Program-made: the position numbers and the translations under genes
Shown here: positions 1 through 64,000 of the stretch, piece by piece
Numbering within the stretch: position 1 is the first letter of the stretch
Layout: each line of letters starts with the position of its first letter
Notes under the pieces: generated by a model
Seen by the model: the letters and a program-made list of their open reading frames with translations, nothing else
Told to the model about the DNA's origin: nothing
Databases searched by the model: none
Origin: Mugil cephalus
Lineage: Eukaryota; Chordata; Actinopteri; Mugiliformes; Mugilidae
Reading direction: 5' to 3'
NCBI RefSeq assembly: GCF_022458985.1
Contig: NC_061785.1
Coordinates: 1,042,130 to 1,106,129 of the forward strand
Length of the DNA: 64,000 nt

Positions 1-258
1 AAGGTCTGGGAACCAGCTCTGATCCGTGATAAGAGATGATGATACATGTTTGATCTTGAGCCTTTTATTCTGTGTGAACAGTTCGGGGTCAGTTGGTCTG
101 ATGTGCTTTTGTTCAGTGAAAAGTAAAATGAGGTTGACGGACTCATATTAAAGCTGATACGAGGCGAGAGGCTTGGTTACGTCCTGGAAAGATGAAGCTG
201 CACATCACATTAAGTTCAGATGATATCCACTGAATGTGTTTTTATTCCTCACCTGCAG

Positions 259-316
259 CTCTTCCTTACGGCTGGGACGAGGCCTTCACCGCCGACGGAG
301 ACAAATACTACATCAA
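259..316 (+). CDS. stxbp4: stxbp4, penultimate coding exon (first part of WW domain)
   Basis: This exon encodes the start of a WW domain, LPYGWDEAFTADGDKYYI, followed by two bases of a split Asn codon. The acceptor is CCTGCAG just before 259 and the donor is AA|GTGAGA at 317. Spliced to the exon at 599 it gives a complete WW module with both signature tryptophans, the YY pair, the His and the final Pro. In vertebrates STXBP4 (syntaxin-binding protein 4, Synip) ends with such a domain and is the neighbour of HLF on the same strand, as here. The protein binds syntaxin 4 in GLUT4 vesicle docking and also acts as a scaffold affecting p63 stability. The upstream exons, including the PDZ and coiled-coil parts, lie before the window. 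Only the C-terminal end is seen, so the name rests on the WW sequence plus synteny. Confidence 0.85.
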
Positions 317-457
317 GTGAGACGATACGATAAAATACGTTTTTCTCTTCACTGTTATTATTATAAATCAGGACAGAAAACACCAGAAAATATGAATGAA
401 AATGAAAATATCAGTGTGTGAATGAGTGTGTGTGAGGTGGCCACTCATTAGCATTAA

Positions 458-513
458 TAACAACAACAACAACAACAACAACAATAATAACAATAATAAT
501 AATAATAATAATA
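458..513. repeat. (CAA)n/(AAT)n microsatellite in the last stxbp4 intron
   Basis: About 20 bases of AAC units pass into AAT units. It is a simple repeat inside the intron between the two WW-domain exons. Confidence 0.95.
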
Positions 514-598
514 GAGCTGACATCATGATCAGCTGATCATCATGGACATGAATCCTGCAGGCTTTAACACTAATAACCTTGTCCTTCCTCTGAGACAG

Positions 599-731
599 TC
601 ACGTGACCCAGACTACGTCCTGGACTCTCCCCATCACCAGCGTCCCGGGGACGACTGGTCCTGCAGAGACCTCAGAGCCGGAGGGAGGACGGGACGCGGA
701 GTCCAGTCCGTCCATAGAGACCGAGATGTAG
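599..731 (+). CDS. stxbp4: stxbp4, last coding exon (end of WW domain, C-terminal tail)
   Basis: The exon begins after the acceptor TGAGACAG. Its first base completes an Asn codon from the previous exon, and it reads HVTQTTSWTLP, the second half of the WW domain with its second Trp and closing Pro. A short acidic, Ser/Thr/Glu-rich tail of about 32 residues follows and stops at TAG (729-731). Phases agree exactly with the exon ending at 316. The tail is typical of a disordered C-terminus and carries no further motif I recognise. Confidence 0.85.
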
Positions 732-753
732 AGAGAGAGGATTTATTTCTGAT

Positions 754-759
754 AATAAA
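754..759 (+). terminator. AATAAA poly(A) signal of stxbp4
   Basis: A perfect AATAAA lies 23 bases after the stxbp4 stop codon. This would give a very short 3' UTR. It is the first hexamer downstream; longer alternative ends cannot be excluded. Confidence 0.6.
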
Positions 760-1624
760 AAGTTCTCCTGTTAAATCTGCTGGTTTGACTCATTTTTATG
801 GAGACGTCGTTTCTTTATTTCTGCTTCTATATCTTCGTGTCTGTTAATTTATTTCCAGCCTCAGGGACGTCTCCTCCTCCGTGGATTGACCTTCTGTCCT
901 GAGGCTGGGACACTTTCCCTCCACGCTGGACGGACTGAGACTGAACGGATCAACACGTCAGCGTTTCCAGCGCAGCCTGAAGATAAGAAAGAGATGACGG
1001 AGCTCATCATAAAAACGCTTTCTACCATCAACAGACGAGTTAGAAGAAAAACAAGGAAGCGGACGAACACAAACCTCATGACTCCACGGATCAGATCAGA
1101 CGCACACGTTCATTTATACGCGTCTTTTAAACACTCTGACCTTTGTCCTCAAGTCAACAGCAGGTTTTAACCTTCGTTGTGAGGCCTCCTCCCTCCTCCC
1201 TCCTCCCTCCCCCTCCTTCCCCCTCCCTCCTTGTTGGATTCATACAGAGTCATGAAGCCTCCATCACGTCTCCATCACGTCTCCATCACGTCTCCTCTCT
1301 AATGTCCTTAGGGAGAAAATACACAAGCATCATCTGTAGAACATCATCAGGCTCCAAAGACGATCAATGGACAATGGACGCCCCCCCGCCCCCTCCCTAA
1401 TTAACCTCCCCCCCCTCCCCCCTAATTAACGTCCTCTGATGAGCCGTTCTCTGCTGCAGAGCTTCATGAGGTCAGAGGTCAGATGAATCAGTCATGATCT
1501 CTGTATCTTTGTCTGTATCTTTGTCTGTGTCTTTGTCCATGAAGCTCAAAAGCCTCGTTCTCTGGATGAGAGGACGATCAGGTTTTTATTTATTCCAGTT
1601 AGTGGAGGACAAGACTTCTAGTTT

Positions 1625-1857
1625 TATCGTTTCTTCTCTTTCTTGATTCTTTCACGTCCTTCTCTTTTTCCTCTCTTATGTTTCCTCCTCTATCACGCTT
1701 CTCCTCACTTCTTCATTTCCCTCCTCTCCTTTCTTTTCCTCTCATCTCCTGTTTCCTCCTTCCCTTCCTCTCCTCTCTCCTTTCCTCTCCTCTCTCCTTT
1801 CCTCTCCTCTCTCCTCTTTCCTCTCCTCTCTCCTCTTTCCTCTCTCCTCCCCTCCCG
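1625..1857. repeat. Polypyrimidine (CTCCTTTC-type) tract
   Basis: The plus strand is almost only C and T for some 230 bases, in irregular CTCCTTTCCT units. Such mirror-like homopurine/homopyrimidine DNA can form triplex (H-DNA). The Ser/Pro/Leu and Glu/Arg open frames over it on both strands are artefacts. Confidence 0.9.
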
Positions 1858-2064
1858 CTGCAGGATTTGTGTTTCTCTCGCTCTGGAGCACATGAGATTC
1901 AATGTGACTGTGGGAGGGAGGAGGGGTGAGGGGGAGGAGAGAGGGGGTGAGGCGGCCTCTCATTGGTGGAAAGTAGGTCAGTCCGTCCCACTCGTGTGAG
2001 GCAGCATTCCAGAGAAGAAGAAGAAGAAGAAGCTCCAGGTGGTCAGAAAAAATAAAGATATTAA

Positions 2065-2066
2065 CA

Positions 2067-2126
<60 letters not shown>

Positions 2127-2151
2127 GTTATTATTATTATTATTATTATTT
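2065..2151. repeat. (ATT)n microsatellite
   Basis: About 28 nearly uninterrupted ATT units with one GTT break. Confidence 0.95.
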
Positions 2152-2681
2152 GTTGACTATAATTACCTCCAGGATTCTTGTGTGATGCACCTTCCTGTTT
2201 ATAAACGATGTAACTTCGTTGTCAACATCGTTTGTATTTAGAATCTTAATGAATGTGTTTTCTTCCACCTGTTTATTTCTCACCATTCATTTCATTTTTA
2301 TTGTTTATTTGCACATTAATGAACAATCGTCCCGTAAATATGTGACTTTAGTTCAGGTCTAATATCCACCTGTGTAGTATTTAATACAACATCATAAGTA
2401 TAAAATAACATTTCACTCGTGGCTTCATATTTGATGCATTTTTAACTTCTTTAAGTTGCTTTTTGAGTTTTGAGCCAAACGTTGAATAACCTGTTATCAG
2501 CTGATATAACGGAACCAAAATAAATAAAATAGAGAACATTCATTATTATACTAAGAATATTAAATGTAATATGTAGCTGTAGATGTGAATGTGTTTATAT
2601 GTTAACAGATGATTTAAAAGCTGCAGAATGAGATTTAAAATAATAAAAACAAACAAACAGTCTCAGCTTTTAAATGAGTCT

Positions 2682-2797
2682 TTATGTAAAATGACAAAAT
2701 GTGTGTCATGTGAAATTATGTGAAGTAAAGGGGGGGGGTGTTTATATGTGGTTGGGGGCGGGACCGGGGGCGGGGCCTGCCTCTCGCTGTGACGTCA
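2682..2797 (+). promoter_or_regulatory. Candidate hlf proximal promoter: D-box, GC boxes, CRE
   Basis: Upstream of the hlf start codon lie a perfect D-box TTATGTAA (2682-2689), GC-box sequences GGGGGCGGG and GGGGGCGGGGCC (about 2755-2778) and a perfect palindromic CRE, TGACGTCA (2790-2797). GC boxes and a CRE 200-240 bp before the ATG fit a core promoter. The D-box is the site type bound by HLF, DBP and TEF themselves, which would allow auto-regulation; that is an inference. The same 8-mer also occurs elsewhere in the window, for example near 16435 and 28222, so it may be chance. Confidence 0.5.
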
Positions 2798-2995
2798 GCA
2801 GACGGTGTTGGCTCGGTGGTGGGTCGGTGCGTGTCCTCCTCCTGCTGCAGAGACCGATGAGGCTCCTCTGCGTCTGAGCGCTTCTTCTTTTTACTTTTTA
2901 CTTTTGCTCCGTTTCATTTTTATCTTTTCGTCGTCTTTTGCTTTTTTTCTTCTTGTTCTTTGTCTTGGTTAAATTGGATCCAGGGAGTCGTCGTG

Positions 2996-3113
2996 ATGGA
3001 GAAAATGTCCCGACATCCAGCCGCGCTCACCCCGAGCTTCCTGAGCCCATCGACGCACGGAGTCCTGAAGTCTCTGCTGGAGAACCCGGTGAAGCTGCCT
3101 CCGCATCATGAAG
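2996..3113 (+). CDS. hlf: hlf exon 1 (N-terminus of hepatic leukemia factor)
   Basis: HLF is a PAR-subfamily bZIP transcription factor that binds D-box sites (TTAYGTAA) as homo- or heterodimer with DBP and TEF. It drives circadian and hepatic gene expression in the nucleus. The start is an ATG opening MEKMSRHPAALTP, matching the vertebrate HLF start MEKMSR. The exon continues GVLKSLLENPVKLPPHHE, the conserved N-terminal segment, and ends in phase 1 at GAAG|GTGAAG. Four exons (2996-3113, 5760-6116, 11384-11598, 12365-12580) join in phase to a 301-residue protein; human HLF has 295. Exon order (N-terminus, activation region, PAR domain, bZIP) is the family's usual one. I cannot tell whether this is the a or b fish paralog. 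Confidence 0.95.
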
Positions 3114-3175
3114 GTGAAGTCATGAGGTCTCACATCAACACCGCAAACTTTCCTCCCAGCCTGTGGAATGCAGCC

Positions 3176-3329
3176 TGGCCACATCATTAGGTACAGCAGT
3201 GACAGCAGCAGTGCTGCTCCAGGTCTGGACCTGTTCCTATTATTTTGGCCATCCTTTTTTAACATTAAAACAGCCACGAAAAGGTTTTAGATCAGAATGC
3301 ATTCACCAGTGTACCTAATAAAGTGGCCA
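3176..3329. mobile_element. MITE with GGCCAC..TTATTAGGTAC ends
   Basis: The left end reads TGGCCACATCATTAGGTACA and the right end, reverse-complemented, reads TGGCCACTTTATTAGGTACA. These are terminal inverted repeats around a 154-bp non-coding body. A related element with the same ends and similar size lies at 13307-13454. There is no open frame inside, so it is non-autonomous. The ends resemble a very common fish repeat whose superfamily I cannot fix from sequence alone. Confidence 0.7.
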
Positions 3330-3479
3330 GGGGCTGTGTAATGATGTTGGCATGAGAAAAAAGAAACTAAACATCAGTTCAGAACTGTCACATCAGATTT
3401 TACACTCATTCTGAATAATATCATATAATATATATATAATATTATACATTTATATTCATATTTCTGCAGAAAGTGACCA

Positions 3480-4032
3480 AGTCTGAGCTGCACAACACGA
3501 TAAATTCAGATATTACCGCCTTTAAACACCGTTTAGATCAGAATGCATTCACTAGTGTACCTAATAAAGTGGCCAGGGGATGTGTAATGTGTTGGCATGA
3601 GAAAAAAGAAACTAAACTTTTCTCAAACATCAGATCAAGGCTTTAGTTCTGGACTGTTACATCAGAATTCATTTGTACCTAATATTTTGGCCAGTCAGTG
3701 CATATACTGTGTAAAACCTCTCAGATTAGTTTCCCAACATCTCATCATCACATAACTTCATTTAAATATCATAGACAAAGAACAGAATGAAAGCAGCTGG
3801 TGATCAAACGTTACTTCTTCAACTCTGAGATTCTTCTGTTCACTGATGAATTAACTGGACAAACATGAAGAATATCGTTAAATGGAGCAGTTTAATCAGA
3901 TAATTACATTTATATTCACATTTCTGCAGAAAGTGACCAGGACCAGGACGTTACCACCTTTCAGCATGAGCTCAACATTATTCAGATTAGAATGCGCTAG
4001 CGTTCACTAGCGTACCTAATGAAGTGGCCACA
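3480..4032. repeat. Two partial copies of the TTATTAGGTAC repeat
   Basis: The segment CTAGTGTACCTAATAAAGTG (about 3551-3570) and CTAGCGTACCTAATGAAGTG (about 4007-4026) repeat the right end of the element at 3176-3329. Each is preceded by a similar block, TTTCTGCAGAAAGTGACCA, at about 3461 and 3921. The intron seems to have gained several copies, or a local duplication of one. Confidence 0.6.
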
Positions 4033-4976
4033 GGGCGTTGGATTAATATCTGAACATCTGGTGATGGTTGAATGTGTCAGGATTTCACAAATGATCGAGT
4101 TTAAACGGCACCAAGCAAACTCTTTCTAATGATTCGTCTGCAGATTGTTTTACTCACGTCTCTTCTTTTATCTAAATGTCCTAAAATATGAACATGTACA
4201 TTTTAAAATCTGAAAAGTCTGAACATCCTTGGATTACAGTCATTAAACAGATTGTAAAACTATAAACATGTGTAGAAGATAAACTCGTCTCTTCCCTGAA
4301 ACGAACTCTGACCTCTGAGGTCTGGACACGTATTAAGATTTTTAGCAGAAAAAAATAAATTATTTCCATTAAATTCTCTTGAGACTAATTTGCTTGAGTT
4401 GAGTCTAAAGTTTAAGTCACATTTCAGCTGAAACTCTCAGGTGCATGTAAAATGTTCCTGTGAAGCAGAAGGAAGTTGGTTCCTGTTGCAGAGACGTTCA
4501 GAAGCCGTCGCTGCAGCTTGAGGCCACATCAGAGTTGTGATGTTATTGGAGCAGGTTTAAAGGAGGAGGTCACTCCTCTGCTCAGGTTTCAGCATGTTGA
4601 CGGTTCTGGGCTGGAAAGATACAACATAGAAGGAATTTAACGTTAACTTCTGTTTTTAAACATAAACAGTAACTGTGAAGTAGTTCCTTAGTTTTAAAAG
4701 CCCCATTCAGACGCCACACTATGAATATCAAGCTAATTATTAGATCCAGAAATAAAACTCTGGGTGGATGAAACTTTCTTAGTTTTAACCACAACTTAAC
4801 AAAATAACATCATTCAATCAATATCAACCCTCTGGAGTCCAGAGTCTGACTCTGTTTGTCCTTGTTCCTGGTTTGGTTTCATTCTTTTCAGCTCAACTTT
4901 ACAATTATTTTATTATTATTTAAGGTCCGAACAGAAATGGGGAAGAAAGCTGGTATCTCTGAATGTTTTCAAATCC

Positions 4977-5535
4977 ATGATAAATTCCGTTTTCCATTTG
5001 TATAAACATGTATTGGATCAATGTAATTATGTGTTGAAACTTTTTGTGCTGACATTCTTGGTCACGTCAGTGCAGATCACACACACACGTATTCTGGACT
5101 TGCAAAAAACTAAAAGGGTATTGGATCAAATATGGCAGAGTTTACACAAAGTGATACACAAAACATGTAAGACATTGTATTTGGGAAACTTGACACACAA
5201 CATGATACAAAAAGAGAAAAAAGATGAGTATTTGGTTAAAATACTATTATCGGCAAGTAAAAAAGTAATTACCAGATCATGGTATAAAGTGGAGCCACTG
5301 ACTAAGGAGCACTGTTGAAGAAATATTTATAATGGAGAAACTACAGGAAATACAATTTGAAGAAAAATGGGAAAAATGGATTGGTTATAGGGGGACAGAG
5401 GAGGACACCAACACCATTGCCGGTCAATGAGGACATTGGTGTAACATTGACGAAGAATATAAATCTCCTGTGCCCTGACGCTGTAACTGTTAAAACCACT
5501 GTTAAAAATTCTAATAAAAAATAAGTTCCATTAAA
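4977..5535 (+). mobile_element. 3' remnant of an L1-clade LINE (end of ORF2)
   Basis: The translation shows ILDLQKTKRVLDQIWQSLHK, then DEYLVKILLSASKKVITRSW and YKVEPLTKEH. After a frameshift near 5316 it reads MEKLQEIQFEEKWEKWIGY. This order (leucine-rich tail, SASKKVITR-W, MEKL, W-x-KWI) is what I know from the C-terminal end of fish L1-type ORF2 proteins. The frame is broken, no reverse-transcriptase core is present, and the end is A/T-rich (TAATAAAAAATAA, near 5512-5524). It is a 5'-truncated, inactive copy inserted sense-wise in hlf intron 1. Confidence 0.75.
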
Positions 5536-5759
5536 ATTATTTAGGATCATGTCCAAAACTACCAGGTGTCCAACACTAGTTATAACCTGATCTACAGGCT
5601 GAAGTTTAGAAACAGACTCAGAGAGAAGCGTCTTGATGCTACGTCGTGTGACTCCAAGGTTAAAGGACTAATGTTGAATCCATCAGACTGAGTGTGTGAA
5701 CGTGTCCTGATGAGTTTAGTTTTCGTTGTACTGACTGAATCCTTCCCTCCATCGTGCAG

Positions 5760-6116
5760 CTTTCAGCAAGGAGCAGGAGAAGGAGAAGAACCTGGAGGAG
5801 GAGCGCAGCGTCCCCCAGTCGGCCTTCCTGGGCCCCACCCTGTGGGACAAGACCCTCCCCTACGATGGTGACACCTTCCAGCTGGAGTACATGGACCTGG
5901 AGGAGTTCCTGTCTGAGAACGGCATCCCATCCAGCCCCTCCCACCACCGCCACGACCCCCACCAACCACACGCTCCGCCGCGGCCTCCACACATCATGGC
6001 GTCGGTTCCTCCCACGCCCACGCCGTCAGTGATCGACCTCAGTAACCACGCCTCCACCTCCGTACACACAACCATCGTCTCTCCAAACTGCCTCCACAGC
6101 AGCCCGGCCAGAGCAG
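5760..6116 (+). CDS. hlf: hlf exon 2 (activation region)
   Basis: This exon encodes residues about 40-158. After the acceptor CGTGCAG it reads [16 protein letters not shown], then [17 protein letters not shown] and [20 protein letters not shown], which are nearly invariant in HLF and TEF and belong to the transactivation region. The His/Pro-rich middle ([16 protein letters not shown]) is less conserved and slightly longer than in mammals. It then returns to the conserved VIDLSNHAS and VSPNCLHSS. The donor is GCAG|GTAACA in phase 1. Confidence 0.95.
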
Positions 6117-7432
6117 GTAACACAACCACCGCCTCACGCTGGGTCTGCGTCTCACACAACCACCACACAACCACCACACTCTGGTCTCATCAGGATCTTG
6201 TCCTGGTTAGTTTTCAGGTCTAGATAAAGTAGAGCATCATCGATGTACAGGAGTAGTTTGTACATATTTGTGAATATATCTTTATTTTATTAATCTGATA
6301 TTAATTCATAAAAGATCTTTTTTTTTTTTAAATATCCAGTAGTTCCTGAGTTGCTTTTCCTTTCATTATGTGAAACCAACTCTGAGAGCAGAGAACTCTT
6401 CCTGGTCTTCTAGAGTCGACTGGATTCAGTCCAGTAAATCTTTCTTTCAGAGTTCTCTTTCAGTGTGGAGAGAGGAGCTCGTACATTGTGTTCTCTACTC
6501 CAGAAATGTTCTGGTCCTCCAACGCTGCCATAAACTCCCCAACCCTCTCTGGAAGATTAGTCTCTTCTCTTCTTCTAAACGTTGCAGCGTTCAGTGTTTG
6601 TTGTTGTTGTTGTTTGGCTGCATCCTTTGACCTGAGTGGACTCCATCATCTCCTACCACCACCTCACATCACATCCACATCACACTAGTCAGGAAATATC
6701 CACCATTACTACAGCACACAGGTCTAGTTACAGGGTTTTAGTTCTTCTTCTTCTTCTGGGATTTTTGTCAGCTTTGATGCTGGCCAACCACCGCTAAACA
6801 GAAACAGAAGAAGAAGCTTTGACGCAACAGAGACGTGGTTTTTGTTAATGGCAGACCTCCAGGAATGTAAACTGTGATTGGTCCAAAATGCATTTCCTTG
6901 TGAATCAGTTCAGTTCAGTTCGTAAAGTTTTCCTCAAAGATGGCTGGATGCCATTTAGCGTTCCTGTGAAGTAATTGCGGAGTGTCCTCTCTTTTTGCAC
7001 CAGGTATAAATGTATAAAGATAAAAATGTTTTTATTGTCGTAAATCAAACGTTGGTTTAAGGGACAAGGTTCAGATGTTTTCCGTTACGGTGGCAGAGAG
7101 TGGTGTTGGGTGGTTGGTGGAGGAGGAGCTCAGGTACATTCACCTTGAACGATGTGATACAGATGTGATATAGACGTGATATAGCAGAGTATAAACACTT
7201 TCTCCTGGTAGTAACGCTCACCCTGAATGCACCCTGTCAGAGAGGTGTCAGATTCAACACCTCGGCAGACGTCCTGGCCTCAGCCAGAGTCTGTGTGTGA
7301 TTCTGTGTTTACTACCAAGCACCAGCTTAAAGGCGAGAACTTCCTCTTTAACTCTTCCTCCGTGTTCATTAGAGACAGAAAATGCACCGGTCTCTCCCAG
7401 CATGCAGAAACATGTGACCTGCAGGCCGGAGG

Positions 7433-7454
7433 GTGTGTGTTGTGTTGTGTTGTG

Positions 7455-7501
<47 letters not shown>
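7433..7501. repeat. (GT)n microsatellite
   Basis: GT units with some TGTGTTG breaks at the left, then some 20 pure GT dinucleotides. It is paired with an (AC)n tract 140 bp downstream. Confidence 0.97.
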
Positions 7502-7502
<1 letters not shown>

Positions 7503-7634
7503 CGTGAGTGTGTTTTGCATAGTGTTCCCTGCGAGTAGGCATCGTGTTATCACAGACATAGTTTCCACTGCAGAAGTACGTCACATGGCGGTAACTCCAT
7601 CCACACACAAGTTCCAACAGTACGTCACATCGAC

Positions 7635-7637
<3 letters not shown>

Positions 7638-7678
<41 letters not shown>

Positions 7679-7682
7679 ACAC
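7638..7682. repeat. (AC)n microsatellite
   Basis: About 22 AC units with one AT break. It is the reverse complement of the GT tract at 7433-7501. Confidence 0.97.
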
Positions 7683-7876
7683 TCAGGGCTGAATGTGTGA
7701 CTCATTGTGGAATACTCCTGCTGGCTCAGAGTTAATGATTCTTTTCTTTGACCTCATTCATTAAATCACACCGGTATCTGGTCTCATCGGATCCAAAGTT
7801 CCTGTGTTCACACCTGCTCTTAATTAATTAAAATGTGTCTCAATTAATTCGTCCCCAGTCAGAACTGGAGATCGAA

Positions 7877-8011
7877 CAGCAGCGCCACCATGTGGTCAGT
7901 ACAATAATGTATCAGCTGCTGTCTCTGATGGATCTCTACCTACAACTGGACCAGAACCAGGGACACATGGTTGGAGACTTGGAGACATGATCCAGATTTA
8001 GGAACCAGATA
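7877..8011 (+). repeat. Dispersed repeat GCGCCACCATGTGG, left copy of an inverted pair
   Basis: It runs from CAGCAGCGCCACCATGTGG through TGGACCAGAACCAGGGACAC to ATCCAGATTTAGGAACCAGA. The same order occurs at 45765-45890 and, starting part-way, at 23263-23405, and reversed at 8238-8372 and 47484-47608. It is non-coding and short, and could be a SINE or MITE; I cannot assign its class. Confidence 0.75.
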
Positions 8012-8237
8012 GAAAGACTCTCACATGTTCACAAGTTCTGATTTATTTCAGAGACAAAGACTCAGATTAGACCTGAACCCACAGGGCTTCCAACCTCAAA
8101 GTGAAACAAACTTCTCTGATAAGAAAGGAAATAAAGATTCCGGGATGTAAAAGATAATCAACACGATCACATCAATAATTAACCACGAGATGAATCTCAC
8201 ACAAACCTCCTCATATTCAACCACTCGAGATTTTACA

Positions 8238-8372
8238 TCTGGTTCCTAAATCTGGATCATGTCTCCAAGTCTCCAACCATGTGTTCCTGGTTCTGGTCCA
8301 GTGGTAGGTAGAGATCCATCGGAGACAGCAGCTGATACAATATTCTACTGACCACATGGTGGCGCTGCTGCT
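8238..8372 (-). repeat. Dispersed repeat GCGCCACCATGTGG, right (inverted) copy
   Basis: It is the reverse complement of 7877-8011 with few differences, ending in CCACATGGTGGCGCTGCTG. The two arms of about 135 bp are separated by about 226 bp, so the hlf pre-mRNA could fold here into a long hairpin. Confidence 0.75.
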
Positions 8373-9644
8373 GATTTACTCACAGACTGAGATTAGACCT
8401 CCAGTTCTGGCTGATGTTGAGGCGTCCTAAAACTAAAAACATCAAACTGAAGTAGTTCAGTAGAGTTTGTAATTTTCCACTGACTCTAGCTCCTCCAGGA
8501 CTTCAAAGTTTCTGCTGTCACAGGTCACAGTAGAACCAAACAGTAGCTGTAATCTGCCGCTCCGTCGTCTAAATATAGCAAAGTAATCTGTAGCATAATC
8601 TGGCATATTTGTATTCCCACTTGGTCCCATGACTGTCCAGCAGATAAGGAGGCAGGAACAAGCGAGGTTAGTCAGGGTTCAGCCGATAATGAAAAACAAA
8701 CCGACGGAGCGAGAGAGGAGGTGGACGGACCAGGAAAGCACAAACATCCTCATCCTGCTCATTAGGTGGAGTCACTGCAGAGCCTGGAAGGATTCCTCCT
8801 GCCTTTTATTTCACTCTTCACTCACTGAAGTTTCTCTAATCATGTCTTGGCCTTTCTGAATCTGATAAGAACACAAGGATTTAAGAAGTCGAGGAAATAT
8901 GCAGCTCTCTGTCGTGGATGTTTGTTGTGTTTGGGGCTCTGGTTCATCCTGTGACTTGGTGGGAGGCCAGTGCTTGTACTTCTAAGATCAGACCATTTAA
9001 ACCCTCTGGAGATCTGACGCCTAAATATTTGACTGATTTCAAGTTTAAGTTGAGTTAAACAGGAGTGAACGACGTCAAAACAAACCCACAATCTATCGCA
9101 GGGTCATTGGGGGGTGGAGCCTGTCTCAGCTAACGTTAGCTAACAAATTGGACAGGGCTAACACTGAAAGACAAAACAACTGTCAAACAACTAACGAAGC
9201 CTGACTGTAGCAACTCAGCAGTAAATAAGAGCATCATCAGCATAAAGGCGAGTTTGTGAACTCATTAGGAACTAGTTACACACATAGTTATGTCCAGTCT
9301 GCCGTGAACTAGCCAGGATGTTTTGGAGTTTGTGTTCTGGACTCTAGATGGACTAGAGAGCACAAGGTACGAGCTCCTCTTTCCACGCTACATTAAAATC
9401 TATTGGACTGGATCCAGTCGACTCTAGAAGGACAGACGTTAGGAAGCTACAGGACACTGACTCTAGGACCTTTGAGATCAGATGCAAATCAGAAAAAGTT
9501 ATTACAGAAAATAGAATTTATAGATATTTATATAAATTTATTGTAAGGATTATGAGACAGTCAGTGTTTAATGATCACTGAACCACAGACAAGGGGTTAA
9601 ATGGATGTATCAGGGACCACTGACAAGATTTTAGACTTTATCTA

Positions 9645-9679
9645 GGAAGGAAGGAAGGAAGGAAGGAAGGAAGGAAGGA
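9645..9679. repeat. (AAGG)n microsatellite
   Basis: About eight AAGG tetramers in hlf intron 2. Confidence 0.95.
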
Positions 9680-10668
9680 GTGAACTCGGGTTCATCTGAG
9701 GTTCTTGTTTTCTTACATCTCTCTCCTCTGAGGTCACAGATGTGGTGATTGAAAACGTAAATGTTTTTTAAATTTATCGGCTTTGGTCCCTGATAAGGAG
9801 TCCTGTCTGTGAATCATTACCTCCAATAGAACCATAGTAAGCTCTTCATGGAAAGTGAAAGGAGACTTTCAACCAGAAGCTTCTTTAAAAAGATAAATCT
9901 ATTTCCACTTTCCTGGCACAGTCTAACCTCCATATTCACACTTAATCAGTCTTTTTATCTGGATAATTTACCATGCAACATCTGAGACTGCTAGTGTGTT
10001 TTCTTAGATGAATTCTCAGATGAATACTAGTGTGTGAAGTTTAAAGAGTTAACCAGGTCGACAGCAGGTGTCGTTCTTCTCCGTCTATAACTGTTGGCTA
10101 ATGAAAACACCCACAGTTAGAGTTACATAACAGCTCCAGAGACAAAGACGAGAGAAGAAAACGAACTGAAATCAGAGATGGAGAAAAACTGAAGTTTAAA
10201 GCATCAGTGCTGTGGTTAAAGAACTAAACTCAGAGCATGTTTGTTGTTTGGTTAAAAAGGGCAAAGAGAGAAAACGTGAAGCTGAAACCGATCTGATCTG
10301 CAGTTCTTCGTGAGAGAGCGATGACGATGGTCATACATTATCAGATTTTACATTTTCACAGGGCGGCTGTGCCCACGTTTCCCGTCTCCGCCGGTCGCCC
10401 ACTCAGCTCAGAGCAGATCAGCTGTTCAGGTCTTAATCACTGACACAAAGCTTCAGGCTGTTCCACCGGAAACTGTTTGGTCTGTTGCACAGTCACATTT
10501 TTAAAAAGCTTTAACCCTCCATGGACCAGGAACCATATGTGGTAACTTCATCTCTCAGTGAGGTTTATTGTCATGTGGTTTTCATTGAGCCAATCAGAGA
10601 AGATCAAGGAACCATCCTCAGGTCTAATCAGGGTCTAATGTGGTCTACAAGGTCCCCCCTCTGACCTG

Positions 10669-10860
10669 GTTTATTAGGAACCATGAAGAAGAACAAGTGT
10701 CCTAATGTTTCTAATGTGATGATGTTGACAAGTGTCTGAATCAGCTCTGATGTTCTAATGTGACAAGTACATGTTTACATTAGTTTAAGGACCAGGAACC
10801 AGATATGTGACCAGGAACCAGATATGAGACCAGGAACCAGATATAAGATATATATATCCG
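10669..10860. repeat. Duplicated block, first copy
   Basis: From TTTATTAGGAACCATGAAG through AAGTGTCTGAATCAGCTCTG to repeated ACCAGGAACCAGATATG units, this block is almost identical to 15596-15790. Weaker similarity follows both copies (ACTCTAGGG...CTGTGAAGG, near 11108 and 15877). Confidence 0.8.
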
Positions 10861-11383
10861 GTTATGTCTATCTATCTATCTAACCGGAACTATAGTACAA
10901 TAGTAAATTTGAAAGAATGTAGAAAATATACAAAAAACAACAGCGATGTGGTGTGGAATGAAAATTAAAATTGCTAAAAATAGGTAATTTAATATAATTA
11001 CTAAGATTATGAAATGTAGACAGTGAGGTCGCTTGTGCAAGATGATTTTCTCCACTTTTTTTTTTTTTTTTTAAAGTAAAACAATCATGTGATGTGGTAT
11101 AGTAAAACTCTAGGGTCGAAATTTAGGATTTGCAAGTAATTCAATGAGAGGCCTGTGAAGGTTTATAGTCCTGGTTTGTCTGCAAAGCTGTTTGTCACCA
11201 CCTAGTGGCTGCAGCTTGTCACTGCATGTACTGGATGCATCCGAATGCTGCAGCTCTGAGCTTTTACCATGGGAATAATCACACTGTATTTATATGAGAC
11301 ACACTGTGGAGTCACGGGAGTCTCCTTTACTCTTTTTAATATGTTTAATCTCAGCTGAACCTTTCCTCTCCGTCTCCCTCCAG

Positions 11384-11598
11384 GCCTCCCAAACTCCAGA
11401 AACACTCCCAGCCCCATCGATCCAGACTCCATCCAGGTTCCCATCGGCTACGAGCCCGACCCGGCCGACCTGGCTCTGTCCAGCGTTCCGGGTCAGGAGA
11501 TGTTCGACCCACGCAAGCGCAAGTTCTCCGCCGAGGAGCTGAAGCCACAGCCCATGATCAAGAAGGCTCGCAAGGTTTTCATCCCCGAAGACCTGAAG
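11384..11598 (+). CDS. hlf: hlf exon 3 (PAR domain)
   Basis: The exon covers residues about 159-230 and begins after CCCTCCAG. It contains [40 protein letters not shown] and [20 protein letters not shown]. This is the proline- and acid-rich (PAR) domain that defines the HLF/DBP/TEF group and extends DNA binding beside the basic region. The donor is AAG|GTAATT in phase 0. Conservation with mammalian HLF is close to complete. Confidence 0.95.
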
Positions 11599-12364
11599 GT
11601 AATTTGGAGCCGGTTCTGACCAGGCAGCTACAAACCCTTTAACCACGTCCACCAGACAAACCCAGTACTGAAGCGTCCAGTGTCTAGAGTCTAACCACAT
11701 GATTCTACATCAGCTATGAACCACATGGAGACTGGATTCATAGAATCTGAACCTTTAGTCTCCATCTAGTGGTGTAATGGTGCTACTACAGACAGAGAAC
11801 GTGAGCTTTGGTGGCTGGTGTTCAGACTCATCCATTAGTGACGATTACAGTGAAGCAGGCTTAAAGCAGCACGGCATGCTGGGACATAAGGAGCGAGAGG
11901 AGTGGTGGGCTCTGCTCACCTGTCCACCAGGAGAACCTCCCATTGGTCGACTCCAGGACCCGCGGGTTAAGAGGCTTATGTGAGAGTGAATGACGCCTGG
12001 ATGAGAGGATTTAGCTTTTAGTTTGTTTAAATAAAACGTGGATCTGTGTCCTGCTGCAGAGACGAACGTCATGTCAAGTTATTACTGTTAGAAACAGAAA
12101 GAAAGAAGAGCTGCACCTTTAATTAGACCAGGCCGTCAGCAGAAAGAAGGAAACACAAAGTGACCTCCTTCCTTTGGTTCGTGTGAACCCACAATGAGTC
12201 CTGGTCCCGTTAAAGACCAGATACTGACCAGAAGAGGAGTTTAAACCTTGTTCTTTTGTTCTTTTCTTTAACTGAACTAAATCACAGAATCTGTTGGAAT
12301 GAAATGAACTAATTAATTAATTGATCTGGTGTCTCCTCCCTCCTCCCTCTCGCCCTTCGAGCAG
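11599..12364. other. hlf intron 3
   Basis: 766 bases with no repeat array and no further exon that I can see. The open frame at 11777-11983 shows no family resemblance and lacks splice-site logic. Confidence 0.7.
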
Positions 12365-12580
12365 GATGACAAATACTGGGCTCGTCGTAGGAAGAACAAC
12401 GTGGCGGCCAAGCGTTCGCGAGACGCCCGGCGGCTCAAGGAAAACCAGATCGCCATCCGGGCCGGGTTCCTGGAGAAGGAGAACTCGGCTCTGAGGCAGG
12501 AAGTGGCCGACCTGAGGAAGGAGCTGGGGCGAACCAAGAACGTCCTGGCCAAGTACGAGGCTCAGCACGGGCCTCTGTGA
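12365..12580 (+). CDS. hlf: hlf exon 4 (basic leucine zipper and stop)
   Basis: Residues 231-301. The basic region reads [20 protein letters not shown] with the bZIP signature Asn...Ala-Ala...Ser-Arg. It is followed by the zipper, where leucines occur at heptad spacing in [20 protein letters not shown], and the protein ends in KYEAQHGPL, the normal HLF terminus. The acceptor is TTCGAGCAG and the stop is TGA at 12578-12580. Small changes against mammals (for example NVAAKR for NMAAKR) are conservative. Confidence 0.96.
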
Positions 12581-13306
12581 GGACGCACACATTCATACAC
12601 AAATACACGTTAACATTGAGATAAACATGAAGACACGTGAAGAACGGTCCTGATCCACCAGCTCCTCTCACAGCAGCAGCTTCAGGCTGATCTGAAAACC
12701 AATCAAAAACAAACCATCTCCTCTCACCACAGAAACCTTTAAAATACACATGTTTAGTTTCATTAATACAATTAAAAGGTAGATTTTAACCAACAAACAG
12801 GAAGGAGCTGTTTTTAGCTGCGGATTAATCCAACGTCAGGATCAGGAAACATTTGTTTTTGTCTGTAAAATATTTCCTGGCTCAGTCAACATCTGCTCTC
12901 AGTTATTCTTGTTTTTTTTGGAGACTTTTTTTTTTTTTTTTAATGTTGATAAAAGCTCAAAATTTCACATTTTTTTAATAATGTTCCCTGAAATGCCAAA
13001 AAACTAACAAAAAAAAAGGGTTTTATTGCAGTTTTATGGCAAAATGTTTTATGACAAAGTCCTGATCTGAGAGTTCAGATCATTCAGAGGAACCTGGTCG
13101 GTTGAGTCTGTCTCTGCTCAGTGAACGGGACCTTCTGCTAATAAAGATAATAAAGATAATAAAAATAATCTGGAATCGTTTTAAATTTTAAATATGACCA
13201 CGATCACTTGTGCACGTTGTCTTCACATGTGGCACTTTTGTGTAACCTTTGATGACTTGATGCAAACAAGACAAGACAAAGTCAGATGATGATTGTTGAA
13301 ACCCTG

Positions 13307-13454
13307 CCACTTTATTAGGTACACCAGTGAATGTAGTTTCTGTCCCGTTTAACTCATCCTCCACAGAGAGAATCCAGGTGAATCATCCGTCTGAAAACAT
13401 CAACTCAACACTGTTTACATTAGAATGACTTCACCAGTGTACCTAATAATCTGG
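13307..13454. mobile_element. MITE with CCACTTTATTAGGTACAC terminal inverted repeats
   Basis: The left end is CCACTTTATTAGGTACACCA. The right end, reverse-complemented, is CCAGATTATTAGGTACACTG. The 148-bp body has no open frame. It is the same family as 3176-3329 and lies in the probable hlf 3' UTR. Confidence 0.75.
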
Positions 13455-14220
13455 ACGGGGGGGTCTCGTGTTTTTGTGACGTGTTGAAGACAAATCGGCG
13501 GCTACAGGTATTTTAGATTTTTAGATTTGAAGCTACAAACTACAAACCAAAGACGAGCTTAATTCAGAAAGCAGGATTTTATTTGATAGCTTTGTTTCAG
13601 ATATTCTTGGTTTTATTCTCCGTTTCAGTGCAATAGAAGGTTTTATGTTTTATTTTCAGTGGTGAGTGCGCCCCCTGGTGGCCGAGAGGGACATGAATGT
13701 ATATTTGACCCGTTGGTTGTTGTCTTTTACTGTGGAATCACTTTAGTACAACTCTTTACTACTTCATGACCAAAAGAAAAGCATATATATATATATATAT
13801 ATATAGAGGATATATTGATATATTAAAGGTTTAATGTTTATACAGAGTTATTCTTGTTTTGTACAGTCTGTTTTCCTACTTAGATATTTCCTGTGTATTT
13901 TTGAGACGGTGTGTGACACATATAAAAATGATACAGTTGTAAAAGGAGCGGTGAGGGCGACGCGTGGTGGGCATTACGGTAAAATCCTCCAGAAATACCT
14001 CAAACCCTCCGTCACACCTGTGCAGGTGCAACGTCAGCTGTTCGCACCAGGTGCTCGTCCACTTTCACAAACCTGTGTATAGTTTGATATTTGGCCCAGA
14101 GGAATGTAACCAGCCAACACGAGGAACCCTCATTATTACAGGGTTCCTTCATCTGTCATTCATCTGTTCTCTCTGTTTGATTCTGTGTTTGTCTTTAATT
14201 ATGTTCCTCATGATTAAAGG

Positions 14221-14226
14221 AATAAA
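14221..14226 (+). terminator. AATAAA, candidate distal poly(A) signal of hlf
   Basis: An AATAAA follows a 1.6-kb non-coding stretch after the hlf stop and is followed by a GT-rich element (TTGAGTCTGTCG). Another hexamer lies at 13140-13145. Confidence 0.4.
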
Positions 14227-14263
14227 GAAAAGTCAAAATCTACTTTGAGTCTGTCGTCCTTAA

Positions 14264-14278
14264 ATAGATAGATGGATG

Positions 14279-14357
<79 letters not shown>

Positions 14358-14378
14358 GGATGGATAGATGGATGGATG

Positions 14379-14449
<71 letters not shown>

Positions 14450-14450
14450 G
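14264..14450. repeat. (GATA)n array with GATG variants
   Basis: About 46 tetramers, mostly GATA with interspersed GATG, directly after the likely hlf 3' end. The Tyr-Leu-Ser-Ile open frames on the other strand are artefacts. Confidence 0.97.
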
Positions 14451-15595
14451 TCAAACATGTACATAATCAAAACAAGTGAAAAATAAATACAGGATTTACA
14501 GGATGTCTTATGATTCTATCTGTTGCTTCATATTAAAATATTAAAAATATTAAATATCCACCACACACAACAGAGACGTGTCAGTCCGTCTGGTGACCAC
14601 CAGGGGGCAGCACCTCCTCTCTGCAGCTGGAGCTCAGCTACATCCTCTGGTGTTTCCTCCACACCTGAGATCAGCTCACCTGTCGCTCCTTTCTTCTCCC
14701 TCATCATCGCGGTGGATGAAGGTTTCATCCAGGCTGCAGGAGCAGATCTGCAGAATAATCAAACGCAACACGCACGACATCTGCTAAAGTCGGTAGGTTT
14801 TTTTTTTTTTTTTGATTTTTTTTATCAGTAACAGGACGTTGGGTTTGTAGCGTCCTGCAGCCTGAGAGGAGGAGAAGGAGGAGGAAGTCAAACTGTGATC
14901 AGATAAGTTTGTGTTGAAGCTGCTGCAGAATTCATCCACCTGCAGGAAACGTTAACACACCGATGACTCTGGACTGATTTAAAGTTTCATTAAAGTCGGT
15001 AGGACACTGAGTCCCCGCTCCAGATTGTCTCGGTTGAATGTTCAGAGGTTCAGGTCCAGACTGGCCTCAGAGCAGAGCTTAAACCCAGATCCTCTGACTC
15101 ACGTTGTCTCAGTTTTCATTATATAACACCATTTTGTCAAAGTGGACGCAGCAGATCAGAGGCTCGTTTTTTTTTTTTTTTTTTTTTTTTGTTAATCCCA
15201 CGAGTTCAGAGCGTCACACTCCGTCAACCAGCCGGTGTTTAGAGCTTTAACCCTTCATTCGTTAACATTTAACCAAAAGAGAATATTTTATAAATATAAA
15301 TCAGTGGAATCTGAACTCGTGTCTGTCTGCTTTCTGGTCCTGGTTCTAGTCCTGGTTCTAGTCCTCGGTCTAGTCCAGGGTCTGGTCCTGGGTCTCTCTG
15401 GTCCTGGTCTAGTCCTGGGTCTCTCTGGTCCTGGTCTCAGTGTAAACCAGTGGATAAATTAGAGACAGAAGTTATTGATAAGTAATTTTCACATGCTGGG
15501 GCCAGATTAGAGCCTCTGGGGGGGCCGCTTTTGGTCCACAGGCCACATGTTTGACACTTAAAAGGTCCTTCTCTGCATGAACTCTGAGCACAACT

Positions 15596-15850
15596 GGTTT
15601 ATTAGGAACCATGAAGAAGAACAAGTGTCCTAATGTTTCTAATGTGATGATGTTGACAAGTGTCTGAATCAGCTCTGATGTTCTAATGTGACAAATACAT
15701 GTTTACATTAGTTTAAGGACCAGGAACCAGATATGAGACCAGGAACCAGACATGAGACCAGGAACCAGACATGAGACCAGGAACCTCATATGAGACCAGA
15801 ACCAGATATGAGACCAGAACCAGATATGAGACCAGGACCCAGATATGAGA
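15596..15850. repeat. Duplicated block, second copy, with ACCAGGAACCAGA tandem
   Basis: It repeats 10669-10860 almost base for base and then expands into about eight ATGAGACCAGGAACCAGA-like units. Confidence 0.8.
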
Positions 15851-16689
15851 GATTCATTGATCTGTTCTAGGATAAAACTCTAGGGCTGACATTTAGAACA
15901 TCCAGGTTTTTCAGCGAGTGCCTGTGAAGGGATGAAGGTGGACGAGTGAACTCCTGCAGCAGGAAGTCCAGATGAACCAGGAAGTGTTTGAATCTGTAAA
16001 CACAGTCATGACCTTCCATCAAAGTGACCAGTCTACAGGAGCAAACAGGAAGTAGAGACAGAAGAAAAGAAGAAGAAGCTTGATGAAGCTTTAAACAGCT
16101 GTTAGCAGCTATCGTTAGCATCCACCTTCCTCTCTGATCTTTGTATGACTCAATGAACCTCAGTCAGTCAACTCTCCTGAATGAATGAATGTTTCTTGTC
16201 TCGTAGTAAAAAAAGAAGGAGGAAAGAAAGTGAAGCTGGATTTAAAGCTCAGTCTTTAATGAACAGTTCACGTTAATCTTCATCTTTTTCAATTTCTCCT
16301 CTTTTAATTCTTCCATGTTTTAAAGTGTTTAATAAATAAATAACTGCACCAGTTCATCAAAGAATGAATGAATGAAACTCTTCAGTCTTGAGTCCGTTCC
16401 TCTGTGTTATATGAATAAATTAAAGTGAATGTTTATGTAACGTCCCCACGGACAAAAAAAAAGCAGCACGGGGGGAAACAAACACATAATACATGGTCCT
16501 AATACTCTGCAGCATTAATCCACAGACATGAAATATGGACGCGGGATAATTGTGCAATTCATATTATGGACGAGACGCAGCCATTGGTTGGTTCTTCATT
16601 TTTTTTATGTAAGAGGATTTGTCCCACATGAGTCCTCTAAAGAGCCGGGGTCGGATCAGCCGTCAGATGCTGCCTGGACCAATGAGCAG

Positions 16690-16741
16690 AGGGGACGGGG
16701 GGACGGGGGGGACGGGGGGACGGGGGAGGGGGGGGGGGGTC
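16690..16741. repeat. G-rich (GGGGACGGG)n tract
   Basis: Runs of four or more G separated by AC, ending in a run of about a dozen G. It satisfies the usual G-quadruplex pattern on the plus strand. Confidence 0.9.
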
Positions 16742-17113
16742 GCGAGTCTTTTTGGTCGGGGAGGATTTTATCGTTTCAGGAAGGAAGAGGGATTAGACCA
16801 GTTGGTCATTTTATTTTGTTGCTGAGGTGATTTATCAGCAGTTCTATGAGCAAACACACGTTTCAGGATTCAAACCCTCAACCCTTTAACCCCCCCCCCC
16901 CATAAAACAACCTCTAAACTACAGCGGTGGTAATGTGCTACGTTTAATGTCAGACTCATCTGGCTGCAGGTGTTTGTGTTGATTCAAGAACAAAGAACCG
17001 ACTCTTTAATTAATCCCATGGAAAAAGCTGTGAAACTCTAAAACTCTTCCGAACCAAGTATCATACATTTCATTGAGAGTTTATTTTTTGTGTGTGTTTG
17101 TCCTGAAGGAACG

Positions 17114-17160
17114 TGATGAACCTGATGAACCTGATGAACCTGATGAACCTGATGAACCTG
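17114..17160. repeat. (CCTGATGAA)n minisatellite
   Basis: Five 9-bp units in a row. The 9-bp period keeps frames open (Asp-Glu-Pro repeats) without being a gene. Confidence 0.9.
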
Positions 17161-20100
17161 AATCTGGACATTTATCTCATGTTTTCTTGTTTTTTGTTGC
17201 AAAGCTGCAGAAACAGTTTTTCTACTTCAGACGTTCTCGTTTTCTTCAGCCGACATGAACAAATAGCTTCAGTTACGCTAAGGACTGAACCAGAGGTCGG
17301 TTTGTGAACATATTTCTAAAAAATAAACTAAATCCCTTCAGACTAACAGACTCAACCTGTCAACAAATTCATCTTCCAAGATAAAACCTTTGACTGAATC
17401 AGCCTCATTCACGTCACATTGGAGTCACAGCCCCTGGTTCCAATACAGGTGACATAAGCCCCGCCCCCTCCACGTTAGTGGGCGGGACTTGGCCCCAACT
17501 AAAACGCTAAAATACATTTTATTCAGATATGATTTCTGTCATTTTAGGTAGTTAATACAGTTCAAGTTTTAGTTATTTTACGCTATAAAACCAGGATGTG
17601 ACATCATGATGATTGACAGGGAGACTGAACCATGAACCATCTGAGTCCATGACGGAGCTTCATGTAAGTGTATAATCCACCATTTCTTAGTGTCTGGTGC
17701 AGGAAGAGCAGAGTGAACCAAAGACTCTGTTCAGCCTCAGTTTGGAGGAAGTGGAGAGATTTTTCTGTTTATTTACTTTCCCATCAGATGTTCATGAGCT
17801 GGTTAAAAAGGTTCAGTTTGAGGAGGTGTGGTCAGACCAGCTGGGAGGAGACTTCATGGAGGCTTTATTTACGTGGACTGGTCTGGGAACACTGAGGGCG
17901 CTGCAACCAAACATCGGATAAAAGTTGACGTCGCCTCCAGATCAGTCGTAATCTGAAGTCTTAACACACGGATCCAGGTTTCTGCGTCGGGTCAAAGTCG
18001 AGCTTTTCCACGGTAGAAGGATAAACGTTGGTTGAGATGCAGCCGGTCGGACATGTTGGCTCCTCGCTGGTCTTCAGACGGATGTTCAGACTCGTGGAGG
18101 AGCTGCAGGCGGATGGAGGACCAGTGTTGGGGAGTCACGGGGATCCTGAGGTCTGCAGACCCTGGAGAAATAAAAGCACTGCAGTGATTAGACATCCAAC
18201 CACAGACCAGAGAAGAAGTTTCAGGCTCCACCTAAACCCTTTTTAAAACAACGTGGTCGGATCATCGTATTATTTAAGATCAGTTTATTCATTTATCTCA
18301 GGACAGTTTAGTGTCAGTTTACAGTAAGTAAAATTAAAAGTAGAAAATTAAGACATGAGAGGTTAAATAAAATCCCGTTTTATTGTCACTTTGACCGATA
18401 TACATTCAGCTGTGATGGAGACAGAATGAAATGAGCTTTCTCTCAGAGATCTGTGCAGACGTAACAAAACTATAACACGGTTCCTTAAGCTTAAATAAAA
18501 TAAAGTAATTAAAGTGTGAAATGTGGAGTTCAACAGTCCAACAGAAGTCAGAGGTAAAGACGCAGCTTGAACCAGAGTTTATCTGGAGTCTCTCTGTTGG
18601 GACCTGATTCTGATTCTGCTCCAGCAAAGGGCCGGGTCGGCCTGGTCCTGTGGGCGGGGCTTAATGCAGGTTTCTGGTTTCTGATTGGTTGGAGGGCTAC
18701 ATGGTTGATGCAGAGGTTGTGTTTGTTTTTACAGATGTTCGTGGTCTTCGGGGGAAGTCTGGACACTTTGTCCTGATCCAGATGTCAGTCGTCATGTGTC
18801 CAGTTGTTTAACGTCTCCTTCAAAGAAGACGATATATGGAGGATGTTTCTTTCGGGCCTCAGCTGGAGGATTTCCCTCCAAACAAACACCAACATCTGCA
18901 GTAAACCTCCACCCATCCACCCGGCCCCCGGAGGGTAAGTCCTGCTGCCCCCCATACGTCCCAGGGACGAGCAGCAGACGGACATTCACGCGTCCATTCA
19001 TTATTTCACTGTCCAGTGAGGGTTTAAGTTGTCAGCTCAGTTCATCTCTGGGGTGGAGGGGGCTGAGGGAGGCCAGGGATTTACAGGCCGCTTCAGAGCT
19101 TCATGCAGCAGGAGTCAGGGCTTAAGAGTCTGAGACCTCAGAGATCTGCAGGGATCCTCCTCCATGTGTCAGGGCTTCATTCATTTAGACACTGCTAAAA
19201 AAAAAAACGTGTTTACAGCTCATTAGTGGACCAGGAACTCTCTGAAAGTCCAAACCGACCTCTCGACGTCCCCTCTGAGAGCTACTCCAGCATGTCCCCC
19301 CAGTTCTTGGGCTGCCCCTATAAAAGACGAGCTTTGCCATTAGTAGACGTTCGATCCGGTCGTCAAGTCAAAAACCAACGGGTCGACTCCAAGAATCCAG
19401 GTGTTCAGGTCTCAGCTCTGGTCATGTGGTCGATAAACGACGTTGGTTCAGATCATTAGATGCAGATATAGTGGAAATATTTCACAGAAACCTTCATTCC
19501 CAGGTCAAAAACTAATGATCGACTTTGTTGGTCCTTTGAATTTTCCTCCAGTAGCTGCAGGAAGTTTCCAGTTTAAATCTTTCCTCTGGACGGACTCAGA
19601 CATTTTCTATAATTGGTTCCAGTCTGAGATGTTTCCTTCAGGACAAGCAGCGCTTCTTCAGGTCGGAGTGAGAATGAACGGATTTCACTCGTTTTAGATG
19701 ATGTGAGACAAATAAACCAGTGAAATGTCTTTTTGGACTCTGTCTTCATTAGTTTGTCTCCACTGGTTCTCTGGTTGTTGGGTTTGTTCAGATTTAGTTT
19801 AATTTGACTGTCACTCATGATGAATTTGACCTAATAAACCTTCATTATCCTGGACTTTAGGAAGAAATCGATCAATTACCTGAACTTCATTAAGGTTCTC
19901 AGACAAAAAACCAAATTCTGATGAAAACACAAAAGTCCCAGGTTTTCTATATGTTGTATATCTGTGAATGTCCATGTGTCGTTTGGTGTCAGCTGATCCT
20001 TTTGCTGTTAATCTGATTAAACTCTGAGCCAACGGCCTCCATTCATGTCACACGCACATATCGCTAATAAATCATTTCCATGCATTTGCTGATGGATTAG

Positions 20101-21309
20101 AGCGTGGACATGTTTGTATTTATGGGACGAGCAGACGTCCTCGTTCCACAGTCAGCTGTCCCAGCACAGATCCTGTTTAGTCTGACTCTAGTAGCTTTCA
20201 TTTTGTTTTGAATCCTGTCAAACATCCTGAATCCAGACTCCAGAGCTTATGTTCAAGACATTTAAATGTCAGGGGGCGGGTCCCACGAAGCATTTACTCA
20301 TTTATTTATGACTCGTTTACATGATGAGTGAAATAAAACAGGAACATCTTTGGTGTTTGGAGGAAGCACTCAAGCAACGATTCATAAAAAAATGAATTAA
20401 TTGATTAATTAAACCAATTAAATGAAAATGAACCTTTTTGTCAATGTGACGTAAACATGTAAACGTCTGAATTAAACCTTCACACTCAACTTTTTATTGA
20501 GGTTAGATCTGTTTTATATATATTTATATATAATTAGTCAATTAACAAAGAGGTAATTAGGAGCCTTATGTTACTTATAAATAGTAAAACACCACCACTC
20601 TGCCTTTATAAAGAGAAAGGTTCCTGACCCAGGAGACTGTGTGGTCACTCAGAGACCTGGAGCTTCTAAACTATGGAATAAAATACGTTTTGATATAAGA
20701 AACTGCACCTGTTACTGTAGGTTTAGTCTCCACCTGAAGAACTAACTACTTGTTTTAGCTTTGAGCTTTAGCCTAAAGGCTAATGCTCAGGTTTTAGTGG
20801 TGAATGACTCTTTTTGGTTTGCAATTTTAACAACTCTTTTATTCATTTATTTTTGCACAGATGTGTTAATGGTTCTTTATAAATCTTACAGCTGAACGTT
20901 AACCATCTGGCTACTATGAAGCTGATTAATGTCCTTTTTAAATAAATATAAAAACCTTTCAGCTTTGTTAGTTTCCCTTAAAAGTATATTTAACATCTTC
21001 AGTAGAGTTAAACATGAAGTTGGTGCGTGTTAAAACCCAGTTTGTGTTCACAGTCCAGGTCTGTATCTTAGTGACCTGAATATATTCTGGTTTTAGAGCG
21101 TTGCTGTGACTTGTAGCCTCTGTCGTCCTGGACAGATTTGTCTCTTGCTTTAAATGGTTTCAGGAAGTTTTTTGCAGGATTTCATGGTTCAGTTTCTCCC
21201 AGGTTCTTACCTCCTGACTCCTCAGCCGCTCATCAACAGCATCCAGGGACATTAAAAGTTTAAAAACGCTGCTCAGAGCCATTTAACAGCACTTCCTGGT
21301 TGTCAGCGT

Positions 21310-21735
<426 letters not shown>

Positions 21736-23262
21736 TCATAATCTCACCCGGATCCAGAAAGAGGGAAGAGCCGGAGTTAAAAGTCGAAGGAGGAAAGTGA
21801 AAAAGACGGTGGTGATGGTGATGATGATGAACAGCTGGCAGGAAAAGAGAGCGAGTGACAGCAGAGGACGGCATCAGCTGATGGAATGAGAGAGGGATGA
21901 GCTGGAGGGAGGAGAGGCTTTAAAGGGCATTAATCCTCGCTGCTCCTCCAACCTTGAATTTCAGCAGCCAATGACCAAAGCTGCTCAGTTTTAATAACTT
22001 AAGCCGCCATTTTGATTTTGCCAACTCTGAGTGCAGTGACAAAAAAAGATCAAACTGCAAAATGGACGCGCACCTGTCAGCTCGCCATGAGCGCCCTGCG
22101 GGGATTAGAGGAGCCGTGTAATACGTATTAAAGGGCTGCTTTATTATGTCACTCTGAGTGATTATGTTTTTACATGGGAAATTAAATTACATTAAAAGCA
22201 AAAGAACAGGTGGGGGTTGGGGGAGGTCAGCTAAAAACATGCATGCTAGTTAATCTGCTAATATTCCTGGTTGGGGCCTGAACTGAGGTTTGTGTCCTGC
22301 AGGGAAAACCAGGACCAGATGTTCTTCAACCGTACAAATAAAAAAGGGTTAACTGTTAAACTGTTAAACTGAAGAGGTTCTGTTCTGAGGAATCGGCTGA
22401 AATTCCTTCAAGGAAATGACAAAACAAAAAAAGGGGTTTCCACTGCAGTTTTGTGATACACTTTTATATCGATACGTCTGAAAAACCCCCTCATGAGAAA
22501 TGTGGAAATGTTTTAGCTTCAGATTTCTGAGAGGGTTTTAGGAAAGTAGGCGCTTCCTTTACCTGTTTTTATTGTGATATTTAGGTGAAATTGAAATTAT
22601 GTGAACAACTGATTCATCTTCTCATTTTTAAAACCTCTTGACGTCTGAATTGATTCATAATTATATTTAAAAATGGTCGTACCAGCAACTAGTGCCTGCA
22701 AAAGGTTCCTACGTTGATGCTGAATGTTTCCAAACCATCACTGGAGGAAAACATTCGTTCGGCTCCGTCTGAGTGTCGGGACGATTAAATCAGTCAGGGA
22801 TGTTTGTGCGTGTATGAACTGATGATGAAATCCTCGATCGTGGGCAGTTTTACTGGTTTCTACTGTGAACACGACCTCCTCACAGTCAGGTGTGTCTGCT
22901 GAGCTGAGTTTAATTAGCTGTCAAACTGCAGCCTCCAGCGACGACTCCATGAACCAGTAACGAGGCTGGAGGTCGACTCTGAAACCTTCCTGTTTACTGC
23001 AGCGCTTATTTAAACCGGACTCAGATGAAAACCTGCTGGTTTCATATCTGAGGAAATAAGAGCTGTGACCTAATGACTTAAAGTTCGGGATCATCCTGGA
23101 CTTGGACCAGTGAAAGTTCATCAGAAATAATAATTGATTCCTGAGACGTTCAGTGTCAAGGACACTTCAGGAACCTCAGAGGTTGAGACCAATCAGAGAT
23201 GTGATGTTATCAGAGCAGATTTAAAGGAGGTGGTCACTGCTCTGCTCAGGTTTCAGCATGTT

Positions 23263-23405
23263 CTCTGGATCTCTACCTATCGCTGGACCAGAACCAGGGA
23301 CACTTGGAGACATGATCCAGATTTAGGACCCAGATGGAAAGACTCTCACATGATAAGTTCTAATTTATTTCAGAGACAGAGACTCAGATTCGACCTGAAC
23401 CCTGG
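23263..23405 (+). repeat. Dispersed repeat, 5'-truncated copy
   Basis: It joins the family at GATCTCTACCTA and follows CTGGACCAGAACCAGGGACA to ATTTAGGACCCAGATGGAAA and on to AGAGACTCAGATTCGACCTG. It extends further than the arms at 7877-8372 and shows that the unit is a linear repeat, not a palindrome. Confidence 0.7.
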
Positions 23406-25629
23406 AAGCTTAAACCCTCACAGTGTGTTCATGACCAAAGGAATGAGGTGAATGAGGTGAATGAGTCCTGGATGTGTTCACACCTGGACTTGTGTTCAGA
23501 TCAGCCAGGACGGAGGTCAATGCGAGGTCTTAAAAACCCAGTAGATGTTTTAAAAAGTGTTCCCAGACTCCTCAAATCAAACCAAGTCCTCGTCCAACAT
23601 CTGGAGGAAGTTATTCTGTTTGCTAAACAACAAAAAAACGATTTCTAGCCCTTTTCTTTTTTCTTTCTTTCCATGCTCTGTCATCTTTTGTTTTGATTTG
23701 GACTCTGAAGCTCTGTGAAGCTGTGAGGCCTGGAAATGATTCTGAACTCTGGAGGATATGAGGTTAAGTCTTCATATCCTCCTCTTGGCTGAGAGTAGCG
23801 TTCGCTCATGCTCTCCAGACTTGAGAGGAAGTCTGTTTATTACTCAGAGAATCTGGAAATCCGTTGGACTGGCGTTGGAGCGCATCACCGCTGTCACCCT
23901 CCACCGTGACGAGTAACTCTTCAGCTTACGGCTGTTGGAAAACGGCCTCATTGGCTGGAAGTCAACTCCGTGTAAACAGAAGAACAAATTGAACCTTTTT
24001 AAAATAAAGCCAGGATCCAAGGATCAGGGAGAGTTTTCATAACTGGACCGACCTGAGGAGCTGTTAGCGGCTGCAGCCAGGACACGGAGACAAGTTCTGT
24101 TCACACAGGATTAGTTTTACCTGAGGATGATTCATGTGATTCATTCACACAGGATAAACAAACTAAATGTGTTTTACTCTGATCTCCTGTCCACAGTTAT
24201 GTCTCCGCTGCAGGATCATTTACACTTTCTGACAGATTTAGTTTGTTCACAAATTCTAATTGATAATAAAAAATATATTTAGTATTAGTATTAGTATTAG
24301 TATTTGTATGAACAGCCTTGATCCTGGCGCAGATGAAACTTTCAGGTCAAGCAAAGTTTCACCTGATGATTAAATGAATTTAAAATGCAGCAAACCTTTA
24401 AAGAGCAGCGTGTTACGTGATCATGAACAAGTGGTGGATGCAGAATACCACGGTGGGAAAAAGAAAAGCTGGTTTCAGAAGAGCCAACAATGGCACAAAG
24501 GGCCCCGAGAGGCTCCATTAACCAGGGAGAGGCACTTCCCTTCATTGGTCAAAAATCCATTTTCCCTCCCTCAAGCATTTTCTCTGCGTCTGGTTCTTTC
24601 ATCGGTGGCGTGCTGATGGATTTATAGACCTCTAGAAATAATGGGCTGGTGTCTCCGTGTTTGAGACAGATATCTGCCGCCTCAGGAAGTTCACATTGTG
24701 CTGGGAAAGAATACCCACTTGTTTCTGATAACAAGATTGAAGGTTGTTCATGAGGTGACGTCACGTCCTGCAAATAACACGATGCTGGAGCTCGATGTGG
24801 ACGGAAGGAATTTAGATTCACGGTCCAAACAACAGAGTTGTGTTTGAATCTGAAGCAGCTGCTTAAAATTAAGCTGCTTTGGATTGATTGTACCCTTCGT
24901 AGCCTCCCAGCTAACGGTAGCTCTTCGTAGACTCTTCCTACATTCCTTAACACCACCTTTACTCCATAAACATTTTGTGGTTAGCCTCCATGCTAGCATT
25001 AATCTGTGTAATCGGAGATGCAGAATGAATAAGATGGGAACCAGGGCTGAGCCTTGTGGGACTTCTTCTGTATCTTGTCAGCACACATCATGTTGTGGTT
25101 TACAATAAATAAACACTGGTTCATGTTTCCCATGAAGCCCTGAAACTCAAACGTCCCGTGTTTCTGTTCAGTGGGTCAGTCTGACTATTACTGGGTCATT
25201 CCATCTTGTTTGGGTGTCCTATCCAAACTCTAATATCCGTTTTGCTATATTTTCCTGCTCTGTTATTCTTACCTCACCTATTTTTCTCCCCTGCTCAACA
25301 TCTGCCGTCGAGGACAGTAGTTGAGGTGTCACCGGTTTGAAAGGTATTTCCTCATTCTGTTATTCTACAACATTTTTTTGGAGCGGCTGGATATCCTCTC
25401 CTCATGTTGGTGTTTTATTTAGAAGAAGAAGAAGAGCTGAGAGGTTTAATATCAGACAGACGGTTCATTCTGAACCTGCAAAACACGAGTTTTTACCGTG
25501 AACTTGTTGAACTGTTTGTGCACGAAAACCTGATCTGTTTGTGATTTTTGGATCTAAACAAGATTGAAACATGATTTAATATCAGTTCATTTAAACATGT
25601 TTTAAATCTAATCAGTGTCTGGTGTGGCC

Positions 25630-26190
25630 CCCCTTTACCCCCCAGACGGCATCAGTTCTTCTACTTAGACACAGTTCTTGGTTCTTGGAGAACTAACCCC
25701 AGATCTTGCCTCAGCTCTGGGGGGTCATGCTGTTCTTGTTCCTCTGAAGATAGTTCTTAATGACCTTGTCTGGATGTTTGGGCTCTTTGTCCGGCTGCAG
25801 AATAAATGTGGGGCCAGTCCTCCTCCTCCCTGAAGGTGTTGATGATGGATCAGTATCTGCTTGAGGACCAGACTCTCCAGGAGCCTCCACCATGCTTCAC
25901 TCATTACTGGAGCTCAACAAACATCATCCGTCCAGATGTTTCTGAGCCCAGTTCCTAGGTTCTGGTTCTGTTCTGGTCCATGGTGGAGTCTCTTGTCTTG
26001 TTTCCATGTCAGAGGGAGGATGTTTGGCTGCAGCTCTTCCATGAAGACCACTTGTGTCCAGACTGGTCCAGAAAGTAGCTGGTGGACCTGGGTCAGTTCT
26101 GAGCTCATGTCTCTGCTGGACGTCTTCACATTTAGAAGACAAATAATCTGGACGTGTGTTTATCTGCTGCTCTAAGTTTTGTTTGCTCAC
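25630..26190 (-). mobile_element. Decayed Tc1/mariner transposon fragment
   Basis: On the minus strand one frame reads GPTFILQPDKEPKHPDKVIK followed by NYLQRNK. This resembles the Tc1-family transposase stretch around the catalytic Asp (FxQDNDPKH), here with changed residues. The plus strand contains blocks I know from abundant fish Tc1 copies, such as AGCCTCCACCATGCTTCACT and GCAGCTCTTCCATGAAGACC. Several stops and frameshifts interrupt it and no terminal repeats were found, so it is dead. Confidence 0.7.
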
Positions 26191-29146
26191 TTTGAATCAT
26201 GATATTATGTCTGTTTCCTGTGTTCATTGGGTTATTATTCATTATTATTTGTCTACTCTCAGGATTTATTTTGAGTCATTTTGATGCAGACATGTAGAAA
26301 AGAACAACACGATCTGTGCAGCGATGACTCTGGTGTGAAGAGAAGGAAGTTAATGAGAACAACCTCTGACCACTCAGGAAAAGCCCCTGCAGATCTCCAG
26401 TGGTAGCAGTGATAACACACTGGCAGCCATTTTAAAATCCTTCTCCTGGGAACCAATTGAACTGGATTCTTATTTTGAATCTGTGTGGGCTGTGGTAGTC
26501 TGATTCTCCACATGCTTGTTTTTGTTGTTTGTTTGCTAAACATGGACCAAACCCAACTGATCCGCATCCTCCATCTTCTGGGCCACATCTGAATCTGTTC
26601 ATGTTTTATTTTTATGCAGCTCTGACCTTGACAGAAACCTCTGGTCTGTTGGGGAATTAGTTCAAAGTTTTGGTAAAGGGCGTGGACGAACAGAAAGCGC
26701 TTCCTGTTCTGCGGCTGATCTCTTGGCCGATGCTGCCGGTTCCATGTCTCTTTGCGTGCCAGGCTGTTTTCCGGCCGTGGGTGGATGAAGGTGGGGTGAC
26801 GCTGCCACTGTGTTAGACCTCTGGTCACTTTCAGCTGGTCACTGTATTACAGGAAGGGAAGGGCGAGTCGGGATTTCCCCTCTGGACCCTCCTCACACAG
26901 TTGGAGGCGACACAAAACAACACAACCAGTGTTAAGGTACACTGGGACATGATGAACTGGAGCACGAACAATGACGCTAACACAAGTCTCACCTCAGGCT
27001 CTTTAAGCTCCTTCAGTTTGCAAACATGACGTTCTTGTAAAAACATGCTGGTGTTTCTATGTCGTCAACAACACGACGTGAACGAATCACGCAACACGAG
27101 ACAGTTGGTATCTAGTGGGAATCCCGGGCTCTGGTCGCCATGGTAACCGTCATCCTCGAGCTACTATCATCATCATCATGGTGGATCTGGTGGTAGGAAC
27201 CAAAGTGGTGGACGGTGTTTCCTCCCGGGAAACATTTTGGGGGGGGTACATCTATATCACAGGGTTCAAACCTACGGCCCATGGGCCAAAAGTGGCCCCC
27301 AGACCATCTAATCTGCATGTGCGTGGACCAGGTTTTGTTCAGGAATCTGTTTTAATATCCAGTCACGGTTGGAGCTTCTTCTCTTTTCATCTCCTCCAAA
27401 GTGTCTCCAGGAATGAGGGCGAAGGATCCTCTTACTTTCCACCCACCGAGACAAAGCTAGAGCTGCAGCAGTGACAACACGTCGTCACCTCCTCCTCCTC
27501 TTTTCTCCTCCTCCTCCATCGCCTGGCAACACAAACTAAATATAACCTCTGTCCTCAACCTGCTCTGCTGTGGGCAAATTAACACGAGACATGATTCGTT
27601 TTGGATTAAATCTTGAGTTTAATAGAACAAATGTGTTTCAGAATAAATAAGACGGACGGCTGGAGGTGAAGGAGAGTGACCCTCCGCTACATGTGGACTA
27701 GTGGACAGACTGACAGACGGAGAGGCATGCATATCAGAGACTGAGTGACCACAGCAGCAGTCTGGGTGATGCTCAGTGGTTCAGTCACATGGAGCTACCC
27801 GCATACCTCATGTTGGGTTCAGACTACAGCAGGAAACACAGACGATGCTGGATGAGTCGCCTCGTTCCAGCAAATAGACGGGCCCGAGAGATCAGAGGAA
27901 CGTGGTTAATGGAACACTCTTATTTCCTGTTTGTTTCAGGCATCAGTTCTTTAAAAGACCTGAGACTGGTCTGATTGGGACTAAACATATGAATAAAATA
28001 TAAAATATAAAATATATATTGTGTTTCCACTCAATGACACGGAGCCTCTGATGGATCCATCTCAGATTTATCTTCATGGGCTATCGATAGATAAAAATAT
28101 TTAACCGCGATTAATCGCATGATTTACATCAGTTAATGCAAATTAATTGCATGTTTTGAATCTATTTAATTGTTAACTTCAAGGGATATTTTTCATCTAT
28201 TTAATCAGCTGTGCAGCTTTATGTAAATGTTTGTTGTTATTATTGCAACACAAAGATAAAAACTTGCAGGTAAATTAGTTCTAGTAGAGGAATTATCTGT
28301 CAGGAATTTAAAGATGAACTTGTCGTGCTAAAATTGTATTAATTTTCATCATCATTTTATTTCATGTAGCTCAACAATTAGGAGTTAAGATGTGAGTGAA
28401 AACTCTTTGAACATTTGAACTCTTTTTGTTAAAGTTCCTGGAACTTTATTAAAAATATCAAACCATGAAACGTCTTTGAGTCTGAACCCAGCTTGAGATC
28501 TGACCTTTATCTTTGTTCCTGTGTGACTGAATCCCAGAGTAAAACGACAGCTGCACGTTGTCTCAGGAAGACGAGCTTCAACAGTAAAGTACCTTTTTAA
28601 ATGTTTTTCTATTAGAGCTTATTAGCAGCATTTAGTTCGGTGCTGTACATCATTAATGAGCTTTTCAGGCGACGGCTACATACGACAGTTTATATTCAGG
28701 TATCTGCTCAGTCAAGAATGTAGAAGAAGAAGAAGTCCATGCAAACACAACCTGACATATAAATACTCATTTAGACCTGAATTCACCTCATTGATGTGTA
28801 ATGATTAAACAAACTGGTTTTGTAAATGTGTATTCATGGAAGCAGTCAGACTGAGAATCATGTAGCTGATATAATATCTGTTCACTGAGAGCTCCTCAGT
28901 CCAGAAACCACACGATATAAACCAGACTAATGGTTGAAGGATGAGAAAGGTTTGTGAAATAAACTTTAGCCTTCGTTCAAGTCTCCATAAATATGTTTCC
29001 AGGGGCTTAACTTGGCCGGCGTTCGTCCTGCAGAGTCAGAGCCTGAAGGCCGGAGGACACAAACCTGAAGGGGTTCAGATTCATGTCCTGTTTGTCTGGA
29101 TTGTGATTCTCCCTGAACGTCATGAGACCAGCTGGAGGGGTGTCCA

Positions 29147-29623
29147 TCAGGCCACGCAGTACCCCTGTCCGGCCATGAGCGTGGTCTGGCTCTCCCGCCG
29201 CTTGTCGCTCTTCTTCTTCTGTCGGAGCCTCCAGCAGATGGCGCTGGAGCCCAGCAGGCCCAGCCCAGCGGACAGCAGCACCAGCCCCAGCACCGAGATG
29301 TTGGAGCCGTGGGAGTTGAAGGCGTAGGCCACGGCCGTCACCACCACGCCGGCAATGAGCACCACCACGGCGAACGGGATGATGCAGCGGTAGCAGGACA
29401 TCTCCGCACCGCCGGTCGCTGCCGTCAGTTGGACCTCGTTGACGTGGGGGACGCGGGGGACACGTGTCGTCACGATGACACTGTCCTTCCTGGGCATGGA
29501 CCGAAGCTTCTCGGCGGAGATGGATGCCGGCATCTTGGGGGCGCTCCTCTGGATCCTGGCGCCACCTTTGATGTGGAAGTCGTCCGGCATGGTGATCTTA
29601 CTGGCGAGGAACAGATGGGCCAT
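29147..29623 (-). CDS. tmem100: tmem100, transmembrane protein 100
   Basis: TMEM100 is a two-pass membrane protein. In mammals it acts downstream of BMP9/ALK1 in endothelium and modulates TRPA1/TRPV1 in sensory neurons. The conserved core is clear: VNEVQLTAATGGAEMSCYRC, then a first membrane helix IIPFAVVVLIAGVVVTAVAY (about residues 81-100), the loop FNSHGSNISV, a second helix (about 109-131) and the basic RRESQTTLM tail. The ATG at 29623 gives 158 residues against 134 in human; the extra residues are all N-terminal and poorly conserved. The frame stays open upstream to a TTG, but no ATG lies there. A likely acceptor (TGTTTACAG, near 29666) just upstream suggests a 5' UTR intron. Stop TGA at 29147-29149. 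Confidence 0.9.
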   Translation of the reverse strand: MAHLFLASKITMPDDFHIKGGARIQRSAPKMPASISAEKLRSMPRKDSVIVTTRVPRVPHVNEVQLTAATGGAEMSCYRCIIPFAVVVLIAGVVVTAVAYAFNSHGSNISVLGLVLLSAGLGLLGSSAICWRLRQKKKSDKRRESQTTLMAGQGYCVA

Positions 29624-31168
29624 CTTCACGCTGGTGTCAGCCAATCAGAGAGCAGCTAGCTGTAAACACAGAGTCACAGTTAGCACGCTAACGCAGTGGA
29701 CGATGAATCCAAGGACGACCAGAAGAGATGTTTCAGATTCAGTCAAACTGATCAGGTTAGTGTCACTGGCTGTGTTTCCATTAAACCTAGAATGTACAAA
29801 ACCTGAATATCTGGATATAAACTGGGAATGGAAACATCTACATCTCTAAAAACATCTAAAACATCTCTTCTCTCATGAGGAGGTTTGTCAAACGTATCCA
29901 AATAAAAGTTTATCTCTGAAGAAGATGATGCAGGGGGTCATGTGACCAGTTCATCTGAATTCAACTTCCTCAATGTGAATTATGGGATATGGCCAGATGA
30001 GACTTTACCAGAGTTACAGCTCATTTCAGCTCAAACACGTACAAAGAGCAACTGGAATTTATCAAAATTTCAAGAATATCACTTTTATATTGAGAGAAAC
30101 TGGAATGGAAACACAGCTAGTGATCATGTTACTGGACGGACTTTAACTCTGGTCGACTGGGACGTCTCCTCACGTCTCCGTCTACAATGACTCTTGATTT
30201 CTGACACGACCTGATGTGTCTCAGCACCAGATCATAGAGACTGAAGGTTTCTCGATGCTAATGGAAACGCTAAAGCGGATGCTAATGATGACATTTCAGG
30301 TGATGCTAGAGACAGCGCTAACGGTGATGGTGATAGCTTGGTTGTTAGCAACCTTTAGCAGATCAATGATTAACTAAACTCTATGGACAATAATAAATAA
30401 AAGATTGAAATAGGTTTTTAATTCATAGAAATCCTGTTAAAATATGTTAAATGTTTCTGAGATGAAACTGTGACGAGCTCTGAGAGGAAGAAACCTTCCT
30501 CTGATCACGGAGCATCATTCTCGTGACGTGTTTTCTCAGATCAGCTGAGGAACAAACCACCTCATTAACAGATGTGTGAAGCAAACGGAGACAAACAGCA
30601 GAAACAGCAGCTCTGCTCTAACTTCATCTACAGCCTGGATCAACAACGACACGGAGGCGTCTCTCAGGTGAGAAGAAAACACATTCACAGCATCATCCTG
30701 TCCAACATCATGAGGACGTGTCTCGTCTAGTTTCTCAGTCTGTCTGACTCCGTGCATCCACACTTCGTCTCTTATTTTAGACCTTTCAAACACCTCAAAC
30801 ATTTGATTTTAACCTGAGACAGAAGGGAAGTAAACCCAGATATCTGATCTGATCTGATCTGAGATGTTTGAGGCTGCAGCTGAAATAAATCCAGAGTAAA
30901 AGTACTCGGATACTTTGGTGAAGTGACTCACTGTGAGAGGAGGCTCAGCTCCATTCCTTCCAAGGTTTCCTCTTTCAGTCGTTGTTTCCTCTCGGAGCCT
31001 CCTCATCGCTCTGCATCGTCCCGACTGCAGGGAAGAAACAGGGAATATGTCTATCAATAGAAGAACGAGGAGGGGGGACTGCACCCTCCCTCCCTCCCTC
31101 CCTCCCCCAACACCTCCTCCTACCAGTTTTAACTCTTTCCCTCCTCCGGTCCACATTCAACTCTCGTC

Positions 31169-31356
31169 ATGAGGTTCAGGTTCAGGTTCAGGTTCAGGTT
31201 CAGGTTTAGATTCAGGTTTAGATTCAGGTTCAGGTTCAGGTTCAGGTTTAGATTCAGGTTCAGGTTCAGGTTCAGGTTTAGATTCAGGTTCAGGTTTAGA
31301 TTCAGGTTCAGGTTCAGGTTCAGGTTTAGATTCAGGTTTAGATTCAGGTTCAGGTG
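31169..31356. repeat. (AGGTTC)n hexamer array with TTTAGATTC variants
   Basis: About 31 hexamers, AGGTTC with periodic AGGTTTAGATTC interruptions. Arg-Phe on the plus strand and Glu-Pro/Ser-Lys on the minus strand are the translations of the repeat, not proteins. Confidence 0.95.
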
Positions 31357-32219
31357 AACTTGGCTCGTGGTTCAAAACAATCACAGTCTGCAACAGACAC
31401 ATGAACCAACACAATAACTAAACAATAAAAACAATTCAAACAATGAAGGTGCTGCAATCTTCAAAATATAATAAGAACAGAATAAAAGCAGGGTCAGTAC
31501 AAACTCTAGTAAAATAATTGAACACAATACAAAAGGTATTTTCTAAAAATACATAAGAAATAAAAAGATGTAATAATGTAGATAGATGTAATGTGTTGCC
31601 GAGTGACTGACTTGTTGTTCAGTGTAAAGCAGCTGAAACAAAACATCTGTTTTGTGCGTTGGGACTAAAAACCTCGGTCCAGACGGAGAAGAGGAGGGTG
31701 AGAACTGTGGTTTGTAAATGAAAACACTTTAACTCCTGATCTGCAAATGTGTTGAACTTTTATTCGAGTTATTCGGTAGAAACGTGTTTTGTGTGGAAGC
31801 TGGTTCATTGATCGGTTCCTTCAGGATCCTGCAGAGCTTCATGTTCCAAGAAAAGAAAGTTCAGTTCAAACCTGACATCCACACGTTCAACTGATGACTC
31901 CTGGAGGAGGTCACCATGGTGACCGTGGTTACCATGGTCACCACGGTAACCTCTACTAATTAATCACCTCCCAATAAATAAACAAACAAACGAATTAATG
32001 AATGAGCATCAGGTTGGACAGAAACATGAAGGAAGAAAAACAAACTGGACAGAGACGATGGAGACGTGGAGACGTGGAGACGTGGAGACGTCCAGTCCTC
32101 TAAGACATTCAGGACATGGAGGAGACAAGAGACAAGACACTGAGGGCGTCTGGACTGTTCAGAAAAATGAGACGACAGCAGCAGAGTTGTAAATATTTCT
32201 TCTCTGGTCCCTCGACGGA

Positions 32220-32335
32220 GCCTCCACCACTCCTCCCTCCCCCCTCCACCCTCCCCCCTCCATCCTCCCCCTCCACCCTCCACCCTCCCGTCTCCACCCT
32301 CTACCCTCCCCCCTCCATCCTCCACCCTCCAGACT
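32220..32335. repeat. CCCTCCACC-type pyrimidine-rich tandem
   Basis: Irregular CCCTCCACCCTCC units on the plus strand; the Pro-Ser and Gly-Glu frames over it are artefacts. Confidence 0.85.
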
Positions 32336-35142
32336 GGAACATCTGGGAGGAATCAGCCTCCACGGAGGTCCAGACCTTTTACCCTCTGTCTTTCAGTGTT
32401 TGATTTTCTAAACTTTAATTTATGCTGTAGCTACACTTATATTTTTAAGTTGTTTTTTAAGTTCTGCATTTTTGTTCAAATCCCAATGAAGCTGGTTCTG
32501 GTTCTGGTTCTGGTTGTGACCCTGTTCGGGCTCCAGGTGCCGCCTGAATCAGCACAAAGGAAAAGTTGCAGCTCCACTTCTGGAAGCAGCTTCTTCTTTT
32601 TGTTGTTGTATTTGCTGAGTTTGTGTTAAAGTTTCTCTTCTTAGAGGACGAAGACGTCTTCACCCAGCGAGAGGAAGAGTCTCACTGGATTATCAGGATC
32701 AGGATCAGAATCAGGACCTGAACCAGAATCAGAATCAGGATCAGGATCAGGATCAGGATCAGAATTTATCACACAGCAATAACGAAATTAAAATCTGCAC
32801 CGCGGTGGGATGATTCACTGGCTGAATGAATCACAGAGTAGATGCTAACGGTGATGCTAACGGTGATGCTAATGGTGATGCTAACGGTGACGATGATGCT
32901 AATAGTAAAGTCTTGAATCTTGGTTCATAGATTTCATGATTAAATATGTTGTAAAAGATGCTGCAGCTCTGGTTGAGTCGGTTTCGTTTAGTTTAGTTGA
33001 ACCTGTTGTTTTTATCTCCATGGCTCCAGGGAGCGTTGGTGTTAAACTCTAAAAAGAATAAATATATTTCCTGATCTTGGTGGACGTGTTGGGACCAGAC
33101 TCTGTTCTCCGTGAGGAGGTTGTGTTTCTAGTCGACGCCCTGCGGAGCGAAAACAGCAGCTGGACACATCTGGCCTCGTATTTTTGAGCCCATATCAGAC
33201 TTTTGCTTTTGCAGATGAGCTCCTCTTGGTGGGATGGGGGGTGGGGGGGTCAGGTTCAGAGAGGAGTCCTTTGATCCGGACTGAGGGGTCACCACAGCGG
33301 GACCTCAGAGACAAACAGACCTGAGACGTGGGGACGTGGGGACGTGTTTTGGAGCAGGAGGACGGCAGCTCCTCGTCTACACTGTAAAAACTAGATCAGA
33401 GTAAAAACTATTTTATCTTTCATGATGCACGAGCCACTTTTAATTAAAGCGTTTTAAATGTTGGACCTTGGTGCAAGTCAAATGCTCCCGTTCTAGTGGC
33501 TGATCATTAGGTTTGTTTGAATTTATTTCATTAATTTATTTTATTGAGTGTAACAGTAAATCAAAGAATGAGTCACTGAATTATGTTATTAAGCTAACGA
33601 AGTGTTTCCTTGTTTTCAGTGTGATCCACAACTTCAGGAGCCGGTTTAGTGAAAGTTCTCTCATGTCTTATTATTTATGTCCTCTGGAGGGAGGGGTGTT
33701 GGGGGGTGCTGGGGGGGGGGGGGGGGGGTCTTGTTTCAGAAGAGATTTTCTCCAAGGAAATCAGAAGATCTGGATGTTTAATGAAAGCTGGATGGATTTT
33801 TCCTTCCCGTCCAGGGACGAGTGCTAAATCACTTCCTTCCCGGATCCATTTCTGGTTCAGATGATGTGAGTCTCTGGAGACATGTCCCCCCCCGTGTCCC
33901 CCCCAGTTTCCTCTGAGCTGCAGATGGCTGTAAAGTGGTGAGTTAGCAGCAGCGACCTGTTTGTCCCGTCTCTTCCTTCCTGTGAATACAGGTGTGTTCA
34001 GCTCCTGCTTTCAGTCTCATCACATGCTGTTGATTTTCTGTGGCTCCGAGAGAAGTGGAAAAGTTGACTTTGCATTTTTTTTTTGCATCTGTTACTAATA
34101 AAAGCTTTTTATTAAAACTGTGCAGTCACAGCAGCTGCACAACGAACTGCTGACTGGAGGAAAACCTTCAGTTTTGTGGGTTTTTAGAACAGTTTTGACC
34201 AGAGCTGTGACGTGGGGATTATTTTATTTTTATTTTTTTGTTGAGGAAGCTGAAGTTTAGTGATTTGAACCATCAACACATAAAAACAAGCACAAGTTGC
34301 ATCAGTTTCCAACAACAGTTCAGTAAAGACTTGAAAACAAGAAAGGTTTTTGACACAGCTTTTCTCGTCCTGTTCCTTCTGTATCCGACGACACAAAAAC
34401 AACAAAAACAATCACACATCGTTCTGAACATTGTTCAACAGTAAATTCTCCTCAATTCTCCCAACTGGACCTGTAATATATCATATGTATCATAGATCAT
34501 TTACTGACATTAAACCCTGTAGCTCGCGGGGTCTGAGTCGGTCATTCCAAGCTACAGAGATGAAACATGGCAACAACACAACAATCACCAGCTTCGTTCT
34601 ATCATCACGTGATGTGAACTTTTCCTGCGTTTCACAGCGTGAACAGATCCCAGAAATAAACCGAACACACTCTGTGTTTTAACTTGGTCTGGTTTCTACT
34701 GAAGCCATGAGACTGTAGTAAATGACACAGCTGGAGTTTAAGGCCTTAACCAAAGCGTTTTATACGCCCTCCATCAGCCCCGACGTCCTCCTGCCGACTC
34801 AGGTCATTAACGTGGAGCTTCATTCATTTATTTATTTATCTGGGGCCCTGGAATGAATGAATGAATGAATGAATGAATGAATGAATGCGACGGACTCTGA
34901 ACCAGGAAAGATTATTTTTTAACAGCTGACCCGCTGCAGCAGGATGTGTGAGCGTTGTTTGGTTTCATCAGGACGAGAGGAAACGAGGATGTTATTAGAG
35001 AGACGAGCCAAATGGAGCGAGAGTGACAGGATGTGAAGAACACATCAAATAAAAAGACGACGAGGGTCGAGGATGAAGGTCACGGGTCCATCGCTCAGGA
35101 CACTTAACCCTTCACGGGACAAGGAGCCATCTTTATTTAGCC

Positions 35143-35337
35143 TCCTAGCTCCTCCTAGCCTCCTAGCTAATAGCAGCTCCTCCTAGCCTCCCAGCTAATA
35201 GTAGCTCCTCCTAGCCTCCTAGCTAATAACAGCTCCTCCTAGCCTCCTAGCTAATAACAGCTCCTCCTAGCCTCCTAGCTAATAACAGCTCCTCCTAGCC
35301 TCCTAGCTAATAGTAGCTCCTCTTAGCCTCCTAGCTG
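35143..35337. repeat. 28-bp minisatellite CTCCTAGCCTCCTAGCTAAT
   Basis: About six and a half copies of a 28-bp unit (AGCTCCTCCTAGCCTCCTAG plus CTAATAAC) lie about 470 bp downstream of the TBP-like gene's stop codon. Confidence 0.9.
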
Positions 35338-35771
35338 TGCAGCCTCATTCTTTAGTAATACAGACATCAAACAGTATAAAGACATTTAATAATGAACTGA
35401 ATGTGATTCAGCTCCTCATTCATCATCTGCACCAAACTGAGCTGTTTAGCTTCTGGACCAGTGTCTCTGTGTCTTCTGGTTTTTATTAAGTTGTTGAATA
35501 GTAAAGTTTTGGGGACATGTTGTCCTCGTGGGGCCCTGGTTTACCAGCTGGACAGATCCAGCAGCTGTGGTGGAACCATGTAATGTCATTGTTGTTTTTT
35601 GTCTCATACTAAGATTCATTATAAATGTGTCTCTGAAACCAACATGAAGTCATCCTGACATCTGGTGGCGCACTGAAGAACTACAGTTCATATTTAAGGA
35701 ACATTCTGCACAAATTAGAAAAAAAAGTCTCTTTACACACAAATAATACATAAATAAATACATAAATAAGA

Positions 35772-35778
35772 TTTTATT
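35772..35778 (-). terminator. AATAAA poly(A) signal of the TBP-like gene
   Basis: TTTATT on the plus strand gives AATAAA on the minus strand about 30 bases after the stop codon at 35805. Further AATAAA-like hexamers follow. Confidence 0.5.
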
Positions 35779-35804
35779 TTAAAAGTTGAGTTTGGTTTGA
35801 GTCT

Positions 35805-35881
35805 TCACTTCCTCCTGAAGTTCCTCAGGATCGGATAGAGGGCGTGAAACGCTTCGTAGACGTTGTCCAACGTTTTAGCCC
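35805..35881 (-). CDS. TBP-family gene, exon 8 (C-terminal helix and stop)
   Basis: It reads AKTLDNVYEAFHALYPILRN FRRK and stops at TGA (35805-35807). The TBP counterpart is [20 protein letters not shown] FRKTT. The acceptor is TTAAAATCCAG. Confidence 0.9.
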
Positions 35882-36444
35882 CTGGATTTTAACACAGACT
35901 TCACAGTTAGAACAAGAAATCAGATGAGATGTTGATGTGGTACCTCTAGAACCTCATCAGGTACCACCAGTACTCACATGTAAAGAACATCTAGAACCTC
36001 CACAATAACGAACACAGAATCAGGAAAATAACAGAACCCCTTAATTAACAAATTCCAAAAGGCGAAACCTTTGCCCTTATTCAACACCTTGTGGATTTTC
36101 ATGACCTGGATGACTGAGAACCTTCACAGACATAATTAATGTATCAAACTTCAACCTTAAAACCTCTTCAGTGACCACTCAGTCCACTCAAAGGAACCCT
36201 AGAACCCAAACAGAAATGCTACAGGAAAATGACGACTTAAAGGTCCTACAGAACCTCCTAGAACCTCTTTACTGTTCTTCTTGCGTTCATTACAGTAACT
36301 TTAAGAACCTCCCACCCAGGAACCTCTAAAGTCTTTCTATACAGTGTGGATGACGCCCTCAGTGCGATCAGATCTGATTAATCCAGGGTACTGGTCATAT
36401 TATTAATGATGTTTGGTGTGTGGGTGGAAGTTCGGCTTATTTAC
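35882..36444. other. Last intron of the TBP-family gene
   Basis: 563 bases. It contains many short AGAACCTC words (ctagaacctc, tcagaacctc) repeated loosely. No exon seen. Confidence 0.6.
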
Positions 36445-36536
36445 CGCACATATTTATCTTCCCAGAGGGAAAGACGGTCACGTTGACGCCTGGTATGATC
36501 TTGTAGAAGAGGCCAGGAAACAGCTCTGGTTCATAA
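36445..36536 (-). CDS. TBP-family gene, exon 7 (second repeat)
   Basis: It reads SYEPELFPGLFYKIIPGVNV then TVFPSGKINMCG. The TFIIB-contact residues Glu284, Glu286 and Leu287 of human TBP (in YEPELF) are conserved, as are the two intercalating phenylalanines of this repeat (Phe288 and Phe305). One residue is missing against TBP and the strand IKPRIVLLI is replaced by IPGVNVTV. Acceptor GTCCACAG, donor TGCG|GTAAAT. Confidence 0.9.
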
Positions 36537-36708
36537 CTGTGGACAGAGACGGTGAATGTGTCCAGATTTCACCAATATCACATATAATAATGTTTCTCTT
36601 TCCGTGGAGCTCGGCCTCTCATCTCCAGGCTTCGTGCTAAGCTAGGCTAGGCTGTGTCTGGATACACACTAGATGTAATAGCTGGTTGATGATTGTGGCT
36701 CATGAAAC

Positions 36709-36873
36709 CTGCAGAGCTGATGGTGGCTGGTGGCCAGTTGGTCCAGACAGACTGGGAAGGTGCTGCAGGTGGCCACCATGTTCCGGATCTTAAAGTCCAG
36801 GGAGGCGACGGGGAAGCCGAGCTTCTGCACTATGCGGGCGAACTTCCTGGCCGCCAGCAGCGACTGCTCCACG
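36709..36873 (-). CDS. TBP-family gene, exon 6 (helix and second-repeat start)
   Basis: It encodes [20 protein letters not shown] and [18 protein letters not shown], clearly the TBP sequence [38 protein letters not shown]. After that it is one residue shorter than TBP and more diverged ([17 protein letters not shown]). Acceptor TTTCATCAG, donor TGCAG|GTTTCA. The frame continues to the left through the donor, which is why a longer open frame can be read. Confidence 0.92.
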
Positions 36874-36964
36874 CTGATGAAATACCGAGACAACAGGAGG
36901 TTGTTCACTGTCCTAAAATGTCATCACTGGACAGTTCAGACCCTGGAGGTGAGTCCAGACGGAC

Positions 36965-37056
36965 CTCTTGGCTCCGGTACAGACCAGATTTCCGTTTTTG
37001 TAGATCAAGGCTGTGGCTCTCGGCTCACGAATCCTCATGACGAGCGCCTTGTAAAT
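36965..37056 (-). CDS. TBP-family gene, exon 5 (first repeat)
   Basis: It reads [20 protein letters not shown] then [10 protein letters not shown], aligned without gaps to TBP [30 protein letters not shown]. The two phenylalanines that TBP inserts into the TATA minor groove from this repeat (human Phe197 and Phe214) are both Tyr here, while Arg205 is kept. Acceptor GTTTCAG, donor AAGAG|GTCCGT in phase 2. Confidence 0.9.
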
Positions 37057-37189
37057 CTGAAACACAACAGGAAACTGAAAGCTTCCTCGGTTCGATCAAA
37101 ACCAGGATAAGCCTCATAACTGGGATATTTATGTCCAAGCAAACACACTCCACATGTCCTCTGGGTCCTATGATTCAGGCTCTGTGTAC

Positions 37190-37277
37190 CTTCGGGTTGT
37201 ACTCTACGTTCCAAGACTTGCAAGCGATTAAGTCCAGGTCCAGAGAGCAGCCCAGCTTCACGGTGGAGATGACGTTC
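37190..37277 (-). CDS. TBP-family gene, exon 4 (core, first strands)
   Basis: It encodes NVISTVKLGCSLDLDLIACK and SWNVEYNPK, aligned to TBP's [20 protein letters not shown] and ARNAEYNPK. The acceptor is TTTACGTCCAG and the donor AAG|GTACAC. The residues matching human TBP Ala184, Asn189 and Glu191, known TFIIA contacts, are retained. Confidence 0.88.
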
Positions 37278-38456
37278 CTGGACGTAAACACAGCAAACAT
37301 GAGAATGTTAAAGCGCGCTGTTAGAAGGATGTTTGCAGGAAAGTTTAAACTTCTAAGCCACCGCAGAGGAGAAACCTTAAAGTGTTCAGATAAACCCGAA
37401 GAAGCTGCAGATCAGCTGGTAAACGGTAGCAGGTTGTAGCAGGTAGCTCCACCTGGATTTCATCATGATTTCAATTATGTCACGTACGCTTCTCAACAAA
37501 CGCCTCAATCGCTGTTAATTTCTCGTCCTTTAAACTTATTTCCTTTTCCGACAGATGTAACAGCTGAATCTAAACATGTCGCTCCTGCGATGGTTCTGTC
37601 CACCACCACATTATCTGCAATCTGATTGGACCAGGCAGACGGAACCAAGAACCCACCAGAAGGAACTACAGAACCTCTAGAAGCTCCTGAGTTATGACTC
37701 AGACCACGGGTTGATTACCCCTCAGAGCATCTGGGCAGCAGATCTTTGCAGGAACTGGATCAGTTCCCACATGGAGAGACTCCAGAAGATCTGACTGCAG
37801 GAACCCTTTAGAACCAAGAAACCACCAGGAAGTAGTTTCATTGAAAAACAATGAAATACAGTTTGGCAGCTCTTTGGTTCAGGAGCAATAAAAAATAAAA
37901 ACTATAGCAGCTATTCACAATAAAACAATATATACAATAAAAGCTATTATATTTAAAACAGTCAACAATTAAACTATAGTGTAAATATAGGTTTCTGTAT
38001 GTAGGTTAGTGTAAATGTGCCTACTGAGTGTAGGTGGACTGGGGAATAAATATAAATATAAATATGAGGGTTATTGAAGGGGAGGGTGAAGGTGTGAGGG
38101 ATTTGATGACTTGAGGGTAGAAGCTGCTTTTTAGTCTATTAGTTCTGGACTAGAGGAACCTCCTCGGATTCTCCCATACGGTCTCTAAATCACCGTTCTC
38201 TCAGGACGTTCTCGGTTCCAGCAGCTTCAGATGAATTCAGATGTAAAGAACACCTAGAACCTCCTCCACTGAGAACACCGAAACTTACACCCGAATAGAA
38301 ACTCCTAGCTAAAAAAACTCTCCCTAGCATCTGTCTCTGAGAAAAACGTAATTCCTGGAGCTAAGGGAAACTAACAACATCTTCCCCTATATTGGAACTC
38401 TCAAGCCTCCAGGGAGTCGGTGCTGGGATCTGATCAGTGCAGAACTGAAACGATAC
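37278..38456. other. Intron 3 of the TBP-family gene
   Basis: About 1.2 kb without repeat arrays. No exon recognised, though a missing linker exon of the TBP-like protein could hide here. Confidence 0.5.
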
Positions 38457-38580
38457 CAGACATGCTTCCTGTGAAGGTCGTCGTCCATGGTGACTACGTA
38501 TCCGGAACAGTGTGTTATGGGGGAAAACTGCGTCCAAGGACCCGTCTCCAGGGAGCTCGGCTGCTGTGGGATTCTGGGAG
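38457..38580 (-). CDS. TBP-family gene, exon 3 (tentative)
   Basis: With the acceptor GACTACAG and the donor TCTG|GTATCG this exon joins exons 2 and 4 in phase and reads PRIPQQPSSLETGPWTQFSP followed by about 20 more residues. An earlier acceptor (TTTCAG, exon from 38596) gives a different frame that does not join exon 4 in phase with this donor. The exon would supply the linker before the core. TBP and TBPL2 have a Thr-Pro-Met linker there, and I do not see that here. A transcript is needed to settle the exon. Confidence 0.4.
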
Positions 38581-39405
38581 CTGTAGTCATCCTCGGCTGA
38601 AACAAACCAAAGATGCCGTCTATGAAGGTTCATCCAGGTCATGGCGTATCCACACAGTGTGTTAGAAAACTGCCCACGTCTTTAGAGTTAGTGGCTCAAA
38701 CCTGACCCATGACTTCATCCAGACCAAACTATGTTTATCGTCCAGTGTCGTTTTTAACCTCATATCTAACTTGTTAGTGTTTCACATCCATGTAAACACA
38801 GGATTAAATTTAATTTTTGGTCCAATGACCTTTCCATCTAATGAAAACAGTGTAAATTGAGCCAGATTTGCTCCAGAGACAAACCTAAAACATCTCCTAC
38901 GATCCGTAGGTTCATGCAACTAATATTCTGAGCAGGTTAATATTTGACCCATAAAACCACAGATGTCACTTTACCAAAATGGTGAAAAATAGTTTTTCTT
39001 TGTTAAAATATCATGAAGCCTCGTCCCCCAAAAAAGACGAAAATGTACTTTTTACACATTTAACTTGCAAACGGGCCAAATTTGACCCCGTTCACACCTG
39101 GAGACTGGAGCCTATGACTGATGATGGGTCTCAACCATCCGTGGGGACAGAGAACAGGGACCAACAGCCCCCAGTATCTAGACGTTAATGGACCAGTTTC
39201 TGATGGTTTCACCCACAGAGTTTCTATTGAAACCTCTTTAAACTTCCTCTTAGATCTGAGGAAGCGTCTTCTCTAAAGTTGACTTTTTAAACTCGTTCTG
39301 GATCTAAACCAAAGACATCGTCGTCAGGACAGACGCACCCAGAATCCGTTCACCGTGTCCTCGCGCTGTATGTGACTAAATATTATTAAATTTAAACCCT
39401 CGTAC
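38581..39405. other. Intron 2 of the TBP-family gene
   Basis: No array and no recognised exon. A short imperfect duplication (CACAGTGTGTTAGAAAAC near 38653 versus ACAGTGTGTTATGGGGGAAA near 38508) lies across the tentative exon 3. Confidence 0.5.
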
Positions 39406-39517
39406 CCGACTCTTCCTCCGAGTTTGACCCGTCCAGCATCAGAAGCTCATCAGGCAGCAACTGGAAGAACGATTTGACACCAGGGTCTTTGTTTTCCTCC
39501 TTCGTCCTCGGTGAATC
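39406..39517 (-). CDS. TBP-family gene, exon 2
   Basis: After the acceptor CTGCAG it continues in phase 0 with DSPRTKEENKDPGVKSFFQL, then LPDELLMLDGSNSEEES, and ends in phase 1 at GTCGG|GTACGA. It is acidic, low in aromatic residues and probably disordered, like the N-termini of TBPL2 proteins. No similarity to a domain is visible. Confidence 0.65.
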
Positions 39518-39904
39518 CTGCAGCCACAGGCCAGACTGAGATAAAGGCACCGGCAAACAAACTGCTTCCTGTTTGGTTCATGAAATAATCTATTATCCCT
39601 AAACACTGTCTCTATGTGTTGTACAAAGTCTAAGTCTGAGGTAGCTGTCGTTTTAGAAGGATGACACAGTAAATATATTCTTGAGAGGAGAAGAGTTTGG
39701 GTTTCAAACATCTACACTGAGAAAACTTCATGTTCTGTGTCTGAGAGTTTGCTGCAGGATTCATTTATATTTTTCTATATATATTTTTCAGCGTTTCTAC
39801 TTTTTTTTTTATCAAATTCTTTTTCGGTACATACGTGGGATGAATAAACGTCTTACGTTGTGAGACTAAACTAGAACAGAAGAAAGTGACACACGTTTAC
39901 TCAC

Positions 39905-39952
39905 GCTGGCGATGAACTTATCGAAGTAACGCTCCAACTCACTCGCCTCCAT
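39905..39952 (-). CDS. TBP-family gene, exon 1 (start)
   Basis: The gene encodes a TATA-box-binding-protein relative, so a nuclear core-promoter factor that should act with TFIIA and TFIIB. This exon reads MEASELERYFDKFIAS and ends in phase 0 at AGC|GTGAGT. The acidic/aromatic start recalls TBPL2 (TBP2/TRF3) rather than TBP, which opens with a Gln-rich region. Eight exons (39952 down to 35805) join in phase to about 265 residues; the last five carry the saddle-shaped core. Exons cut at the same places as in TBP, so it is not a retrocopy. It is much more diverged from TBP than normal fish TBPL2 would be. I leave the symbol empty. The two N-terminal exons that follow are less certain than the core. 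Confidence 0.75.
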
Positions 39953-40465
39953 GTTTTTATCTGATTTATTTTAGCTGGTGACTGAACCAACTCTTTTATT
40001 AAAGCTGTTTATGTTCAAAGTCTGTTGCTAAGAGACGAGCTGATGAAAGATGAACCAACGTGTTCCCTGGTGTCTGAAAACTTCCTTCATCATCATCATT
40101 ATTGTTGTTGTTGTTGTTGTGAATAAACTAAAGTGTGTTGATTCTCTTTGTTCTGAACATCACTACCATCCTTTCAGTTCCTCCTCTTTCCTTCCTCCTT
40201 TTCTCCTTCCTTCTTTCTTTCATTCACTATCCTGTTCTTCATCTCCTTTCATTCTTCAACTTCTCTTTTGCTTTTGTTGTGTCATCTTTCTTTTTTTCTT
40301 ACTAGTTTTATTCCCTAACTCATCTTTTTCTTTTCCTCCTCTCCTTTCCTCTCCCTCTGCCTTCCATCTTTTTCCATTTTTCTTCATTCTTTCTTCTTGC
40401 TTGTCGTCTTTTCCCCTCCCTCCTTCAGTGGAAACATAAACAGATAAGCAGTGATTAGGGCAGCC

Positions 40466-40497
40466 CTCCTCCTCCTCCTCCTCCTCCTCCTCCTCCC
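40466..40497. repeat. (CCT)n microsatellite
   Basis: About ten CCT units, within a longer pyrimidine-rich region. Confidence 0.95.
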
Positions 40498-41019
40498 TTC
40501 TAATTGTCCCGTGGCCGTGGAGTGGGAGTTAGTGGGAGTGGGAGTGGGAGGGTGAGCTGGGGCTCGGCCTCCTCCAGATGTGCTCTTCCTGCCTCGCTGC
40601 CTTCCTCCCGGGCGTCAGTGCGGTGAAATGTGATCCTCTCCGGCCCGGCCGCCTGTATTTTGGGATGTTTTACACGGGGCAGGACAAAGACAGGAGCCCA
40701 GCCTGAGCAGATGTTTCAGTTCTGGGAGGAGAAGGAGAAGAAGGAGAAGAAGAAGAAGAAGGGGAGGAGGAGGAGGAAGCGACATAGTTTGTTGCAGAAG
40801 AAGAAGAAGAAGTTCTGATTTACGGTAAAAAAAAAAGTTCGTTACTACTTCTGGGTTTGTTTGTTTCTTAAAACTCCCAACAACGAGGAACAAATAACAA
40901 TAAACTCAGCTCTATTTATTTTCATTTGGAAAATTAACTGCAGTTAACGTCAGCGATGAACGTGTAGCGTTAAACCACGGGTTACCATGGCAACGGTACT
41001 CTCCCTCCTAGGGTAACGT

Positions 41020-42010
41020 TAACGAGCCGTAGCTCTAGTGCTACAAGCTAATGCTAGCAGATTTCTATGATCTGACTGGATAACTGACAAGCTAATGCTA
41101 GCGGATAGCCACAGGCTAGCTTACAAAGCGTGCCAACAGTATAGTAGCATTGCCGGCTTTACAGCCATTTAATTAACTTAACAAGTAACAGTTGCCAGCA
41201 AAGAGCTATCATCAGCTCCATAACAATTATCCAAGTAGCTAATTAACAGTTAACAATTAACTTAAAAAACAAATAAAACGCTATTTATCAGCTAAATAAC
41301 AATTAGCCATTTAGCCAATTAATTTAACACCTGACTGTTAACAAACAACTACTGTTAGTAAAGCTAAGAAGCCAATTTTAACAGTTAAATAACAATAAGC
41401 CAACCAGCTAATTAATTTAACAAAGAGCTATGTTAATTACCTAAAAAGCTCATTTTACTAGCTACAGTTTTAGGTCTCAAAAAGAGGACATGCCAGTGAA
41501 AAATAGGACGTTTAGTCACCCTAGCTACGGATGAAGCTCTGTCATTTTTTAGCCACTTTGCTAATGCTAGCAAATAGCTTACAAAGTGTGTCAGCGTTAT
41601 GGCATTTATAAACTACCATTACTAGCTAGCCAGCCAGCTAGGGAACTTAACAAGCTATGTTGTTTGTCAAGAGCTAAGAAGCTAACAAGGTAATGGTAAT
41701 GCTAGCAGATAACTATCAGCTAGACTACAAAGTGTGCCAACAGTTTGACATTTATAAACATTGCCAGCTGGATAACTTAGCAAATTTTGATCCCAATCGG
41801 CTACCAACTTATCTACAAGCTAGCATAAGGTTAACTAAGAAGCTAATCCTACCAGCTACCTAACAATTAGCCAACTAGCTAAGGATGACAATGGTACCAA
41901 CTAGGACTAGGGATAAACATGCGAATTATTCATTCCAGCAAGCTAACTGACAAGCCAGTGCTAAGAGACACCTGCCAGCTCTTATCTTAATGGTAGCAGA
42001 CAGTTATCAA
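41020..42010. repeat. GCTAA/TAGC low-complexity cluster
   Basis: Words such as AGCTAATGCTAGC, AGCTAATTAACA and CAACTAGCTAA recur irregularly for about 1 kb. The cluster lacks a fixed period, unlike the 35-bp array at 53.6-54.1 kb. Confidence 0.7.
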
Positions 42011-42208
42011 GCTAACTAGTCTAACATTCTACTAACTAATTGTCAGGAAATTCAGATTTTCAAGGTTTTAGACTTGAAACAGACCCAGGAACTTTTCATG
42101 TTCTACACGCCTGTGTTAGTACTTTACAGACTGATGGATTAGAATAGATTTGAATTGACCTAATCTGAGCCGTCCCTGTTTCACATTCATATTCAGATAT
42201 GGCTCAAG

Positions 42209-42324
42209 ATGTCTGTGGATTCAGATAATTCCTGTGTTTTGCTGTCACCGCGAGACTCCAGGACTTCCTGCATCTTCCAACCCGCCGATGAGAAGGATGA
42301 CATCCCAGGAGTGGGAGATGAGAG
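42209..42324 (+). CDS. ankfn1: ankfn1 (probable), first coding exon
   Basis: This exon opens MSVDSDNSCVLLSPRDSRTS and CIFQPADEKDDIPGVGDE and ends in phase 2 at GAGAG|GTAAGA. An in-frame stop at 42161 and an A at -3 (AAGATG) support the ATG at 42209. Four exons (42209-42324, 42499-42735, 45136-45356, 49672-49955) join in phase to 286 residues with no stop, so this is the 5' part of a longer gene. ANKFN1 (ankyrin repeat and fibronectin III protein, nmf9; fly Wide awake) is expected here from position and strand after TMEM100. The ankyrin and FN3 parts would lie beyond 64000. The identity rests mostly on synteny; no folded domain is present in the part seen. Confidence 0.65.
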
Positions 42325-42498
42325 GTAAGATTAGCTTTACCTTTTTATTTCATACAATGACTGGCCAAAAAAAAGGTTCCCTACTCTATTATGTGGATGG
42401 AGCTTCTTCAGCTTTGACAGCTTTAATTTATCTCCATCCAGTGTTTTTAATTCAGATCTTGTATTGATCATGGTGTTATTTCTTGTTGTTTCTTGCAG

Positions 42499-42735
42499 TG
42501 TCCTGGAGATGCTGAGCTACTCCAAGTTCAATGACCTGGAAACATGGCTGTGCATGCCTTCTTCACTGCTGCTGCGCCCCAGGTCTCTGGACTTCACCTC
42601 CTCCTGTTCCTCCACCTCGTCCTCCACACACACATCCAACCACTCCTTAAACTCGGCTCCCATCTCGTCCTCTTCCTCGCCGGCCTCCAACTCCCGACAC
42701 TCCACCTGCAGCGAGCCGGGAGAGGCCGAGCTCGG
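42499..42735 (+). CDS. ankfn1: ankfn1 (probable), coding exon 2
   Basis: After TCTTGCAG it reads VLEMLSYSKFNDLETWLCMP and SSLLLRPRSLDFTSS. A long Ser/Thr-rich stretch follows, then EPGEAELG. The block around LSYSKFNDLETWLCMPS looks like a conserved motif: it is non-repetitive and holds both aromatic and acidic residues. The rest is disordered. Donor CTCGG|GTAACA in phase 2. Confidence 0.65.
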
Positions 42736-45135
42736 GTAACACCAGGCCCAGAGCTTCAGGCTGGGCTTCTGATCATAGACCTTTCTGATCATATTTCAGC
42801 ATAAACGCAACAGTCAGTGCTCAGCATGAGTGATTATCTAAACTTTGGGCTCTTTGTCTTCTCTCAGATTAGTTGTTGAACGTTTTTCGGTAAATTCTCA
42901 GTAGACTGAACTTGGAGTAGATGAGTAGCCCCCACTGAGACTGTCATTATTATCATCATTAAAATACTAGTCTATCAAAATCAGCAACGATCCAGAACAC
43001 AGCGTACATGCCAAAACATTTTACAGAACTTTTCATCAATTTTCAATTTTTAAGTGTTTCAAAAACACCTAGCAACTTTAACTTTTAGCCTTTTCTGGTT
43101 TACGTGGGACCGGGACTCATCGACTCATCGACTCATTGACTCAGGGCAGAGACGCTCCTCTCTGGGGATGCTAACTCATGCTGCTAACTCATGCTGCTAA
43201 CTCAGCGTGGGTCTGTCAGGCAAAAACACGACAAGTCTGGTCTTTTAATAAAATGCTGTGCGCGGCCAGATGTTGAATCTAATTCCAGGTGTTACCTGAC
43301 TTGTTGCACGTTGGCCAGTCTGCATCTTTAGAGGTGAAGACAGATGTTTGTCCTTAGACATTTTGAAGGTTTACTTCCATCCATGCAGGTGAAAAACTGA
43401 CGTGACGTTTCAGGAATAGAGCAAAGGGGGCGAAGCTGTGAAGCTTCTATGACAAAGTAATTTCCCTCGTGGGTCATTAAAGTCTGTCTATGTCTAAGTC
43501 TAGTTAAAAACTCACTGAATGAAGCAGCCAGGTTAGTCTGGTTACTACTGTTAGCATCAGCACTGGTGCCGTTACTAGAGACCAGATCAGTGTTCACACC
43601 TGGACTCTAACCTGGACTCTAACCTGGACTCTAACCTGGACCCTAGAGACCAGATCAGTGTTCACGCCTGGACTCTAACCTGGACTCTAACCTGGACTCT
43701 AACCTGGACTCTGACCTGGACCCTAGAGACCAGATCAGGATGTTGATGGAAGGTCTGACAGACTCAGTCTCGTCCCTCTCGTTTTGCAGACTCATTGTTC
43801 CTCAGCTTGTTGTAGCTCATAAAGAGCTCGTCTGGCTCCGTGCTGATGGTCGTTACGTGGGGGGGAGATAAGCCAAGACCCTGCTGGAAGTCTGTGGGGA
43901 AACACTGTTTACAGAAGGAAAAATGTGCTGCTATTATAAGGACGTGTGTTGCAGAGATGGAAGGTTCTTACAGATCCTAGAGGATCTGATCCCTGTTGAA
44001 CATCAGAAGTTTATTTATAATTGTGCTGCCTCATGTTGTTTGTCTCTTTGGCTTTGTTCAGCTTTTTAAAGGTACTTTATTAAGTTGCTTGTGTTGTATC
44101 TGGCTGCGCTACCACAACCCCTCACAATGTTTTCTTTGCATACATCCGATGCAGTCGACTCTTTGGGTCCGTGGCCTCAGACCTGGTGGTTCTGACACTC
44201 AACAGAACCACATCATCATTTATTTGTAACTCTGCTGGTAAAGGATCCAGTAATCGTGTCATGGTTTCAGTCTGGACCCAACCAACCAGGACGCTGGTCT
44301 CTGGGAGGATTAATCTGAGCCCTCCAGAGTCATATCTGCTTCTAGCTCTGCTTTCATCTAACACAAAGACGTCCTCCAGATAAACTGCGATAACGCAAAC
44401 ACACACCGACACACAGTGAAGTAAGCTAACACCCCGTAGGGTATTGAACACATGACTGACCTCCGGTTCAGTCATGTGTGGTTATGTTTCCTTCTTGGAT
44501 CAAGTCAAGTTGTGTCCTTCAGTGGTGGTCAGGCATCGTTCTGGTGCTGGTGTTGGGTCAGAGATGCTGAGTTGGGCTCAGCTTCTGGACTTTGTGTTTG
44601 GAAGGAAGAAGGGAAGTCGTCAGGTCAGAGGAACATGGCGGAGTCGCAGCTACGTGGTGTCGGAGGCCAGGTACCTGGACATGTACGGTGGCAGGGTAAC
44701 CGCTGGATTAATCAGGAATCTTTCCCAGCAGGTCTTCATTTAACTCACTGAACTCATAAAACTTGGTTCATGGTTCATGGCTTCCACGAGAGGAAGCTCT
44801 TTAGACGAAAGAAGATCATCTTTACTTTATTTATGAGCAATGAAAACGATATTTTAGGGATGTCCTGAAATCAGGGTCGATCTTGGCGTTTTTAAATTGG
44901 ATCAGTTTGGTGTTGGGGCTTTCAGCCAAGTCAGATCTTTAGTAGTTATTTGTATTAGATCTGACATAAACCAAAACCAAGTCCCTGTAGGGTGAAATCT
45001 TCTCCTCTCTACACTACATGCTATTAAAAGGAATAACAATGGGTTTTAATGCGTTTCTTAAAAGCCTCCACAGAGTCAGAGCTTCTAGTGGCACAGTGCT
45101 GGTGTGATGGATTTCCTCCTCTTTACTCTCTGCAG
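42736..45135. other. Second ankfn1 intron
   Basis: 2.4 kb. It holds a 12-bp CTGGACTCTAAC tandem with a larger duplication (43590-43735). The frames at 44452-44751 contain no motif I recognise. No further exon seen. Confidence 0.6.
43590..43735. repeat. (CTGGACTCTAAC)n tandem in a larger duplication
   Basis: Two runs of a 12-bp unit, each followed by CCTAGAGACCAGATCAG; the second repeats the first after a CACGCC/CACACC change. One more unit appears near 45939. Confidence 0.85.
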
Positions 45136-45356
45136 GTCCTCGGTGAAGGAGTCCTCCTTCCTCAGACCTGCCCTGGGGAAGGAGGTGACCTTTCTGTCCA
45201 CGCCCCTCCTCCCCATCCTCTCCTCCACCCCTGTCCCAGCCTCAGGACGGAGCTCAGGGACTCCAGATGGAGAATCCGCCTCCCGGAGCGGCGTCTCCGT
45301 CAGGAAACGGCGGCGGCTGGCGGCCAGTCCTGGAGGACTCCACTGGAACTCAGCAG
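45136..45356 (+). CDS. ankfn1: ankfn1 (probable), coding exon 3
   Basis: The acceptor is CTCTGCAG. The exon reads SSVKESSFLRPALGKEVTFL, STPLLPILSSTPVPASGRSS and, after an acidic/serine region, VRKRRRLAASPGGLHWNSAG. VRKRRR is a possible nuclear localisation or phosphorylation motif. It joins neighbours in phase 2 and phase 1 (GCAG|GTGAGA). Confidence 0.65.
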
Positions 45357-45604
45357 GTGAGACAGGAACCCTGAAAAACCAGGTCCTCCACATGAAAACC
45401 GAGACCTCCAGGAGACTGTGAAGGTTCTCAGGTTTCCTCCAAGTGTTCAGCTCCAAACGTCTGGTGCAGACTTTAGGTTTATTTCACCTGGAGGTCACAT
45501 GACGAGAGTCTGGTAGTAGAACTAGAGACTAGAGTTGGTGAGAACCAGATCATCTCCCAGACCTCCAGGTTTGAGTCTCTGGATGAGTCGTGACCTCCTC
45601 ATGT

Positions 45605-45678
45605 GGCCGGTTAGCTCAGCTGGTCAGAGCGTGGTGCTAATAACACCACGGTCATGGATACGACCCCCGTACGGGCCA
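45605..45678 (+). tRNA. tRNA-Ile(AAT)-like gene with a degenerate T arm
   Basis: The sequence GGCCGGTTAGCTCAGCTGGT at the 5' side, with a clean A box, and a perfect anticodon stem TGGTG/CACCA around CTAATAA (anticodon AAT) match vertebrate tRNA-Ile. The 3' end CCCGTACGGGCCA pairs with the start as in that tRNA. No CCA beyond this is encoded, as normal. The T arm differs: expected GGGTTCGATCCC reads TGGATACGACCC, losing the TTC of the T loop, and its stem has an A-C mismatch. A TTTT terminator follows at 45685-45688. It is a tRNA gene or a recent tRNA pseudogene. Confidence 0.75.
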
Positions 45679-45684
45679 ACCAGC

Positions 45685-45688
45685 TTTT
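45685..45688 (+). terminator. TTTT Pol III terminator after the tRNA-Ile-like gene
   Basis: Four T residues lie seven bases after the tRNA 3' end, the usual RNA polymerase III stop. Confidence 0.6.
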
Positions 45689-45764
45689 AAAGAACCAGAA
45701 GAAACTGAAAGGAGCAAAAACGAGTTCATGTCGATGCAGCTGCAGGTTGAGGTGAGAGACGACT

Positions 45765-45890
45765 TCCTGAATGACAGCGCCACCATGTGGTCAGTAGAAT
45801 ATTGTATCAGCTGCTGTCTCTGATGGACCAGAACCAGGGACACATGGATGGAGACTTGGGGACATGATCCAGATTTAGGAACCAGGTGGA
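45765..45890 (+). repeat. Dispersed repeat GCGCCACCATGTGG, third copy
   Basis: Runs from CAGCGCCACCATGTGGTCAG to ATTTAGGAACCAGGTGGAAA, lacking the inner GATCTCTACC part of the 7877 copy. Confidence 0.75.
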
Positions 45891-47329
45891 AAGGAAGGAT
45901 CAGTTTCTCATTACTAAAGAACAGGTGATCCGTATTCACACCTGGACTCTAACCCGGACTGTAGAGACCTGGTTCTCTGGGGTGTTGACGTGAGGTCTGG
46001 GCTTCGTTGGTCTCTAGATGAAGACGCTCGGTGTGAAGTTGTGGACGTGATGTTTCTGGCTGCTGCTCTTGTTTGTATCGTCCAGGGGCTTCACTTCCTG
46101 TGTCGGCCTTGTGTTGTGTAGCTCCACCCTCCTGGAGAATGATAATGAGCTTCCTGTTGGACAGATTACAGCCGAGCATCATCTCACACCAAACCCAGAA
46201 CCACTGGTGCTTTATCAGACTCTAGTGAGTTTTTAAAGTCATACAATTACACATAGTTTCTGCTCAAAATATGAAACATCATCATCATAACTTGTGGGAA
46301 AATACATTTATACAATGTTCTTCCTTTTCCAGTGAACCTCTTCCACATAACGCTGCTTACAGGCAACATGTCAGTGTCTTCAGCCTTTTCCGGGATCAAA
46401 TGTCCACTTCTGACATCTTTTCTCTAACAAATGTTCCCTCAGACGAAGCACATGAGTCCTTCTCTCCGTCGTCCATGTTTCCTTTATCATGTCCAGCCAC
46501 TGGTTTTTCTTTCTTCAATGGTTGTGACTCTGTAACTTTGACTTCTTGCTTAGTTTTCCTCAGAGGAAACAGTCAGAGTGTTTAGAGCTGAGGAACATGT
46601 CCTCAAATATTTAACTTGTTTAAAGGGAATCTTTTACGCTTATACTCGTTCTTTCTGTATCTGGAACATGAGTCATGATCTGAGAAGATGAATAAAACCG
46701 TAAAGAATATAATATATTCTCTAGTGAACACGGGCCCAGGAAGTGTCTCCGGTTGAATTGTTTTAAATTGAAAATCGCTTCTTACTTATTTCTGTTTTCT
46801 TTTAGTCTCGATTAGTCGTGTTTCTGGTCTGATCGTCTGTTGATGAGATGAAACTGTTGCGTAAAGACCAGATTGTTTGTCTTTACACAGAGTCAGTCTG
46901 AGTCCGTCCAGCAGGGGGAGCCATGACTCCATGACTCAGCTCAGTGTTATTAAATGCAGAATAAGTTACGGAACCAAAGGTAGAAGACGTAAGAAATGTA
47001 AATTATACTTATTTATTTTATTTAACCTTTATTTAACCAGGAAATAATCCCACTGACGTTCAGAGTCTCTTTTACAAGGAGGCCAAGACAGCAGCACCAC
47101 GGGTCAACACAATACACAATACACAATACAACAAAAAACAACAACAATAAAACACGAACAAACAGTTAAAACAACAGAACATGTTGCTACGTATTGATCA
47201 TCAGCTGTTTAGTGAGAGGACACATGCAAACCAACCTCCCTGAGATGCATTTTTCATTTCTCCATTTCTCTTTGTTTGGGATCAGTAGAACCTAAAACTA
47301 TTAAACACCTACGAACAGGACAAAAAATG

Positions 47330-47400
47330 TCCTCATATGTGGACACTGGGACTAAGGTGCTGCGTTCAGGTCGCTTTGGGTTCGAATCCCACTTCTGACA
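47330..47400 (+). repeat. Possible tRNA-derived SINE head
   Basis: The stretch ends in TTGGGTTCGAATCCCACTTC, a perfect Pol III B box within a T-arm-like stem (TGGG/CCCA). Upstream, ACTAAGGTGCTGCG is a weak tRNA-like region, but no good A box or acceptor stem can be formed. It looks like the 5' head of a tRNA-derived SINE. Confidence 0.4.
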
Positions 47401-47483
47401 TAGATTTTAGGTTCAGACGAAGCTTCACCTCCGACTCAAACTTAACTAACGTCATGAATAAAGATCTCATCATGTCAGAGTTT

Positions 47484-47608
47484 TTCCACCTGGTTCTAAA
47501 TCTGGATCATGTCCCCAAGTCTCCATCCGTGTGTCCCTGGTTCTGATCCATCAGAGACAGCAGCTGGTACAATATTCTGCTGACCACATGGTGGCGCTGC
47601 TGCTGCTT
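47484..47608 (-). repeat. Dispersed repeat GCGCCACCATGTGG, fourth copy, inverted
   Basis: The reverse complement reads CAGCAGCGCCACCATGTGG then CAGAGACAGCAGCTGG-like parts reversed and ends near CCAGATTTAG. It shares the shorter layout of the 45765 copy. Confidence 0.7.
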
Positions 47609-48064
47609 AGTCACACACAAACTGACTTCCCCTGCTGGATGAATTTATTACAAATTAGAACTAAATCTAGTACAACACTGAAATGCTTCCTGATGAATGA
47701 ATCTAATTTCTCTGCCTCATTTTTAGTTATTAAACCTGTTTAATTAGGTTTTATTTCCCTTCTCTACCGTCTGTAATCATTTCCAGTTCACAGTCATTTA
47801 CTTTCAGGACAGAAATGTTTAAATGTGAAGTCAGATGTTTCTCTCCCTGCGTCCATGTCAGTCTGTGGTAAAAAGACGGGAAATCTTCTCTGTGAACAAA
47901 TATTATAATAATATGATCTGAAATAAAGTGAATATTTACACAACAGCTTTAAAACAGGTAGAAACACCAGACGTTTCTATTCAGACTCACGCAGAGAATC
48001 TGCTCATCCAGGTTTAATGAGCAGCTCCACTGAATGGAAACATGAACCCAGAGGCTACAAGGAG

Positions 48065-49496
48065 CCTATTATCCATCCTTACATCCTTACATCCTCACAT
48101 CCTTACATCCTTACATCCTTACATCCTCATATCCTTACATCCTTACATCCTTACATCCTCATATCCTCATATCCTTACATCCTTACTACAACCACAGCTA
48201 CAAGGAGCCTATTATCCATCCTTACATCCTTACATCCTCACATCCTTACATCCTTACATCCTCATATCCTTACATCCTTACATCCTTATATCCTTACATC
48301 CTTATATCCTTACATCCTTACATCCTTACATCCTTACATCCTCATATCCTTACTACAACCACAGCTACAAGGAGCCTATTATCCATCCTTACATCCTTAC
48401 ATCCTTACATCCTCATATCCTTACTACAACCACAGCTACAAGGAGCCTATTATCCATCCTTACATCCTTACATCCTCACATCCTTACATCCTCACATCCT
48501 TACATCCTTACATCCTTACTACAACCACAGCTACAAGGAGCCTATTATCCATCCTTACATCCTTACATCCTTACATCCTCATATCCTTACATCCTTACAT
48601 CCTTACATCCTCATATCCTTACATCCTTACATCCTTATATCCTTATATCCTTACATCCTTACTACAACCACAGCTACAAGGAGCCTATTATCCATCCTTA
48701 CATCCTTACATCCTTACATCCTTATATCCCCCATCCTTACATCCTCATATCCTTACATCCTTACATCCTTATATCCTTACATCCTTACATCCTTATATCC
48801 TCCATCCTTACATCCTTATATCCTTACATCCTTACTACAACCACAGCTGCAAGGAGCCTATTATCCATCCTTACATCCTTACATCCTTACATCCTTACAT
48901 CCTTATATCCTTACATCCTTACATCCTTACATCCTTACATCCTTATATCCTTACATCCTTACATCCTCATATCCTCATATCCTTACTACAACCACAGCTA
49001 CAAGGAGCCTATTATCCATCCTTACACCCTTATATCCTTACACCCTTATATCCTTACACCCTTATATCCTTACATCCTTACATCCTTACATCCTTATATC
49101 CTTACACCCTTATATCCTTACACCCTTATATCCTTACATCCTTATATCCTTACATCCTTATATCCTTATATCCTCACATCCTTATATCCTTACATCCTTA
49201 CATCCTTACATCCTTATATCCTTACATCCTTACATCCTTATATCCTTACATCCTTACATCCTTATATCCTTATATCCTCACATCCTTATATCCTTATATC
49301 CTTATATCCTCATATCCTCATATCCTCATAACCTCATATCCTTACATCCTTATATCCTTATATCCTTATATCCTCATATCCTCATATCCTTATATCCTTA
49401 CATCCTTATATCCTTATATCCTTACATCCTCATATCCTTATATCCTTATATCCTTACATCCTTACATCCTTACATCCTTATATCCTTCCTTATATC
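48065..49496. repeat. 8-bp minisatellite (ATCCTTAC)n with a punctuating spacer
   Basis: The unit is ATCCTTAC, with variants ATCCTCAC, ATCCTCAT and ATCCTTAT. In the first kilobase it is interrupted seven times by a near-identical spacer (TACTACAACCACAGCTACAA then GGAGCCTATTATCC), at 48185, 48351, 48423, 48516, 48661, 48835 and 48986. After about 49020 the spacer is absent and the variants change (ACACCC, TATATCC). The three-codon-by-eight-base frame stays open for 539 codons (HPYILTSL repeats), which is not a protein. Confidence 0.95.
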
Positions 49497-49626
49497 CATC
49501 CTCCCTCCCTCCCTCCCTCCCTCCCTTCTTCCCTCCCTCCTTCCTTCCTTCCTTCCTCCCTCCCTCCTCCTTCCCTCCCTCCCTCCTCCCTCCCTCCCTC
49601 CCTCCCTCCTCCCTCCTTCCTTCCTT
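49497..49626. repeat. (CCCT/CCTT)n pyrimidine tract
   Basis: A pure CT tract follows the minisatellite and ends 46 bp before ankfn1 coding exon 4. Confidence 0.95.
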
Positions 49627-49671
49627 AGTGGTGTAGGGTAACTGCAGGTGTCTCTGGTTTCTTGTGACCAG

Positions 49672-49955
49672 GTTCGGTGCAGCGTGACTTCTGGTCACCT
49701 GATCCATCTCCTGGGTCTGGGGGGAGCAGAGCATCATCATCACCATCACCCGCAGCAACAGGAGGAGGAGGAGGAGGGAGAGGAGGAGGGAGAGGAGGCG
49801 GGGGAGGCGGATACAGAGGAGGTGTGAGGAGGCCCCCCCTGGCTGATCTGGGCGGAGCTTCGCCGGCGTGGGCCGTGGACCGGGCGCCTTTGAGGAAGAC
49901 GGTTTCGGCTGACGACCGACTGGAGAGAGGAAGGAAGAAGCTCCGCAACCTCCAC
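49672..49955 (+). CDS. ankfn1: ankfn1 (probable), coding exon 4
   Basis: Acceptor TTGTGACCAG, donor CTCCAC|GTGAGT in phase 0. It reads SVQRDFWSPDPSPGSGG, a Gly/Arg run coded by a GGA-rich repeat (about 49760-49828), and then RPPLADLGGASPAWAVDRAP and LRKTVSADDRLERGRKKLRN LH. The final block resembles a basic phosphorylation-site region. Directly upstream lie the 8-bp minisatellite and a CCCT tract. The next exon is not in the window. Confidence 0.65.
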
Positions 49956-49967
49956 GTGAGTCTGACC

Positions 49968-49995
49968 CCATTTATCTATTTATTTATTTATCTAT

Positions 49996-50026
<31 letters not shown>

Positions 50027-50030
50027 TTCA
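49968..50030. repeat. (TTTA)n microsatellite
   Basis: About 15 TTTA units with a few CTA changes, just inside the intron after ankfn1 exon 4. Confidence 0.95.
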
Positions 50031-50467
50031 CAATGTGCCGTCTCAGCCCAAATATCAGACAACACCTTTTTAGTTTTTGAGGAACCTGTTGTTTACTGAA
50101 ACCTGAAGGCCGACAAAGATCCTCAGTGGAAAGCTGTAAAACTAAAATGGAAAACGCTGGTAATAAATAAGTGAATATCATGAATCTCTATAATAACTAA
50201 TTTGGCCGCGTGTCACGATTTGATTCGCTGTAAATTAATTGTAAAATATTTCAGTTTGGACAAAATTTAACTTCAAACTAAACGCAATGTTGTCATCTGT
50301 TCTGGAGTTTTGTGTTTTTACTGGTTTTTGTTAACATTAACTGGTTAATGCCCTGGTTGCCTAGGTAACCCTGTATATTTACACACAGAGTCCATGGTGA
50401 AGCATGGAGGCCGCAGCATCATGTTCTGGAGTTTATCTCTAGTGTATAAACAGAGTTAGCACTTCCT

Positions 50468-50610
50468 CAGTTTAACATGCCAACCAGCTAGCATTAGCCT
50501 AAACCAGCTAACATTAGCCTAAACCAGCTAACAGTAGCCTAAATAGCATTAGCCTAAACCAGCTAACAGTAGCCTAAATAGCATTAGCCTAAACCAGCTA
50601 ACAATAGCCT
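50468..50610. repeat. GCCTAAACCAGCTAACA short tandem
   Basis: Words TAGCCTAAACCAGCTAACA and TAGCCTAAATAGCAT alternate about eight times. Confidence 0.8.
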
Positions 50611-51884
50611 AAATAAAGTAGCTAACATCATAATAAATGTAACCATCTTATAGTCTCAGCAACTATCGACCAACGTTAGCATTTGAATCACCACCACACT
50701 GCACATGCAGAATGTTTTAAAAGTTTGCTTCTCTCTACATATATTTCTCATAGTGTTATTTTTGTATATTTTTATTATAATTGTATTCAATTTGTTCAAT
50801 TTGTTTTGTTTCTTCTATATATTTTTATTTATTCAAATTCTTCACTACTGTGACAAAGACGTTTCCCATATAAAACAACGTCTTGTGTCTTAGCCTAAAC
50901 CAGCTAACATTAGCCTAAATAACACAGCTGACATGGACTCTGGTTGCCTAGGTAACTCATATGAAAGCTACCGATGCTACAAGCTGCCATCATAGGAACA
51001 GCTGAAGCTGAACAACGTTCCTTAGTTGGAGGACGTTGGTCAGAATGAAACATCTGCAGCGAGAACACGTGTCCGACGTGTTTCTATTTCTATTTGGTTT
51101 ATTATCCTGGAGACCAGAGTTATATGTTTGTCCTTGTGTGTCTGTGACTGGTTGCGTTATGGACTGAGCCTCTCGGGTTAAACTCTTTGTCTTCACATCC
51201 TTTCTAACCCGGCCCTGGTGAACCTCTCCAGTTACACGCTCATGTTGCAGGTGATTCACTGGACGCCTTCAATCAGAAGCTTTTCACAGAGAAACCAAGT
51301 GCTTATGTTCTGAGGGGGGAAATACTACGTTACTACTGCAGCTTCTTCTCACACAATGTTTTGCACAATTTGCACAAAACTATCCGGTAGTTCCTTGAAG
51401 TGAAATTAGCCTTTCATCAGTCCTAGCAACACTTTCATCTGACTTGTGCATCAGTGTAATCGTTGTATCAGCCACAAACTTTCTGCGTTGTTTTGAATGC
51501 AAACTGCAATTAAATGCATTTTTTCTAATTAATTAATCATTATCATCGCTAATTAACGTGTTAAATCCACATTGCTAACATTAGCTCCAACCGACATTAG
51601 CCCTAACCAGCTAACGTTAGCTCCAACCAGCTAACGTTAGCCCAAATCAGCTAACATTAGCCCAAATCAGCTAACGAGGACTAATGAGTTGACATGTGTC
51701 AGTAGAAGGAAATAACTTCACAGTAGCTTAGTTGCATAGAACAAACATTGTTAAGATCCACAAGTACAAAGAAAAACAAAATAAAATAAGATTAAAATAA
51801 AAATGGGCAAAATATTAACAGAATTAGCATATGAACAAGAAATAGAGACGGAAGCATATATATATATATATATCCAAAGGAATA

Positions 51885-52270
51885 ATAGTCAGATGCAATA
51901 GTAACATGGAGTAATAATATATATTAATAATATGTAATAATATCCAGTAATAACATATAGTAATAACATGTTATAATATGCAGTAGTAATATGTATTAAT
52001 AATATGTAATAATATGCAATAATAATAAGCAGTACTAACATGTAATAATATGCAGTAATAACATGTATTAATAATATGTATTAATAATATTAATAATATG
52101 CAGTAATAACATGTATTAATAATATGTATTAATAATATATATTAATAATATGCAATAATAACATGTAGTAATAATATGTAATAACATGTAGTAATAATAT
52201 ATATTAATAATAAGTAATAATATGCAGTAATAATGTGTATTAATAATATTAATAATAAGCAGTAATAACA
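51885..52270. repeat. AT-rich (AATAATATG.AGTAATAACATG)n array
   Basis: Irregular units of TAATAATATG, CAGTAATAACATG and TATTAATAATATG for almost 400 bp. Confidence 0.85.
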
Positions 52271-53229
52271 TGTAGTTATCTGTTTTAAAGCTGGACAGAG
52301 TTTGATATGAGTTCCACAAAAACACACTGAAAACAGTCTAATTTATCGCTCTCTCTCTGTTAGTGTCACGTTTTAGTCTGAAACACAGAGTTAGTTTATT
52401 AGTTTTAATCGTCTCGTGTTTTTTTAGAGCCTCTGTCCTCTGACTCCGTCTCTTTCGGTAAATAAAAGATTCCCAGGTAACGCAGGCAGCCGGCCGACGG
52501 CACAGAGACACAAACATCTCGTTCCTCTTCAGATGATGGAAAATCCTCCAGGTCGTAAAAAACCTCATCACCGCTGCCTTTGTTTTCTTTGTTGTTTTCT
52601 TTCTTTCTTTTTTTTTGGTGGAAAGTTTGAGCGTAGCAGGTGGTGAGGAGGAAGAGGAGGAAGAGGAGGATGAGCGTTGCATTATGCATCACTACAGCAC
52701 TCAGCTCATTATCACCCCCCCGTCCCGTCCCGTCCCTAAACTAATACAATCCCAGTGTTCTCCACCTGCTTTCTGGGAAACCACGGACCAGAGTCCGTTA
52801 TTACAGTCACATATTTCACCAAACGCTGCTCACAAACATCACCAACCAGGAACCCATTTTATTTTTATTTCACAGGGACGTTAATGCACATTAATGAACA
52901 TCTTTTCAGGCAGCAATAGACATAAATGTGCTGAGTTATAGCAACAATGCTAGTTAGCGTCCTCAGTCCTCAGACAGATGGAATAAAACATGATGAGACA
53001 TGGAACAGGACAATAGATCCAACCAGACATAAGTCAATGGTTGCAGGACTGTTTGCTTTCAGCCTCTGTTTGCGTTGAGTCTTAAAGGTTTGACTGGTCC
53101 AGATTCCAGATATGTGTCATGTTATTCATGTCTTTGATTAATTAAATATTCATTAAAACTATGTATCATGTAATAAACTCGGGCTGGGTTTCAAGAATCC
53201 ACTTTCTGAGCTATTCTGTGTTCAACATT

Positions 53230-54085
53230 AACCCGAACCAGCAACATTAGCCCCAAACCAGCTAACGTTAGTCAAACCAGCTAACTTTAGCCCAGACCAG
53301 CTAACTTTAGTCCAAACCAGCTAACATTAGCCCCAAAGGAGCTAACATTAAAGTAAAGAACTTAAACCCAAACCAGCAAACATTAGCACAGACCAGCTAA
53401 CTTTAGTCTAAACCAGCAAACATTAGCCTGAACCAGCTAATATTAGCCCTAACACAGCTAATGTTAGTTCAATCCAGCTAACATTAGCCCCAAACCAGCT
53501 AACGTTAGCCCCAAACTAGCTAACATTAAAGTAAAGAACACTAACCCGAACCACCCAACATTAGCCCCGACCCAGCTAATGTTAGCCCAAACCAGCTAAC
53601 ATGACACCAACCAGCTAACATTAAGCTAAAGAACATTAGCACCAGCCAGCTAACATTAAACTAAAGAACATTAGCACCAGCCAGCTAACATTAAACTAAA
53701 GATTAGCCCACCAGCTAACATTAGCAAAACAGACACCAGCTAACATTAAACGTAAAGAACATTGCACACCCGCAACACAAACATTAGCACCAGCCAGCTA
53801 ACATTAAGCTAAAGAACATGACACCAACCAGCTAACATTAAACTAAAGAACATTAGCACCAGCCAGCTAACATTAAACTAAAGAACATTAGCACCAGCCA
53901 GCTAACATTAAACTAAAGAACATTAGCACCAGCCAGCTAACATTAAGCTAAAGAACATGACACCAACCAGCTAACATTAAACTAAAGAACATTAGCACCA
54001 GCCAGCTAACATTAAACTAAAGAACATTAGCACCAGCCAGCTAACATTAAACTAAAGAACATTGACAGCCAGCTAACATTAGCAT
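53230..54085. repeat. GCTAACATTA array, 35-bp unit in its second half
   Basis: From 53230 loose CCAGCTAACATTAGCCC words; from about 53590 a regular 35-bp unit (AGCTAACATTAAACTAAAGA then ACATTAGCACCAGCC), about ten copies, with AACATGACACCAACC variants. It ends in a unique sequence at 54085. Confidence 0.9.
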
Positions 54086-56209
54086 CACTGAGTCTGAGCA
54101 CAAAATTCAAATGAGACATAGTAGTCCAAAATAGTCCAAAAAGAAATCTCAATTTTCACTTTATTTCCTTGTTTTTCATGGATAAGCTGGAAGAAATGAG
54201 CTTCCAGCAGGGGGCGCTGTGGCTCCCTGAGAAGAAATAACTCTGAGTGGAGCTTTTAGATGTGGAGTGGAAAGTCTGAGAAGAGCTGTGAGAATTTAAT
54301 CAGGCGTCCTGTGATGATTCGTCTGTAAAAGGTGGAGACAGAGTGGAGAGGTGACCCTGCTCCAGCCAACAGCTTTTATCTCCATCGCCAGCCAGAACTT
54401 CCACCATCAGCTGATTATCATCGGCTCGGTTCCCAGCGCAGAGTCTAAAATAGTCTCAGATTCACTCTGATTTGATGATCTCACGTTAAGGCCTTAAAAA
54501 GTCTTAAACATGAGCACATTTTGAATTGTAGGTCTTAAATTACATTAAGTGAAATCTTAAATTTTTACGTCCATTTACCGATTCATTCACTTTTTATTCA
54601 GTGGAAGTAATTTTCCTTATTTTTTGTGCTTCATAATGGTCTTAAAAAGTCTTAAATTTCACCCTGAGGCGTCTTCTGCTCAGAATAAACATCCACCAAT
54701 CAGAAAAATGAATTCCTTGTGTTTTCTGTCCTGGAGCCTCATCCACAAAAACTTCACCTGGAGTCTCTGTTTGGAACCGATAAGACATAAGACGAGTTTA
54801 TTCTTCACACGTATGAGGAATTTCCTTCTCATAGTCGTGCAGAATTAATTTGACAAGATTATACACAAGAAACAATAAAAACGATCAAATTTGAAAGAAA
54901 AAAGACAAAATAGAAATATTCTGTATATTCAGTGTGGAATGGGAATTAAAGTGGCTACAAACTGGTAATATAATGATTCTGCTCTGCAAAGATCTGAGGG
55001 CCAATCAGATTGGTTGGGGGCGGGGCTTCATGTGATGTCAGAAGAGTAACAGCAGTCATAGACGTCATGTGATTGGTTCAGATGTGTCTGATTGGCTGGA
55101 GGATTTATCCAGGTGATGGAACCAGCCTCAGAGTCGGAGATGATCTGAGTCTGGATGCGTCGCTGAGTTCTGTGGTTTTAATGTCAGGGATCAATGGATA
55201 AAGTTTCTATCTATCTATGATACAGAGGAGAAGAGACACGAGAACATGAAGGACATTAAGTGACCTCAACCCGATCAATGATTTAAGTCATGAAGTAGTG
55301 AAGGTTCCGCTTCAGCTTAGTTTTAATTTAACTTTAAACTATGTCGACTGAAACCTTGACCAAACACGAGTCGTACAGATTTCTGTACCTGCTCAGTTTT
55401 CCTTTCTTTACTCATCCAGAACTATTATTAGACCAATCACAGCTCCTGTTCTGTCTCAGCTCAACACAGGAGCATGAACTGTAGGCGACGCCGCGCCAAG
55501 AAAACACAACCACAAATGTTTTAGTCGCGGATCATTTTCCCCTGAAGCATAAAAACAAAGAAGCAGAAGAAATCTGAAACAAACGAGCTGAAACGAGTGA
55601 AGAGACGAGACGACTGAACCAGAATCAAACCCGGGGAATATTTGTCTTTAGGTGGAACTGCTGCTGTAACAGCACATTCACTAACACATGAGGCCGAGTA
55701 TTTGATCCACTCGGTAGAAATCTGACGTAGACGGGTTTATGTACATGATGGATTTAAAAAGTACAGAAAGATATTTCTGTACTGAATGTGCATCAGATCC
55801 AGCTGAGTTCTGTGTGAGGATATTTGAGTATCAGCTGCTGTAAACTTTCTACATTTCTGCAAAGAGAGTAGACGAAGAAGCAGAAATGTTTCATTGATGT
55901 GAAAATAAGCCATTATTAGGTGAGAGAGGTTCACCTGTAGGATTCCATGTTGATTTGGTGCAGTCAGAGTTTCATCTGTTCATTATGAGACTCTGACATC
56001 GTTCGGTTGGTGAATTCCTGGATGAGTTTTGGAGCCAGATGTTGGTTCAGTCTGAAGAATCAGATGTGAAGATGTGAAAGTAGAAGGAGACGTTTCAGGA
56101 GAAACCACAAACCTCTGGAACCGCTGACAACGTTAGATTTAAGTTAAATAGTTTGAAACTGAAATATTTGAAGCGAACTGATATTGAATCACATCAGGAA
56201 ACCTGCAGC

Positions 56210-57655
56210 ACCAGCTTCAGTCTCAGCTTCATCTTCAGCTTCAGTCTCAGCTTCAGTCTCAGTCTCAGCTTAAGCTTCAGTCTCAGCTTCAGTCTCAGCT
56301 TCAGTCTCAGTCTCAGCTTAAGCTTCAGTCTCAGCTTCAGTCTCAGCTTCAGTCTCAGCTTAAGCTTCAGTCTCAGCTTCAGTCTCAGCTTCAGCTTCAG
56401 CTTCAGTCTCAGCTTCAGTCTCAGCTTCAGCTTCAGTCTCAGCTTCAGTCTCAGCTTCAGTCTCAGTCTCAGCTTCAGTCTCAGCTTCAGCTTCAGCTTC
56501 AGCTTCGGTCTCAGTCTCAGTCTCAGCTTCAGCTTCAGTCTCAGCTTCAGTCTCAGTCTCAGTCTCAGCTTCAGACTCAGCTTCAGTCTCAGTCTCAGCT
56601 TCAGTCTCAGCTTCAGCTTCAGCTTCAGCTTTAGTCTCAGTCTCAGCTTCAGTCTCAGCTTCAGTCTCAGCTTTAGTCTCAGCTTCAGTCTCAGCTTCAG
56701 TCTCAGCTTCAGCTTCAGTCTCAGCTTCAGTCTCAGTCTCAGCTTCAGTCTCAGCTTCAGCTTCAGTCTCAGCTTCAGTCTCAGCTTCAGCTTCAGCTTC
56801 AGTCTCAGCTTCAGTCTCAGCTTCAGCTTCAGCTTCGGTCTCAGTCTCAGCTTCAGCTTCAGTCTCAGCTTCAGTCTCAGTCTCAGTCTCAGCTTCAGAC
56901 TCAGCTTCAGTCTCAGTCTCAGCTTCAGTCTCAGTCTCAGCTTCAGCTTCAGCTTTCAGCTTTAGTCTCGTTCAGTCTCAGCTTCAGTCTCTTTGGCTTC
57001 AGTCTCAGCTTCAGTCTCAGTCGCTCAGCTTCTCAGCTCAGTCTCGCTTTAGTCCTCATCTCAGCTTCAGTCTCAGCTTCAGCTTCAGTCTCAGCTTCAG
57101 TCTCAGTCTCAGCTTCAGTCTCAGCTTCAGCTTCAGTCTCAGCTTCAGTCTCAGCTTCAGTCTCAGCTTCAGTCTCAGTCTCAGCTTCAGTCTCAGTCTC
57201 AGCTTCAGTCTCAGTCTCAGCTTCAGCTTCAGCTTTAGTCCCAGTCTCAGCTTCAGTCTCAGCTTCAGCTTCAGTCTCAGCTTCAGTCTCAGCTTCAGTC
57301 TCAGCTTCAGCTTTAGTCTCAGCTTTAGTCTCAGCTTCAGTCTCAGCTTCAGTCTCAGCTTCAGTCTCAGCTTTAGTCTCAGCTTCAGTCTCTCAGTCTC
57401 AGCTTCAGCTCAGCTTCTCTAGCTTCAGTTAGCTTCAGCTTCAGTCTGTCAGCTTCTCGTCTCAGCGCTTCAGTATCAACGCTTCAGTCTAGCTTCAGTT
57501 CAGCTCAGTCTCAGCTTCAGTCAGTCTCAGTCCAGCTTCAGCTCACTCAGTCTTCGTCAGTCTCAGCTTCAGCCTCAGTCTCAGCTTCAGCTTCAGCTTC
57601 AGTCTCAGCTTCAGTCTCAGTCTCAGCTTCAGCTTCAGTCTCAGCTTCAGTCTGT
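56210..57655. repeat. CAGTCT/CAGCTT hexamer array, 1.4 kb
   Basis: Some 240 hexamers of two kinds, CAGTCT and CAGCTT (with rare CAGCTTTAG or CGG changes), mix in no fixed order. An inner block near 56400-56530 recurs near 56750-56860. A disordered part at 56960-57060 and 57390-57560 has lost the period. The open Phe-Ser-Leu-Ser frame (56153-56965) is the translation of the hexamers. Confidence 0.95.
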
Positions 57656-58717
57656 AAATGTTTGGAGATAATCACCAGGAACATTAAACATTGGCCGGTT
57701 TTGTTGCGATAAAGCACATCTCTAAACGTGTTCCTGTATAAATGGCGGCTGGTCTTGCGGTGGTGCTGGTGTGTTTAGTGGTGACAGATGAGGTGATGTT
57801 TACCGTCACTCTACATGTCCCGTGCACAGAGTCCCAGTGAAGGAGGGTTTGTGTTGGCCTCCTGTTTACTCGCTGCATTTTTCTCAGGCCCCGCTCGCCG
57901 TCCTTGTACACAAACACTTCCACAGTGGTGCATTAAGCAGCCGTGCTCCCGCGGGGCCAATCACATCAGGCCGCGAGTCAAGCGAGTCTTTCTGAGGCAT
58001 CCATTAAGCTGCTTCTCTGCACCAAATCCTCCATGAATCACCCACCATGAAATATTAGCTCCATAAATTCAGCCTGCCATCCTATTAAGCCTAATCCCTT
58101 AAAAAAACAACGGCTCAGAACGGATGATTGGTCCCTCCACCTCCTCCTCCACCTCCTCCACCTCCTCCACCCCTTTACCTCCAGAGTGTGTGTCTGCATG
58201 ATATGAGACGACTGCATAAACAAGTGCTGCGTGATGTGTTACTGCTGCAGACTGAAGCTCTCAGAAAACCTGCAGCCAGCAAAACTTTTTATTTTAGTCA
58301 ATCAGTCGTTGTTTTATTCACCACAAAATGTCACAAATAATAAACGGCGGCGTCGGCAGTTCCCAAAAGCCCCGATGACATTTTCACGTTGTTGTTTTTT
58401 TACGTGTTTGTGCTAAAGAAATAGTTTGAGATTGTTCCTCTAGGACTAAATGTGGCATTGTTGAATACTGACCTGTAGCACACGACGCGGCGAGATGTAG
58501 TTATGAAATGAGTTTTAAAGAACTTGACGCGCCACACGAAGTTTTAGACGCCACATTCTCTCTGGAATTCATCGCTTACACTGGAAATAAAAGTCAAAAC
58601 ACTTATGTTGAAGCAGGATTATGTGAAATGTTGCTTTAATTTTATCCACTTGTTGTTTTCAGTGTTTTCAGTAGTAAATATAAAATATAAAGTAAAATAA
58701 CCTGCTCATTCATCCAG

Positions 58718-58960
58718 ACCTGGACCAGGACTAGACCTGGACCAGGACTAGACCAGACCTGGACCAGACCTGGACCAGACCTGAACCAGACCTGGACCAG
58801 ACCTGGACTAGACCTGGACTAGACCTGGACCAGGACTAGACCAGATCTGGACCAGACCTGGACCAGACCTGGACCAGTCCTGGACCAGACCTGGACCTGG
58901 ACCAGACCTGGACCAGTCCTGGACCAGACCTGGACCTGGACTAGACCTGGACCAGACCAG
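58718..58960. repeat. (CTGGACCAGAC)n-like minisatellite
   Basis: Irregular units of ACCTGGACCAG, GGACTAGACCTGG and CCAGTCCTGG. Confidence 0.9.
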
Positions 58961-59777
58961 TACAGAAGGTCAAGTTCGGATTTGTTTAAGGACATTTGAG
59001 TTTTTAAAGACATTTTTCTTGTGGAGGCAGAAAAACCTGCTGTTTTATGAGACTCATTAGACTCTTTAACTGGAAATAAACCAGAATTCATCGTTTCTGA
59101 CCAACATGTCGACTGGAACCATTGACGTGATGAGATGTTGACGCTCTCATTTTTCTGATTTTGACATCGTATCATCTGTGGATTCATTAGAGCGTGTCAC
59201 ACAGTGTGCTGTAGTAGAAGCTTCATGGCTGCACGGCTGGAAGCTGATTAGATTCATTTAGACGCATTTCAGTTTGGGAACAACTCAGTCTGTCGCCCTC
59301 AGTGGTTCCAGAGGTTCTCGGTGTCTCCTCCATCTCCTCCCTGTAGTTTCTCGTCTTTCATGAATCTTTGCTTTTGTCGTCTGAGTTTTTAAATCGTGAT
59401 CTGGTGTCAGAGTTTGAGTTTCTGTCCTGGTCCGGACTCAGATTTATAAGCAGAGGATTTAAAAAGTCTCGTCAGAGTGTTTTGGGAATGAAGATGTCTG
59501 TGAACGGGTGAAGTCTGAAGGTGCGTTAACCAGGCGTTAATCTGAGCCCACGCCAGTCATCCTGTCAGTCACCCAGTGGGCGACCCAGCCCTCCAGCCAG
59601 GCAGCGTTCAGAGGTGCCAGCAGGGACGGATCAGCCCCCCCCCCCCTCGCCGCCCGGCCATGAATGCTGGCATTGCTGCACTAATTAACCCGGGGAGAGG
59701 CCAACAGGCCGGCTACAGAGCAGCCTCTGACCCATCTCAGAATAAAAGCCTTGTTCAAATTAGCAAGGTGAAGTGGT

Positions 59778-59840
59778 GAGGCGGGGGGGGGGGGGGGGGT
59801 TGGGGGGGTGGTGGGGTGGGGGGGGGGGGGGGGGGGGGTC
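59778..59840. repeat. Poly-G rich tract
   Basis: Four long G runs separated by TT, TGGTG and TG, with the longest about 17 G. A G-quadruplex would form readily on the plus strand. Confidence 0.9.
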
Positions 59841-62800
59841 TCAGCTGTCTGCGGTCAGGCTGTGTGTGGTGGGGAAGGTTATATTAGTTCAGATCAGTCC
59901 TGATTGTGAAGCGTTAATGGGAATGAAGCTATTTCTGATCATCTCCAGAAACAGTTTAGAAACGTCAGCTGGACCCGTAGAGTTTAGAGAAGACGTTTCA
60001 TCTGAGAACCTTCCTCACGTCTAAGAGACTGGAGGGAAACTGGAGGCTTCTGAAATAGTTTTTGACCTTTCAGAGTTCCTTATTTTTACCTGAAACTTAA
60101 CCCAGGTCCATAGACCCAACACAGGCCAGTGGGTTACTGTTACGTCTCGTCTATTTTGTGACGTATCCAAAGTAACCGAATGATGTTCATGAACATGTGG
60201 GAGCTCATTCATGGTCTGCGTCTCTTCTGAAAGACGACACTCTGAAGTTTCTATCAAAGAAAAGAATCAGAATCTCTCTAAGTGGTTTAGTTCTGGAGGA
60301 ATCAAAGCTGGAACACAGTGAAAATAAGAAAATGTTGGATTCGGCTGAGTTGTTTTGGTTTGTTTCTACTCGTGTGCAGAGCTGTGATTGGTTCAGCTGC
60401 TGCTGTTATATACACGACCCAGAGGATGTTACAGGATTAAACACTTTTTGGATAAACTATGACTGAGAACCTTCACAGACCTGTTACAGATCCTTCATGT
60501 TCCTCCTGTTAGTGCTGATGGTTTAAAGACAGAACCAGTAAAATCCCTGGAGGCTCATTTGAGATCCTGGTTCCTCGTCTTCTGGTTCATTCTCTTCTCC
60601 GTGACTCCAGCCAACCACGATGGAAACAGAAGAAGAAGAAGAATATTTGAAGACTCACATTCTTAGAGTCCATAGAACTGTTCCATGATAGAGTCCGAGT
60701 ATCTCAGGATGATGTTCAGGAATCAGAGGGAATGTGGGAGAAGATGGAGCGGCAGCAAGAAGCTACAGTTCAAGTGTATTGGATGAAAAAGGGTTGATAT
60801 ATCTTTGTTCTAAGAAGAGAAGTGACTTTTCACGTGTGAAGATGAGGTGAGGACACAGTCTGACGACCTGCTGGTATTTATTGAATCCACGCCGACATTA
60901 AAGCTTCGACGGCGCCTCAGAGCGACTGAACGGGAGCTCGATGGACGTCTTGACATTCACAGAAATACCAGCAGAGTGGAGGGTGGAGGTGACGGTGGTG
61001 ACGAAGGGTGGATTCAGCACCAGGTCAGCGGAGACGAACACGGGAACATGAACCAGAATATCTGCAGTGACTGGAAATCTTCAGAGACGGAAAAGACCGA
61101 TTGTCATTCGAGAAAATGTTAAATGTTGTTAATCAACAACCTGTTTTTCTCTGATCAAAGTGAGAACTAATGTCTGAGATTAAAAAGCCAACGATGAAGT
61201 TAAAGAAGTCTCACTGACACACATTTAAATGGTGCAGTAGATGATGTGGATGATGGATATAGTGTTGTTTGGCCTCTGTGAAGGATCCGTCTGGATCCGT
61301 GAGGCTTCTGTAGACAGATGGAGTGGGAACGAGTCAGAGATGAAGCACGAGTGATTAACGGAGACAGAAATAAAGACACGAGGCCAGTTGGTGGATTCAG
61401 GAAGCCAACGACTTGTGTCACTCATTCATAAAAGAAGATGAGGCGGATCAGCTGTTAAACTCCGTCAGGGAGTCGGAGGGTGAAGCAGCTCTGGGAAGGA
61501 ATCCAGGAGGAACTTGGTCACGTTTTACACGACGTAAAGAAGTTTCCTGGTTTCATTTTCTAGCTCCATGTTTGTCGTTCAGCCCAAAGCGTTGATGTGG
61601 ATCAATGTGGATTCATTTAGATTAAATCTCCGTCATGTTTCGTCTCTATTGAGGGTGTTTCAGTGTTTAATCGCAAACAGACTCCAGGAAGAAGAGAATA
61701 AATCTGCACTGAACGTGTTGATGAAACACTAGAGGTGTAACGACTCATCCACTACATCCATGAATCGATTTATTGTCCTACATCCAACTACATCGATCTG
61801 TGCTCAGCAAGTTGGCTTTTCTGACGACATACATCGATCTAATATCCATTTAAGATGTATTCAATCGATTGTATCGATACCAGGAAATAACGCGTTGGAT
61901 TAAACAGTCAGAGTATTTACTTTAGAAACACTGTAAAACTGGACAAACTAAATTTATAAATTAGTTTTATATACTGAAAACACCGTTATACAAATATGTG
62001 TTAGCTTCTGGCTCGTCCCACCAGACACACAGTGACCTGAGCAAAAAGACAACAACTCGATGAAATGTCGGATAATTTATGGTGCAGCGTCGGTCGCCAC
62101 CATCATGTGATAAACAGATCAACGTGTAGCGAGAACGTCAGCGCTCAAAAGAGGAGATAATGAACAGAAACAGACACGTGGTGTTGAACTTCTGTCCCAT
62201 AATAACCTGGTTCTTTATTGATAAACCGAGCGTCGTCCAGCTGATCGAGACACTCAAGGAAGTTTACAAAGTGACAGTAACCGGTAGATTAAGAACCACA
62301 AAGAGTAGATACTGAGCAGGTTACCTATCTGTTGGTGGCCCGACTCCTAAATGAAAAAAGTTCCTGAATTGATTTAAAGTCACTGAATCGTTTCGGATCG
62401 TATCGATCTAAATGAACCAAAATCGTCTTTGAATCGTATCAGCCACGAATCCTGAATCAAATCGTTGTTAATACGAATCGTTACATCCCATTAAAAACCT
62501 TCAAAAGTTTCATCAACTCAACAACTTTTTGTGCCTTTCTTTGTCCACCATGTGTCCACATGAATGTGTCCCTGTTGCTACGGAGGCAAACTAACTTGTG
62601 GACATTGTCCAACCAGAGGAGAGCTGACGCTTCTTATTGAGAACAGTCTCTCCCAGTGAACAGTGGCTGCAGGAGTGGACACATATTAGCAGCAGCATTG
62701 GCAGCTTGTCTTTGTCTTGGTTTGTCTTGGTTTGTCTCCAGCTGTTAGCCGCGTTAGCCCAAGTGCTAGCAGAATCCCCGACTAACGTATGCTTGGCTTG

Positions 62801-64000
62801 GTTCATGTGCTGTTTGAAGCTGGAAAGAAAACTCCTCCTGCAGATGTGATGATACTTTATGTGTCTCCACTGGTCCCTCTTGGTTTCTTTGTCCTCAAAT
62901 GTCCCATGGAGAGGACCAACGTGCTGTTTAGCGTCTTCCATCTTTATGGGTTGGTTCTGCTGCCTGTCACTACCGGATCAGCTGGTGCTAACGCTAACGC
63001 TACTTGTACAAACTGAGACGCGTTCACAGTCGTTCTGCTGCAGACGCTTCATTAATTAATTAATGTTAACGAGTTCTTTCTGGCTCTAGTGTCTAGACGT
63101 CATTTCATTCACAGTAATACATGAGATTACTGTAAATCACAATACAGTCATTTTACTGTGGCACATATATAAATATACGTCATTAACAGTTCAGCGGTTC
63201 TTTAAAAATTCACTCATTTTCTTTCAACGCTGAAGTCAGAAAATTGTTTGAGCTCCACGAGCTGAAGACAGAAGAAGTTATTGACGTGATCAGTTTTAAC
63301 AGCAGGTGTGAAGTCGTGTGGTTAAAGCTGTGATCAGACTGATGTGATCTGTTTTCTGTCTGCTCGTCTCTGAATGGATGATCAGGGAGTGAACCCAATG
63401 AGGGTTTACTGACGGCAGGACATGTTGTTTACATGTGCAAACGTAAGAAAGGATGTTTGAACCTCCTCATGTCCATGGAAACACCAGAGTGGTGATGGTG
63501 TTACCTCGAAGCTGATGCTGCTTCCTGTTGTTGTGCTGTTGCTGTTGGTTGTCAACAGATTCCTCTCTGTGGAGTGATCATCTCATCTTAAGGCCGACGG
63601 GAGGCAAAATACTCATCTTCACCGCAGCACGTCCTGCTGCTGCACTCATCACATTCAGAAACAGAGACACCGCGTCCTCCCCCCTCAGCTCACGAGTGGC
63701 TCAACTCTGGATCTGCACCGAGATAAAGTCCAGCTCATTTTCTGCTGTTTCATTCACATCATGTGGACGAGCCACAAGACTGTCGGGACAATGTTTAGTG
63801 GACAGATGAGACCAGAGTAGAATAGTTTGGTTTAAATGTTTGGAGATGAACCAACACTGCATTCCAGCATCAGAACCTCATCCCTCCATGACACATGGGG
63901 GCGCTAATGTCCTGGTTTGGGCCTGTTCTGCTGCATCTGCTCATCATTGATGGACCAATGAACTGTGAATTCTACCAGTGAACTCTGAAAGAAAATGTCA

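Follow-up and report, generated by a model that had tools for sequence, protein, structure and literature searches.

A fourth TBP-family gene in Mugil cephalus, possibly a retained tbpl2 duplicate with an altered DNA face

The 64-kb window analyzed here, by which we mean the whole stretch of DNA, contains an extra TBP gene on its minus strand (39952-35805, exactly ATG to stop). Since ordinary tbp, tbpl1 and tbpl2 are also present in the same genome, the gene is a fourth member of the family. The explanation that we favor, and to which we give about an even chance, is a retained duplicate of tbpl2 whose predicted product can dock TFIIA and TFIIB and has a shifted DNA preference. If true, a fourth TBP with an altered DNA face and unaltered factor-docking residues would be a natural experiment on the evolution of core-promoter recognition, and would show what parts of the saddle TATA reading needs. 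If it is decaying instead, the gene shows how far the TBP saddle drifts after duplication.

The gene and its place in the TBP family

The five core exons, spliced from the minus strand, gave one open frame of 170 amino acids without stop or frameshift, with all core splice sites and their dinucleotides intact. The frame matched Pfam PF00352 (E 2.2e-50) in two stretches corresponding to the two TBP repeats, and its alignment to human TBP chains spanned the core length (E 7e-63; query residues 1-169 against solved TBPs), in agreement with the complete core described in an earlier, sequence-only reading of this DNA. The eight exons of that reading are a possible structure (Table 1). An ATG-to-stop open frame was indeed found, in two splice versions of 248 or 284 amino acids, but the boundaries of exon 3 are uncertain: the version at 38596-38542 has the better acceptor and a weak donor (GTCCTT), and the version at 38619-38457 has a weaker acceptor and the donor GTATCG.

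The reading had also named tmem100 and ankfn1 as neighbors. The former lies in the window and was the only one of 8 window frames scanned there against Pfam that matched a family. Motifs taken as typical of ankfn1 had no match within the 64-kb window, and the sole ankyrin-repeat frame identified is located beyond the window end. Rfam at gathering scores gave nothing in the window, and relatives of exon 6, sought in bacterial and archaeal genome contigs and in viral contigs, were not found.

Table 1. Exons of the extra TBP gene and its downstream neighbor (window coordinates)
Feature	Position	Strand	Remarks
Exon 1	39905..39952	-	MEASELERYFDKFIAS, donor GTGAGT; part of open frame
Exon 2	39406..39535	-	LPDEL common to tbpl2; phases 0 and 1 as tbpl2
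Exon 3 region	38457..38619	-	two in-frame versions
Exon 4	37190..37277	-	core NVISTV..EYNPK
Exon 5	36965..37056	-	Y197 (TAC, 37053-37051) and Y214 (TAC, 37002-37000)
Exon 6	36709..36873	-	convex helix region; second repeat starts here
Exon 7	36445..36536	-	SYEPELFPGL kept, first Ser codon split with exon 6; I292F, V301N, L303T, V311N, T313C
Exon 8	35805..35881	-	includes stop codon
tmem100 open frame, downstream neighbor	29147..29644	-	Pfam TMEM100, E 7e-50

The PF00352 profile was searched against the whole genome (635 Mb, 24 contigs) and the best 15 candidates were scored. Matches were obtained at four loci, the extra gene being one and ordinary tbp, tbpl2 and tbpl1, each with an intact core, being the other three; the description of the gene as an extra TBP thus held. 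Three TBP-family members are described in vertebrates (PMC3142196, PMC7221094, PMC7755920). Among the matches listed, which comprised open-access titles and the starts of abstracts, there was no description of a fourth vertebrate paralogue, which is no proof of absence.

The conserved tbpl2 is located on contig 17 near an F-box frame (E 2e-5), which we take to be fbxo34-like; an ATG14-like frame is also nearby (E 9e-4, below the Pfam cut-off). In teleosts fbxo34 and tbpl2 are reported to occur together (PMC4236578), and in this genome that position is occupied by the conserved tbpl2 and not by the extra gene. A relocated ordinary tbpl2 was rejected outright because the conserved gene, with all 15 DNA contacts and 93.6% core identity to tbp (161/172), is still on contig 17. 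The only point noted for relocation was the tbpl2 type of the N-terminal exons. Placement inside ordinary tbpl2, named in the sequence-only reading as a test, was borne out as far as probable descent is concerned, but not as to identity, as the ordinary gene is present elsewhere.

Origin from tbpl2

The extra gene probably arose by DNA-based duplication of tbpl2, a copy of which, introns included, would have entered the tmem100-ankfn1 interval to give the fourth gene; the even chance stated above applies to this origin jointly with a retained, docking-competent product of shifted DNA preference. Exons 1-3, DNA matches, intron positions and synonymous sites all point to tbpl2. The N-terminus scored 86 against that of tbpl2 (37 ± 6.5 for shuffles; reached by 0 of 2000), while 558 of 2000 shuffles reached the score against tbp. 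For exon 1 the score against tbpl2 exon 1 (MDESALEHYFDDSIAN) was 43 and was reached by none of 2000 shuffles, compared with 1070 of 2000 against tbp exon 1; the scores of exons 2 and 3 against tbpl2 were reached by 29 and 4 of 2000, respectively. At the DNA level, similarity to tbpl2 was 79% over 57 bp at exon 1, 83% identity over 98 bp at exon 4 and 69% over 345 bp across exon 5, the intron and exon 6, and the exon 3 alignment (38626-38542) scored 49 against 21 ± 3 (0 of 500 shuffles). In a DNA comparison confined to the tbpl2 locus and tbp, four stretches matched the former and one the latter.

Third-position sites gave the same direction, with 43 common to tbpl2 only and 13 to tbp only, an excess reached in 3 of 5000 composition-resampled controls; for A/T states alone the difference was not significant (10 vs 5, p 0.30). 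The fourfold distance between the extra gene and tbpl2 was 0.54 (18/47 sites differ), and that between tbpl2 and tbp was 1.4 (43/69). The positions and phases of the core introns and of introns 1-2 are those of tbpl2. A processed retrocopy was rejected, as the core retains its introns at identical positions. A chance assembly of exons was excluded by the alignment to TBP chains, the four-locus profile search and the N-terminal shuffle tests.

The core amino acids by themselves give no decision on the origin. At the 12 differences between tbp and tbpl2 the extra TBP sides with tbp in 3 cases, with tbpl2 in 2 and with neither in 7. Codon likelihoods of the core were -1944.18 for the grouping with tbpl2, -1945.67 for that with tbp and -1942.01 for that with tbpl1, on a saturated tree in which the three topologies lie within 4 lnL units and the tbpl1 branch is at its bound. 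The tbpl1 grouping was the best of the three, with a margin of 2.2 units obtained on saturated branches. Descent from TBPL1 was rejected on intron layout and residues.

The exon 3 donor of tbpl2 is not preserved in the extra gene, its PXT/IIPQLQ stretch is not recognizable there, and MTPMTPMTPMTP, which tbpl2 has, is absent from both splice versions. Losses of donor and PXT stretch would fit a duplicate of tbpl2 that was under maintenance during part of its history and is now losing function, being either untranslated or not needed, and because exon 3 splicing is ambiguous such recent decay stays a candidate, though we consider it rather unlikely.

DNA face, docking residues and constraint

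Residue numbers are those of human TBP (339-aa form). As reported in the earlier reading, both wedge sites of the N-terminal repeat, 197 and 214, carry Tyr, and Phe is retained at 288 and 305. The contacts named there were likewise found in place, A184, N189, E191 and R205 for TFIIA (4/4) and E284, E286 and L287 for TFIIB (3/3). They discriminate little, since tbpl1 of the same genome retains 3/4 and 3/3. With the C-terminal end left aside, there are two indels relative to tbp, each of one codon: deletion of K297 before PGVNVTVF, which accounts for the second saddle strand already noted as one residue shorter, and another single-residue deletion in CST-FP. Of the five basic residues of helix 2 that were considered, four are kept and R231 is lost.

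The TATA base contacts are retained at 9 of 15 positions in the extra TBP, at 15 of 15 in both tbp and tbpl2, and at 7 of 15 in tbpl1. The six altered contacts are V169I, F197Y and F214Y, plus three of the C-terminal repeat (L303T, V311N and T313C). The C-terminal half of the DNA face also carries I292F and V301N, and these five C-terminal substitutions were missed in the sequence-only reading, which recorded the shortened strand there. Its suggestion that DNA is bent less at one end considers the N-terminal Phe pair alone and is too narrow. With 6/15 base contacts changed, altered DNA preference or lost TATA binding, involving both halves, is the better inference.

Loss of stable TATA binding would leave a protein acting through protein contacts, as described for TBPL1, and either recruiting TFIIA and TFIIB to TATA-less promoters or sequestering them as a brake on tbpl2 or tbp. 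Such action is consistent with the change of both N-terminal wedge Phe, with L303T, V311N and T313C in the other half, with the retained TFIIA and TFIIB residues and with the similar contact counts of the two proteins; however, the extra TBP keeps L212, V220, V259 and F288, all altered in tbpl1, and the replacement of Phe by Tyr is mild. We regard it as improbable, more so than decay.

In our preferred reading, the docking-competent tbpl2 duplicate would fold as a TBP saddle and bind TFIIB via the unchanged SYEPELFPGL stirrup and TFIIA via the kept N-lobe contacts. It would nucleate Pol II initiation where the TATA-like element differs from TATAAA, a difference suggested by F197Y and F214Y together with the five substitutions in the C-half groove-binding sheet. 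Because of the descent from tbpl2, the growing oocyte or early embryo would be its likely place of action.

The dN/dS of the extra core is far above that of its relatives, so the acceleration expected from the fast-evolving description was observed, but on its branch the ratio is not distinguishable from 1 (lnL -1944.18 free vs -1945.27 fixed) and the estimate is unstable, ranging between 0.57 and 4.5 with the choice of model and tree. Base contacts are preserved no better than the rest of the core (9/15 vs 91/155, p 1.0), a result that relaxed constraint would explain as well as retuning would. Both results are compatible with a decaying copy. Against it stand the intact frame and core splice dinucleotides: the neutral chance of no core stop and 18 unchanged core splice bases, frameshifts not counted, is about 2e-4 at 0.3 substitutions/site (the value obtained when dN/dS is constrained to 1) and rises to 2e-3 at 0.2. 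Family-conserved residues are also preferentially kept, with 52/66 retained at positions where tbp and tbpl1 agree and 48/105 elsewhere (p 1.7e-5).

Comparison with known TBP-family proteins

Of the known proteins, TBPL2 (TBP2, TRF3) shares with the extra TBP the core intron positions and the phases of introns 1-2, as well as the named TFIIA and TFIIB contacts, and exons 1-3 of the two are homologous (LE.YFD..IA, LPDEL, DY.SQ; the end of exon 3 being ambiguous). TBPL2 is further characterized by expression in oocytes and a complex containing TFIIA. Its core is described as having ~92-95% identity to TBP and no change in any DNA contact (PMC3142196, PMC7755920), whereas core identity of the extra TBP is 58.8% to tbp, 57.6% to tbpl2 (98/170) and 37.5% to tbpl1 (63/168), six of the 15 base contacts are altered, and contig and neighbors differ. 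TBPL1 (TLF, TRF2) resembles it in having altered N-half wedge residues and in keeping E284, E286 and L287 of the stirrup. A Trp at the F214 site is described for TBPL1 (PMC7221094); tbpl1 of this genome has this Trp, a gap at F197 and His at F288; it also has an extra intron, and its core is preceded by only 14 residues. The extra TBP shows neither the Trp, nor the lack of a long N-terminal domain, nor the extra intron. TRF1 differs as an insect gene mostly associated with Brf1.

Altered-specificity yeast TBP mutants reportedly carry I194F, V203T and L205V. With a yeast-to-human offset of +98, derived from aligned chain ranges, the same three positions are changed in the extra TBP, as I292F (the identical residue), V301N and L303T; tbpl1 also differs from tbp at these positions. 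Three second-repeat substitutions are described as letting TBP use TGTAAA (PMC10005294). The extra TBP could accordingly recognize a non-canonical element, TGTAAA-like or of another kind, via ordinary TFIIA and TFIIB, as a second, parallel germ-line core-promoter code in a fish lineage, a proposal that we hold to be quite improbable. It differs from the mutants in being a natural gene, with two of three replacements different and many further changes. Giardia TBP, finally, has Tyr at the F197 equivalent and many replaced base contacts, but it is described as only 19-22% identical to other TBPs, as binding single-stranded DNA and as belonging to a host without TFIIA and TFIIB homologues (PMC12209930).

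The window gene and its relatives in the genome

The minus-strand TBP-family gene of the window (here the window gene) is predicted to have eight exons, of which exons 4-8 encode the core. The 170-residue core matched human TBP chains (E 7e-63) as well as Pfam TBP (PF00352). It contains no stop; apart from its C-terminal end, it has lost two single codons relative to tbp and shows no other indel. The Tyr residues that the sequence-only reading had placed at both N-terminal-repeat intercalation sites (Y197 and Y214, numbered as in the 339-aa form of human TBP) are present, as are F288 and F305, together with the residues it had named as contacts of TFIIA and TFIIB. The tbpl2 exon 3 donor is not kept, and the predicted protein has 248 or 284 aa depending on which of two exon 3 versions is used. 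By rough scores, the weak exon 5 and exon 6 donors resemble their tbpl2 counterparts.

Features of the window gene and of the rest of the window
Feature	Position	Strand	Remarks
Window gene	39952 (ATG) to 35805 (stop end)	minus
Exon 3, version 1	38596-38542	minus	better acceptor, donor GTCCTT; ATG-to-stop frame kept
Exon 3, version 2	38619-38457	minus	weaker acceptor, donor GTATCG; ATG-to-stop frame kept
Core exon 4	37277-37190	minus	AG acceptor, GT donor, frame open
Core exon 5	37056-36965	minus	AG acceptor, GT donor, frame open
Core exon 6	36873-36709	minus	AG acceptor, GT donor, frame open
Core exon 7	36536-36445	minus	AG acceptor, GT donor, frame open
Core exon 8	35881-35805	minus	AG acceptor, no donor needed, frame open
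Dispersed repeats, introns 2 and 3	39088-38650, 38149-37836		match many contigs (40 of 1031 candidates scored)
28-bp minisatellite	35147-35336		6.8 copies, 95% matches; ~470 bp downstream of the stop
bZIP exon of hlf type	12356-12565		bZIP_2 E 9e-19; presumed hlf, by motif
Short membrane-protein frame	21355-21735		no Pfam match; taken to be smim36
tRNA-Ile (AAT) gene	45604-45682		lone, predicted; may belong to a repeat element
Simple arrays	48074-49487, 56212-57653		8-bp and 12-bp units, each >1.4 kb; create long spurious open frames

The window gene is flanked by tmem100 and an ankyrin-repeat frame (one of the four frames scanned there matched a family). The placement between tmem100 and ankfn1 proposed earlier stands on the tmem100 side; on the other, we take the ankyrin-repeat frame to be ankfn1, partly from its position. 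Such a gene block is described around noggin1 in the available text of PMC10869764. Motifs of mmd gave no match in the window.

The genome (634.8 Mb, 24 contigs, with the window on contig 16) held 10 PF00352 matches at four loci (15 candidates scored). The three further loci were fetched and their exons read: tbp on contig 3, its core by eye the same as the human TBP chain, tbpl2 on contig 17 and tbpl1 on contig 21. A protein search with the window-gene core recovered the same four loci plus a contig 23 match (E 1.06), which was taken as chance. Two frames near tbpl2 are of F-box and ATG14-like type; fbxo34 and tbpl2 occur together in teleosts according to part of PMC4236578. Transposase-like and reverse-transcriptase-like frames were also seen there by eye in translation (positions 2592-3662 and 909-1310 of two contig 17 stretches, L015 and L012). 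Since tbp, tbpl1 and tbpl2 sit at other loci and the window gene has different neighbors, it is, as had been held, an extra member of the family; we are highly confident that it is a real gene with a complete core and the fourth member.

Relation to tbpl2

Exons 1 (MEASELERYFDKFIAS), 2 (LPDEL) and 3 (DYSSQN) aligned to tbpl2 exons 1-3 with a combined score of 86, against 37±6.5 for shuffles, none of 2000 scoring as high; against tbp, 558 of 2000 did. DNA comparison gave four matched stretches with the tbpl2 locus, among them one at exon 1 and one spanning exon 5-intron-exon 6; tbp gave a single stretch. At third positions, 43 sites were common to the window gene and tbpl2 only and 13 to the window gene and tbp only, an excess reached in 3 of 5000 codon-usage resamplings; A/T states alone gave 10 versus 5, not significant. 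Fourfold distance was 0.54 to tbpl2 and 1.59 to tbp. The introns are retained, and the gene therefore derives from a DNA-based duplication. By themselves, core amino acids and codon likelihood do not support a tbpl2 origin: three amino acid sites side with tbp, two with tbpl2 and seven with neither, and joining the window gene to tbpl1, whose branch is saturated, was best by 2.2 units.

Selection on the core

The fast evolution claimed earlier was borne out by a four-gene codon model, with dN/dS of 0.57 on the window-gene branch and 0.043 elsewhere (lnL −1944.18 versus −1964.88 with one ratio). Fixing dN/dS at 1 on this branch cost only 1.09 units; in a three-gene model the estimate was 4.2 and fixing 1 cost 0.26 units. 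Constraint on this branch is therefore strongly relaxed, or selection is partly positive. Such rates would also fit a decaying copy, a reading we consider doubtful. Under neutral drift at 0.3 substitutions/site only 3.7% of simulations stayed free of stops, and the joint probability of no stop and 18 intact splice bases was ~2e-4, or 2e-3 at 0.2 substitutions/site. Residues identical in tbp and tbpl1 were kept at 52 of 66 sites, others at 48 of 105 (p 1.7e-5). Runs of at least six unchanged residues are MRIREPR, VCTGAKS, VQKLGFP and SYEPELFPGL, the last containing the TFIIB-contact glutamates, a role taken from part of PMC7221094.

The DNA-binding face

Core identity of the window gene was 98/170 to tbpl2 and 100/170 to tbp, versus 161/172 between tbpl2 and tbp; it differs at 64 positions where these two agree, one being the lost K297. 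The available text of PMC12209930 quotes 15 TATA base-contact residues, which we converted to human numbers by residue identity. On this list tbp and tbpl2 keep all 15, the window gene nine (altered: V169I, F197Y, F214Y, L303T, V311N, T313C) and tbpl1 seven. A TBPL1-like, DNA-poor role would agree with the lost contacts; we think it unlikely. Simulations of Ala mutants indicate that it is the loop Phe, 197/288 in the present numbering, on which a full kink depends (PMC5809078). Replacing Phe by Tyr at the 214-type position is stated to influence binding to TATA (PMC7221094).

Our best reading, to which we would give an even chance from the sequence, is that the window gene may encode an alternative TBP with a shifted DNA preference. 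Yeast altered-specificity TBP is defined by I194F, V203T and L205V, and the equivalent positions here carry I292F, V301N and L303T. Change at all three suggests but does not prove altered specificity, because 41% of the core is changed and tbpl1 is altered at the same places (292, 301 and 303). Three second-repeat substitutions give TBP the use of TGTAAA, as described in the available part of PMC10005294.
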